Shown: positions 1-64,000 of the stretch, piece by piece
How positions within the stretch are numbered: position 1 is the stretch's first letter
Layout of the letters: every line of letters starts with the position of its first letter
Origin: Pegea sp. RAD2-039
Taxonomy: Eukaryota; Chordata; Thaliacea; Salpida; Salpidae
Assembly (NCBI GenBank): GCA_034620365.1
Contig: JAQGEQ010000071.1
Coordinates: 5,208,001-5,272,000, forward strand
Direction of reading: 5' to 3'
Length of the DNA: 64,000 bases
The notes under the pieces: model-generated
Told to the model about the DNA's origin: nothing
Databases searched by the model: none
What the model saw: only the letters and a program-made list of their open reading frames with translations
Made by a program: the position numbers and the translations under genes

Positions 1-295
1 AAAATACAAATTTGTTGAAACTTGTCTTACACCGAACGTTTGAAAATATATCATAGCATCTTTTGTTTAGTAAATAGATCGTTGCAAAACCTTCAACAAC
101 CCACTCAATATTCAATGTACTTTCAATCCATCTAATAACATTTCTTAAATGTTTTTTGAGTTTTAAAACAATTGTAAAACAAGTGAAGTTGTAATTGATT
201 CAATTAAATCAAACTTTTGTTATTAGTTCATGTTATCAAACTTACAGATAATTTTCTGACTTCAATTCTTTAAAAATAATTTCTGTATTATTCAG
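1..295 (+). other. Intron of the EPS8-like gene (3' part)
   Basis: AT-rich sequence without an open frame, ending in a good acceptor (ttattcag) directly before the SH3-encoding exon. Nothing else recognised. Confidence 0.6.
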
Positions 296-1644
296 GACAC
301 GAAGGATTAGTCCCCGGAGATTTAATGCTGCTCATATCATCTGCAAATCCACCCCAACCTCAAGAAAGACCCTCCTCTCCGCCAATTATCCCTTATACTG
401 TCACTGAAGTACATCAACTTGTTTCAACATCTACAAACTAATTTGTTTTATTTCTTAGAATTCACCAATACCCCCACCACCACCACCAATACTAGTTCAG
501 CCTAAACAACCAACTCAACCAAAAATACAACCAAGTAACCATCTAAATTTTTTTCATCAATTTAGACATTTAAAGTAGTTCTTTGAACTGATATTCACGT
601 TTTCATTTGATGTTGTTTACTTCTGGTAAAACATTTACATAAAACAATAAATTATCGAAAATATTTCAAACAAAACGCTGAAAAGTCAACAAAACGTTAA
701 ATTTTTAGGAGAAAATAGTTTTATAAAAAATTAACCTTGAACAAAAATGTACAAAACAAACTTGTGAACATCACAAGCTAACAACCAACATTCATCTAAC
801 TTATTCCATTTGATTATCAATTTGCCTCTAGTACTTTGTATTCAAACATTAATTTCTGCACAAGCTAATGACAGATGATAAGATGATAACTCTCTAATTA
901 GTTTAATAGGAAATATAGAAGAGACTTGCAAATAAACACTTCGTGATAAATCAACTTTTCTATTTCAAATATTTTTCAATATCAAGTTTCTATCTGAATT
1001 TAAACGTCATCGCGTTTCATGACGTCATAATTCGTGATGTTTGCAAAGTATCAAATTTTAGTTGCTTTTTAGTTGATATCAAAACGGCTCGACCTCTAAA
1101 GCCAACACCAAAGCCATATATGGGCAAACCAAGCGATACTTCGAAACGAAATCGAGAGTATTTACAAGAAGAGTTACAAGAAAGAGTCAAGGCACAAAAC
1201 AAACGCAGCTTCATCATTCCTCCAAAACACGGTGAGATTGATAAGATGTTGTCACGTGAACTCATTCATCCAATCAAATCTTCAGTTCGATCCAATAGCA
1301 TCCAATTAAGCGGTGATTCGTCTCCAAAGGAAGTCACTCAATGGCTGATCTCTCATAACTTTTCTGATCTTACAATCCAGAGTTTAGGTGCTTTAAATGG
1401 GTCACAGCTGTTCAGTTTGACCAAACAAGACCTCATCAAAGTAAGAATCAAGTCTTAAAGATGTAGAGATTGATCTAAAAGAGGAAGTTTTGATCAGGTT
1501 TGTGATAGAGAAGCCTCTCGTGTCTTCAGCCAGTTACTCGTACAATCAGCTGGTAGCAAAAACTCATCACAAGCTTCTGAACTGGACGAAATCATGAGGC
1601 GTCGTAGGAATGAGTTAATTTCACAAGGTGTTGAATCTGATTGA
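296..1644 (+). CDS. EPS8: EPS8-like adaptor, 3' part (SH3 end, proline linker, SAM-like domain)
   Basis: This is the C-terminal part of an epidermal growth factor receptor kinase substrate 8 homologue, a cytoplasmic actin-capping and Rac-signalling adaptor; the 5' part lies outside the window. The exons are 296-408, 459-534, 1073-1440 and 1498-1644. The first encodes the end of an SH3 domain (GHEGLVPGDLMLL). It is followed by a proline-rich linker with six consecutive prolines, then a basic region, then the SAM/PNT-like C-terminal domain (SPKEVTQWLISHNFSDL, LGALNGSQLFSLTKQDL). The end (SELDEIMRRR, then GVESD and stop) matches the conserved tail of EPS8 proteins. Phases join cleanly and the first intron is only 50 nt. 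Family assignment is firm; whether it is EPS8 or an EPS8-like paralogue cannot be decided. Confidence 0.88.
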
Positions 1645-4324
1645 CATGTTTATTGATGGATGTTTTAGTGATAATTTGGAAGTTAAATAATTAAGTTGAT
1701 ACTACACGTGTTGTCTTAAAAAGCTTGTTAATTTCAATTTAACAATTTCAAAGAAAATTATCCAGCAATAATTAGTCTCTGTAATTTCAAATATAATCCG
1801 GAATTAAATTAGCCGCTAAAACAATTTATTGATCAACACAGGAATGATTTATTGAGCAAGGGGCCTAGAAAAAAAAACATTTCTAAATCTTCCTTCTCAT
1901 TATAGATCCGATCAAGTGGTGAGTCATGAAAATTCATCACCTGTTCATGTCAGTGATCTGAAAAATGGTCAGCTTGACATCTAGCTTCGGACGTTTCGCA
2001 AAATTCAAATCATCTGCAATTATCTATCTCATTTGTCATTTCTAACTAATCAAAAGCTTTTACATTATCACGTGATACTCTATTATATTAGTTTCAGTGA
2101 AATTAATCAACTGTTGCGGAATATAAAACGCAAAAAATCCATTTTAATAAAAACAATTAGTCAACTTTTATTTTTTAAAGTAATTTTTCATTACTGAGCC
2201 AGTAATTTATCATGTCATCAAATATGTGATCAGTCTTGCTTTGTACTTAAAGTCGTTCAACTAAATAATCTTCTTTATATTTGCTGTGTTATTTTTGTTT
2301 TATTATTTCGTACTCGCTCGTAAACATTGTATGTAAATAACAAATCTTTTCATCTATCTTCAGATTTTAATTAAAATTTTTATGATTTCTACTTATTTCA
2401 TTGTGAGATTGGTTTTTATATCTTCTTACTAAACTGTTACCTGATTATCCGGCTGTATTATCTGTGAATATTTCTTTATTTGAAAATGAAAACGGTTTTC
2501 AAATATCTTTAAACTGTTAGTCGGAGGACTTCTTAGTAGCTCCTGGATGCTCAATGAGTTTACTCTGTAACTTCTTCATTTTTCATTGAGGTTCTGTTCT
2601 TTAATTTAAGGTGAACTGAAGAAGGTTGAGATTATGTACAAATGAAAATAAGTATTTATCTTGTACGTATTTCAATTTTGTTGTTTTATTTAGTCGCATA
2701 TCGCTTAAGTATTATGAAATGTTCGCAATCATGAGAAATAATTAATAATAATCAAAAAGTGTAAATATATTTGGCTCCTTCTATTTTATTATAATTTTTT
2801 GTTCTTCGAGACATATCTGAAGATACTATCGTCGCAAAAGAAGGTTAATTTTATTTCCTAGAAGTCAAAAAAGGTTTATGAACTCAAACTCTATCTACAA
2901 TTTTTGCTTTCCAATAAGCTATCTTCACACAATTCAAATTCTAATCTAAATTATTCACTTTTAACTGCATTTGCTTTAGATTAATTCCAAAGTTATATTC
3001 CTTGAAAATGGTCAGTAAACAAACATGAAAATTTTATATGTAATAAGTAAGAATTCCTTAGCTTAATATAAGAGTTTAATAATTTGAAACTACAACAAGG
3101 ACATAGTCATGGTAAGTATATTAATTTGTTGTATATATTGGTTGTGCAACACCCTTCTTTTCTAAAAGTGATTAATTAGAAGCTATAACTCAAACGAGAC
3201 ACCTATTGTAAAAGCATTAGTTTAAAATTAACTGCTACAACGACATCATTTATCTTTAACGGTTGTAAGTTTTTTTATTCTTTTTACTCAAAATTCTATT
3301 TTATTACCTTTTTTATTTGGAGCTTTCATTACTTGTAGAGTTTATTCATACTTTCAAAGCTTACCCCATTGAAATTGAGGATTATTTTAGCTGTTTAATT
3401 GACTATAACATCAATCTTCTCAAACTTTGTCATACTAGTTTGATATTCATAATGAGTTTTTTTTAATTCTTATCAAATTTTAGCTGTGTAGCAGCCTTCT
3501 ATAAATTTTACAATTGATTAACTCTGCTTTAGATTAAGAATAAATGATTTATATTCAAGTTTTATTTAGTTCTTCAAATTTTTCCAAAACATTTAATACT
3601 TCTATCAACTACTTTTTCAAAACTAAGCAAGGAAATTTCAATAAAAACCTTCAATATCTAATAATCAAAATATCTATAGAATTATTATATATAAATAGTA
3701 ATATTCTGCTTTTGTTTTCTATTGAATTAGATTACATATGGTAGTTTTTTCATTTCTTTTCCTAATAAAAACAGTTTACAGTCTTTTAATAGCCAGCAAA
3801 ACACAACAAACGTTTCTGTGTTCATTGATTTTTGTGTTCTACAGGTTTTTATCGTATCTTGTGATATAATTATTTCTACTCCATCATTTAGAAGTTAATA
3901 AAGTTTACATCGTAAAGATTTTTCAACAAGCTAACAACTTATTAAAAAATTTGTTTAAACATTTAACTCTATCTTTTAACTCCATTATATTTACGAGTGT
4001 TTTATGAGGTAGAGAGTTCATTTTATAAATATAAAGTAAATAAACCAAATCATAAAAATAAATTTTTCAATGTTGTGTTTTTACTTCATATTTATTGACT
4101 TTTTGAAAGTGTTTAGAGAAAATAACAAAAAGTTTTTTTATTAACAAAAAACCAAATTTAAGTTCCAACCGGATAATAAAACGCACAATAAATTTTCCGT
4201 TAATTTAATTTATTTTCATTCTTTTCAACGAACCAAACAATTAAAACAGAGAAAAAATAAACGAAACAAAACTTTGATCAAGTTTAAAATCAATTTAAGG
4301 AATACAAATCACACCGTAAACAAT
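1645..4324. other. Intergenic, no gene seen
   Basis: AT-rich sequence with stops in all frames. The longest open frame (66 codons near 3544) has low-complexity composition and no recognisable motif. I see no RNA gene or element here. Confidence 0.6.
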
Positions 4325-5904
4325 TTAATTCATATCAGAACTCTTGCTGAAAAAGGAAAGAATGGAGGTTTGTTTGATAGTGCTTTCTCGTTTCTTAGCA
4401 GAAGACTCACGGAATTGGACAAGTTGTGACACACTTTCTGATGTGGCTTCTGGTTGACAACGATAGTAGGCTAAGTAATCATCCATTTTCTGCATGGCTT
4501 CACCGTGAGAGAATGGACACTTTGATGATTGTGGAACATCATTTTCGTCTTCAACCTCCTCATCCACCTTTTTTTCGTTGTTTCCAGAAATCAGTGCAGC
4601 AATTACTTGCTCGTCCATGTGCTCATACCCAGGACCATCGCAACTCATCCAGTTTTGGATACCATCGTCTGTAAATGTGATATTCATCCTCGAAAATTGC
4701 TGGATAAACTCACTGTTTGTAGTTTCTGCCGAAGGGTCACTGTTTTGCATGGAAGAGCTTGGTAATGGCATCAATTTCTTCCATGAGTTTCTTATAGCAG
4801 TAGTTGTTACCATATCCCAAGCGGATGCAACGGTATCTACAATTTTGATCATATCAATTCTTTTCAAAACGTCCTATATGGTGAATTGCGATACAAGATC
4901 TCTCAGAATCGACTTTTTATAAACCTTTTTGATAAATTCGAGCACACCTTGATCCATTGGTTGTATGAGAGCAGTAACATTTGGAGGCAGAAACTTGGCA
5001 GTGATTTTGCCATCAGCTGATATAAGTTCGTCCTCACTTGGATGGGCAGAGCAATTGTCGAGGAACAAAATGGCCCTTTCTTCTTGTCCATGTTGTCTCA
5101 GCTTTTGTTTCGTTTCGGGAACAAAACAGTTAAAAAAACAATTTCGGAAAATATCACGGTCGACCCAAACATTTGCTTGATTTTGGTATACAACCGGCAA
5201 CGCCTCCTTGTTGAGATTACGAAAACAACGCGGATTTTTAGCCTTACCAATTAAAAATAAAGGTTATTAAATAAAGGTTATATTATTGTTCCACTGGCAT
5301 TTGCACAGGCATTTATTGTCACCCTGTTTTTTGCCTTTTTCGTTCCATCCGGCCGGTTGTGTACTGATGCCAAGATATGTCCAGGCAACATTCTAAAGTA
5401 CAATCCGGTTTCATCGCAATTAAATATTTGATGTTCGGAGTAAACCTCGGTTATGCCAGAAGCTTCATTAACAAATTGCTCAGCAGATGAGCTATCTGAA
5501 CTTAAGTTCTCACCGCATGTTTTGAAATTCCTCAAGCCGAATCTCCCGCAAAACCTCCATTGAAACCCCGAACTTGCTAAAAAGGGCTTAGAGTGTTCAC
5601 CGTAAATTAAACGGTGGAACTCAGAGGCCTTTTTTAACAGTATTGGACCAGTTACTGGACAGCCCTTCTCACGTTCTTGACGAAACCAGATGTAAAGGGC
5701 GCTGTCCAGCCTGTCAAGTAGCCTCCCTTTACTTTTTTGGCCGTTTTAGCGGTTCCAGTTAGTCCCAGCTCCTCCTTTTCGGCTTTAAACTGTTTAAACT
5801 TCTCCTTGCTTCTCAAAATGTCGTTCAAAGTTGGCTTGCTTATGAAACCGATCGGATTAGGGAGAGACCGGATTAGCAGCGGCCGTTATAGCGAGGATGC
5901 ACTG
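4325..5904 (-). pseudogene. Decayed Tigger/pogo (Tc1-mariner) transposase
   Basis: A DNA-transposon transposase of the pogo/Tigger/jerky group, read right to left. Visible pieces in order are a helix-turn-helix region (KPTLNDILRSKEKF), a CENP-B-type second DNA-binding region (RLDSALYIWFRQEREKGCPV, GFQWRFCGRFGLRNF), and DDE catalytic blocks (FNCDETGLYFRMLP; FLDNCSAHP; LPPNVTALIQPMDQGV). The C-terminus ends in a QTSILSFF-type tail. It is broken by a one-base deletion near 5735, a short duplication of an aacctttattt unit near 5260-5275 that shifts frame, and an in-frame TAG at 4874-4876. The N-terminal part is also missing, because the right terminal repeat leads almost directly into the middle of the HTH region. 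A dead copy. Confidence 0.88.
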
Positions 5905-5906
5905 TA
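5853..5906 (-). mobile_element. Right terminal inverted repeat of the Tigger copy with TA target site
   Basis: On the minus strand the element begins CAGTGCATCCTCGCTATAAC, the typical Tigger-family terminal repeat pattern, and is bordered by TA (5905-5906). No matching inverted copy is visible left of 4325, so the 3' end seems truncated or decayed. Confidence 0.75.
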
Positions 5907-6466
5907 GCTAATAAATACAAGGTTTTCTTTTAAATCAAAAAAATTTGAGCAAGTTTAAATTTCAGTTAAGAAAACTCATATGAAAAGCTAGTAATGTATA
6001 TCAACCACCGATTAGAATTGATAACGCATCTTTTTCGAAAGTTATACGAATTTATAAATTATTTGTAAGTATTTCTACTTACTAAAATCATCCATTATTA
6101 TACCTCGAAGTAATTCATTGTATTCCCAATTCTCTAAATACTATAATATTATCTATTTTCATTAAATTTTTATAGTTAAATAACAATTCAAAAAAATAAT
6201 TTTGCTAATGAAGGTTCATCAAATAAATTTGTGGGCTTTCAAGAACATTTAAGCTAGCTTTTAAAACTTCATAAAACTCATATTTATCAAATTTATGTAA
6301 ATCCATTATTCTTCTGCTTTCATAAAATTCTTCAACAAGTTTTTGATGTTTATTGAAAGCTAAAATATCTTAAAGAGCTTAAATAAAAAACGTTTGAAGT
6401 AAAAGTTTAAGTTATAAATAAAGTTAGAGAAATTTTCACTGCAAAGATTACTTTTTTACAAGATTG
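5907..6466. other. Intergenic, no gene seen
   Basis: AT-rich, stop-filled in all frames; nothing recognised. Confidence 0.6.
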
Positions 6467-6722
6467 TATTTATTTATTCCAATTAACGCAAAGAAGGGTG
6501 CCTGAAGAGATTACCTCTCGCTAACACATTCTTATAATAATACGTGTTATATATAATTAAGTTAGAAATATAAAAAGAAAAAGATATAATACATGGTATT
6601 TTAATAGTCTCTATGACATATAACACTGAACAACTACATGGAATATTAATAATAGAAAATAGAGAAAAAAATTACAGCTTAGAAAGGACAGTGTTGGCAA
6701 TATTAAAATGGTTCAACTTTTG
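6467..6722 (-). mobile_element. CR1/L2-like LINE 3' end, copy A
   Basis: A 5'-truncated LINE tail. On the minus strand it runs from the last codons of the reverse-transcriptase ORF through the 3' UTR to a block containing a GGTGCC / ACCTCTCGCTAACA signature, then an AT-rich terminal repeat (rc of tatttatttattcc). It shares extended similarity with copies at 16708, 51225 and 59761. Confidence 0.75.
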
Positions 6723-7652
6723 GTCTATTATACAACATTTAAATTTATATTGAAAAATAACTACATATACACAATTAAATTTTATTTTTGTCTGATTAGC
6801 AGTTTATTTTGAAAATTATACTTTAGACCATTCAATTTTTTTCTTACTAGTGAATGTTTTCATTTACTATTTTGCGTATAAAATTTTCCCAAATACGTAC
6901 AAACTTGCCAATTAAAAAACAACCTCATTGTTGCTACAACAATAGAGTTAGTGGTTGGTTCTACAATACTACGATGCTTCAAATATCGGTTAAGTAGTTG
7001 TTGGTCAGTCACTTTCGTTTGATCATTAAACGTTGTTATTTTCAAATGTTTAATAATGACGCATTATTGAAATACCATTGTATATATAGTGATAGCAATG
7101 ATTTTATTACAGTTTTAAAATGGAAGTTAGAAACAATAAAGTTGTAATAACACTAAATGTTAAGAAAAACTAGTTTAAAAAAAATCATTTAAAAATAATT
7201 TTTTATGTTTTAATGATAATCAATTAAGCTTATTTAGACAATTTATTCAGAGGTATAATCTGTATAAATTTTATTATGTTAATTTCTATTAATTTTGTGT
7301 TGAGGAACTCTAAATAGCTTGTATGCTAAAAGATCTTTAAGTGAATAAAGTCATTGTTAGTTTGAAGAAAATTTTTCTCAATTGAAATTTTAACAATGCC
7401 TAGTGTTACTTCAAAAGAAAATGTCAGGTATTATGATCATAGTTTATAAAATTCCTTTAATTATTACTTGTAAATAGTAATAAATATGATATAAAGCTTT
7501 TAATCATTCATAATATTTTGTCTTTTTCAAGCTTTAAACTGTTTATTATTTTACAAAATTTTTCTTTTTAATAGTATATATACTTTTATGATTTCTTAGA
7601 TGTATAGATTATTTGCCTACTAGATCATTGAATCAAAAATTCAAGTTTTAAG
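6723..7652. other. Intergenic / MGLL upstream region
   Basis: AT-rich without a recognisable gene. A 61-codon minus-strand open frame at 6860-7045 has no motif. A short ATG frame near 7396 ends at a possible donor, but joining it to the lipase does not stay in frame. Confidence 0.5.
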
Positions 7653-8540
7653 ATGAGATTGATAAATAAGAAAACTCGTAGTGGAAAATTATTTGCAAAT
7701 GAGAGCTGCTTTGTTAACTCAAATGGAGATCCTATTTTTTGTAAATATTGGGAACCTGAAAAAGAACCAAAAGCTCTTCTTTTTATTGTTCATGGATATG
7801 GGGAACATTGTGCTAGATATGAAAAGCTGGCCAATGAGTTGACTAAGTTAGATATTTTAGTTTTTTCTCATGATCATTGTTCTCATGGTGAAAATACTGG
7901 TTACTTTTTGGATATTGTAGATTATAAGCAATTTATAAAAGATATGCTGCAACATGTTAATATTATGAAAAATAAATATCTAAACTTACCAATACTTCTT
8001 TTTGGTCATTCAATGGGTGGAGCTCTTTCAGTGATTTTTACTGGTCAAAATCCAGGTCTTATAGAAGCTGCTATTTTTTCATCTCCTATGATTTCTAAAC
8101 CTGCAAGGTTTACTAAGCTTTCTGTTGCACTTGGGTCTATTGTTGTTGGTCTTTTTCCAAGAGTTGCAGTTGGGACATTGGATGCTAATGAAATAACAAG
8201 AGATGAAGAACAAGTTAAAAGATATTTAGATGATCCTTTAGTTTATACAGGTCCTGTTTTGCTACGTTCAGCTTTAGAACTGTATAAAATTACATGTGAT
8301 GTAAAATCTTATCTTGAACTAGTTGATTTCCCCTTTCTTGTTTTACATGGAGATGCAGATGAAATTACTGATATTGCAGGATCTTATAGTTTACATGAAA
8401 AAGCAAAAACTGTTGATAAAAAAATGATAGTTTTTGAAGGTGCAAAGCATGAAATTCTACATGAAATAGATGAAATGCCAGAAAAATTTATTAGTGATAT
8501 AAAAAGTTGGCTTATGAAAAGATTAGATGATATGCTCTGA
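7653..8540 (+). CDS. MGLL: Monoacylglycerol lipase-like serine hydrolase
   Basis: A 295-residue alpha/beta hydrolase that should cleave monoacylglycerols to glycerol and fatty acid, as in endocannabinoid and lipid turnover. The whole protein lies in one exon. Family landmarks are the oxyanion-hole segment HGYGEH (47-52), the HDHCSHGEN block (73-81), the nucleophile elbow GHSMGG with Ser120, the aspartate in GDADE (Asp236) and the histidine in GAKHEI (His266). The catalytic triad is therefore complete. Length is close to the 303 residues of human MGLL. There is no signal peptide or transmembrane segment. The start is the first ATG of the open frame, directly after a possible acceptor, so a 5' UTR intron is possible. 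The lack of introns is unlike most neighbours. Confidence 0.9.
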   Translation: MRLINKKTRSGKLFANESCFVNSNGDPIFCKYWEPEKEPKALLFIVHGYGEHCARYEKLANELTKLDILVFSHDHCSHGENTGYFLDIVDYKQFIKDMLQHVNIMKNKYLNLPILLFGHSMGGALSVIFTGQNPGLIEAAIFSSPMISKPARFTKLSVALGSIVVGLFPRVAVGTLDANEITRDEEQVKRYLDDPLVYTGPVLLRSALELYKITCDVKSYLELVDFPFLVLHGDADEITDIAGSYSLHEKAKTVDKKMIVFEGAKHEILHEIDEMPEKFISDIKSWLMKRLDDML

Positions 8541-9388
8541 TGTATTACTTGTTACTTAAGGTTGCTTACTCATATTCCAGATCTTCCTTATCTCATGGAG
8601 TATTTAAATATTTTTAAAATCAAGTTTTGGATAAATATTTTATGATTTACTTGCCTATAGTTAATAAATATTGTCATTAGGTTATGAAAATCATTTTTAT
8701 GTAAAACTAAGATGTAATATATAAATGTTTGAATTGAAAGCTGCTTGAATACATTTAAATTATTTATTATGATATGAAATACACAGAGTGATTTGGATTT
8801 GCTATGTTTTTTGCCTGCTAAAACTTGTTTTTATGATTTTAAATCAACTTTTCATATTGAATGGCCTTTCTTCTTTCTGAAAAAATTATTTTTTAACTTT
8901 AATTAAAAACTACTTGTATAAAAGAGATTTTAATTTGTAAACTTTTCATTTAATAAAGTTTTTTTTTTTAATTCTAATGATTTTAACTGATTTTTTTTTC
9001 ATGATGGTTTTTATCATAGTCAAAATAAGACTTCAAATCTTTCAGAAGATACTAAACTCTCAAATTCCACAAATAGCAATCCACTTTCTTCAGTAGATGG
9101 TAATATATTCTGACCAGTTGAAAGCAAAAGTTGTAAATTTAGTTAATATTTTAGAAGAAGTTTAGTATAGATGAAATAATTGCTTAGAAAAAACTTTTTA
9201 TAACACAATTTTTCAATTCCTAAAAAATCTCAATCATTTTTAGTTTTCTGTGAAATAATTCTGCTAGCTAAGAATGAATTAAACTTTTTGAAATCTATTA
9301 TATTTGTAACATGTGTCTTAATTTAAACTATCTAACAAAGATCCGTTTATAAACTAGAAAAATAATTGTAATAATAACTTTAGCAAAA
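8541..9388. other. Intergenic between MGLL and NSUN7
   Basis: AT-rich spacer holding the MGLL 3' UTR (an AATAAA lies near 8663) and the NSUN7 promoter region. No further gene seen. Confidence 0.55.
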
Positions 9389-12300
9389 ATGACCGCATCT
9401 GAAAAAACCAAATCTACATCCAAGGACCAATCTCGAGTAAAAGCTGAAAGTGAAATACAATTACGTTCAGCAACGAAAAAGCAGTTTTACAGTGAGATGG
9501 ATTTACAACTTTTGAGGAGTATGAATAATAAATTATCAGAATCTTATAAACAGAATGGGTCTAGTGTAAGTTGTGGCAAAATATCTGAATCATTAAAATA
9601 TTTCCAACTACTAATTACAATTTTGCTATGAAGATGTCAAAAGTGCATTTACGTCAAATTCCAAAGCTGTTAACCAACGCTGAAAATGGTTATGCATCGG
9701 ATGTATATGTGATGGCAGCAAAAATATTTGAAAGATTTGCTGAAAGAAGCACTGAACCTTCATTAATCGAATATCCTCAACTTGATTTGAATCATTTAGA
9801 GCTTCAAGAAGTTGATGAAGAACGGATCAAGTTACAGATTTATGATCTTGCATTCCGTACAAGAAAATGTAAGATTATCTTTTGATTATTTACAACAAAA
9901 ATTATTTAATAACAAACACAATAATTGCACAGATCAGAATTTGTATGAAGAAGTTTTGATTTTAAGTGGGTATTTAAACAAATATCCAATTGTGAGTTTG
10001 TAAACAAGTTTTGTTCGATTTTTTATATAAATTATTTCACTTGTAGAATGAAGAAACTGCTGCTTTGATTATGGTAATGCTAAGTGATTTTCAAAACCGA
10101 AATTTTACTGCGAGACCCACGATAATAGATGATGTGGTTCCAGATATCGTTAAAGAGGTTGAAGATTCTTTAATTGAAAGTAAAGTCAGCCTGGCTGCTG
10201 CTTTGGCTAAATTGAGGGTATCTAGTTTGTTTTAACTTTCATATAATGACTTGAATATTTTATATGAACTTTGTTGTTTATTTTTATAGAAAGTGAAACT
10301 TCAAGTGATTAATTATATCTTTACGTTTAGGATTGTTCAGATGTTTAACTATTTAATCTTGTGTCATCTCAATATACTTGTTGAATGAATTACACATGAA
10401 AATTAATGAAATTTTATTAAATATTTACTTAATACCAAATACAAATAAGATAAAATGAGTAATTCTTTTTTATTATAAGGTGGTTTTACTCACGAGATAT
10501 ATCATCCCATTTTGCAAACATTTGAATTATAAAAAAAATATTTTTATCCATAGTCTCTAGCTGAAAGTTGGTAGAATAAACATCATACATCAAACTTTAA
10601 GATTTTTATTTATAATGAAATATTGTTGGAAGTAATCTGAATATCAATCATAATTCCAATCTTTTGTATTTTCTTTTTACTTCTATTTTATCAAATGAAT
10701 ATTTTTCTTTGTTTATATTGCAACATTTTCAAGTTTATTCAACTTTTTTTTAATAAAATTTAAAACGTTTAATAGCTTATAGTGATGTAGCTTATTTGTT
10801 CAGTGATATTTTAATTGATGTTTTATCTTTAATTAAATATTTATTTTGTCATTATCAATATATACTCAGGTAAAAAATCAATCGTTGACTATTGACTATC
10901 ATTTACCAAAAACTTTACAAAATTATGAAAAAGTCGCTCACAACATGCCGCAGTACTTTTGGGTAAACACAATGAAAACCACGTAAGACACAACATCCAT
11001 TCGATCTTCTAGCTTAAAACTCAATTGATTATAGACTGGAAAATGTTGTTAATCAGCTGGTTAGTTTGGGGTTTGAAGAATTTAATGAAAGTCAACAACT
11101 AATACCAAAAAGAGGTAAATTTTTTCGTAAAGATGCTCATTGTGAAGAAGTGATGATGATTCCTCGGGATCAGGTAGACATCCTAAACACATGTGAATTG
11201 GTAGAAGATGGTCTTATTGTTTTACAAGTTTGTCTTTTTGATATTTTCACTGAAAGTATTTTTTATGGTATTTGACTTTGGTGAGGCGATACATCAATTT
11301 AGTTTGTTTAATCTTGTTGATTATTTCCTATAAAAACGATAAAGTTTTCAGATTACAAATTAAATAAGATGTTCTTTGATGCTGTTGTAATCAAATTGTT
11401 TAAATAAATTTCATCTAAAAACAAGTTTGTTTGATTGGCAAATATGTTTGGTAACAGGATAAAACCAGTTGTTTGGGGGTAATGACAGTTGAATCCTTAT
11501 TGAGTGCAGATGGAAATGAAACTGATATCATCCACACTGAGGTTGCTTCTGGATTAACAACAGCACATTTAGCTGTTAGATTGTATCAGTAGGTTCTTGT
11601 GCTTGTTTATCAACTTGTAATTTAAAAACAAGCAGAATTTTCACTTTGTTTTTTACTCTTGTTTTTTAGAGTTACTAAAAAAAGATCTGAATCCCGTAAA
11701 ATGATGTTTGGTAAATTAGGTTTATCTTCTTCAACTAATCAGGAAAATGATGCGACTTCTGTTTGGGTTCCTCCGACTGTGTTCGCATTTGGGGTTCAAT
11801 CTGAACCTCAGCGTATTCAACTTGAATCTCTTTTTGAACATCTAAACATTGAAAGTAAATCTGTTTAATATTTGATTTGCGATTTGAAAGTTACAAACAC
11901 AACAACCACTCTTTGAAACGGAGAGAATAAAGCGCTTATTTTTCTTGAACAGATGTTAATTTGGTGAAAAGTTCTTTTACGATAACCGCCCAATCAGATG
12001 CTAAGTTTTCAAATGTAAAAGTTATCATCGCCACGCCTCAGTGCACTCGATCAGCTGTAGCCAATCCGGTGGATTTCATGCTGACTGAAGGTGACACTGA
12101 CTGTTATTCTTTGCTTCGTGAATTGTCGTCAACAACATTGAGTAATCGAGCTGCTTTTGTTGGTTCAAGTCATCTAGAAATAGTTCGCATTGCGATGAAA
12201 AGTAAGATGTGAAAGTTGATAAATTTACAGAATTTTTCTATCAATTATTTTCATCATTTACAGATCCATATAGTACTGCGTTGGTGTATTTAACTAGAAG

Positions 12301-13015
12301 TAGATTTTATGAAGAAAATGAAAATGTTTTAAATGATGCTATTGAGAAGCAAGATCCTGATCAATCATCTCTTTATAAATTATCACCGATTACATTACCA
12401 CTTTCTTCAAATGATATGGATCAAGTTATTCCTGATAATTCAGAATCTAGTAAAAAGTTTTTCCGTTTAAAACCAACTAATGAAATGAATGGCTGCTTTA
12501 TTGGAGTCCTCGTCAAATATGTAAGTTTTTTCTCCAACTTCTACATCTCTTTGTGAGCTAAATATAAATCAAAAAATAAATTTTTGAGTTTTGTTTTTAT
12601 GGGTTTTCTATTATTTTCTCAGACAAATAAAAATAAATCTCTTCCAAATCCATCTTCTGGTTACGGGTAAGAATTTATCAATTAAATTTCGAAATAATTA
12701 TATTTTAATCATTCCCACCTCATTAACAGGATAACTAATGGAAGGTTTATGACTGAAACAGAAGTTGCACATATCATTAAAAGTCATTCGACATCAAAAT
12801 ATTTCAAAAAAAGACATGTTGTTAATAAGCAACCAAAACAAAAGATTTTTCCTATAAGACAGTTTCCAAACCCAAAAGAGATCGATTATAAAATTGAAAA
12901 TAATATAAATGAAGTAAAAACAAATGTGATAAAAGGTAAACAAGATAAGTTTACAAAACCACTCTCCTATTCATTTCTTTATAGGCTCCCAAAAATTGTC
13001 TCATCTTTCAATTAA
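9389..13015 (+). CDS. NSUN7: NSUN7-like RNA m5C methyltransferase-fold protein
   Basis: A NOL1/NOP2/Sun family protein of 699 residues in 12 exons: 9389-9565, 9634-9868, 9933-9991, 10047-10217, 10870-10982, 11035-11227, 11458-11588, 11670-11854, 11953-12201, 12264-12520, 12623-12666, 12730-13015. All phases join and the total is exactly 700 codons, near the human length (718). Blocks such as KNQSLTIDYHLPKTL, LVSLGF and LIPKRGKFFRKD identify NSUN7. The Rossmann-fold region follows, with Cys452 in the motif-IV position (ATPQCTRSA). The motif-VI position, where active NSUN enzymes carry the nucleophilic Cys, reads VYLTRS (Arg516). The C-terminal 90 residues are lysine-rich and divergent. Enzyme activity is doubtful. 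Confidence 0.88.
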
Positions 13016-15008
13016 TCCATTTTGAGATCTTCTTTTGCTACAAGATGGTGAGACTCGTAGCGAAATGAGATTTTTACTTTAATATTCAAAGAACACTTTT
13101 TTCTAGAAACTTGGCGACCACAAGGATTTTTGTTTGCATCTAAATCTGTGTCTTTTATCTTTTAGCTGCTTTTCTGAATGCAGCAACTTTGTTTTGTAAC
13201 TTTTTTTACGAAAATATTTGTTAAAGTTAAAAACTTCTTCAATTTATTTCATATTTGTAAATAAACAACTGAAATTATTTTATATTCTCAACTATACCTC
13301 TTAAAAACGCAATAATTTTTCATGACTTTAACTCTATTTAATTTTAACGTTGTCACTGTTTCTATTCAATCCAACCGTTTGATTGATGTAAATAAACCAT
13401 CCAATTCAAATACCTCATAAGATTTAGTGTTTAGTTTATCTTAGTGTTTCTCTACTATAATCCAGTTTTTACTAATAAACATTTTATATCACTACTTTTG
13501 TATTTCATAATCGTATTTAGTTCGTTAAAGCTAAAGTTATTTTTTCTTAAACTTTATAATTTGATTTTATTAATGACTTAGATATTTTTGTTAATATTTA
13601 TAAATTTATTCTTATATTATTTTATGTAAATTATTTTTTCAAACTCAACAAATTACTGAAATAATTAATTTTTTTACAATTAATTTATCTTGTTTGTAGT
13701 TTTGAACAATTTTGTTCTTTTATGTAAAATAGTTAGTATGAAATCTTATAAAATATAAACTATTATTCTTTTATCTAAATAAGTTTCATACAAATAAAAC
13801 ATTTGGAAGATATCACAAGTGCTTTCTGCTAAGAAGGAAAAATGTTTGTATATGTAAATTTGTTCAACTAGTCAAGTATCTTATTGTGAACTTTACATGA
13901 ACCGAAAACACGTCAAACAAGACTTAAGAGTCGTATCATTCGAAATCTAAACTGAAAATGTTGAAATTTAATGCTTGTAGATACTTGATGATTTTTATTT
14001 TGTATTGAAATTAGAAAAAAAAACGAAAAATACTTTAAAGACCAAAAGTTATATCTGTTATAAGATGAATAAGTATTTAGAATTATATTAAAGTCTCTAT
14101 TTAAAATGCTAAAACCCAAGCAATTGCTCAACACTGGCGACCAATAGAAATAATATGTCCTAAGGTAGACCCCTAAAAGACAGACTTGTGTAATGGGTTT
14201 CGATTGAAGCTTAGTTTTCTTCTAATATTTTGTAAAGGTAGCTCTCTATATAAATGTATTCGATAAAGAAGCTTCATTTTCATTAAGGCTTAAGTGACTA
14301 AATTTTCTGAGATAAATAAGCTTGATAAAGAGTTAAATTTTAAAAAATGTATAGCAACATAATATATGTTGAATTGATAACAGTTTTCAAACAATTAGAT
14401 AGTTTTGTTTTTAATTAAAGCTGCTAGGTTATTATAAATATACAAAATATAAAAAGTCTTTTTAATGAGCAGTAAATTATTTTTTAATGTTTTATTTTTA
14501 CTAAAAACTTTCAGCTTCAAAATAAAATTAAGCCAGTTTCGTCAGTATATCAAAATTTTCAATGTTTACGTAACATTAGATTTTCTAATGAAAACAAAAA
14601 TAAAATCTAAGAAAGAACAGTTAATGATACATTTAAAACGACTTACTGAATAATATATCCCAAAAAAAATAGTGGTTGCTGATAAAACTATTTTTTAAGC
14701 TTTGTTACTATGTTTTCATTTTAATTACTATCAATAATATTGATTGTCATTTTAGCTTTATAAACCAAAACTTAATTTCAGACTGAAATTGTAAGGAGCT
14801 TTTACTAACGCTTAAATGTAAATACAGATTAAAAAGAATATGTAAATGATCTAAATCTTTATTACATAATTATCTATTAAGTTTATTTTGTTTAAGTAAA
14901 CAATAATTTTGTACGATTTAAAAAAAGTTCTATTATAGGTATAATTTTATGGTCCTCTATTTGAACAGGTGACTAAAAATTGAAGTTTAATAAGTATAGA
15001 AGCAAGTA
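13016..15008. other. Intergenic, no gene seen
   Basis: Long AT-rich spacer. Open frames at 13913-14134 (-) and 14465-14653 (+) are short, low in complexity and without motif. Confidence 0.55.
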
Positions 15009-15698
15009 ATGTCATCTTCAAATAAATCAGACTCAATAGATGCTGATTATTGGGATAAAAGATGGAAAAAGGATGATACAAGCTGGCATCGCGATAAAGT
15101 TAATCCTTTATTGATCAAATATCAAGAAAATCTTCTAACTAAACCAAATTGTAAAGTTTTATTTCCACTTTGTGGAAAAACAGTTGATATGAAATATCTT
15201 GCTGACTTAAAACATGAGATTGTTGGTGTAGAGTATAGTGATAAAGCTATTTTGGATTACTTTACAGAAAACAAACTTCAATATAAGATGTCCATATGTG
15301 AATTAAATCAATCTTATAAAGTTTATGAAGCAGTTGATACCAATATCAAGATATTTCAAGGAGACTTTTTCTCAGTTACTAAAGATTTAATTGGTGAATT
15401 TGATGCTATTTTTGATAGAGGGTCACTGGTTGCCTTGGATCCTTCAGATAGAGAGAAGTATGCTAAAGTGATAAAACAACTGATGTCTCCAAACACTAGA
15501 TACATGATTCATGCTTTTTCTTATGATCAAACTCAATATGGGGGACCACCTTTTTCAGTCAGTGAAGAGACTTTGAAAAAGTTGTTTAGTGACAAATTGG
15601 ATATCCAAGTTTTATTTACTGGACCTCGTCCTGAGCTTGCTCTTAAATTTAAAGTGGATTCTTGGATAGATGCACTTTATTGTTTGACATCTAAATAA
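15009..15698 (+). CDS. TPMT: Thiopurine S-methyltransferase-like protein, copy 1 (intact)
   Basis: A 229-residue SAM-dependent methyltransferase of the TPMT family, which S-methylates thiols, thiopurines or related small molecules. Landmarks are the N-terminal YWDKRW (14-19) and SWH (25-27), motif I FPLCGKTVDMKYLAD (52-66), the acidic IVGVE (71-75), FDRGSLVALDP (135-145) and SYDQTQYGGPPF (171-182), all in the order of human TPMT. It is one exon with its own ATG and no targeting sequence, so probably cytosolic. The middle two thirds are almost identical at DNA level to the copies at 17.3 and 22.8 kb. The methyl acceptor cannot be told from sequence. Confidence 0.9.
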   Translation: MSSSNKSDSIDADYWDKRWKKDDTSWHRDKVNPLLIKYQENLLTKPNCKVLFPLCGKTVDMKYLADLKHEIVGVEYSDKAILDYFTENKLQYKMSICELNQSYKVYEAVDTNIKIFQGDFFSVTKDLIGEFDAIFDRGSLVALDPSDREKYAKVIKQLMSPNTRYMIHAFSYDQTQYGGPPFSVSEETLKKLFSDKLDIQVLFTGPRPELALKFKVDSWIDALYCLTSK

Positions 15699-16596
15699 TC
15701 AGTTTCATTTTCAACCTTGTGATTGTCACAAAACGTGTAAAAAATATTCAACGTTTACTCAAAAATATATTATATCCAGATTATTTAATATACTTATACT
15801 GAAATATATATATTAATATACTAATAATTATGTAAGCAATTTATAAAGATCAGCTATTGATATTATTTTAGTTGATCAACCTTTTTTAAACATTATTGCA
15901 AGTTTTTTATGAAGTTTAAATCCATATAAAATTTTTTTAAAATTTCTGCTGCTATTACTTATACAAAATTTTTTATCTACAAATTCATATTTGTTCATAC
16001 ATCTTAAGTGTTTTCTACAAAATCTTATTATTGAGAAAGTAATATTTGCAACCTTAAAAAGTTTAGAAATTCAATTATGTTTTATCATTTTATTTACTAC
16101 TAGTAATATATGTAATAAGATGATCAAATATTAAAAATGATTAAGTAAATTTACTTGCACATTTAAAATTATGTTAAGTTGTATCAAATTACTACTTTTT
16201 TGTTAAAAATCTGGAATAAATTTAAAGAATTTATTTTTATCACAAATTTTAAAGTTTGTATTAAACATATTTTATAGTGACAATTGTTTATATTTAAATT
16301 AAATCTTTTTTTTAGTTTAATTTTTTCAAAACTAGTTTATGAAGAGAAATGATTTATTACATCTTTTTTAATTAATATAAATATTAGCTCTAAAAGTATA
16401 AATAAATTGTTTGAAGTATATGACACTTGAGTAAAGCTTAAAATTAAACAGATAAATGTGTAACACTCCCACTTAAACTATAAACGTATTGCTTTCTTCA
16501 TTTATTTCTTGACGATTTTGTAGTCTTAAACTTTGTAATTATTCCTATTAAATAGGTTTTAGTATCAAGTTTAAATAATCTCATCTTAAATGAAAC
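15699..16596. other. Intergenic, no gene seen
   Basis: AT-rich spacer after TPMT copy 1; nothing recognised. Confidence 0.55.
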
Positions 16597-16707
16597 TAAA
16601 CTTGTTGAATCTTGAATATTGGCATAAAAGATGGAAAGAAAACAATATTGGTTGGCATCAAGCGGATATAAATCCTTTATTGATCAAATCTTTTAACTAA
16701 ACCAAAT

Positions 16708-17240
16708 TTATTTATTTCAATAAATGCGAAAGAGGGTACCTGAAAAGAGCACCTCTCGCTAACACACATTCTCACAAATAACATCTATTTAGCCAAAAAT
16801 ATAAAAAGTAAAAGATGTAACACATGGTATTTCCATTGCCCTCAAAGCTTATAACAGTAAACAATTACATAGAATGTTAATAATATAAGAGAGAGAAAAA
16901 AATCACAGTTTAGAAATGACAATGTTGGCAACAAAACCATTTAAATCCCATTTGCTTCATCTGGTTCTAATCAAACATATCAAAAATTTTCTTGCTCACA
17001 TCACTACAGGTGAGATGAAAGCAGGAGAGACATTTAAAACATTCTATTGCCGGATCTTCACCAGAGCAAATTTTATTGCAAGATTGGCAATTGCAATCTT
17101 GTTTTGATGAAGTCGGTTTATCAGGATTTTTTTTTATAGTTGATCGTAAGGTCTTGGTAGTTTTATGTGTATCCACCGAATCTTTATAAAAGATTTTTAC
17201 TGTCACCAACCACAATATATAAATAATATATATATAATAT
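16708..17240 (-). mobile_element. CR1/L2-like LINE, copy B: 3' end joined to an ORF1 PHD fragment
   Basis: The left part (to about 16935) is the shared LINE 3' end with its AT-rich terminal repeat at 16708. Directly beyond it, the minus-strand frame at 16967-17215 carries a zinc-finger segment with the spacing CNCQSCNKIC, CFKCLSCFHLTC. This is like the PHD-type finger in ORF1 of CR1-clade LINEs. The RT and endonuclease parts between are absent, so this is an internally deleted copy. It sits inside TPMT copy 2. Confidence 0.7.
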
Positions 17241-17286
17241 ACAACTCACTTCCTAGGAATAACTTTATCACGACTTATAAGCACTT

Positions 17287-17321
17287 ATTCAAATAGAACC
17301 TATAACTTGATTCAAATAGAA
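17287..17321. repeat. 12-bp direct repeat next to the LINE/TPMT junction
   Basis: attcaaatagaa occurs at 17287-17298 and again at 17310-17321, just before TPMT sequence resumes at 17325. It may be a by-product of the insertion. Confidence 0.55.
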
Positions 17322-17873
17322 TGTTGTAAAGTTTTCTTTCCACTTTGTGGAAAAACAGTTGATATGAAATATCTTGCTGACTTAAAACATGAGATTGTTG
17401 GTGTAGAGTATAGTGATAAAGCTATTTTGGATTACTTTACAGAAAACAAACTTCAATATAAGATGTCCATATGTGAATTAAATCAATCTTATAAAGTTTA
17501 TGAAGGAGTTGATACCAATATCAAGATCTTTCAAGGAGATATTTTCTCAGTTACTAAAGATTTAATTGGTGAATTTGATGCTATTTTTGATAGAGGGTCA
17601 CTGGTTGCCTTGGATCCTTCAGATAGAGAGAAGTATGCTAAAGTGATAAAACAACTGATGTCTCCAAACACTAGATATATGATTCATGCTTTTTCTTATG
17701 ATCAAGCTCAATATGGGGGATCACTTTTTTCAGTCAGTGAAGAGACTTTGAAAAAGTTGTTTAGTTACAAATTGGATATCCAAGTTTTATTTACTGGACC
17801 TCGTTCTGAGCTTGCTCTTAAATTTAAAGTAGATTCTTGGATAGATGCACTTTATTGTTTGACATCTAAATAA

Positions 17874-18198
17874 TCTAATTCTCTTTCAATAAAAATTTTT
17901 TTTAAATCAGAATTGTTTAAATCGTTTTAAGCTAATTAGACAAATAATTTATTTTATAATTCAATAAAAAGAAATAAATTTAAAATTCTGTAATCTCATT
18001 GTTGTAAGGTTAGTTCAGCTGTTACCTCTACTTAATATTAGTTTTATTTAAAATATTCTGATTAAAGTTTGAAAAAGTAAAAACTGCAGTCGTTTACGAC
18101 TATTTTTGTTATATTGAAAACGTAAGATTGAATCTAAAGCAAACATTTACTAAATTAACAAGTCCTTGAAACCATCAAACTATAAAAATATTTCTTGA
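17874..18198. other. Intergenic between TPMT copy 2 and RCCD1
   Basis: AT-rich spacer between two converging transcription units; nothing recognised. Confidence 0.55.
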
Positions 18199-20174
18199 TT
18201 ACTTATTTTCTTTACATATAGCAATTGTGCTCCAAAACCCACATTCTACACTAACAACAAAAAGTTTTTTCTCTTTGAACCATGAAACTATCTTCGGTGG
18301 ATGCAATGTTGACGAAGAACAAGATTTTAAAACACAACATTCATGGGCTAATTGTCCATATATTGATCTACCCCAAGTAACTAATTCACCTTCATCAGTT
18401 ACTACAGCACTATGTCTTGAACCACAACTGATATCAGTGATTGAAATAAAATTACTCGCATCTCGTTTACAATGTCCTTCTAGTTCCAGTAAAGTAGGAA
18501 CAGTTAGCATGCCACAAGTTTCATCACTTCCAGTCTGAACTGAACTAGAAAAGACTCCTTCAGGAGCAGGCAATCCAGTCTGACCAGATTCATTCCAGCC
18601 CCATGAGTATACATCCTGTGATTCTAAAAGTAAATTCCAAAACAAATTTAAAAGCACAAGTTACTATGATTAATTTTAAGATTTTCTATTTATATTTAAA
18701 CATAATATACAAATTAAATTATTGAAGTTGTTAAGAAACACATCTAACCTGATAGAACTAGATTATGCCAGCCTCCAGCTGCTATTGATGTGATTCGTAT
18801 ACCATCCAAATTTTCAATTAGTTTTGGTTCATCAACTGAATCTAAATTTCCATGACCTAATTCACCTCGACTAAAGAGTTAATTCATTAATAAAAACTAA
18901 ATAAAATTATTAAAAGCTATAGTATCTGGTTTAAATTTTTTACAGCAATCTATATTAGTAATTGCATAGATTTTATACTAATGGATAGATTAAATTTTAA
19001 ATAGTTATTTAATCTATATTTTTAACATCACAATTATTATGTTCACTACAACAGCTTAACTTTTATATTTGCTTTAATTTTGAGCCAAGCTTGTTCCATT
19101 GAAAGTGAAATTATTTTTCAATTAAAAATATAAAATAGAGTAAAATTGAACCACCTTCCTGTTCCCCATGAGTAAACCCTTCCTTCAGTTGTTAATATTA
19201 CATTATGACAATTACCAGCAGCAAGTACTTTGACCTTTAGATCACAACTTAAACAACTTTTTAGAGTAATTTCGTTATTCAATGTAAAGTACTTTAAAAC
19301 GTTGTTTTCTGTCAATTAAAGTTAAAATAGTTTAGTTTTTAGATTCATCTTGTACAAATGAATTAATTAAAATAATGTTTTATTTTATTGATTTCGGAAT
19401 AAAAGATATCAAGATTTAAATTTATTTTAACGCAATCATTAATATCTATTTACTTTATTTAAATATTTCAATTATATATATAAAAATTGACAAGATTATT
19501 TTAAACATCATGGACTTACTGTAACATATAATAAGTTCACTTTTTGATTCATTTAATGCAATGCTGGTAACTTCAGTTTCTAATTGATTACAGTTCTCAA
19601 AAGAAAGATTAATATATTTAGTCTTTGTATGGAATAAATAAACATTTTTACATTCAGTTTTCACAATGAGCCAATCATTATGATAATAATTACTCAATAA
19701 TTTTTCTTTTATCAAATTATCATCAACTTTATACAATTGTTGGGTGTCCTTCAATATATCCTTCTCTAGTGAACCTCTTATGTTAAGCATTTCACCTAAA
19801 AATATTTGAAAATATGCACAAAAATACTTAGAAGATAATAAAAAGATAATTGATAAATTAACTAAATATTAAATGTTCATTAGATAATGTAAAACATAAT
19901 CTTAATAATTTCACTTAAACTTACTTTGTTTTATTAATAGATTTCTTAAAAGCCATCATGTTAAAAATAATAATTTGATAATATAGATTAATATTTGAAA
20001 AAATATTTTAATACCTTCTATCCAACTAATACTACTCCATGAAAGGCAAACTTTTAAAAGATTTTTAGATTTTAAAAATAGATGAGGTTCATATATGCAT
20101 CTATCAGAGTCATATTTTAACTGACCAAATCCATTATAACCAAATCCAAAATAAATCAAGTTATTTGGTTCCAT
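18199..20174 (-). CDS. RCCD1: RCC1 domain-containing protein 1
   Basis: A 378-residue RCC1-type beta-propeller protein in five exons (transcript order): 20015-20174, 19520-19795, 19155-19308, 18749-18870, 18199-18623. The N-terminus YFGFGYNGFGQL and the repeat blocks VYSWGTGR, RGELGHGNLD, IAAGGWHNLVLSG, VYSWGWNESGQTGLP (243-256) and CGSRHSAVVTDEGELVTWG follow human RCCD1 (376 residues) in order. In mammals RCCD1 partners with the oxygenase KDM8 in chromatin and spindle functions; the same role here is inference. The segment encoded by exon 2 is divergent and not propeller-like. The gene lies on the opposite strand inside the TPMT cluster. Confidence 0.9.
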
Positions 20175-20815
20175 TTAATTTAAGTATTGTAATTTCAATT
20201 AATTATACTTAAACCTTAAATAAAAAATGAATATTTTATTCTAAATAAATCATAATTCTACATAAAACAAAATTGATAGTAATTTATTCTATAGCATACA
20301 TGGGTATACTTCAAGGATTAAGTTTATCTTAAATTATCTAGCAAAAATACTAACATAATTTAGAAGCTTTTTTCAGAAATCTAATTAGAGTATAATTCTA
20401 AAAAACTATATATAATAAAATTAATAAGCAATAAAACTTAAAAAATAATTATAGATACTATTTGAATTTAACATGCAATTGTTTTATCTCAATCTTATTT
20501 AAATTAAGTTTTTTAAATTGACACAAAATAGTGGACAAATTAATTAAAATGATGGTAAATTATTTCATGAAAATCTAAAGAATTTCAAAGTTTGAATTAA
20601 ATTCCAAACAATAAACTCACATGTCTTTTAGGTTATTTCCCTAAGAGTTTTTCGTTTCCAAATTTTTTTCTGTGTATACTTACATCTATATTTTAGTTGT
20701 AGCTGCAAAAAAATCGTAATTATGATAATAATTCTAAAAATATATTATATATTTGATTGTATATACTGTCATTAGTAAATCGAACTGACGAATTAATTTG
20801 GAAAATAAGTCAGAC
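20175..20815. other. Intergenic upstream of RCCD1
   Basis: AT-rich; presumably holds the RCCD1 promoter. Nothing recognised. Confidence 0.5.
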
Positions 20816-21600
20816 TTTTATACAGTATTTGCTTTTACTCGTAAAAGAAAATGAGAAACTTAAAGAAAATTATAAAGTAATGGAAAATTAAAAAGCAATA
20901 GTTGTTCAGAATTTTAAATACTTAGTTATTGAAGCAAAGATCGAGCTTGTTTTGATTACAGAAAAGGATTTAGAGTGTAACAAGGCTAAAAGTGATCGAA
21001 GGATAGTTAGTATGCCAAAACGAGAAACTGAAAATGAATTAGATGAAGGTAAACATGAAAACTTAATTGAAAGTTCAAAAATAAAAATATAGTTTTTTTG
21101 AATATTTCAAAAGATAATGAACAATAAAAAGATAATAAGAACAAAGTGGATCTAATATTCAAAATAGAAAATGCTGTAGAGAATAAAAAGTTGAAAAAAG
21201 AAAGAAACTAATAAAAAAAGGGAAAAACTAATTGAAAGTTTACAAAACCAAATAGTTGAGAATCTACCAATAAAAAATTTGTAATTTTCAGAAAAGGTTA
21301 AACAATTAGAAAAGAAGAAGGGCCTATTAAAGACTAATTGAGAAAAAATAAAAGGAATTAAGAAGAAAAAGAATTGGGTGATCAGTCAGATTTTAACGAT
21401 ATCTGGAAAATAAAATAAAACTGAATTAAGTAAGTTAGAAATTTTCGGTTACAAATCCAAAAAACGAGATGATACAAACAATCAGATGAAGCAGAATGGT
21501 ATTACACGCAAGAATAAGATGAAAAGACGAAATCAACAGGATGAAGGTAATCAACAATTCTTAAAAGAAGCTTTAATAGTCAATGAAAAAATCTCATTCT
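20816..21600 (+). pseudogene. Degenerate Lys/Glu/Asn-rich coding-like stretch
   Basis: Purine-rich sequence that, in short pieces and in changing frames, encodes Lys/Glu-rich coiled-coil-like peptides (for instance KRETENELDEGKHENLIESS near 21012). Related pieces recur internally (cttaattgaaagttc, ctaattgaaagttta). Stops break every frame. I do not recognise the source; a decayed gene or mobile-element ORF is the likeliest reading. Confidence 0.3.
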
Positions 21601-21629
21601 TTGAAATTTAGCTTCATCAAGAAAATTGC

Positions 21630-22200
21630 TTTTGATTATCCGATTTTCCTGCCCTGGTGGCTTAAAACTAAACTGCCTAAGGCATATCTCAGGATGTTGG
21701 AATGCATCACTACTTGGCTCACTTTCAATAAATACGGAAGCTGAAGGTCTTATTATAAACTGGAAAAGACCTAATCCACCGATATTTTGTTTTAGGTAGA
21801 ATAAGAGTTATAGGAATTTTAACCTCCTCTTCGTTCTTGGAACTCTTTACAAGTATCTCTGGATCTGGACAAATTATTTTAATCACCTCAGTGACATAGG
21901 TATTCTTTTCTAAGGGTACCAACTCGCACAAAGTTTTATCTTATCCCTTTACCCACATTCTCGAATAATTTACAAACAAGAGATTGACTTCAAGGACTGC
22001 TGTAAGCTCTAATCTTTAGAGAAACACGTCATTAAAGATGCAACTATGACTGTATTAGCTCGCCTTAATATTCTTGAAGCTGAGTATTTTAAAGATTCAA
22101 CTTTTATTTTCATCTCTTACAGAACTTTTTAGCTTCTTGGAGCCTAGGCGTCTTACTATTCCACTTTAAGGCCTGGCACTCTTTGTTAAAATTCTCTATC
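21630..22200 (-). pseudogene. Unrecognised broken coding fragment
   Basis: Minus-strand frame 21725-21931 encodes a non-repetitive peptide (CELVPLEKNTYVTEVIKII, EEEVKIPITLILPKTKYRW). The protein-like sequence then continues in another frame to about 21630 (SVFIESEPSSDAFQHPEICL, FSFKPPGQENRII). Upstream, near 22110-22200, a further piece (FNKECQALKWNSKTPRL) is separated by stops. Base composition is richer in G+C than the surroundings. The pattern suggests a dead gene or element with frameshifts; I cannot assign a family. Confidence 0.35.
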
Positions 22201-22627
22201 ATGAAGTATAAAAAGGTTTAGTTGACATTTTGCAGACCTTACTAAATATTAAACTGCAATCTTTAGAACTTGTTATGCAATTATAATGAATATAAATAAA
22301 AGTGTTTTGTAAAAACTATAAATTAATTAAACATCCAAATTAATCCAAACTTTCTACAACTGTTTACAATTTCAGACATTAAAAAAAAACTCCCCGATAT
22401 AAAACATTACAAAATTATTTTTTGTTACTTGATTTTGATTTATGTTTTATATAGAAGTTATAAACGCAGAATATTCTTTGATTACTTAAAGCTCAATGTT
22501 TTTATGTAATAATGATGGACAATTAAAAAGATTATTTTATATGTTCACTTACATTTTGTATTGTTTGTACAATTATTTAGGTTTATAAAATCACAAATTA
22601 TTTAAGAAATAAATTTATCTGTGAGAA
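22201..22627. other. Intergenic upstream of TPMT copy 3
   Basis: AT-rich spacer, presumably with the copy 3 promoter; no gene seen. Confidence 0.5.
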
Positions 22628-23512
22628 ATGTATCTTAAAAGAATTTTTTGTAAGAATCTTGCTTTAAAGAAAAATTTTTGCTTCTTTACTTTTGCAAGAT
22701 CATCTAGGCCTGAAACAGCAGCTCTTCATGTAAGTTATAAAATGATGTTTTTTTTCAAATGAATACATTAAAAATATACCAACAAGTTTTTTTATCTGTA
22801 GAATTTTCTATCTGTAAGACCATTGTCATCTTCACATAAATTAAACTCATTAAATGTTGATGATTGGGATAAAAGATGGAAAAATGATGATATAAGCTGG
22901 CATCGTGATGAAGTTAACAGTTTATTGATCAAATATCAAGAAAATCTTCTAACTAAACCAAATTGTAAAGTTTTCTTTCCACTTTGTGGAAAAACAGTTG
23001 ATATGAAATATCTTGCTGACTTAAAACATGAGATTGTTGGTGTAGAGTATAGTGATAAAGCTATTTTGGATTACTTTACTGAAAACAAACTTCAATATAA
23101 GATGTCCATATGTGAATTAAATCAATCTTATAAAGTTTATGAAGCAGTTGATACCAATATCAAGATCTTTCAAGGAGACTTTTTCTCAGTTACTAAATAT
23201 TTAATTGGTGAAGTTGATGCTATTTTTGATAGAGGGTCACTGGTTGCCTTGGATCCTTCAGATAGAGAGAAGTATGCTAAAGTGATAAAACAACTGATGT
23301 CTCCAAACACTAAATATATGATTCATGCTTTATCTTATGATCAAACTCAATATGGGGGACCACCTTTTTCAGTCAGTGAAGAGACTTTGAAAAAGTTGTT
23401 TAGTGACAAATTGGATATCCAAGTTTTGTTCAATGAACAACAAGCTGATGATAAACTGAAGTTAAAAATAGAATCTTGGATAGATACATTATACTACTTA
23501 ATTCTTAAATGA
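22628..23512 (+). CDS. TPMT-like protein, copy 3, with likely mitochondrial leader
   Basis: Two exons, 22628-22729 and 22802-23512, give 270 residues. The core is TPMT (DDWDKRWKNDDISWH, FPLCGKTVDMK, FDRGSLVALDP, GGPPFSVSEE). The core frame has no ATG at its front (TTG at 22823), while the upstream exon supplies an ATG and joins in phase 0 across a 72-nt GT-AG intron. That exon encodes a leader starting MYLKRIFCKNLALKKNFCFF, rich in Lys/Arg and hydrophobic residues with no acidic residue in the first 20 or so. This is the make-up of a mitochondrial presequence. The C-terminal 30 residues (FNEQQADDKLKLKIESWID) differ sharply from copy 1, though the middle is almost identical. Confidence 0.82.
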
Positions 23513-24196
23513 TTATTTTTGTTTTTTAACCATTATGATTATAACTAAAGGTAGATGCTTATTGGAATGTATTTATTCAAGAGCAAGCTAAATCTTGCAT
23601 AAAATTTAATAAAAGTTACCCAGAAAAATTTTGTTTCAATTTGTTTTATTATCTTATAGATTTTAATTTCTTTTAATTATTTAACTATCATCAGAATCTT
23701 AAAAATATAATTATTTGTAAAATAATTTTTAGTAATTTTAAACCAATGTCAGTTTTATTACACTTTAGACTACAAAAGATTTCCAAAATTTACTGTGATG
23801 ATAACAAAGCATTACTAAGTAAACAATTTAGTATGATTTCTTTAAATTTTGTTTGCTTTAACAACCACAAATGTGTTCAAAATAAATAAAACTTTAATAA
23901 TTAACTTAATGAAGAAAAATAAATGAATGAATTCAATAAAATTTATTCTTTATCAAAAGTTGGGTTCTTACTTTGCTAGTTTGTATCCATTACTTTAAAA
24001 AGTCAACAAAATTAGTCTATTCGGCGAGAAAACAATTATTTTACAAAAATCAAGTTTAGAAAACATTCATTTTTAAAAGCAGAGCTAATGGGTTTCCTTC
24101 CAGGCAAATGTCTAACTATTAAAAATTTGAATTTGAACAGCTTACTACTTTTCGTCCAATAATCACACTTAGAGTCAAAGAAGCCAAGCGAGACTA
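23513..24196. other. Intergenic, no gene seen
   Basis: AT-rich spacer; nothing recognised. Confidence 0.5.
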
Positions 24197-24719
24197 ATGT
24201 CAACCTCTTCAAGTTTGTTGGACGACCTGCTAAGTCCCTACGCTAGCTCATACTGCAAGGACTCTTCAGCGGAGCTAATATTTGATCAGACACTGATGGA
24301 CAACTTCTCCTTTGTAAGAAATTCTCAAACTTTACTGTCTGGAAAACATGAAAAGAGCTCTGGACACCCAAGAGATCATCTTGTGTGTTTGTTTCACGAG
24401 AGACAAGCAAAAGATGAACAAATGCTTGACAAGCTGAAGCAAAGACTTTTTAGAGCCACATCTTCCATAAGATACTCAAACAACGACGTCGAAGCACTTT
24501 GAACGATGACTTCCCATCATCTGATTCAGCTTCGGACTCAAAGTTAATAATCCCACCATAACAGATGAACCCAGAAATAGTGTCTCCGAAATTAGGGATG
24601 AAACAGCTTCCAACTTAATCCACCTTAATGATTTCTGTAAAAATTTGAACAACTTGTCGACGAGCTGTTACGAGGACGCTGTTGGTTCTAAAATGTTTGA
24701 AAGACTTCAACAATCTTGA
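24197..24719 (+). pseudogene. Hypothetical intronless gene with two frame breaks
   Basis: An ATG frame of 101 codons (MSTSSSLLDDLLSPYAS, HERQAKDEQMLDKLKQRLF, ending at 24502) is followed at once by protein-like sequence in a second frame (NDDFPSSDSASDSK, about 24502-24543). A third frame (NNPTITDEPRNSVSEIRDE, CKNLNNLSTSCYEDAVG, stop 24717-24719) then follows. Composition is serine-rich and acidic, hydrophilic, and clearly less AT-biased than the flanks. An AATAAA follows near 24897. No introns are evident. It reads as one protein of about 175 residues interrupted by two frameshifts, so a pseudogene, a retrocopy or an assembly error. I do not recognise the family. Confidence 0.45.
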
Positions 24720-25950
24720 CTCAAACAACGCAAAGTATCTTATAAATAATGTTAAAACGGAATAATCGCGACTACAGTCCTCAAACAAGTTACTGCCGAC
24801 GTCTACTATCACTTAAACCACACAATTTTGTTTTGTAAATGTCATTGTAATCTTAAAAGATGAAATTAGATGTGCTCTGACATTTAATTCGATTTGAATA
24901 AAGTTGTAAGATGTAAGCAACTTTTCGTTATCTTGTAATAAAGTTATATTTTATAAATATGATTTTTACCAAAAAAAAATTTCTTCAGTAATCACCAAAA
25001 AAAATCTTTACAAATATAAAGTTTATGAGTTTCATTCACTTATAAAATCTGTATCTTGTCAATTTTATAAACTAGAGGTTAAACTCAGTTAAGAACCTCT
25101 GAAAGCTCTTTTAGTTCCAAGCATGGCAATAAATAATACAAGCAAAAGTTGCCACTCATTTTACGTAATCTAAACGGAAATTGTGAACAATCACAGTACA
25201 GTAGACCTAAGCTGGTATAAAAATGAAATTACACTTAAAACAAGTAATATGACAAATCCATAATCTTTTGTAATAACTCTTTAATGGAGCCTTAACATTT
25301 TAAAAATTATAAGAGCGATGGTCTTAGAAATGCACTGGTATATTTTGACAATATTATTATTGGATGCAACTCATTAAATGTCTTACAATTTTATTCTAAA
25401 GACTTTGAGAAGCTTTCCCGAGCTTAAAATTTTCGGTTGTAGATTAAATGTAAAAATAGATTTTTGACTGCAAGCTTTTGTCTGAGCGTAGACGAAAATC
25501 GCTTCATTTCTAGCTAATGTAGCTTTAGTTGGTCTGTAATTGTTACTAAAACTTTTAAAGTAAAGAACACTTTTAAATCTAGATCAATAAGTTGATCTAC
25601 ATTTGTCTAACCAGAGTTAGCATCAGATAAAAACTCTTCAAATTTAACAAACAATCAAATAATAGAACAATCATTCATAGCAAGATGTAACTAGTCTGAG
25701 ATGCTGACTTTTAAATGTAAAAGCGTTTCTTGAAAACAAGTTTTTGTGCATTTTTAAACCGTAGTCTAGAAACATTTAATATTAAAAATCTATCTATTTG
25801 CTTTTAATTAAAAGATTTAAAAGTTCAAATATATTTAAGGAGTAGAAAACATAACTAACAATTGAAAACAAACTACATCAAAGACGTTTACGCTAATAGT
25901 AATATTAATCCCTGCTTCGGCCGAGAACAGTTATGCTAGATGTGACATCA
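24720..25950. other. Intergenic, no gene seen
   Basis: AT-rich spacer upstream of the TEP gene; nothing recognised beyond the promoter candidate listed separately. Confidence 0.5.
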
Positions 25951-25953
25951 GTG

Positions 25954-25960
25954 TATAAAA
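25954..25960 (+). promoter_or_regulatory. TATA box candidate for the TEP-like gene
   Basis: TATAAAA lies about 340 bases before the signal-peptide exon. A 5' leader intron is likely at 26166-26280 (donor gtaagt, acceptor tttcacag). Transcription start near 25985 is inferred from the usual spacing. Confidence 0.45.
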
Positions 25961-26302
25961 CGGTAATATTTGTACTGACTTAAATTCTATCAAGCAATTT
26001 TGCTTTAAATTGAAGTCATAATTGCAGCAGTTGTATTTTCTCTACTTATACAACAGCATAAATACACAAAAAAAAAAAGATTTGAAAATTGCCTCAAGCT
26101 ATTTGAAAATGCTAAAATTTCTCCTAGAGAAGAAAGAAAAAGGTTGCTAGTGATAAAAAGATGCAGTAAGTCTTAAATTAGTCTTTGCATCGTTTTGCAG
26201 GTAATATTTCAATTTCATTTTGAAACATTGAGGTGGTAAAATCTAGTTCTTTTCTTGCTTAATGATTTATGCTTTCACAGGTCTTCAAATCAAAGTAGTA
26301 AA

Positions 26303-29300
26303 ATGATGAAACAAATTCAAATAGTTTCGTTAATATCTTTAATACTTTTGATAGCTATACAAAATGGTTCTACTGCTTCGATATCAAAAAAGTTTGGTTT
26401 TATTTTTGGTTAATTAAAATAATGAATTGTAAATTGTCTATTGCTTTAAAGGTTTTTATAATAAATTTAAATAACATAATTAAAATTTCACTTATTTACC
26501 TATAAATTAATTTAAACATTTTATTTCAAAGGAACTACAATATCTCGGCAAATGAAAATATCCTTGATTCTAATGCAAGTTTTACTATGTTCAATTTTAT
26601 GAATGAAAGCATTTTTATAACTTACAATCTAACTAAAAATGATGAAGTTGTCGATGAAGGATTTGGAGTTCTGTTTAAAGGTTTCCTTTTTAACTTTTAA
26701 CATACTTTGTATGAAAAAAAAAACTTTGAAGTAAAAAAATTACTTGTTGTTTAGAAAATAAAACTTTGAAATATGTTTATTGACCAAAAATTGAATTGTT
26801 TACATTTTTAAAAGATCTAAAAAGTAAATTAGACAATTTTTAAGATTATAAGTAGTCTTAAATTACCAATGCAGTTAGTTTTTGTAAATGAAACAAATAA
26901 ATACATTTTTAGTAAAGTCATTAAGTTCTGTTTACAACATAGCAAACTAATTTTATTAATGGTTTTTAGTTTTTCGAGTTTCAATTGAATTTTAAAACAA
27001 ATTTAAAAGATTTGAGAAATTCTTTACTTTTATAATAATTTTAACATCTTCAAAATATTAAGTCACATTTAAAACTTTTTTATTTGAAGGTAAAATTAGT
27101 CAAGAATGGAATATGTGCAAGGTACACGATGGTTTAACCAATGAAAGATTACTTCACTAACTGTTAATTTAAACTCTTTGATTTTTAGATATATAGAAGC
27201 GTTGATAATGATCAATCATACAATCTTGAGGTTAAAGGATATGACATCAAGACACGAAAAGAGTTATTTTCAGAAAATCTTTACCTTGATTTCAAATTAA
27301 GGTGAGTTTTTACATACCAGCAACCAATAACAGTTGAAGTAATGCCACTAATCTACCAGTGAAATGGTAACGATACCAAAAAAGCTGTTGTTGGACCAGC
27401 AACTCACTATAACCATAGACGGCTTCTTCAATCAGTCAGCTGAATATCAAATAACATTTTTTGACGGAACTAATCAGTATAAACGCAATGGAAGCTTACC
27501 ACAAGGTAAGTCTCTCGGATTTTTCTGTTCTAAAACTGAATTGCCTTTTCTAAGGTCGAACTACACAAGTGAACGTGACCAAGGTAAGTGGCAACGCCCT
27601 TAAACGCGCGTCAATTCGATTGTAGCTTTCCGATTTTGTTGTAGGTACTTAGCTACGACTCATCTAAATTTGTGCTTGATGTTAACGTCATCAGCGCTAA
27701 TGACGAATTGAGTTGGATTCAAAATGATTTTGAAATAGTGAATCAGTAAGAGAAGTTTCTCTTTGAAGAAACAATAGTTTAAAATGTTGAAATGTTATAC
27801 AGAGATTACGACTTCAAGATAACTCGTAATCTGAAAAGTGGAAGCGATGTAGTGTTCGAATTTTCCAGTTATATTAATCGCTCAGTTTTTATTGAGTATT
27901 CTTTCATATCACTTGACGACAAAATCACATTGGTTGATACATTCGTATTAGAAGCAGGTTAAAAGCTTTAGAGTAACCTTTATTTTGACGCAAACATAAA
28001 AAATTACTTTCAGATGAAGTCAAAAGTTTTAAAATCTTCCAAGTAAGTTATTCTGTTTATCAAATTTCTATGGGTTCATAAACAAAGTTTTCTTTGTAGA
28101 TTCCCTACAATTATACCGGTTCTACGAATTTTACTTTCCAGTTAAAAGGTTATGACTTGGAAAGTATTTCTATGAAATTGATGTTTATGGAAACCGTTAA
28201 AGATTTCACTTTTGATCAACTGTAAGTTTGATTCGAGTTATTTTTTCATGAAATCAACTAATATTTACTTTTAGTGACTATAAAATTGAAGTTTCTAATG
28301 CTGAGAAATCAGATCAAATAATGATGTACAACAATATGAACAACACAATGAAATTTGTTTCTTTCTTTTTCTCTGATAACTTTAAAGCTTATGGAATGGA
28401 AGAGAGGTTTTTGTTACCAGGTACCCGCTTAGATATTGAATAAAAACTAGTAAACTGTTACATACTTAAAATAATTGATTGAACAATTTTTAAGGGGGCT
28501 TATCTAAAACAAGCTTAAAGTTAAGTTTAAAGCGATTTAAAAACTAGAACAATCTAGAATTTTAGTTGTAATGTTTGTGGTTTTAATCTACAGGTGAACA
28601 ACAAAACTTTGCTGTCACAACAGTAAGTTTTAAGCATTTTCTTTGCAAATAACTCACTGAAATATATTACTTTGAATGAAATTATTTCTATTAGATTCCA
28701 AAACGATATGAAAGTTCGGAAAGTTTTCAACTGTCGGTTGCAGGATACAGTAATGACACAAACCAGTTAATCTTCTCAAAAACCTTTGAAAATTTCTCTG
28801 TTTACCAAACGTAAACTTTCTCAGACTAATTTGCAAATCAAGTTCAAAGCTTGAAACTATTGCAGAGATTATGATATTAAGATATCAAAAGAAATAGAAC
28901 CAGGAAAGATGATCAATTTATCTGTTAGAAATAACAACACCAATATTTCGTTTACCACTTTTAAATTCTCTCTATACCTTGATGACAATTTAGTATCCAA
29001 TGGCAGCTTTTCACTGTTTCCAGGTAATCTAAATACTTAAGTCATTACATAGACTCTTATTTCATAAATTTTCTTTTGTTTAGGAGCAATTTCTGAGAGC
29101 TCTATATTCGAAGTGAGGATTGTTTGATATAATCTTTGTGATTTTTAAACTTAACTGGTTTTATTCTTAAAGGTTCCAGAAAATTTTGATTTGTTGTCGC
29201 GATTTACTTTCATTATTTCCGGATTTCATTCTACAACTGGTAAAGAAATTTTCAATGAAGTTGTCACCAACTTTGAATATCAAAAGTATTTAAAACTTTT

Positions 29301-32300
29301 TATACAATTTTGACAACTCTGTCATAACATCAGAAATATAGATATTGTATCATATTTAGTAAAATTGAAACTTTTATTTTGTTTCATATCATTCTTCTTT
29401 TCTATTTTATCTAATTTATTAATTCAAACTATTCAGACCGAAGTTGGATTTCTCTATTTCTAAGGCTATTTACCCGGGAGAATCTATTTCTTTTGAGGCA
29501 GTTAGTAATATAGCCATATTTGCCAATTATACTTTTACGTCAAATGATGGCAGGTTGTCTTTCTCAGGCAAACTTCTTATGAGCCCAGGTAAGAAGCTTT
29601 ATCTTAGGTTAAGCTGATGATTCATATCACATTTCACATTTAATTACATTTAATTTTTTTTGTAGGAGATAGAGTTGAAAAATTTATTGGAGAGGTAAAG
29701 ATAAATGTAACAAAATTACTAAAAGCAGAAACACAACTTTTTACAGTTACCACGACTATATTCAGGATCCAAAATTTTTACTTTTATTTTTGATGGATAT
29801 GATTATGTGGCAAATAAAAAAGTCTTCAGTGAATATCATAATGACTTCAACTTCTTTGATGCCGAGTAATTTTAATAAAATTTAACAGTTTTTTAATTCA
29901 ATCGATAAAGCAAGTTTTTAATTCGAAGCAGTTGTTTCACTGGCTTCATATTTTGAGTGATAACATAACTTCAAAATCATCATTTTAAATTAAAAAATAT
30001 ACTTAAAGGTTTTTGATTAATAATCAACCAATGAGTGAACTTCAAGTTCTTTTATTTATCATCTTAGCTTCACAGACTTCTCAAGCCAATCTTATTTTGG
30101 TCATATTAGTTATAAATCTCCAACTAATTTCAAAACTTACGAACTCACATCTCTAACTTTTCATTCAGAAAATATTCATCTTTATTTTTTACTTCTTTTT
30201 TGTTACAATATCTTATAAAACAACTTATTAAATGAAATTTATTCAAAATCTCTTTTCAACATTTTATACGATTTTATTTCAAAATAAAACAAATTGTAAA
30301 AATAATTTCTAAACTTTGTAGATCAACAAAATGTGAAATTTCGAGGATAATATATCCAAATAAAGAGATTTCTTTCACAATCGAAAACTTGATAAAAGAT
30401 GAAAGTCTTCTGCTTAACTACACTTTCATATCTGATGACAACAGTCTTAGCTTCAGACGTAGCAACCTATCTATAGATGCAGGTAAATTTTTGTCATTTT
30501 CATCAACAATTCAAATCTTTCACGTCTTCTTTCATCTTTAGGATCAACAAAAACCATCGAAATTGGCAAAGTATTTCACAATCTTCAACTTTATCATTTT
30601 CTACTCATCATACTTTCATCAGATCTTGCGTTCTTACAAAGGATCTCGCAACTTCCGCCTGGAATACGATATCTACAACTCAAACTCTAAGGAATTTATC
30701 TCCACCAAGATTAAAAATGGTATCTTCTTAGAAATGGGGTAAAGATTAACTCTTCTTTTCTTTCCCTCTTCTCTTTACTTTCTTCCCTCAGGACATACTC
30801 AATCTTTATCCCGAAGATAATCCGACCAGGATTCGATATCACTTTTTCGGTTTCTACTACTAGAGGATCAGTTATGATGATACTTTTATATGATTTTTAT
30901 TCAGAAGATTTTGAATTTAGCATGATGGGTGATGCAGTTATTAATCAAGGTGAGAGTCTTCATCAAATCTTCTAATTCCTTTTCATGATCTTTATCTCTT
31001 TACTCTTTGTAAAAAGCTTTCACGAAATCTTAATTTAATTCTGAATGTTTACGTAAAATTAAACTGAAACATAAACAAATGTTGCTATGGTTACAGACGA
31101 AACGCGATTCTTCGTCATTGGCCAGGTCAGTTTCTCTTCACTTGCAGCAGAGGATCAATAATATTTGCCATCAGGTTCCTAGGGATTACACTGGATCAAC
31201 TAATTTCCACTTCAATATTACCGCTTTTGATGATCTGTCATCTGATGTCGTGTTCTACAACGAAACCAGTGATTTTGTTTACGATAAAAAATCAGTTTCT
31301 ATTCTAATTGAAACTGACCAGTCAGTGTACCACCCGCAACAGACAAGTAGGCTTTTGTTTACTTCCAACAAAACATCTTTCATCTTTTTTCTCGTATCAT
31401 AGTCAAGTTCAGAGCTCTCTGTTTGAGTCCTGATCTTCTGCCGGTAACTGGAGATGTGCAGTATTCATTCATTGACCCACAAGGCAACTCCTTTAACAAA
31501 CTTTCAACTAAGGCTTTTCTAACTTATGGAGTGATCTCTGATGAAATGCCTTTACACAAATACTCTCAAGAAGGAGAGTGGACTATACAAGTCCGATACG
31601 AGGTGCGAGTGTCTTTTCCTAACATTCATTTGATGTGATGTTACGTTTAGGGTTACTCAGAAGAGTTGAAAGTGAATGTGACGTCAGAAAAAGCAGATAA
31701 ATTTTCAGTGGATGTCTTTGCAGCAGAATACTTCTATAACAAGATGAAAGGATTTAATTTGAAGATCAATGCAAGGTAAAGATCATCAATTTCGCTGAAG
31801 TAGATCTTATTAGATGCTTGTTGATCAGATATCCATCTGGTGAAGCTGTAAGAGGAAGAGCAAGACTCATGGCGGAGATTAGAAGTTCTAATAGACGATT
31901 GAATCAAAAGATGTTTAAGCCTAAAATATTCAGACAAACTTTCGAAGTAATTAAATCTTATTACTGAAAAAATGTCTTCATCGAATCGTTCTTCAAAAAG
32001 ATCTTCTTTAAATAAGCTGATCTAAAGATTAAATTGATCTTTTGTAGAACTTTAACGGCGATCAGCAATTCTTCTTAAGCAAACAAACCATCAAATCTCT
32101 TGGATGGAAATCTTGGACTGATGTAACTCTACTTTTATCTGTGTCTGTCACAGAACAAGGAAGTGACGTCACATATAGCGACGAAACAACGGTGCAATTG
32201 AAACGAAGTAACATCAAACTTGATGTAGTTTACCGATCAGATGTGGTGAAACGTGGAATGAAGTACTCTGCTTTTGTAAGTAATACTTCCCACTAAATGA

Positions 32301-35300
32301 CGTCATCAGTAGTCTTAGTGACCAGTACGATTTCGCGGTTGGTGTAACTTTAAAAATGTTGCCTTAGATTAAAGTCTCTGAACAAGATGGAAAGCCTTTA
32401 ATGGAAGAAGATCGAAGAATGAATGATCTTATCGTTGATGTAGAATATAGGTTGAAGAATTACTGATAAAAATCGATCTCAGTTTGAAATGAAATTTTAA
32501 TTATTAGATATCCAGTTCAGGGTTTCTTTAAAGCTCTTATCTCTAATCCAAACTGGGCAAAACTTTTGGTTTATACGCCTCCGAAGACACAACGTTATGT
32601 GCTTAAGATTCCTTTGAATGGAGAAATTGATTTTACAATGGTGGTTGATGATAGCGAGTTTGAATATGTTAGTTTCAGAGTAAGTAGAATTAGAAAATTT
32701 GATTAATCAATTTGAAATTTTTCAAAAATATTTACTACTGAAAAGTTCGTTTACAATTTTTCAAATAATAATTTCATAAAAATAAAAGAAAAAACTTTAA
32801 GCTATGTACACCAATAAAATGCAATTGGTTTATTGAATTTGTAGTGCTTCACAAACACAACTGCTCAATTGTATGGTTTATCTGAAACCTCTCAATGGGT
32901 TGCTACACCTTTCAAATCACCTTCAAACTCATATGTTCAAGTTACAACAGATAATCAGAGATATCAACTTGGTGATAGAATTAATGTTGATGTAAATTTC
33001 AGTGAAAATGTGAAATATTTCAGAGTAATGGTAAGTTTATTCTCTCAACATCTCACTATTTTGTAATCTTTAATCTTTTGTAGCTTATGTCTCGAGGCAT
33101 GATCGTTTCAGATAAATCTTACAGCTACGAAAAAGCTGAAAAGAGTTTTCAATTGAAAATTGATACTAATTATCATATGTCCCCAATTCTACGGATTGTT
33201 GTTTCCAATGTTCGAGAAGACGGAGAGATCGTTGCAGACTATACTCAAATTATTTTGGTGGAAAATCTAATTAATAAGGTAAGAATCAAACAAAAGAAAA
33301 GTTACATCAACCAATCAGAACTTAAACATTCTATCAACTTCTTTTTTTCTATAATGTCATCAGGTCGACATGGAAACCTTTCAAAATAATTTTGGATTTG
33401 ATGAAAAGTCCAGCATCAAAATAGAAACAGAATTTCCGATTTCTTTTATTGGAATCAGTGCTTCAAATGAAGATCAATCTTCTTACAACAAAATTACAAA
33501 ACAAAGAGTAAGTTTCGTGCTATTTTGAAGATTAGCTTCCGCATACTGATCTAAACAGCAAATTCCGCCGGTTAATTGCTGCAGCCAGTGAAAAGCAGTA
33601 ACTGCTTGGGGCTAATCATGGTTTCCGTCTTCATGTCTAACTCAGAAGAAATATTGAAAACTTCATAATAAACTTTTGGTTAATTTTTTCCCCGAACTTT
33701 TTTGTAGGTGGTTGAAGATTTGAAGAAGTATTCACCCACAGATCAAGACCTCGACAATGAAAAGTGGTGGACTTGGACAAGGTCCATGGCTTCTAATGCT
33801 GCTTCTACAAGATCAGTTTTTGATCAATCTAATCTCAATGTTCTGACCGATGAAACAGTGTTTGCTTCGAAACAAGGTACTCACCACTTATCACTTCTCA
33901 CGTGATTACAATCGACCAATCACAGACCGAATAAAATACCGACGACCAAAAACAAAGAAACTTGAGAAAACTCAAAAGTTTTCTTCAACTAACTTCCCTA
34001 ATTCATGGATTTGGAATCAGACTAAAACGTAAACATCACTTACTTGCATCTTCACCTTACAACTAAATGTCTTGTAGAGATCAGAAGATCAACTTCTTTA
34101 ACCAAACAACTCCGAATCTAACAGGACTCTACTCCATCAACGCCTTTGTTCTTTCCAACAACGGATTGAGTCTTTCTGAAGATAAGCAAGTAAGTGGCAA
34201 CATCTTCATCTACGATCTTCATCTTCTGATCTAGATCAAGATCTTTGAATACTTTTATCTTAACTTGGATCTTCCCTACACAGCTATCAGGGGCGAAATA
34301 GTGGTTGTCAAGGCAACCATCCATAACTATTACAAAGAAGATCTTCCGGTAAGATCATCTCTTACATCTTTCACATCGCTAAGATCTTCTTCAGGTCAAT
34401 CTCTACCTTGCTCAATCGGACCAATACGAACCAGTGGTACTAGGTGATGTCACTTACAGTGGTCCAGTTAGATGGGTGACCGCGTCTTCTGGCAAGACAG
34501 TGATTGCTACTTTTCCAATCAATATGACGCGACTTGGTGACGTCACCATTCGCTTAGTGACGCGATCCAACAAAGGAAGTCGAACATTTGCTCGCAACAT
34601 CTTCGTTGAGGTCAGTTACAACTGATCGCGATGTGATGACGTCACATCCGCCATTGCAGCCGGAAGGACTTCGATACTGCTACAGCACCTCGAAAATCTT
34701 CACCAACAACTGGAACTCTTCATCCTCAGACACCAACTTCACAATCCGTTTCCCTGACAACACAGTTGAAGGATCGCGTCATGCGCGCGTCTTCTTATCC
34801 GGTGAGTGGAATGAGGACTACTAGAAATGTACAGCTAACCTCTTTGTGTGTCAGGACACCTTATGACCAATACCATCGAGCATATGGAAAAGTTGCTTGA
34901 TTTACCACGTCTAGAAGCGACTATGAATATGATGGACTTTGTGACCGCAACTATGGTCCAGAGACTGTCCCAAGCAGACGAACAGATGTCTGAAAGAGCC
35001 GTCAAGTTGATGGAAGTCAGCTTCCTAAACCAAAAGAAGTTGGAATCTCTTCCCGATGCGTGACGTCATCAAATAATCTTCTCGTTGTAGCTTCAGGAAC
35101 TTTGATGGATCTTACAGCTTCTTCGGGAGCAATAAAAGAGCGGGAAGTAGTTGGCTCACTGCTTTGGTGTGTCGAAGCTTCGCGATAAACAATTTGGGAG
35201 AAGATTTGATGAAATCAGGATTCGATTATCTGATGAGTCAACAAGATTCTAACGGATCGTTTAAAGAGCTGTCGGATGTTGTTCATCCTTCTATGGAGGT

Positions 35301-38300
35301 GATGACGTCATCATAGATGTGTCGCGCTTACTTCATTATTTTTATTTCAATTTCCAGAATACTCCTAACAACAAAACGCGTCTCACTTCCCTCGTTGTCA
35401 TAGCAATGAGTGAATCAAAGATAGGGATGAAGATTAAAGAAGTGAGTCAGTTGGTTGTTGATGTTGACTTCTTCATTTGCATATTTATATGTTCCCCAGA
35501 GGCTCAATAGACCTTTAGAATCTGCTTTAGAGTATTTGGAGTCACAGATCGAACAGATTAAAGATGATCAATACTCGTTGTCATTAGTTACCTACGCTTT
35601 CGCTACTGCTAGCAAGGCCAAGCTTGCTGAAAAAACTTTGAATTATTTCGAACAATTCGCCCAATTTGATAACAAAAGTGAAAATGAGGGTCGAGATCTG
35701 GATGATGAAGATGAAGAGTTGATGTTTTGGAGTGTAGATGATCAACAAAATTCACAATTTCGCAACAAATCTATTTATCCAGTAGCTAACAGCAGAAGTG
35801 TAGAGATGTCATCTTATGCTCTAATGATTTACACTCAAATGAATTTGAAAGAAAAAGCAAGAAGAGTAATGAATTGGTTGATAAAGCATCGGAATTCAAA
35901 CGGGGGCTTTTCAGAACCTTATGTGAGTGTCACTGATGGTTACTAGAAACTATATTTCTGAACGAAACTTCTTGTAGAGTACTGCTCTAGGGATTCAAGC
36001 TCTTTCAATGTATATAGAATACATTGGTATGAATATGTATCAGTATTATGATCCAATGAAAGTAGAAATGTCTCACTCAAAAGATGCTCAGTACAAAACT
36101 CAACAATTCTTCTATCAAAATAATATTTTTAAACTTTTTGAGTATGAGGTAAGTGAATCTTCTTTTAATTATAAGTTAATGTTAATTACTGAATCATAGC
36201 TACCAAACAAAAACGGAGAATTGTTGATTAAAACTAGCGGTGAAGGAAGGGTTGTTGCTCAAATAAACGTTTGTTATAACTTAAACAAATCGATTTATAA
36301 AGAACAAACGTTTAACTGCTCAAAACAAATCTCAAAAGTTGATATGAGAAACGTAAATGTGGAATATTGTTGCAGGTATATGATTGCATCAACTGTAAAA
36401 CAGATTATTTCAAATACGTCATCTTTTTAGATTAAGATCAGAAGAAGACAAAAGTGGCCTCTTTCTTTTCCAACTTCAACCATTCAGTGGTTTCGTTATC
36501 TCGCCTGAAGAGCAAGCAAGAAAAAACCGTATGGCATTAGCCATAGATTTTGACAACGGTCTTTTTAATATATACTTCTCACAGGTAATCCAACATTTTT
36601 CAAAACCAACAGGTTTACAGTCTGAACAAAAATCTCCCAAGTTTTTAAAATATATTTCAATTTTCAGATGTTTTTCTATTTTTAACATTTCTAAGCATTT
36701 TTAATTAATAAAAATGTTTAAAATGACAACATCTAATATGCTAGTACATAAACTTATGTCTTTATTTTCAAATACTTAAAATTATTGAAATATTTTCGGT
36801 TTAACTTTGTTTCTTTCATTTTCAGCTTTATTATGAAAAAAATACTTGTATGAAAGTTGTGGTGGAAAGAAACGAAAAAATTGCTGACAACAAACCAGCA
36901 TACATAATTGCACAAAATTATTTTTCTCCAGGTACTTTTAAACTCAGGCTAAAACCTCATAAAACATCACAACTAAATAAGTTAGATATTTGAAATAATT
37001 AAATGAAGACACAAGCTATAAATGAATTTTGATTTGAATTAGATTAATCAATTTTATGTTTATCATCTTAGAACAAAAGAACATCGATTTTTATCGAGCG
37101 GAGGGATTCGAAGATCTTGGAGCTTGTAGTGTCTGTGGAATGGATTGCTTTGGTTGTCCTGGTAACTTAATTTCTTTCCTAATAGTTGGTTGCTGTAATG
37201 AAATATTAAAATTAATTTTTTTTACTGACTTATTAAAAAAATCAATTTAAAAATGTGTTAAAAAATTATAAAAGTAGTTTGACTGTAAAAATCTACTTCG
37301 TGAATTTCGAAAAACTCCAAAAAGAAAGACTGAAGTTTCATAAATGATCAAATGACTTCTTAGGAGCTCGCTTGAGTGAATGGATGGAGAAAACTCCTTG
37401 CTTGTCTTGTGAACAGAAGTTTTCTACCTGGCATCGTGTTTGCATCGATCCAAGTTTAAATGTTCCAGTTCAAGCTCGCTTTTGTTTAGAACAAGAAGTC
37501 GAAGAAAAGAGAAGATGCGGCAATTCATCCGCTTTTCCAATCTGTCCAGGTTTGAAAATGATGCAATATTGTGTCTTTAATTTGCGGCAATTTTTGTTTC
37601 GACCATTTTAGACAGTCATGATGGTTTGTGGAAAGTGCTACCAACTTATATGGATCACGACTCACGTGATCAAACTCAGCTTTGCAAGCTAAGACCCTCT
37701 TACTTTGCTCCTTACTTTTCATCTAATTGGGAAACCGCCTCGAAGCAAGGAATTCCTGGTGAGTATTTAAACCTGAAAATAAACATCAATTTACAGCAAC
37801 TGGGTGCAGGAAGCGATCTACAACTACCAAATGCTTATATGGAATGTAAACTTGACTCACGACCAGCATACGAAGGCAACTTTTCACTTTCATTACTTGT
37901 CTATATTGAATCCTTCCAAATGCATGAAGAAGGTGTCATTTTTGCTTACGGAGATGAAGGCAAACCAGCGATCTTTAAGTTCTGGCATCATTCAATGTAA
38001 GTCTTCGGTTATACCTCTATGAGATATTTGATTAATTTTGTTTGGTAGGTTCGGCCAACCGATGATATTTCGAATGAGTTTCAATAATTTTATTTATACA
38101 ATTGGGCCGGTAGATGGCAGGTAAGAGCAGGATTTTGCTGAAACTTGATCTTAATTTGATCTTTATGAAGAAAATTACTTCGAAAATGGACACATGTAAT
38201 GATTACATGGAACGTTAATGAAACTCTACTTTATATCAACGGTACTTCAACTGGTTTTAGTTTCCACTTTCCAACATCTAGGAAGCAGGAAGAACCAGAA

Positions 38301-38646
38301 AATCCAATCCTTTTCTTAGGACGGGACACTGAAAGAAAATACAAAAGTAGATTTTCTACTATTGCAAATTAATAAGCTAAATTCAATAAATTACTTCATA
38401 GAAACTCTAAACGGTTGGGTTTCATCTTTGGACTTTTGGAGTAGAACTTTAAGTGAAAAAGAAGCAGCAGGTGTCTACAAATTTTATGAGCCTGCTCTGA
38501 TAGAGTCTAGAGATCAAAAAGAAGATGCGGAACTTCCTTTTAATGTTCTCCGTCATATATCTCCATCAGATTACAAGAAGTGTTTCAATAAAACATCGTC
38601 TCTTAAGACACTTTTTCATCGTCAACTATGCGAAGAGGAGTATTAA
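26303..38646 (+). CDS. Secreted macroglobulin/complement (TEP) family protein with eight MG1-like domains, TSP1-like and LamG-like tail
   Basis: A 55-exon gene whose exons total 7452 nt (2483 residues); all phases join. The order is: signal peptide (VSLISLILLIAIQNGSTAS); eight MG1-like repeats (about residues 30-820); MG2 onward of an A2M/C3/CD109-type core; TED-like domain (from about 1610) without thioester; receptor-binding-type domain (about 1971-2116); Cys-rich TSP1-like domain (about 2147-2209); and LamG/pentraxin-like domain (about 2258-2420). No transmembrane segment or GPI signal is evident at the end (RQLCEEEY). A2M-family blocks include VYHPQQTVKFRALCLSP, FPNSWIWNQTKT, LPYTAIRGEIVVVKA and NFDGSYSFFG. 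The family acts in innate immunity, protease trapping or junction building; the role here is unknown. An upstream in-frame ATG at 26161 spliced to 26281 would add nine residues. I know no described protein with this architecture. Confidence 0.88.
26532..27301 (+). repeat. MG1-like repeat 1
   Basis: Exons 26532-26680 (149 nt), 27090-27121 (32 nt) and 27189-27301 (113 nt). This is the first cassette and the only one with a 32-nt rather than 29-nt middle exon. Confidence 0.8.
27360..27745 (+). repeat. MG1-like repeat 2
   Basis: Exons 27360-27505 (146 nt), 27555-27583 (29 nt, encoding RTTQVNVTK) and 27645-27745 (101 nt). Phases 2-1-0-2 as in the other cassettes. Confidence 0.85.
27803..28221 (+). 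repeat. MG1-like repeat 3
   Basis: Exons 27803-27957 (155 nt), 28014-28042 (29 nt, DEVKSFKIFQ) and 28100-28221 (122 nt, starting IPYNYTGSTNF). Confidence 0.85.
28275..28810 (+). repeat. MG1-like repeat 4
   Basis: Exons 28275-28420 (146 nt), 28594-28622 (29 nt, GEQQNFAVTT) and 28695-28810 (116 nt, starting IPKRYESSESF). The GEQQN string resembles a thioester site by chance only: no Cys and the wrong domain. Confidence 0.85.
28866..29285 (+). repeat. MG1-like repeat 5
   Basis: Exons 28866-29023 (158 nt), 29084-29112 (29 nt, GAISESSIFE) and 29173-29285 (113 nt, starting VPENFDLLSRF). The opening DYDIKISKEI closely resembles DYDFKITRNL of repeat 3. Confidence 0.85.
29437..29865 (+). repeat. MG1-like repeat 6
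   Basis: Exons 29437-29588 (152 nt), 29666-29694 (29 nt, GDRVEKFIGE) and 29747-29865 (119 nt, starting LPRLYSGSKIF). Confidence 0.85.
30322..30738 (+). repeat. MG1-like repeat 7
   Basis: Exons 30322-30482 (161 nt), 30542-30570 (29 nt, GSTKTIEIGK) and 30623-30738 (116 nt, starting ILRSYKGSRNF). Confidence 0.85.
30792..31346 (+). repeat. MG1-like repeat 8, joined to the MG2 start
   Basis: Exons 30792-30949 (158 nt), 31097-31125 (29 nt, DETRFFVIGQ) and 31175-31346 (172 nt). The third exon begins VPRDYTGSTNF like the other repeats, then continues into the MG2 signature (SILIETDQSVYHPQQT). This places the eighth repeat exactly where A2M has its single MG1. Confidence 0.87.
31403..36931 (+). other. 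A2M-family core of the TEP gene: MG2 to receptor-binding domain
   Basis: Exons: 31403-31602, 31651-31775, 31829-31946, 32048-32275, 32368-32450, 32508-32679, 32845-33030, 33084-33278, 33364-33507, 33708-33876, 33926-34028, 34078-34189, 34235-34348, 34395-34610, 34660-34801, 34855-35059, 35097-35298, 35358-35441, 35500-35922, 35978-36148, 36200-36375, 36431-36584, 36826-36931. The order of conserved blocks is that of alpha-2-macroglobulin. The stretch encoded by 33708-34028 lies where the bait or anaphylatoxin region would be; no six-Cys anaphylatoxin is present. The receptor-binding-type domain is visible as SGFVISPEEQA and CMKVVVERNEK. Confidence 0.8.
34906..34947 (+). other. Thioester site, motif replaced
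   Basis: In thioester proteins this position reads P-x-GCGEQNM. Here the conserved context is LLDLPRLEATMNMMDF: the Pro, the Asn-Met and the Phe are kept, while Cys-Gly-Glu-Gln is replaced by Glu-Ala-Thr-Met (about residues 1630-1633). No covalent thioester can form. Confidence 0.85.
37072..37758 (+). other. Cys-rich linker and TSP1-like domain of the TEP gene
   Basis: Exons 37072-37161, 37364-37549 and 37612-37758. The first has the Cys cluster CSVCGMDCFGC. The second reads RLSEWMEKTPCLSCEQKF, HRVC, CLEQEVEEKRRCGNSS and PICP, the spacing of a thrombospondin type-1 repeat (W, CxxC, RxC, C, C, CP), without the WxxW ladder. The third has no recognised fold. Confidence 0.65.
37810..38646 (+). 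other. LamG/pentraxin-like C-terminal domain of the TEP gene
   Basis: Exons 37810-37996, 38049-38120, 38171-38346 and 38402-38646. The beta-sandwich signature of concanavalin-like domains is visible: NFSLSLLVYIES, GVIFAYG, WTHVMITWNVNETLLYINGT, PILFLGRD, LNGWVSSLDFWSRTLSEKE. The last 60 residues are an unassigned tail. Confidence 0.72.
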
Positions 38647-40381
38647 ATACTTGGACATTAAAATATCAGAATTTTTTGTTTCCCTCAAATTTTATGGATA
38701 CTAATTTTATATAGTCTCTTCAACTTGTGCTTTTCTAACTTTTTGCCTTAACTAGATTTTGCTTTAAATTACTTTTCGAATAAATTCTTCAGCTATAATC
38801 TTGTGCTTTTAGTTTTACCGTCAACAGTCTCAAATAAATCAATTACAAAAAAATGTTCTTGTAAAATCAGAATGTTTTAATGATAGATTTAAGAGCTTAT
38901 TAAAACAAGTTGTAAAGACATACAGCAAAGTTTTTGTGATGTGATAAATTCACGTGTGCTCGTCTGACAAGGCAATTTTTAAAGTTATTTTTAGCGATTT
39001 TTACAAAAGCTGTAATCTTTAATTGAAACTAATTTTCAGGTATTTATAGTTCCTCTTTATGACAATTTCATGATTAATAATCTGAATTATACAAATAAAT
39101 CAAAATGTCAAAAATATAATTTGTTTAAAGATTAATAAGTTTACATAGCTTTTTACCTTGATATGATTTTTTAAGTTATTTTAAGCTAAATCAAAATCAA
39201 ATGGAAAAACCTTTTTCCAAGTATTGCAAACAGATTTGAAATTAAGTAATGTTGGTTTACACTTTAAAAATTGACAGAGAAAAATAAATTCTAAAAATAC
39301 GTTGTGTTTTAATAAAAGTAAATCTCACGGTTTATAAACATCGAATGGTTTAATAACAAATCAAATATTTATTATTCAAATAAAAAAACAACAAACAATT
39401 CAGTTTATTAAATAAAAAGTGTTTAAAAAGGTTCTCAATTTTCAAGTGAAAGTAAAATCTGGTAAAAGTTTCAACAAAAAATATCAATAAACTTTTATGA
39501 TGTATGTTTAAATACTTAATTAAAATATTTAGAGTACAACTTTCGGTATTTTAAGAATCCAATTTTATAAATTTGGTTTTTTAAATAATAAATAACCTTT
39601 TATTAAATAAAATTGACTTTAAATATATAACATTTGGTTGAAAAGAATTTTATGAGTGGGTGACTTTATATATTTGAAAACATTCTAACTGCAAAAGATT
39701 GTTTCATTTATTTTACTTTTTTAAATGAAAAGACAAACATTTTTGCACTGTGTTTTTTGTCATTGTATTTAAACAAACAAAACAATTGGAACTAAAGCTG
39801 TAAGATTTCACTAAAAAGTGAATTAATTTGTATAAATTAAATCAACTTTTTACCAGTTAAGTGAAACTTTTAACAAAACAAGTTTATGTTGATCTGATTA
39901 TTTTCAGCTTGTTGACGACAAACTAAACAATTTAGTTTTTCTGAGCTACTAACTAAGTCCCTTTTAAGTATTTGTTCTTTTAAGGCAAATTTATTTTTAG
40001 AAATGTCGACAAAAAACTGAATTAAGTTGACTTTTGTCTTTCTCCATGTCAATGTTAGCACACAGCAAAGTAAAAACATAAGCAGGTCGCTAAAACACGC
40101 GATGTCGTGACGTCATTTACTCAAAAAATACCAATGATACATTTATAGAGTTAAGAAATCTTTTTATTGTAGCAAAAAAAGTGTCCGAAAATTTTTTTGA
40201 AAATAGCAAATTCTGCAACACCAAGAATTAGTACTAATTAAAATAATTTAAGATAATTTACAAAAGCACAGTGCAGAAGATATCATAAGATATTTGTTTG
40301 TTGATCAAGATCAGAAATTGTTAAGTTATATCAATGTTAGGAATTAAAGTGAAACAGTTGATGACGTCATCATCGGTGTAG
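38647..40381. other. Intergenic between converging TEP-like and TMC genes
   Basis: AT-rich. A 69-codon minus-strand open frame at 39870-40079 begins with a hydrophobic run (MFLLCCVLTLTW) but has no other support. Two exact TGACGTCA palindromes lie at 40108 and 40362. Confidence 0.5.
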
Positions 40382-43300
40382 TCATGGAAACTGATCTTCA
40401 ATATAGTTGCTACTTGAAGGTCCTGGAACTTCACTGGGATCAATATTAGTCATCTCAAACCCATCTTCTGTCTCTCTGACGTGATCTTCATGTTTATGCT
40501 GCAAACAGCTAATTGGTTAGTGATTGGTTGTTGATGGTTGCTAACCAACCATAGGTCGATGTTGATGATGAGGCGCTGTCTTTAAAGTGAATTCAGAAAA
40601 TCTACAAAATAGGAATCGAAGTTAAAAGATTGAAATGGGGCTTTTAGGGACATACTGGATGCCCTGATGTTCTAAACATTCTGATAATCGAGTGACTCGT
40701 TGTAGGAGGAATTGTTTGTCTTTTCCTTCCTGTGAATAAACAATCTAACAACAACATCCAGGATGAAGATTGCTCCTTACCATCAGGAGTTGATCACGAA
40801 GGACTTTGATCATTTTGTTGTGAGCATTATCTAAAGCTCGGAAGTAATAAATTCCAAACCTGGATGCAAATGAGACATGATAGGATCTGAAGAGACACAA
40901 ATAAAGACTCACATGATGATCACTCCAAGGATCACAACAAATCCGGGAGATCCGATGAACCAGAAGATCCTCTGGACCCAAATCGGATAAGTCAGTATCA
41001 ATTTCGTGATGATTGAAAACATTTTGGATTCTTCTCGAAATGGCCCACAGTATCTACTTGGAGTCAATCTATAAATTCGAAAATAGAAGATTAAATCCAT
41101 AAATTTGATGATCAAACCAACAAATAGAGATGAGAAAATGACTTACATAGACATACCAACAATTACAGGTAAACAAGCGACTACAAATCCGAAGAACAAG
41201 ACAATAAAAAAAAAAGTTCCAGATCTTGAAGATCGGAAAGGTTTAGAAGCAGGTTTACAATTGTACATCAAAGAGACTTTTTGGAGGTAGAAGAAACAAA
41301 AGAATTTGATAACAACAATCCCTGGTAAAAGTGGCGCATAAAAGGATCCAATCCTAGAAAGAAGATTTTGTAAGGATCAGTTTACAACTGAAACTTTTTA
41401 CAAGCAACAAACAGTAACAGAAAATTTGCAGAAATTAAAAAATGCGACAAACAAACACCAGATATCAACCTACCAGCTGATTACTTGCGTATAAGTTAAG
41501 TTGAGAACTTTATCAGGAATATTAAATTGTTTGTAACCAAGCCATCTAGTCAATCGATGATCAACTACATCAACCAGTAGTCTACACAGCATTACATGCA
41601 AGCAAATTATCATTAAATTAGAAATTAAACTTTCACATATATGCACATGCATTTGTGAGAAAAATTATCAAAAAAAACTTTTGTAGTATTTTTGATTCTT
41701 TATCTAAAAATCTATTTTAAACTTTTGTTAATCACCAAAAATTTGATTTATTTTAAAAGCAATAAAGCAGCAGAAATTTATAGTTTCTAAACTTTTATCA
41801 ATTTTCTTCCAGAAAATTTTCTAAAAAGTATCTGAAATAAATCTAAAAGTTAAAATTATCAAATCGTGCAATGATTCAGGTCAGGGCAGATTTGAAAAAA
41901 CACCAAATTAGTCATCAACAATCAATTTGGGCTAATTGAGCGTCATGCAAGCAGCAGTGGTACGGCAAGCAGGTGAGCTTACCAACAGATGGTTTGCGAA
42001 TATACAACATCTAGTACTTTTCCAGGAACCCTGAACTCTTGCTCACCAATAAATTTAGACAATTTACAAGAATAGCGAGTTACTATTAATCTTTAGGAAA
42101 AAAATCATAAAATGTCAAGTTGATAATTAACTAAGTTGAAAGAAACTATGAAAATAGACAAAAGATTTATTAAATGGAAGTAAATATGAATAGGGAAATA
42201 AGTTAGCTTACTTTCGAGGAAACTCGACAAACAAAACATAAAAAACAACAACAAAAAAGTCCAGAATAGTCAGTTTGTACATTTCCTGGCCCATATAAGT
42301 CTCCCAACACTAAAAACAGACAATAAAAGTAAAAATTGTTGACCATACACCAAAGGTTAGACCTGTGTTCCTGGACAGTAACCACATTTGTCGTCTCGGT
42401 CAACTGACACAATTTGGTTGGTGTCACAAGTTATTTGAAAGTAGACGACTAAATAGAGAAAGACCACCGATGCTAGTCGAAGCAAAACAGTTCTGTTGTA
42501 AAAAAGGTTTAAAAAAATGATATTAAAAGCTCACTGGTACCTTAGTAAGGTGAATTTGATGGCAAAGTCAGGACTGTACTCTTCATATTCAATCAAAATC
42601 CCGAAGATAAACGGAGCAATTACATTGAGAATTGTAATTACAATCGAAACTAAGTAAGTGACTAAAAGATCTAGAATGAAATTTTTGTCATAAGTTTCAT
42701 AATTCTGAAAAGAAATTGGTTTTAAAAGAGAGATGATGGAACTCAGAGTAACGCTTACTCGTAAAGCAAAATTGGCTGATAAGAAAATGAAGATTAAGGC
42801 ACCAATGAGTACTGCTATGACAATAAGATTAATAAGAAATCTCTTCAAGTACAATTTAATCTTCTGTTTTCTTGTTCTACTTTTTTTAAGAGCTTTAATT
42901 TTCTCTTCAGCAATACAAGTCTGTTTAAACAAGAAGATGTAGAGAAAGAGAAGCAATCATCTTCGGACCTTAATTTCGTTGTAGATACTTTGGTGTTTGA
43001 TTTTTGCTGTGTTAGTGTCACTGATACAAAAGTCCCATCCGCAAAAGATGTTGTTGCAGTACGAATAAAGACGGTCGTCATCATTTATTAAAGACTCCTT
43101 CAGTCCACGAGATGCTCTTTAAAGAATTGACAACTTTTATGAATCAGAATTAATTGTTGGTGAAATATTAATTTGATGAATGACATCACAACAAGATTTC
43201 CACTCAGCTACGTGACGTTTATTTACAAGTGATATGTGATTCATAAAAAACGTAGATTGGCTATTACCTTGATATCAAAAGTAACAAACTGACAAGAAAA

Positions 43301-45338
43301 TAACTTCCAGCAACACAAAGGTATGCCAAAGGGATATTGTAACTAAATCCAGGTATTATTTGTGTCTCTGTATTCTTGTAATATCCAATAAATAATAAAG
43401 TATTCTCCATAAAGCCCTGTATGTAGTCACGTGATTTAGTTGACCATTTATTTTAATGTTTGTTTAAGTTTTAGGAAATGTTTTGATTTTTTTAAAAAGT
43501 GAAAAGACAATCACCTGGCCTGTGAAGCACCAGATGAAGTATTGTGTGAATGAATTGATACTTAGAGGGTCATAAGGTTTGTATTCACAACCCTCTGGAA
43601 CTGAGAAAAATTTGATTTTTTTTTGTTTGAAGCTGTTAAAGATACTTACTACTAGTGTTAGTTGAAACTATGTCCTCAAAAGGCACAAATGTAATAGAAG
43701 GAATGACTATAAAGATGAAGATCAGTAAAAATATGATGAAGTTAAGAAAAAAGAGCCAACGGAGAAAAGCAAAATATGATCTAACAGAACTTCCAAAGCG
43801 TCCTGAAATTAAATGTTGAAACAAGTTGTAATTAGTCACGTGGTTGTTAGTATAAACACGAATAGAGAAAGTAATTAGCGAAAAAATAAAACAGAAGATA
43901 AGACTGAAAGTTTTTAAATCTTTAGAAATTAGTTAAATTGAAAATAGAAAATATTTTCATGATTTCAGAAAAAGTTTTTTTGTATTCACACCACAACAAT
44001 CGGTTGAAACACGTATAAGGTTTGGAACCGTGTGGGTTGTATTAAGTGAAGAGAAACAATAGATTGATAAAAGTAAATCCGACCTTCTATTTGATGAATT
44101 GATCGCTCCCATGGTTTTAGATTCCGCGCAAAATCTTTGATGTCAGCTGAAAACTTTTTAAAATTCTGTAAAGAAATTTGATTAGCTGAATAAAGAGAAC
44201 AAGTTTGAAATTGACTTTAGTGGTTTCATCTGTTCTGCTTCTATTGTTCGATTTTCGAAGAGCTTCATCTTTTAAAAGAAGCTGATCTCTTAAAATTGAA
44301 ACACAGAAGTTTAAATATTAGTTAAACTATTTCACAACTAAACTACAAACTTCATCAGCAAATAATATTTTCTTTCTAATATTTAAGATGTCAACAAATT
44401 TGCATAACTCAAGTGTTCAACAAATATCTGATCTACAAACCGAATAAGACGTTTTTCTTTCATACTGCGGGGAAGAGTTTTAACATGAGAAAGACCCTTG
44501 GATGTCATCTGGTTTACATCTTCTTCTAATTCATCTCTAGACTCTGTGCCGGCAGAAACTGCCTAAAAAAGAAATGACTTCACAAATAAGTTTCTTCATC
44601 AAAGTAAAAATGTTATTAGATAATTTTTACAAAAATAAGAAAACTTTGAAAGAAACTTGAACATTTAAAAATAGAACATTTAAAAATATTGATAATAATA
44701 TTCTACCAAATAAACAATAGAAATTAACAATTTTTTTAGGAGTACAATAGATAATCAAAATAATCTACCAAAACACCAAACTCATGTTCTTCTAATTCAA
44801 GAGCTTCGTTTCCATTTCCTACAACTTCTGATTTTGGTTTTAAGCTTCTTTTTCTAGTGCCTCTGATGGTTTGAGAGATTCTTACACTACATAAGTGAAT
44901 ATTTTTATCAACTAATAAATTGTATTAATTAAGTTTTCTTAATGATACTACATTTTTTTTAATGCAAACAAATTTATACATTGAAATCTTTTGAATATAG
45001 TTAAACTAACCTTGGAAGTAAAGAATGAATATGCCTTATAGTAGCATTATCTATAAAAACAATTGCATAAAAAAACAATTGTATTATTAGAACAGCGACA
45101 TTTTTAAACAATGCAAAAAACTTATTATTTTAATTGTGACTCATTAAAAATAATTGATACTTAGAATTCTAACTTCTATTAAAGATGATATATCAAAAGT
45201 AATTAAATATTTATATCAACTTGAATTCCATAAATTGAAATAAATTAAAAATAAGAAGTATTAAAATAAACAAGTCTTACTCAATTTTGTATTATAATTT
45301 TCACCAGAATTAGATTCAACATTAGATTCAAAAGACAT
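40382..45338 (-). CDS. Transmembrane channel-like (TMC) protein
   Basis: An 800-residue multi-pass membrane protein in 21 exons (transcript order): 45281-45338, 45011-45050, 44769-44886, 44441-44562, 44216-44288, 44084-44165, 43650-43802, 43515-43600, 43268-43416, 42969-43116, 42759-42920, 42541-42704, 42363-42492, 42212-42309, 41474-41581, 41147-41353, 40913-41068, 40781-40886, 40656-40729, 40550-40601, 40382-40498. The total is exactly 801 codons. The TMC-domain signature is [19 protein letters not shown] (from residue 496). Other family blocks are [29 protein letters not shown]-like [20 protein letters not shown] and [17 protein letters not shown] proteins form mechanosensory or leak channels. 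The acidic N-terminus and the His-rich C-terminus are cytosolic by family topology. Which TMC subgroup it belongs to is not decided. Confidence 0.92.
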
Positions 45339-47224
45339 ATTTGAAAAAGGTATTTTCTAATTAAAACCTATTAATATAAATTTAATAAGTAAAATTGAAA
45401 TTTTGTAATGAGATTTTACAAAATCTAAAAATAAATTTAGTTAATAAATTCTATAGTTACTCTACCATTTCTGAATTTCAAATTCATAATAACTTTCAAT
45501 AATTCAATATTAAGTAAATCATCATAAATAATAGTAATATTATTATGTAAAATACATAATAAATTAAAATAAGTAACTTTCTGAAACATCATTTACATTA
45601 TAGTTTATTATGATTTAATTATTTACATATCTAAACAACTTATAAATTAAAGAAAATAAAAAAAACTTAAAAAAATGATTATTTCTATTAAAAAATAAGT
45701 TTTAAAAAAATAAAGAAAAACTTTAAAAACTGATTTTCTATAAATAAACAGATAATAAACAAATACTTTATTAAGCTCTTTCATGTAAACTTATATTATA
45801 TACGATAACATTTAGAAAAAACTTTAATAAGCTTTTTGAAAAGTAATTTTGAATGACTAATTTCTTAATGAAATAAATTCCTGGAATAACTTTAAATTAT
45901 GGTTAGTACAATTAATTGAACAAATATAAAATTCTCATTACTGTGACAAGCAGCTGATAAAAAAAAGCCTGTTAATAATTTTTTAAAACCTAAATGAAGG
46001 TTAGTTATATAAACATTTAAGTAAATAAATATGTAAGTTTGAAAAATCGTTTATTAATTTAAATTAGTTTTATAACATTAAACTGCTGATAAAATAAAAT
46101 CAATTTTTTTAAATAAGTAAAACTTTTTTTAGATTTTATTTAGGATATACACCATAAATACATAAACTAGCAACTTAAAAACATCTTTTCGAAGTAAATA
46201 CGTCACAATAACAGACTTTACACATAAATAACCAGCGTGCTTTTGAAAGCTTGTGCACGCTTTATCGTTAAGCATACAATTTAAACATAAACATTCTGGG
46301 CTTTAATAAGACGGGCTCACAAGTGCAAGTATAAGTTAATTGTAATACAAGTAAAAAATTGAAGAAACTTTTTAGTAAAAATGTAACAGAATAATACCTC
46401 ATAAGGTTGGGCTTACCTTCGTAATAACGAGTGATTTTCGCGTGCAAAGTTACGCAATTACTGATCGCTTCTAACCACCACCAAGATAAAGCTGCTAAAC
46501 TGACCCAACCGAATTTTTTTTAAACTTTTGTGCTCTGTGTAATCAAAATATTAAAAATCAAAGTTGACAACATGATACTAGAGAAATATTTTACGACTTT
46601 GATTATTTGAGTTTCATATTACGATTCAATCGTATTTTTCAAGAAATCAAATCTGTTTAATAGTTTTTTATAACTTTTCTCATCCGAAAAGAACTATTTT
46701 AAAAAAACTAATAATGTCGAAATTAATAACCTGATTACTTAATAAACTGGTTTAAATCTGTTCTTTCGTAATCTACTACCATAAGCTTATATTTCGTTTG
46801 TCGAAACATCTTAGTCATCAGCAGTATGCTTTGAATCCCATCAATTCATAGATATTAAGCAGCTTAATTGAATCAAAGTACTCTATAAAAACCAGCTTTC
46901 AATGCTTCCTTATTGACTTCGTGACATCTGTAGTGCTACCTTACTCTATGTTATCTTAATACTGAAACAAGGATCTAGCTATGAAGTATCTGAGAGCTTT
47001 GAATAGATTTCATTGACATTTTACAACAATATAAATTCTTCTTTTTTTATATCTTTTTACAAATATCAACAGAATTTAAGTACAAACTTGTTTAGTGATG
47101 ACTGATTAATGAAATTTAGATTGAAATTAACAAATTGGTAAATATCGAGACATAGAACTTTAATTTAGAAAATGATTTAATCAACTTCAATTTATTTATT
47201 AATCAATAATATTTCTAAAATAAA
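45339..47224. other. Intergenic upstream of TMC
   Basis: Very AT-rich to about 46150. A less biased stretch at 46200-46500 contains the imperfect inverted repeat gcgtgc ... gcacgc (about 46227-46261) and may be regulatory. No gene seen. Confidence 0.5.
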
Positions 47225-50176
47225 CTAATCATCATTTGCATCAGAAGTTGAAGAATAAATTGAAGCATTTCTTCTTACAAAAACTCGTCCAATTTTTTTG
47301 TTTACATTTTGCGATTCAACAAGATCTGTTTGCTCCGTCTGTGTGTCATCTTTAACAAGATCTGCTGGCTCCATTTTTGTGTCATCCTTGACAAGATCTG
47401 CTGGCGGTATCTTTGTGTCCTCTTTAAATTCCTGTATCGTTTCAACCACATCTTCTTTCTTTTCATCAGTTTGGTTAAACTTTGGAAGCGGGAGATTCAA
47501 TTTGAATTTTGACAAATATTCTGAATCTTCTTTAGAAGAGCTTGTTAAAGTTCTTGAAAAAGAAGCAATTATTTTCTGAACTACAATTGTTGATAAGTAA
47601 AATAAAATAAACTAAAAAGTTTTTAGAAACAAATAAATATTATTTTTGAAATAGATACTTACGATAAATGTTGAAATTCTGGTGTGGAATTTTTGGGGCA
47701 AATTTGTTGGACTACTTTAGTGTCATCAACATCTATAAAATCAGATTTTAATTAAAATTAAGTTTGAAATAAGAAATTTATAGAAAATTTCTGAAGAAAA
47801 AAACCAAACTTATTGTAAATGTTATTATATACATAAAATTATTTATATCAGTAAGAAAGTTCTTGTGAAAAGCTACTATAAAAGTATTTGTGTTTTGAAA
47901 TTCACTGCTAGAAGCAGTTCTTAACCTTGATCTTAAACATCTTCAAGATGTAAGATCTATAAAATATAGTGAGGCAAGTATTTGACGGATCAAAGATTGG
48001 CTTGAAAAGTTTCAAGAGATCACTGAATATATTGAAAAAGTTGCTAACTTGTAGATGGTTCATCATCACCTTCATCATCATTATTATCTAAATCAATTTC
48101 ATCTGGGTTTTTGGAAGTAATTTCACCAGTAGATGAATTTGAAAGTTCAAAGTTCTGAAAAAAAGCTTCTTAAAAAACACTTCAAAAACATTCAGTTAAA
48201 AAAATCAATGAAAAAAAAGTTGATTTGTTTGTTGATAAAGATTTAAAAAAGTAATAAAAACTCAGTCATTATATTAAAAAATATATTCATCATTCTAGAA
48301 ATAAACCTTTGTAAACATCAACAGAGGATCAGTAATTTGTAGTTTTGCACAAAACTGAGTTGTCTGAGGATTGATTTGAAAGTCAGGCTGTCTTGGTCTA
48401 ATATGTACATCAGGATCATATACTAGTTCTTGATCCATTACAAAATTTAAAGGGATTTTCAAATCATTATCAAATATCTTTAAAATCTATTAAATAATTG
48501 AGTTTATTACTTCAGAAAAAAGTTAAAGAAATTTCAAAAAATAAAAAACCTGATTAATTTCATCTTCTGTGACACTATAGTCCCATTTTTTATGCAAACC
48601 TTTGGTGGGAACAAGCTCAGACTGTGGTGAAATAGAAGTCATCTGATCAGTTTTTTTTAAAACAGCTAACCATTCAGCATCATACATTAAGGAATCAACT
48701 ACTGAATAAATATCATATTAGGGGAGAAAGATAAATGATTAAATCACCATCTGATTGTACATCAATGTTGAGAACTTGTAAGAAACTTCTACCTGGCAAG
48801 CATTTATCTAAAGCTAGAAACTTAGTTTTGGCATTCTAAAGAACAAACTTTCAGTTACAATCTGCACTTGCTGTAGTTTATAGAACTTTACTTTGTTCAC
48901 ACAATCTTTATCACAAGGGTCTTGATGGTCAATTACAGCTGTGTACTTGACATGTAAATGACCTGAAAACCAATAATGGGGCCGGAGCTGTTTGAGTATT
49001 TTCCATGCTGGTCTACTACCAAGTTTATTAGCATTAACATCATCTAGAATTTGTGAAAAAAAAATACTTTAAAAGAAGATCTAATTTTTTTATATTAAGT
49101 TTCATGTCTTTCTTGAAATAAAATTTTAATAAAAATTAGAGAATCTCACCAGTGAAGTGTCTTTTCTTCCTCAAAAGAGCTTCTACATCTCCATAATTGA
49201 CAGCTTTATTAGGCCAATCATGTGACATCATTATATCAATGGGTTTTTGAAGTTGACATAATCTAGAAAAAAAATTAGTAGGAAAATTATAAAGCCATAA
49301 TTTTGCAGTCAGATATATTTATAATTAATATATAATTATTACAAGATATCATAACTTTAAAATTCAAACACACAAATAAATAAACTTAATATTTTCTTTG
49401 AACAATAATTAACATATAAAATAGTCAAACCTAAATACTTCAACTTGTCGAACGTGATAGGCACTTCTTTTTGTGTCTTCATTATAAGGTAGTTTTTCAT
49501 AATGACCTCTTGCATAACTATATTGCTTAAAAATTCCTGATAATCCACCAATCCTAAGACCTTTATACTGAATAACTCCAGCATAACCAAGATAATAAAT
49601 ATTAGGAGCAACCCAACCACCATATGCTAACTCCTAGTTAGTATGAAAATGTAGATTAGTTGACAAAAAGAAGAAACAAATTAGTATATTAAAGTAATCA
49701 TACACAAAAATATTTTAAGATTTTTCAAAATAAAATTTAAAATATAAAATAAGATCAAAATTAAATTATATCTAAAATAAAAATCTTTCATATATAAAAA
49801 GTATAAACTTTATCAGAAAAAATATTTTATTTCAGCTAATATAAGAGTATATAATTGATAATTTATATTAATATGATAATATATTAAATAGTATTTTCAC
49901 CTGTAAATAATTAGTTGCTTCATGATTTCCACCAATAAATATAGTTAGAACAGGGGCAACTCTTTTACCACAATAATATTCCCAAAAATGTTGCATATGT
50001 CGATATTTTGGTGGTACAGCCATACATAGCAAATCATTTTGATTACGAATAGCTTCAAAATCTCCACAACATAATAATAAATCAATTTTTATGGAATGTT
50101 TTTCTTCTATCAACTTTATTGTATCATATATAGTGTTTAGTTCACCATGAGCACATCCTTCTATAGCAATATGCAT
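47225..50176 (-). CDS. DBR1: Lariat debranching enzyme
   Basis: The metallophosphoesterase that hydrolyses the 2'-5' branch of intron lariats in the nucleus. Ten exons (transcript order): 49901-50176, 49431-49633, 49150-49262, 48892-49043, 48748-48835, 48550-48701, 48307-48486, 48070-48154, 47663-47732, 47225-47552, giving 548 residues (human 544). Metal-ligand motifs are intact: GCAHGE (Cys8, His10), CCGDF (Asp39), GGNHE (Asn84), SHDWP and [11 protein letters not shown]. Blocks [30 protein letters not shown] and [10 protein letters not shown] are nearly invariant in the family. The C-terminal domain is divergent, with an acidic stretch, three DLVKDDT-like repeats, and the basic end [10 protein letters not shown] that resembles the family tail. 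Confidence 0.93.
47318..47425 (-). repeat. Short tandem repeat within the DBR1 C-terminus
   Basis: About three copies of a 36-nt unit encoding (A)[11 protein letters not shown]-type peptides: [35 protein letters not shown]. The DNA copies differ at a few positions. Confidence 0.75.
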
Positions 50177-51224
50177 CTTTTAAACTTATAACAACAAACT
50201 ACTAAATTAAAAATGTTTAATAGAATTTGTTACAAAAATTTGTACATATTTAGAACAACAAATAATTGGAACTACAGACATTATTGCATGATATAACATA
50301 AACCAAAAACATAATTTTGAAGTTGTTACTTCTATCTATTTTTGATAATTTTGTAATTCTACTTAAATCCTATTTAACTGAAATTACCTTTTTTAATAAT
50401 GATTTTTGATAAAAAAGATATTTCTTTAAATTGTTATACTTATTCTTATAAATAAAAATAATAAGATAATAATATAATAATATAAATAAATAATAAATAA
50501 ATAAGAGAATGAAAAGAGAGCTTTAAAACAGTACTTTGTTTCATATAAAGAAAAGTATAAAATAAAGACTGAAACAAACTAATTGCTAAATAAAAATTGA
50601 GAGAAAAAAAACACATAACTAATAACTATTACTGATTTCAAAACTATGAAAACAGTCAAAAGATACTACTAAAGTTTTTAATGCTCTATAAATAGTAAAC
50701 TTTTAAATTACCCTGAAAAGTTGACAAACATTATGGCTGATTTGATTTTTTATTTTTAAAAATAATTACATATTTTAAAAGGTTGTAAGTTTTTTTTGTG
50801 GTATATTTAGTTGGAGTTCTATTTTGAATGAGTATTTCTAACAGTTGCTCACTTTTGGGAGTCTATACATTACCAGGGGAAAAAATAAAAAGGGAAAGCA
50901 GAAGAAGAGATACTACCTTAAGAACAAACAATAAACTTCACTGGATCTAATTAGGGATCAAAGATCGAATTATTATTTCTAATCAGGGATCAAAAGAAGA
51001 ATATAATGATGAATACGGTATTGAACTTCGTCGTATTGAACTGTTTATTTATAAGTATTATTGAAAGTTTATAAAAGTTTAACAGAAACATAATTACTAT
51101 TCGATGGTAGGGCTAAATTTGGAGGATACTGTTTCTACAAGATCTTATGACAATTTTATGCAATTGTAGAAGTTAAAATTCCGTCAAATGATGGATAAAA
51201 GTAAAAAATAGGGGCATACTACTA
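50177..51224. other. Intergenic upstream of DBR1
   Basis: AT-rich, including a low-complexity aata/taata stretch near 50460-50500. No gene seen. Confidence 0.5.
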
Positions 51225-52530
51225 TACAAATAACATCTATTTAGCCCAAAATATAGAAAGCAAAAGATGTAATACATGGCATTTCGGTAGTCCTCAAAGC
51301 ATATAACAGTGAACAATTACATGTTAATGATATAAAAAAGGAAAAAAAAACAGTTTATAAATGACAGTGCTGGCAATATTATAACGGTTCAACTTCTGCT
51401 TGAACAACGCGAGCGATTCTGACATGACAATGTCTGATGGCAGCTGGTTCCAAGTATTAATTAAGCAAAATGAGAAAAAAATTTGCTCTTGGTTGATTGA
51501 TTTTGTAAAGATTTTGGAAACATAATTTCTCCATTTAAGTCATGATAGAGTAATGCCAAGGTCTAAGACCGAAGCTATTTGTGGAATAATAAATCCATTG
51601 ATAAAATATTGGTTTAAGGAATTTTCAGCTGGTTAACGGGAGAAAGTTATAACTTCAGACTTTGTGAGCTGGATTCTGAGCTGCCAGTTCATAGATCAGT
51701 TTTTTATAGAGTGTAGCGCAGTTTGGAGTTTTGAAGGATTGCAAGATAATAGCTTGATATCATCTGCATACACAAACACACTGACATCATCTACTGCTAC
51801 TAATCTTCCAATGAGGCCTTCGATGAAAATTAAAAAGAGGAGAGGACCTAGAACGAAACTCTGAGGAACATCACTGGTGACTTGACTAGGAGTAGATAAA
51901 GATCTTTCTACCCGAGTTTGTTGGATTCTACCTGGTAAGTAATGTTTAATCCAATTTAAGATAAAGCTAATTAAGACGATTTTTGAACTTTGTAAAAGAT
52001 TTATGAGCTTGTTGTGTGGGACACAATGATGTCACAAGGAGTATTACTTTCATATTGGGCTCATTAAAAAATGTTGAGTTGATAAAATGTTTGAATTTCT
52101 CAATTGACTCTTTGACGATGTTAGTAAACCTTTAGTAAATAGTATTGATGTTTTTGGTAGAGTTTAAAAAAGAAATCCTGATAGAAATTGATTCCACCAT
52201 AATTTCCACAGTAAAATTTTCATTTTCTTGAAGTTTTGACGTTCATAAAAAAAGTTTGATGAAGCTTGAATTCAAACATGTTGTTGTGATCGCATGTCGG
52301 AGCAAAAGGTTCTTTTTGATCAACGTAGATAATGTTCTGAGGGTTTGATATGTTAAGAAGATCCAAAGTATTACCACTAATTTGGGTCGAAAAAGTAACT
52401 ATCTGAGATTGGTCATTGGCATCGAGGAAGCTTACAAGAGCATGACTTGCTAATGACCATTCTAGCAGATAACCAGTAAGCCACAAAACATCAAAGTATA
52501 AAGTCGAAAGAGTTACTGATAAAAACATGG
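51225..52530 (-). mobile_element. CR1/L2-like LINE, copy C: rearranged EN-RT fragment
   Basis: The minus strand holds broken non-LTR retrotransposon protein pieces. At 52220-52528 is the end of an AP-endonuclease-like domain (SFLDANDQSQIVTF, GNTLDLLN, then CDHNNMFEF in the place of the SDH motif). A linker follows, then at about 51730-52030 reverse transcriptase (VPHNKL, DVPQSFVLGPLLFLIFIEGL, VYADDIKLLS with the YADD catalytic box). At about 51345-51460 is the RT C-terminus (WNQLPSDIVMSESLALFKQK). The early RT motifs are missing, so the copy is internally deleted, with frameshifts and stops. The 3' UTR matches copies A, B and D, but the terminal GGTGCC block is absent. Confidence 0.85.
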
Positions 52531-53924
52531 TTGTTTCTATATAACTTATCCTAAATTACATTTAATTAGAATAAAATATTATAGAATTTTTTTACGCAAA
52601 TGACCATAATTATTGTACAAAATGGTCTTAATACACTTATGACTAAATTTAATCGTGTGTAATTCAAGCACGAGTTGTCCTCTCTCCGCATGTCTTCTTA
52701 ATTGGCTTAAGTTTTGTTGTGAAAAAAATGATTTTGTTTTAATTACTGTAAAAAGAATTGTTTAAATATTTTTATGAGTGTAAAGAGTTTGTATTTGAAG
52801 AGCTATGTAAAGTATTTTATGAAAGGTTTATGAAGAACTCCTTTATTTACTTTCAGTCATATTATTTTTATTTGAACTTTACGAGAAATTTAATTTGTAA
52901 AGATCTAATTAAACTTCTTGACTCTAATTTTTCCTGGATTTGTTTTTAATGACTTTTTTATCTTTGTAGCTAATCTTTTATTTCTTTGATTATTAACTTA
53001 GTTGTTAAATGAGAAAGTTAATACAAATTATGAAAATAATCTTAAATGTTTTACAATACTTTATAAAATATAGTCTTTCAATAAAATAAATTTAAAATGA
53101 ATATATTTTGAAATCTATTTATTTTTTATATATCTCAAACAGTGTAGTTGGAATGTTATAAATCACTATAATATATAATGAGACAAAATTTAAAATATAA
53201 TAAAGTTTTGAAAACTGTGTTTAAGTTGAAACAAATATTGTTAATAAAATTTACAAACGTCTGATAATTATTATGAAGTTATTTATATTATTTCTTATAA
53301 TTTCTTTTTTTAGTTTTAATTCATTTATTTTTGAGCTTTACAAATTATCTATAGTTTTTAATAAATTTTTGGTAAACTTGAAGCTATTGAATTTGTTCTA
53401 AAACTTAAAAAAAATTGTTTATTAAGCTAAGCAAATATTAAAAAATTAATAAGTGCCATGAATAAAATATAGATACTTTTCTGGAAACTTTTGAGCAGCT
53501 TTAGAATTTTTATTTAAATTTTATTTTTGGAGTTTCTTTTAATTTGATTATTCAACATAAAAATTTATTTTTAGATAGTTTTATATTCTTTAATTTCATA
53601 TTGCCTGAAAATATTTTAAATTTTTTATTATATGTATAATGAATTTTACCTATATTTATTTATAATAATGATTAATAAATATCATTTATAAATCGTCTTA
53701 TATCCAAAAATAATATATTAATGATGTGAAATTATATATTAAATATATAAAGAATTAAATAGTTTATGATAATGTATACAAAAATGGAAAAACATTTTTG
53801 TTGAATCATTAAATTTCAATTTTTAGCTTGAATAGAACAGTTTGTTTAATTTGAAGCTTTTTATATTGTTATTTTAAATATTGAGGTAATAATTTTTAAT
53901 ATTTTTCATCTCACAGCTTTTAAA
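52531..53924. other. Intergenic upstream of EXOSC7
   Basis: Very AT-rich. A 63-codon plus-strand frame at 52758 is Phe/Tyr-rich and not convincing. A good acceptor (tttttcatctcacag) ends 8 bases before the EXOSC7 ATG, so a 5' UTR intron or a trans-splice acceptor is possible. Confidence 0.5.
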
Positions 53925-54797
53925 ATGACTTCTATTGCATTAAGTGATTCAGAAAGATTTTTTATCATTCAAGGAATTCAAGAAGGCATAAGAACTGATG
54001 GAAGATCATGTGACAACTATCGTTGTATTGAGCTAGAAACTGGTCTATTACCAAACACTTATGGATCTTCAAGACTCCGTCTCGGAAATACTGAATTATT
54101 GGCTGGAATTAAGATAGAATTAGGGAAACCAAACCCACAAACTCCTGATGAAGGTCTAATTAAGTTTCATGTTGATTGTTCTCCAAATGCAACTCCTTTA
54201 TTTCAAAGTAAACATGGTCAAGAACTTAGTAATGCTGTTTGTAGTCACTTAACAAGAGTCTATGCAAATAAGAATTGTATTGATTTAAAACAGCTTTGTA
54301 TTGTACCAAATGTACATTGTTGGTTAGTACATGTTGATGTTTTAGTGCTTGAATATGGAGGAAACTTATGTGATTCTGTTTCAATTGCTACAAAAGCAGC
54401 TTTGTATAATTGTGGCATTCCAAATGTAACTGTAATACCTGGAGATGAAGGTGAAGTTGAAATCTGTCTTCCAGATGATCCAACTAATGTTAAGAAATTA
54501 AAAACTACAAACTGTCCTATTCTTGTTACTGTCAGTAAAGTTGGAAGTAGACATATAGTTGATGCTACACCAGAAGAGGAAAACTGTAGTAGTGCTTCTT
54601 TGATCTTTGGAATTACAAATAAAGGTTTAGTAGCAGGTGTAAAGAAAGTTGGCCATGGAAGTCTGTTCCCTGAAAGTATTACTGAGATGCTGGAAACTGC
54701 TAAAGATCTCGGTAAACATGTAAATCATGCTTTTGTTAAACTTATGAAGACTGAATCAGCAATTGCTAAAGATGTTGAAAAAACTGGTTATCTCTAA
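53925..54797 (+). CDS. EXOSC7: Exosome complex component RRP42
   Basis: A 290-residue RNase PH-fold subunit of the ring of the RNA exosome, the 3'-5' RNA processing and decay complex of nucleus and cytosol. Human EXOSC7 has 291 residues. Conserved blocks are GIQEGIRTDGRSCDNYRCIE (17-36), GSSRLRLGNTELLAGIK, DCSPNATPLF and GGNLCDSVSIATKAAL. In the family this subunit lacks catalysis, and nothing here suggests otherwise. One exon. A polyadenylation signal AATAAA lies at 54881-54886, and the next gene's ATG follows at 55011, so the two plus-strand genes are tightly spaced. Confidence 0.93.
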   Translation: MTSIALSDSERFFIIQGIQEGIRTDGRSCDNYRCIELETGLLPNTYGSSRLRLGNTELLAGIKIELGKPNPQTPDEGLIKFHVDCSPNATPLFQSKHGQELSNAVCSHLTRVYANKNCIDLKQLCIVPNVHCWLVHVDVLVLEYGGNLCDSVSIATKAALYNCGIPNVTVIPGDEGEVEICLPDDPTNVKKLKTTNCPILVTVSKVGSRHIVDATPEEENCSSASLIFGITNKGLVAGVKKVGHGSLFPESITEMLETAKDLGKHVNHAFVKLMKTESAIAKDVEKTGYL

Positions 54798-55010
54798 ATT
54801 TATTTTTATAGAAATAGTTTTGATAATCTTAGTCAAATTTTTTAATAGTTTTCAAATAATTGTTTTTTTATTTTGAATTCAATAAATAGTGAGATTTACG
54901 GAGCAAAACTTCCTTAGACATCCTTAACTTAATCTTGTAAGATTACTGTTGCAGTGATACAATTTATATAGCTTGTTTTTTATGTAAGGTTCTTGTAATT
55001 GTTTTTATTT

Positions 55011-58000
55011 ATGGCCAAATTAAAAGATTTATCAACACCTGAAATCACTCCTGAAAAAGAAAAGTATTATAGAGAGATCTTTAATAAATTAGATTTTGAT
55101 AGCGATGGTAGAATTGATGTTGATGATTTGAAAAATGCTTTTAGTGCTAATGACTATCCACATGTACCTGGACAAGCAGAAGTAACTTGTTTGTTGATGT
55201 GTCTTTAGGTTGATGATTTAATTTGATATTTTTTAGAGCTTTATAAATGCTGGAGATAGAGATTCTGATGGAATAATTGATGTGACTGATTTTATTAAAT
55301 ATCTTCATGAACATGAACTTAAACTACGTTTAATGTTTAAACATTTTGATAGAAATCAAGATGGTAAGCTAATAATTTGTAGATTTTAGAATTATTATTC
55401 TAGATGCTTCATATTACTAAACTTTATGAATTATTTAATATTTTTTCAGCATTTTTTACTATGATACTCTTATTATTTGCAAAATTGTTCTGTTAGTTTA
55501 TTTTACATCATTTCCGTTCGACATTTCAGTTATTTAATATTTTTAAACGTTTGTAAATCATCCTTAACTTATTAGTTAGACTGTATTGGTTAGTTAACCT
55601 TTTTTTTAATAATTAATTTTTAGATCTCACTGAAAATTTTTTATCCACATTTTAGTTGTGATGTAAATTGTTCACAATTTGTTCATGTAAATTGTTCTTC
55701 AGGTGAAATTTGTAAAAGAGAGCTGAAAGAAGCTTTGCAATCTGTGGGTATTGAACTAACTGATAAACAAGCCTCCAATTATATCAAACGGTTTATATTT
55801 TATTGATTATTTATAATGAATATTTATAAAAAGTTTATATTTATCTAATATTTAATTGATAAGTTTTTAATCAACCACGGTTTCGTCATTTTTACCAAAT
55901 TTTCAATATTTTATAGTTGGGATAATAACAATAGTTCATCTATAGACCTAGATGAATGGATTGAAGTGCAATTATTATATCCTTCAACTAATCTCAAAGA
56001 TATTCTTTCTTATTGGAAACATGAAACTGTAAGTCCCATTTATTTCTTCTCAGTTTTTTAAATTATCATTTCTACAACTTTCATATCGATCTAACATTTT
56101 TTATTCATTTCTAAACATTACTTACTTTCTACTCATATTTACAATAAATAACTAGTTAACGAGGAAGCTGTTCTGCATCAATACAGCTCCTTGAATTAAT
56201 TCTACAATAAACAAGTGCAAAGAAGTTTGTTATCATGTCATGTAAGGTGGCTTGATTTGCTTTTTCATTCTTTATTTTACGACTAATTTGTTGTTAATAA
56301 TGTGACATCATTAAACATAAACACGATAAAAAAACCGGTTATTCTGAACACTTCTTTAAAACTAACAGATTATTTGGTTGGTGATTGAGAGTACTAAGGA
56401 CTCATCTGCTTCTAACAACTTAGTAATCTGATCCACTTACGCAGAAAACAAAAATAAACATTTTACTTTAGTATTTGGATAGTGGAGAGAGTCTTTTAGT
56501 TCCGGATGACTACAGCGAAGAAGATAGAAGATCAGGACTTGTTTTTAGGCGTCTTATATGTGGGGCGACAGCTGGGGCGGTTTCACGGACATGTACAGCT
56601 CCCTTGGACCGTTTAAAAGTTATGATGCAGGTCAGGAAATTTTGCTTGGACATATTTTTATATTTATCAGTTTCATTTGAAACTTATTTGCCTCGATAAC
56701 GACCTTGATTGATTTAAAGTATTTAAAAAGATCGATAAGTTTTTGAAATGTCAAGTGTTGTCAGAAAGACTATTTTCAGGTACATGCCAGTAAAGCAAAT
56801 GGCATGGGTGTTGTATCTACCTACAAAGCAGTAGTTACTGAAGGTGGAATCCGAGCTTTTTGGAGAGGAAATGGAATCAATGTTTTAAAGGTTTCTTTTT
56901 CACTTTTCGACGAAACTCAGTTTATTTTGAATAATATTTTTCACTTAATTTGTTTGTAGATTGCGCCTGAAACCGCTATTAAGTTCATGGCGTTCGAACA
57001 TATGAAACAAATACTAAAAAACAACCGAAAACAAGAAACAGGAGCTTGTGATCGATTTGTAGCTGGTGCTATTGCTGGTGTAGTGTCTCAAACATCTATA
57101 TATCCTTTAGAAGTAAGTACTTCTAGTTTAAACATCTTTTAAATTTGATTATATCTTGATGTCGTTGACTTTATGAGTAATTTGAAATCATGTTGACGAT
57201 ATAAGAGAAAGCAAATATTTGTTTGTTTTAGTAGGTGTGTGTGATAAATAGTTTTTAAATCTAGTTTTTTGACAGCAGTCCGCATGTATGTAACGTAATC
57301 TAATTTGTAATATGTTATCTTCATATTTCTACATATAGTCATTTTAAAACTAAATTTAAAACCTTCATCATATCATGATGAATATTTTATTAAATATTTC
57401 TGACTAATTCTGATAAAAACTAATTTATCAAGTTAGATTTCTGGTGTAGTTACTTCAACGATATTCTCTATTTTTTTTCATTTCTAAATATAACATTAAA
57501 AAATGTGTATTTGTAAGAGAGATATTTATAACAGGTCGTAAAAACTCGACTTGCAATTAGAAAAACTGGTCAATACAACGGAATATTACATTGTGCGAAA
57601 TCACTTTACAAACGAGAAGGAATAAGATGCTTTTTCAAAGGTTATGTTCCCAACTTAATAGGAATCATTCCGTATGCAGGAATAGATTTATGTGTATATG
57701 AAGTAAGCTAAAAAGCGAAATAAAATCTTCTGTAATTGAAAATTTACTTTGTAGACTTTTAAAAATCAATATTTAAAAAGAGCTGAACTGAAAGAACCAA
57801 GTTCCTTGCTTATAATAGCGTCTGGCTGTCTATCTACAACATGTGGACAGTTAGCTAGTTATCCATTTGCACTGGTCAGGACAAAGATGCAAGCTACTGG
57901 TAACATGACACAACTAACTTTTCAAGTTCCTTTTGAACCATGAACAACTTTTTTGACTTTTAGATAATGAACACAGAAGGAAAAGAGGAGGAATGTTTTC

Positions 58001-58226
58001 ATTATTTAAATCTATTTTTCAATCGGAAGGAATATTTGGCCTCTATCGTGGGTTAGGGCCGAATTTTATGAAAGTAAAATGCTTTTTACAAATTATTTCA
58101 TTTTTGAATAGTTTGCTTCAACAGTTTTATGTTAATTTTCTTTCAACTTTTCAGGTAGCACCCGCAGTTAGCATTAGTTATCTAGTTTATGAAAAGATGC
58201 GACTTCAGCTTGGAGTCTACAAGTAA
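55011..58226 (+). CDS. SLC25A24: Calcium-binding mitochondrial ATP-Mg/phosphate carrier (SCaMC)
   Basis: A 471-residue inner mitochondrial membrane carrier that exchanges ATP-Mg for phosphate under Ca2+ control. Eleven exons: 55011-55181, 55237-55363, 55703-55790, 55917-56028, 56472-56630, 56780-56890, 56960-57112, 57535-57702, 57755-57899, 57964-58073, 58155-58226. The N-terminal half has four EF-hand loops ([48 protein letters not shown]; the fourth lacks the central Gly). Three mitochondrial-carrier repeats follow with signatures PLDRLKV (from 210), YPLEVVKTR and YPFALVRTK. The length matches the SCaMC family (human SCaMC-1 has 477). The paralogue number (SLC25A23/24/25) is not resolved. 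Confidence 0.93.
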
Positions 58227-59760
58227 TTTGAAAGAATCCAATTTAAAAGTAAGAAATCTGTAGATTTGTAATTTGAAATTATTCATCTTCTAAATTGATC
58301 ATAACTAGATGAAACTGAATCAAACTCTTTTTTAGAAGATATAATTATCAAAAAAGGCAAAGATGAATGGAGAAGACGGCAGAGAAACTTATAATTTAAA
58401 TTGTTCTACAAGAGTGATGTAAACTCAAAGTTCAAACCATCTTTCTTCAATTCGTTTTAAAAGATAATCAAAACAAAAGACAAAATTTAGCAACAGAATT
58501 GTAATTTAACAACTTGACATTGTGATATAATCCGTGTTATATGAGGGTTTTTGAAATATCTTGAATCCTATCACTTCCATATCTCTTATTTATTTTTTAT
58601 TTTATCTTTGGCATTCTGATCTTTACTACAGCTTCCTTTTCCTCTTTTATGTTTTTATTTGATGATCAAGACACATTCTATTTGTAATATTTTATATTTA
58701 AGGTTTCAGCTAACACATTTCAACAATTTAATTACTTGTTATTTTTTTAGCTATTTGGTAAAAATTGATATTTTGTAATCTGAAAAGGTTTTAAACAAAT
58801 TTTCAACCAAGCCCTCTTTTAACAACAGTCATTTACAAAATGCATCAAGAAAAATATTTCTACGATTAATCAAACATGTGACTGCAAACTTGTTTTCATA
58901 ATTTTTAGGTATTCCAGTTTAAAAATAAATTAAAAGCTTGTCTAGTTACCTGATTTATTCCACGTTGCTCTAGACGATAAAGCACTTTTCGTAAAAGCTT
59001 AACTCCTTGCTACTAAGATAATAGCTTTAATACGAGAAACAGAATCTTAATTAATGAAGATTAACTTCTAAGATTAGTTTGTTAAACGAATGTAAATGAG
59101 ACAGAACATCATAAAAAATATCAAATTAAATGATTCTTAAACTAAGAAACGACCATTCTTGTATAAGCTCCTTAAAAATAGGATATACTCTTGCAGAATT
59201 AAGCTGCTTTTTCACTGCGAATAAATGGATTATTGCAAATTGAGAAACTACTAAAGCTTCTGGAGCTTTATTTAGTAATTAGTTTTGGTAGTTGATTACA
59301 ATGTTTAACGGTTAATACGTCGAGATTGGAGTGAATAAGAAAGTTTTTAAATCTATAAAAAGCATTGGTAGCAGCTTGAATCAGTATTTCAAGGCTTTGA
59401 AAGCAAGCCTGTTAAAAATTCTGACTCAATCAAAATATTTTCTAAGCCTTGACAAGTAAGTCATGTGAGGTTTTTATAACTAATTCGTTGTTAATAATTG
59501 CTCTATCCCATGAGATTTACAAGTGATATAATTTAACCATCACAAATATTCTTACTTTTGTTTTTCATCTTATTTTTAAATCATCAATTTTGCGTCTCAT
59601 TATTTTTTAAAATCTTTTTTATAGTTTTTGATTAATGAGTTTGAGTCATTATTTATTTAACAAACTCTAGTTCAAAAATAACACTTAAGAAAATTTGCGA
59701 CTTATATTTCATAAGATTTTAAATATAATAAAAGACTTTAAATATAATTTTTAATTATAT
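58227..59760. other. Intergenic, no gene seen
   Basis: AT-rich; nothing recognised. Confidence 0.5.
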
Positions 59761-60012
59761 TTTTTAATTTCAATAAATGCTTGGAAGGGTGCCTAAAGAG
59801 AGCACCTCTCGCTAACATACATTCTCACAAATAAAATCTATTAAGTTAGAAATATAAAAAGAGAATAAAAGCTTAGATAAAAATCAAAAGATGTAATACA
59901 TGGCATTTCAGTAGTCCTTAAAGCATATAACAGTGAACAATAACATAGAACTAAAGTAATATAAAAAAAGGAAAAAATCAGTTTAGAAATGACAGTGTTG
60001 GCAATACTATAT
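59761..60012 (-). mobile_element. CR1/L2-like LINE 3' end, copy D
   Basis: Same 3' terminal unit as copies A and B: rc of ttcaataaatgc, the GGTGCC and ACCTCTCGCTAACA block, the tacatggcatttc stretch, and the end of the RT frame (gacagtgttggcaat). It carries a short internal insertion near 59864-59888 compared with copy B. Confidence 0.75.
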
Positions 60013-61011
60013 ATATAATAACAGAATTTATTAACGTACCATGTGATATGAGCTTATTAAGATGTAATGTGTGTCGTCTGAGCTGATATAACTTGAGGGA
60101 AGAAATAATGGAAAAGATAATTAGATAAAAACTATTTGTAGGGAGCAATGAAAGTCATTCAACTTCAAATGTAAAAAAAAGATTTATGAATTCTAAAACA
60201 AATTAACTAGATGTTGTCAATGATTTCTAGTTTTGCTTTTCTAAGCGTTGAAAACAATCTTTTAAAAACTGAATATTCATTTTCGATTTAGGCCAGTTAC
60301 TTCATAAACTTTTACTTTTTCTCGGGAGTATTTTTGAACTTATTCTACATTTATGAAGCACATGATATAATTTCCAGACAAAAATATTTTTAGTTAATAT
60401 AATTTATTAACGCAAAAGAACTGATACACAAATATCATTTGATTGAAATTTTGAGGATGGTTATTTTTGGGCGAAATGAACAAACCATTATTATTTTTAC
60501 CGCTTTTTGGATTGTAGTGAAATTAAATTTTAAAGTCTAGCGGCAAATGTTATTTGACGATTTAGTTTTAGTGAGAAGAAAATTCTTTTTTTAACAAAAC
60601 CTCTAAATAACTTTCTTCTTATTATATTAATATTTAATTTAGCATTGATACGACAAACGTCTGGTTGGAAAGAAAGAGCTGCTATTAGTGCCTCCTAACT
60701 ACTAGACCTTTTACAAACCAATCTCAGAACAAAATGATAAATCTGCTTCTAGAACTTTCCTCACAAATATTTTGCTTTAAATGGAAGTTGAAGATTAGGT
60801 GGTTTGAGATTACAATCAAAAATTACTTGAAAATCTTTCTGAAAATTTCATTCATAAAGTGTCGAGGTGACTTGAACGGAAGAAAGACAAGATGAGATTA
60901 AATCAAGAAATAAGATTAAAGAATCGGATGAATATATTGCTGCCCATAAAAAATAACCAAAGACAAAATCATGTCTACGTTGACAATTTATTGACGGGAA
61001 AAGACAAATAA
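60013..61011. other. Intergenic downstream of RPS9
   Basis: AT-rich; no gene seen. Confidence 0.5.
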
Positions 61012-62155
<1,144 letters not shown>

Positions 62156-62160
62156 TGTTG

Positions 62161-62895
62161 CTAAGATATGAAAAAGATTTTAATTTATATATAAATCTAG
62201 TAGCAAAAATAATAACAATTTGCCATTTAGTCAAATAAGTTTATAATATAATCAAGTTATATTTTATTATTATAAATTTGAATTAGAATCAGATGTATTA
62301 GAAAACATATTTTTAGCTAAAAGTGATTTAGATAAAAATAAAGTTATAAGAAATTGGGTTTATGAGAATATAAGTCTATGTTACATTGTAGATTATTTTT
62401 AAATTTTGTTTAAAAACATAAATCTCTTCAATATCTTTATAAAATGATATAAATAATCAATGTTATAAATAAAAATATATTTAAGTTCATTTTAAATAAA
62501 AATTTAATTATATATTTAAACTATTTACCAACCAAAATTTTTACAACAAAATAGAACTATAGATTATATTAAATATTACTTTTAAATTACAAGTTATCCA
62601 AACTTAAAATATAAAATTTATAGGAAATATCAATTTTTTTCAATGAAATAATTTTAAAGAACTCAATTATACATTACTATTAAATTTTAAACAAATATTT
62701 TATACAAACTATAATAAATTAATCAGCAGCGTCAAATAGGAAGTAAAATTTCTTTCAAAGTTTTGAAATTTCGGCAAATAAGATAAACATAAAAAAATAA
62801 AATACAACACCAATGAAAAACGTTATCTAGCTAGTTAAATTGCCAACTTTTAATCATTTATAAATGAATAAAAATAATAAAAATAAAGAACTAAC
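62161..62895 (-). other. RPS9 leader intron
   Basis: AT-rich sequence between the probable leader exon and the coding start. Ribosomal protein introns often host snoRNAs; I could not recognise box C/D or H/ACA elements here by eye. Confidence 0.5.
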
Positions 62896-62947
62896 CTGTC
62901 AGCAAGGATTAAAACGGCCAATATTACGTAGCAAACCAAAAAGAGAG
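62896..62947 (-). promoter_or_regulatory. Probable RPS9 5'-TOP leader exon
   Basis: On the minus strand a pyrimidine tract (CTCTCTTTTTGG) starts a short GC-richer segment that ends at a donor (gacag|gttagt, exon edge 62896). Its acceptor would be the one just before the RPS9 ATG. Ribosomal protein mRNAs typically begin with such a terminal oligopyrimidine tract, which places them under growth-dependent translational control. The transcription start is inferred. Confidence 0.6.
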
Positions 62948-64000
62948 TAGCACCATAAGTCTTTGTAAACTACCAAAATAGCCAAAGCGGTAAAATAATT
63001 TTCAGCTGAGAAACTTGACTTAATGTTGAAAATTATAATTAATAACTGCTTTTAAATAACTTATTACAAAATTAAAATCGTTATTTTACACTTTTAATTA
63101 ATTATTTACAACTACAGTTTATTTATTTAAATTTTACTTTAAACAAAATTTTCTGTAGTTTATTAAAAGGATTTCATTTTCAGCTTAGACAGGATAAAGT
63201 ATGACAAACTGAACAATGTTTAAAACAAGAAAACTTTATGATAAGTAAAAAGTTTAAAATATCTTTATGATATACAATATCATGATTACAAACAAAATAT
63301 GTAGAAATATTTTGGTTACGACTAGTTACTTATATAAAATTTTTTAATAAAGTTTGTTTTTAAATTTGTAAGACGCGTTGGTTTCTACTAAGTTTTTGGT
63401 TAAGCTATACTGAGTAAAGTCATCCATTCAGCAAAAAATGTGGAGATCCAAGCCCGAGCCGACGCTCTAGAGAAAATAAGAAACTGCAAAGGAGATGAAG
63501 GGTCTGCAGTCACCAATTAATTAACGTAACAAATATGATCGGATGTACTTCTCAAACATTGGCAGAATTAGTCAAAATTCCCAGAAGAACAAAAATCTGT
63601 GATTTTTTATAGCTTTACCATTCTTTCTTAATTTATCGTTTAACACATATGCCTTTTTTTTGTTCGATTTTGTTTATCTTTGAACTTTGAAGAATTGCTA
63701 ATAAAACTATAGAGATTCGCTATTTGCATTAGCTTAAGATGTTAAATATGAAAAAAAAAACTTTCATTTAGCATTAAAACTCCTAGCTGCCACTATCCAG
63801 GGATGTGATATGTAACTATTACATATCAGCCAGTTCATACTTATAATATGGATCTCTAAATACTTCTTATATCAAATTATCTTCTATAAATTATAAGCAA
63901 TGCATTAATATGGACTCCGTTATCTTATAATCAATGATTACAATTGTTAAGGACTTAACCAAATTCTTTTATGATAATTTATCGTGAAAACGTCACATGG
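62948..64000. other. Intergenic to window end
   Basis: AT-rich. A short less biased stretch at 63420-63540 (agcccgagccgacgctctag and nearby) could be a repeat remnant, but I do not recognise it. No gene seen. Confidence 0.45.

Follow-up and report, generated by a model that had tools for sequence, protein, structure and literature searches.

Proteins of the TEP superfamily are known for their conserved domain order, and a gene of the tunicate Pegea sp. RAD2-039, in which this order is altered, raises the question of how such a change could come about and to what use the product may have been put. The gene lies on the forward strand (+), as do all features given below, within a window of 64,000 nucleotides, i.e. 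the whole stretch of DNA that was analyzed. Our hand-curated model covers positions 26303-38646 exactly and comprises 55 exons, which encode 2476 residues followed by a stop codon, with no internal stop; all introns are of the GT-AG type (54/54) and every junction is in phase, as a preliminary description had claimed for a product of about 2483 residues. Exon 1 (26303..26391) ends in phase 2 and encodes a signal peptide (MMKQIQIVSLISLILLIAIQNGSTAS...), as judged by eye, and an acceptor-like AG at 26279-26280 suggests that a 5' UTR intron lies upstream of it.

Membership in the TEP superfamily was borne out by a Pfam scan, in which MG2, MG3, A2M_BRD, A2M, TED, A2M_recep and Laminin_G_3 were found in this order, each above its own cut-off. 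MG2-MG6 and the bait-region/linker, with the Pfam matches to MG2, MG3 and A2M_BRD, are encoded by exons 25-36 (31289..34028), and are followed by the A2M family domain (PF00207, residues 1407-1493, exons 36-39, 34003..34403), the thioester domain or TED (Pfam TED_complement, 3.8e-45, residues 1611-1919, 34855..36013) and MG8, the A2M receptor-binding domain (PF07677, exons 47-49, 36474..37094). The tail comprises a CxxC...CxxC cluster with a TSP1-like module (exons 49-50, 37125..37549), a LamG or ConA-like domain (PF13385, exons 52-55, 37863..38463) and a C-terminal extension that ends with the stop codon (38464..38646); by eye, the C-terminal 60 residues are polar. The profile search that the preliminary description had proposed, run here with Pfam, thus recovered MG2, MG3, TED and LamG, and failed to recover TSP1.

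A second protein of the same build, P0001, is encoded on a 7858-base JGI contig; it is intronless, has 2527 residues and can be aligned with the Pegea protein over 100% of the length at 36% identity. In a tree of LamG TEPs from tunicates and from the Pegea genome the two proteins form a clade with support of 100/100, and we infer that P0001, like the Pegea protein, derives from a tunicate. When residues 1-900 of P0001 were used as the query, the sole match was P0001 itself. The search that yielded P0001 returned no ascidian eight-MG1 gene, but it also missed the ascidian relatives with one MG1, which a different query recovered, so that absence from ascidians cannot be read from it.

In the place of the single MG1 of other TEPs the Pegea protein has eight units, each of them a three-exon cassette resembling the single MG1 cassette of its paralogues. 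Exon A has 146-161 nt and runs from phase 2 to phase 1, exon B has 29 nt (32 in unit 1) and runs from phase 1 to phase 0, and exon C of units 1-7 has 101-122 nt and runs from phase 0 to phase 2, with phase-2 introns at both borders of these seven cassettes; the corresponding exon of unit 8 continues into MG2. An HMM built from six MG1 domains of the paralogues scored 96.8 bits, with seven matches, on residues 1-820, against a best single domain of 7.6 bits in 200 shuffles of the same residues. The strongest match was unit 8 (exons 23-25, first part, 30792..31288; 45.9 bits, z 20.0 vs unit 8 of P0001), the counterpart of the single MG1 of the paralogues, followed by unit 7 (exons 20-22, 30322..30738; 20.4 bits, z 16.5 vs unit 7 of P0001), unit 4 (exons 11-13, 28275..28810; 18.8 bits), unit 3 (exons 8-10, 27803..28221; 16.2 bits) and unit 5 (exons 14-16, 28866..29285; 8.9 bits). 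Unit 1 (exons 2-4, 26532..27301) and unit 6 (exons 17-19, 29437..29865) scored 1.0 bit each, which is within the range of the shuffles, and reached z values of up to 6.9 and 12.7, respectively, against other units. Unit 2 (exons 5-7, 27360..27745), the most divergent, was missed by the HMM and gave z 4.5-4.7 against unit 7. These weak units are counted as members because of their exon phases and their similarity to other units, which for unit 2 amounts to z of at most 4.7. Among the units of P0001, only units 8 (38.3 bits) and 6 (9.1 bits) exceeded 7.6 bits.

Unit 5 of P0001 was predicted to fold with pLDDT of 95, and the model fits best the N-terminal (MG1) domains of insect TEP1 and human CD109. 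In VIA-align its best structural match was TEP1 residues 22-120 (scores 11.6 and 11.1), and CD109 scored 10.5, beside the unrelated GbpA (10.4) and factor XIII (10.1); plain Foldseek was unspecific, with a translocon and bacterial proteins at the top. As predicted for this unit of P0001 only, the repeat units are of an MG fold that matches MG1 of the solved members, and the N-terminal 797 residues gave no match to PDB sequences at E<=10. Cassette phases, HMM scores relative to shuffles and the fold of the P0001 counterpart together support the eight MG1-like domains of the preliminary description. A search of the Pegea genome with unit 3 found exons of the window only, but it also missed the known MG1 exons of the paralogues, and other MG1 arrays may exist in this genome.

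Bacterial A2M proteins (ECAM, Salmonella A2M) have, according to PMC9156758, an N-terminus lengthened by two extra MG domains. The Pegea protein differs from them in having seven extra units, in that these are of the MG1 type and encoded by like-phased exon cassettes, and in being an animal protein. The exon phases show how the conserved domain order of TEPs could be broken, namely by eightfold multiplication of a three-exon MG1 cassette, which in units 1-7 is bounded by phase-2 introns. To our knowledge this would be, if true, the first animal TEP that has grown by MG1 amplification; neither such amplification nor LamG tails in TEPs were met in the titles and abstract beginnings of open-access papers, to which the search was confined, subscription papers being outside its scope.

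The tail is not restricted to this gene. LamG and the TSP1-like module had been regarded as additions to this protein, a view that did not hold, since both are common to tunicate TEPs with one MG1 and a thioester and to the paralogues. A LamG tail is present in TEPs of Ciona ('alpha-2-macroglobulin homologue'), Phallusia (A2M homolog), Clavelina and Styela ('CD109 antigen-like'), which have one MG1 and an intact thioester, and the TSP1-like module is present in those of Ciona, Phallusia and Clavelina; in the Pegea genome 8 of 10 paralogue loci, as modelled by a crude gene finder and uncurated (L018 was translated in the wrong frame), carry the TSP1-LamG tail, and in 7 of 10 it occurs together with a single MG1 and a thioester that is intact. 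These tunicate TEPs share with the Pegea protein the MG2-MG8 core, the CxxC cluster and LamG, and their MG1 is strongly similar to its unit 8 in the unit HMM, but they have one MG1 and an intact GCGEQ and are shorter. GCGEQ is found in 9/9 relatives and one clear MG1 in 8/9, the ninth being a fragment without the N-terminal end, and the eight with both ends, including one JGI protein, have 1704-1854 residues vs 2476. In the Pegea protein MG8 is followed by the CxxC cluster, the TSP1-like module and LamG, as is typical of this family; the single MG1 and intact thioester, also family features, are replaced by eight units and a site without GCGEQ. A tree with a warning of unusual letter composition for the Pegea protein, P0001 and two further rows places the Pegea protein inside the tunicate TSP1-LamG TEP family, in a group of 14 rows (support 100/99) that includes Ciona, Phallusia and Clavelina and is apart from four CD109 outgroups; three Styela rows group with the outgroups. 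Taken by themselves, these relatives and the tree indicate that the genome is probably that of a tunicate. The claim that the domain order has no known precedent stands in part: the order MG1...TED...TSP1-LamG is already in the databases, because it is common to tunicate TEPs and paralogues, and what is new is the combination of eight MG1 units with a lost thioester, shared by the Pegea protein and P0001.

The LamG assignment of the tail was confirmed (Pfam, 4.2e-10), whereas the TSP1-like assignment stands only by homology to weak-scoring ascidian modules. Pfam TSP1 matched the tail module in none of four proteins (the Pegea protein and three relatives). Ascidian modules that had been cut out reached 22-23 bits in 3 of 5 cases, only that of Ciona being above the cut-off (23.4 vs 21.6), the module scored only 15.7 bits within the whole Ciona protein, and TSP1 was above the cut-off in neither of the two whole ascidian proteins scanned. 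The module is thus, as far as its sequence can tell, a TSP1 by resemblance and descent, without a clean Pfam match. The AlphaFold model of the tail had pLDDT of 35 and was not used.

The absence of a thioester, the other feature that had been noted for this protein, was confirmed. The former site reads LEATM (34911..34925), aligned with GCGEQ of CD109 and of the paralogues, and a scan for G[CSAT][GA]EQN gave no match in six frames of the window; in P0001 the aligned site reads ATAEQ, with the Cys gone and the Gln kept. The best solved relatives of the core are CD109 (1.8e-91), TEP1 (4.7e-48), A2M (1.4e-47), C5 (9.6e-32) and C3 (2.1e-31), and judged by sequence the core is of the CD109-like branch, its similarity to CD109 exceeding that to A2M and to C3. 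CD109, the best solved relative over the entire core, differs in retaining the thioester, its GCGEQ being seen in the alignment; it has a single MG1 and is not known to carry a LamG or TSP1 tail. Insect TEP1 and Mcr also have one MG1, and neither is known to contain LamG; Mcr has no thioester and carries an LDLa domain, for which the Pfam scan of the Pegea protein gave no match.

The distribution of constraint suggests where the function may reside. Between the Pegea protein and P0001 identity is 65% in LamG, 48% from MG2 to the start of MG4 (45-49% over MG2-MG6) and 29-31% in TED. Among the thioester-bearing paralogues LamG is 28% identical (one pair, which includes L024, a protein without TED), the stretch from MG2 to the start of MG4 36-42% (3 pairs) and TED 48-74% (6 pairs of 4 genes), the C177 paralogue being left out. 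LamG is thus best kept and TED poorly kept between the Pegea protein and P0001, and the thioester-bearing paralogues show the reverse, in a contrast of one orthologous pair with paralogues of differing age from a single genome. N-X-S/T sequons are denser in the arm than in the rest of the protein, both in Pegea (2.78 vs 1.21 per 100 residues) and in P0001 (1.81 vs 0.60).

On balance we favour the reading that this is a secreted CD109-like tunicate TEP, free of a thioester, acting as a LamG-led non-covalent binder or scaffold with an MG1 arm. Covalent coupling to microbes or proteases would be excluded, because the thioester is gone and the protein is probably monomeric; the monomeric inhibitors of the A2M family, A2ML1 and rat A1I3, require the thioester (PMC9156758). 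The LamG end would bind a fixed ligand, such as a glycan, the matrix or a protein at the cell surface. The macroglobulin ring, together with the glycosylated eight-MG1 arm, would serve as a long spacer and a surface for lateral contacts. Such a protein would work outside the cell, either as a scaffold or in non-covalent recognition, and would be similar in kind to insect Mcr, for which PMC5969219 gives roles in septate junctions and immunity and which a cited title describes as a transmembrane protein. More tentatively, and with some doubt, we suggest that a tunicate complement-type molecule may have turned into a long-armed, thioester-free extracellular protein of adhesion or recognition, with LamG as its business end and the MG1 arm providing reach or lateral polymers, possibly in the tunic, the blood or an epithelial barrier. 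The TEP of Pegea and P0001 would then be a case of a defence molecule put to another use, older than the split of the two lineages, and it offers a way to test the roles that TED and MG1 have after loss of the covalent chemistry.

Ovostatins, too, are not known to carry a thioester, and an ovostatin-like, non-covalent inhibitor, in which the bait would be cut and the ring would close on the protease, with oligomers formed by the MG1 arm enclosing it, is an alternative that we consider unlikely. It agrees with the retention of macroglobulin, bait and TED domains (Pfam) and with a basic, fast-evolving stretch before FPNSWIW, at the position of the bait, which is 14% identical over 22 residues between Pegea and P0001 and could be a cleavage site. 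PMC9156758 describes tetramers such as A2M as able to inhibit proteases without covalent coupling. However, the nearest branch is the CD109-like one, and the strongest constraint is on LamG, not on the core.

Still less probable is a C5-like step of complement, in which the thioester-less protein would be cut by a protease and act in a complex started by its thioester-bearing paralogues. The macroglobulin core is common to C5, C3 and the Pegea protein, the Pegea genome does contain such paralogues, and PMC8960428 describes C5 as devoid of the thioester and the loss of the thioester after duplication as recurrent among C3-like proteins. On the other hand, the Pfam scan of the Pegea protein gave no match to ANATO or C345C/NTR at E<=1, and the protein contains no furin-like RX[KR]R site. 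That the gene is a functionless duplicate decaying under relaxed constraint is very improbable: TED at 31%, against the range in the thioester-bearing paralogues, would fit, but 7.4 kb of coding sequence is free of stops and frameshifts, and the identity to P0001 in MG2-MG6 and LamG has been kept.

Least credible of all is an artefact of the splicing model, which was built from DNA alone and of which an automatic gene finder, trained partly on it, placed 46/55 exons exactly, fusing an MG1-repeat gene with a TEP gene, since P0001 is a single intronless protein that comprises arm, core and tail, and exon 25 is common to unit 8 and MG2, likewise in the paralogues. At 41 of the 54 junctions the alignment with P0001 has no gap in the interval that starts 4 residues ahead of the splice point and ends 5 residues beyond it; the remaining 13 have 1-10 gap letters there. 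The reading as two genes was rejected on this ground, arm, core and tail forming one gene because P0001 aligns from end to end; from its same build it follows that the Pegea protein is a real variant and not an error of prediction.

As separate observations on the Pegea assembly, COX1 was not found in it, and a rotifer spliced-leader sequence gave no match. In a pattern that fits a bilaterian, three let-7 matches below the Rfam cut-off belong to one tandem cluster, in which at least four let-7-like seeds occur.

Manual reconstruction of the gene, guided by its splice sites and reading frames, gave 55 exons at window 26303-38646 (+), with GT-AG at 54 of 54 introns and every junction in phase, which reproduces within the same bounds the exon structure of the preliminary description; the hand-built model encodes 2476 residues with no internal stop. 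Behind an N-terminal arm of eight MG1-like units, Pfam places, all above cut-off, MG2 (residues 828-912), MG3 (924-1002), A2M_BRD (1180-1299), A2M (1407-1493), TED (1611-1919), A2M_recep (2038-2117) and Laminin_G_3 (2269-2416), the last of which bears out the LamG domain claimed for the tail. Some 5.8 billion proteins were searched, with four matches among 3151 candidates. One of them, P0001, has the same architecture and aligns with 36% identity (1668 bits) over 100% of the window protein, so that the claim of a single gene also stands; the other three scored 71-75 bits and were of bacterial type in both of the two inspected. With its 2527 residues, P0001 fills almost the whole of a 7858-base JGI contig without introns, and the contig is therefore probably a transcript. 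In the alignment of the two proteins, 41 of the 54 model junctions are gap-free over a stretch reaching 4 residues upstream and 5 downstream of the splice point, and the remaining 13 have 1-10 gap letters in that stretch.

The best solved relatives of the core are CD109 (1.8e-91), TEP1 (4.7e-48), A2M (1.4e-47), C5 (9.6e-32) and C3 (2.1e-31). In a 21-row tree the window protein and P0001 form a clade (support 100/100) inside a group of 14 rows (100/99), whose other members are sequences from Ciona, Phallusia and Clavelina, a JGI protein and seven further TEP genes from this genome, a placement which suggests that P0001 is a tunicate protein. Three Styela rows group with the four CD109 outgroups, and the tree places the window clade no more precisely than within the 14-row group; the program flags an unusual letter make-up for the window protein, P0001, the JGI protein and C249_233k. 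The tree leaves out the gene on contig C10 (canonical CD109/A2M-type, with a long branch in another tree), that on C6, three more paralogues and a Ciona fragment.

The thioester is absent, as had been proposed: LEATM of the window protein lies opposite GCGEQ of CD109 and ATAEQ of P0001, hence both proteins lack the reactive Cys and the window protein lacks the Gln as well. The pattern G[CSAT][GA]EQN occurs in 10 of the 12 paralogue loci scanned in this genome (L017-L023, L025, L026, L028), and was found neither in the window nor in L027, a distant member, nor in L024 (C278:199000-208999), a LamG-TEP paralogue whose predicted gene passes over the entire TED and which has either lost its thioester domain by a second route or been damaged.

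In the arm (residues 31-821) each unit is encoded by three exons with identical phases: A of 146-161 nt, B of 29 nt (32 nt in unit 1) and C of 101-122 nt in units 1-7, the last exon of unit 8 continuing into MG2. Predicted paralogues carry an A-B-C triplet (A 155-161 nt, B 29 nt) directly before MG2, and one such set is present in all ten loci considered (L018-L026 and L028), with exon A incomplete in L028 and the single MG1 less firm in L020, L026 and L028, whose models miss the signal-peptide exon. At L026 (C177), the sole locus so scanned, no extra MG1 exon passed in about 5.8 kb upstream. At the domain border, exon C of units 1-7 terminates in phase 2, which makes the cassette 2-2 symmetrical, so that copying it need cause no frameshift; in the paralogues, unlike the window gene, the second border intron, at the end of MG1, is absent. 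N-glycosylation sequons per 100 residues number 2.78 in the arm versus 1.21 after it in the window protein, and 1.81 versus 0.60 in P0001; the Cys count of the arm is two for the window gene and zero for P0001.

The LamG and TSP1-like modules, proposed earlier to add glycan or matrix binding, are not peculiar to this protein: tunicate TEPs and paralogues with one MG1 and GCGEQ carry the same tail. A thioester-bearing paralogue used as query matched 463 proteins at E<=0.001 (7989 scored), and among the 120 matches listed, seven contain LamG according to Pfam, namely two each from Clavelina and Styela, one each from Phallusia and Ciona, and a JGI protein. With one more Styela sequence and the Ciona fragment, these make nine inspected sequences, all with GCGEQ and eight with one clear MG1, the ninth being the fragment, which lacks that end. 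Tail exons were found in 5/5 genes on C249 and 3/4 on C278 (best E-values 7e-5, on C278, to 0.07, at C249:578940), with another site on C278 at 235574; the C177 gene has the CxxC cluster alone, with no further tail exons within the next 5.4 kb. Seven of the ten paralogue loci combine tail, thioester and one MG1. Judged from these sequences, the tail belongs to a family of tunicate TEPs. The module preceding LamG is called TSP1-like for a weak likeness seen via ascidian modules: TSP1 models matched it in none of four proteins (the window protein, P0001 and two paralogues), cut-out tunicate/JGI modules gave weak matches in four of five, one of which exceeded the cut-off (Ciona, 23.4 bits versus 21.6), and TSP_1 matches in whole proteins stayed under it (Ciona 15.7 bits, Phallusia 14.8). 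Two weak LamG-tail matches (E 0.013, 0.12) lie at C77:41722-42413, with no TEP seen on that contig.

LamG is the best kept part between the window protein and P0001 (65% identity), next to 50% for the TSP1-like module, 45-49% for MG2-MG6, 35% for CUB-MG8 and 29-31% (two alignments) for TED; in the arm, identity is 29% in unit 1, 17-22% in units 2-5, 31% in unit 6, 36% in unit 7 and 45% in unit 8, the counterpart of the single MG1. Among thioester-bearing paralogues (the C177 gene omitted, its stretch not having been cut out) TED identity is 48-74% (6 pairs, 4 genes) and that from MG2 to the start of MG4 36-42% (3 pairs); LamG identity of paralogues is 28% in a single pair, one member of which (L024) is without TED.

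The window protein would be secreted and would not bond covalently to targets; its LamG domain may bind a ligand and the arm may act as a spacer or contact surface. Drosophila Mcr, which lacks the thioester, is in our view the closest precedent in kind. A tsetse TEP paper ascribes to Mcr septate-junction and immunity roles (PMC5969219). Monomeric inhibitors of this superfamily need the thioester and tetramers do not, so an inhibitor role would require an oligomer, and bacterial A2M has two extra N-terminal MG domains (PMC9156758). Thioester loss in TEPs is known, and is described as recurrent among C3-like duplicates (PMC8960428). LamG-tailed tunicate TEPs are already in databases as CD109-like or A2M homologue; among the open-access papers that our searches listed, no title or abstract opening concerns MG1 repetition in an animal TEP, or LamG in TEPs, and the accessible part of a snail TEP paper (PMC9363628) gave no hit for MG1, for laminin or for thrombospondin.

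Four closely similar thioester-bearing LamG-TEP genes (L018-L021, C249:520000-578000) lie two per strand, an arrangement that resembles a large inverted repeat. In an uncurated paralogue model (L022/L033, C278:155000-167500), the MG4/MG5 region of the predicted protein contains a long insert of Pro-Ser-Gly repeats, and a CD109/A2M-type gene with GCGEQ (L017, C10:278000-287999) has its A2M domain in a single 232-codon open frame, longer than in other members. Around C42:53785-54357 (L029-L031) a tandem cluster contains four or more let-7-like hairpins; Rfam scored three of these, all under the let-7 cut-off. Upstream of the TEP gene, three near-identical thiopurine-methyltransferase-like copies lie at window ~15225, 17400 and 23039 (+); a predicted gene at window 4325-6095 (-) resembles a Tigger/pogo-type DNA transposase.
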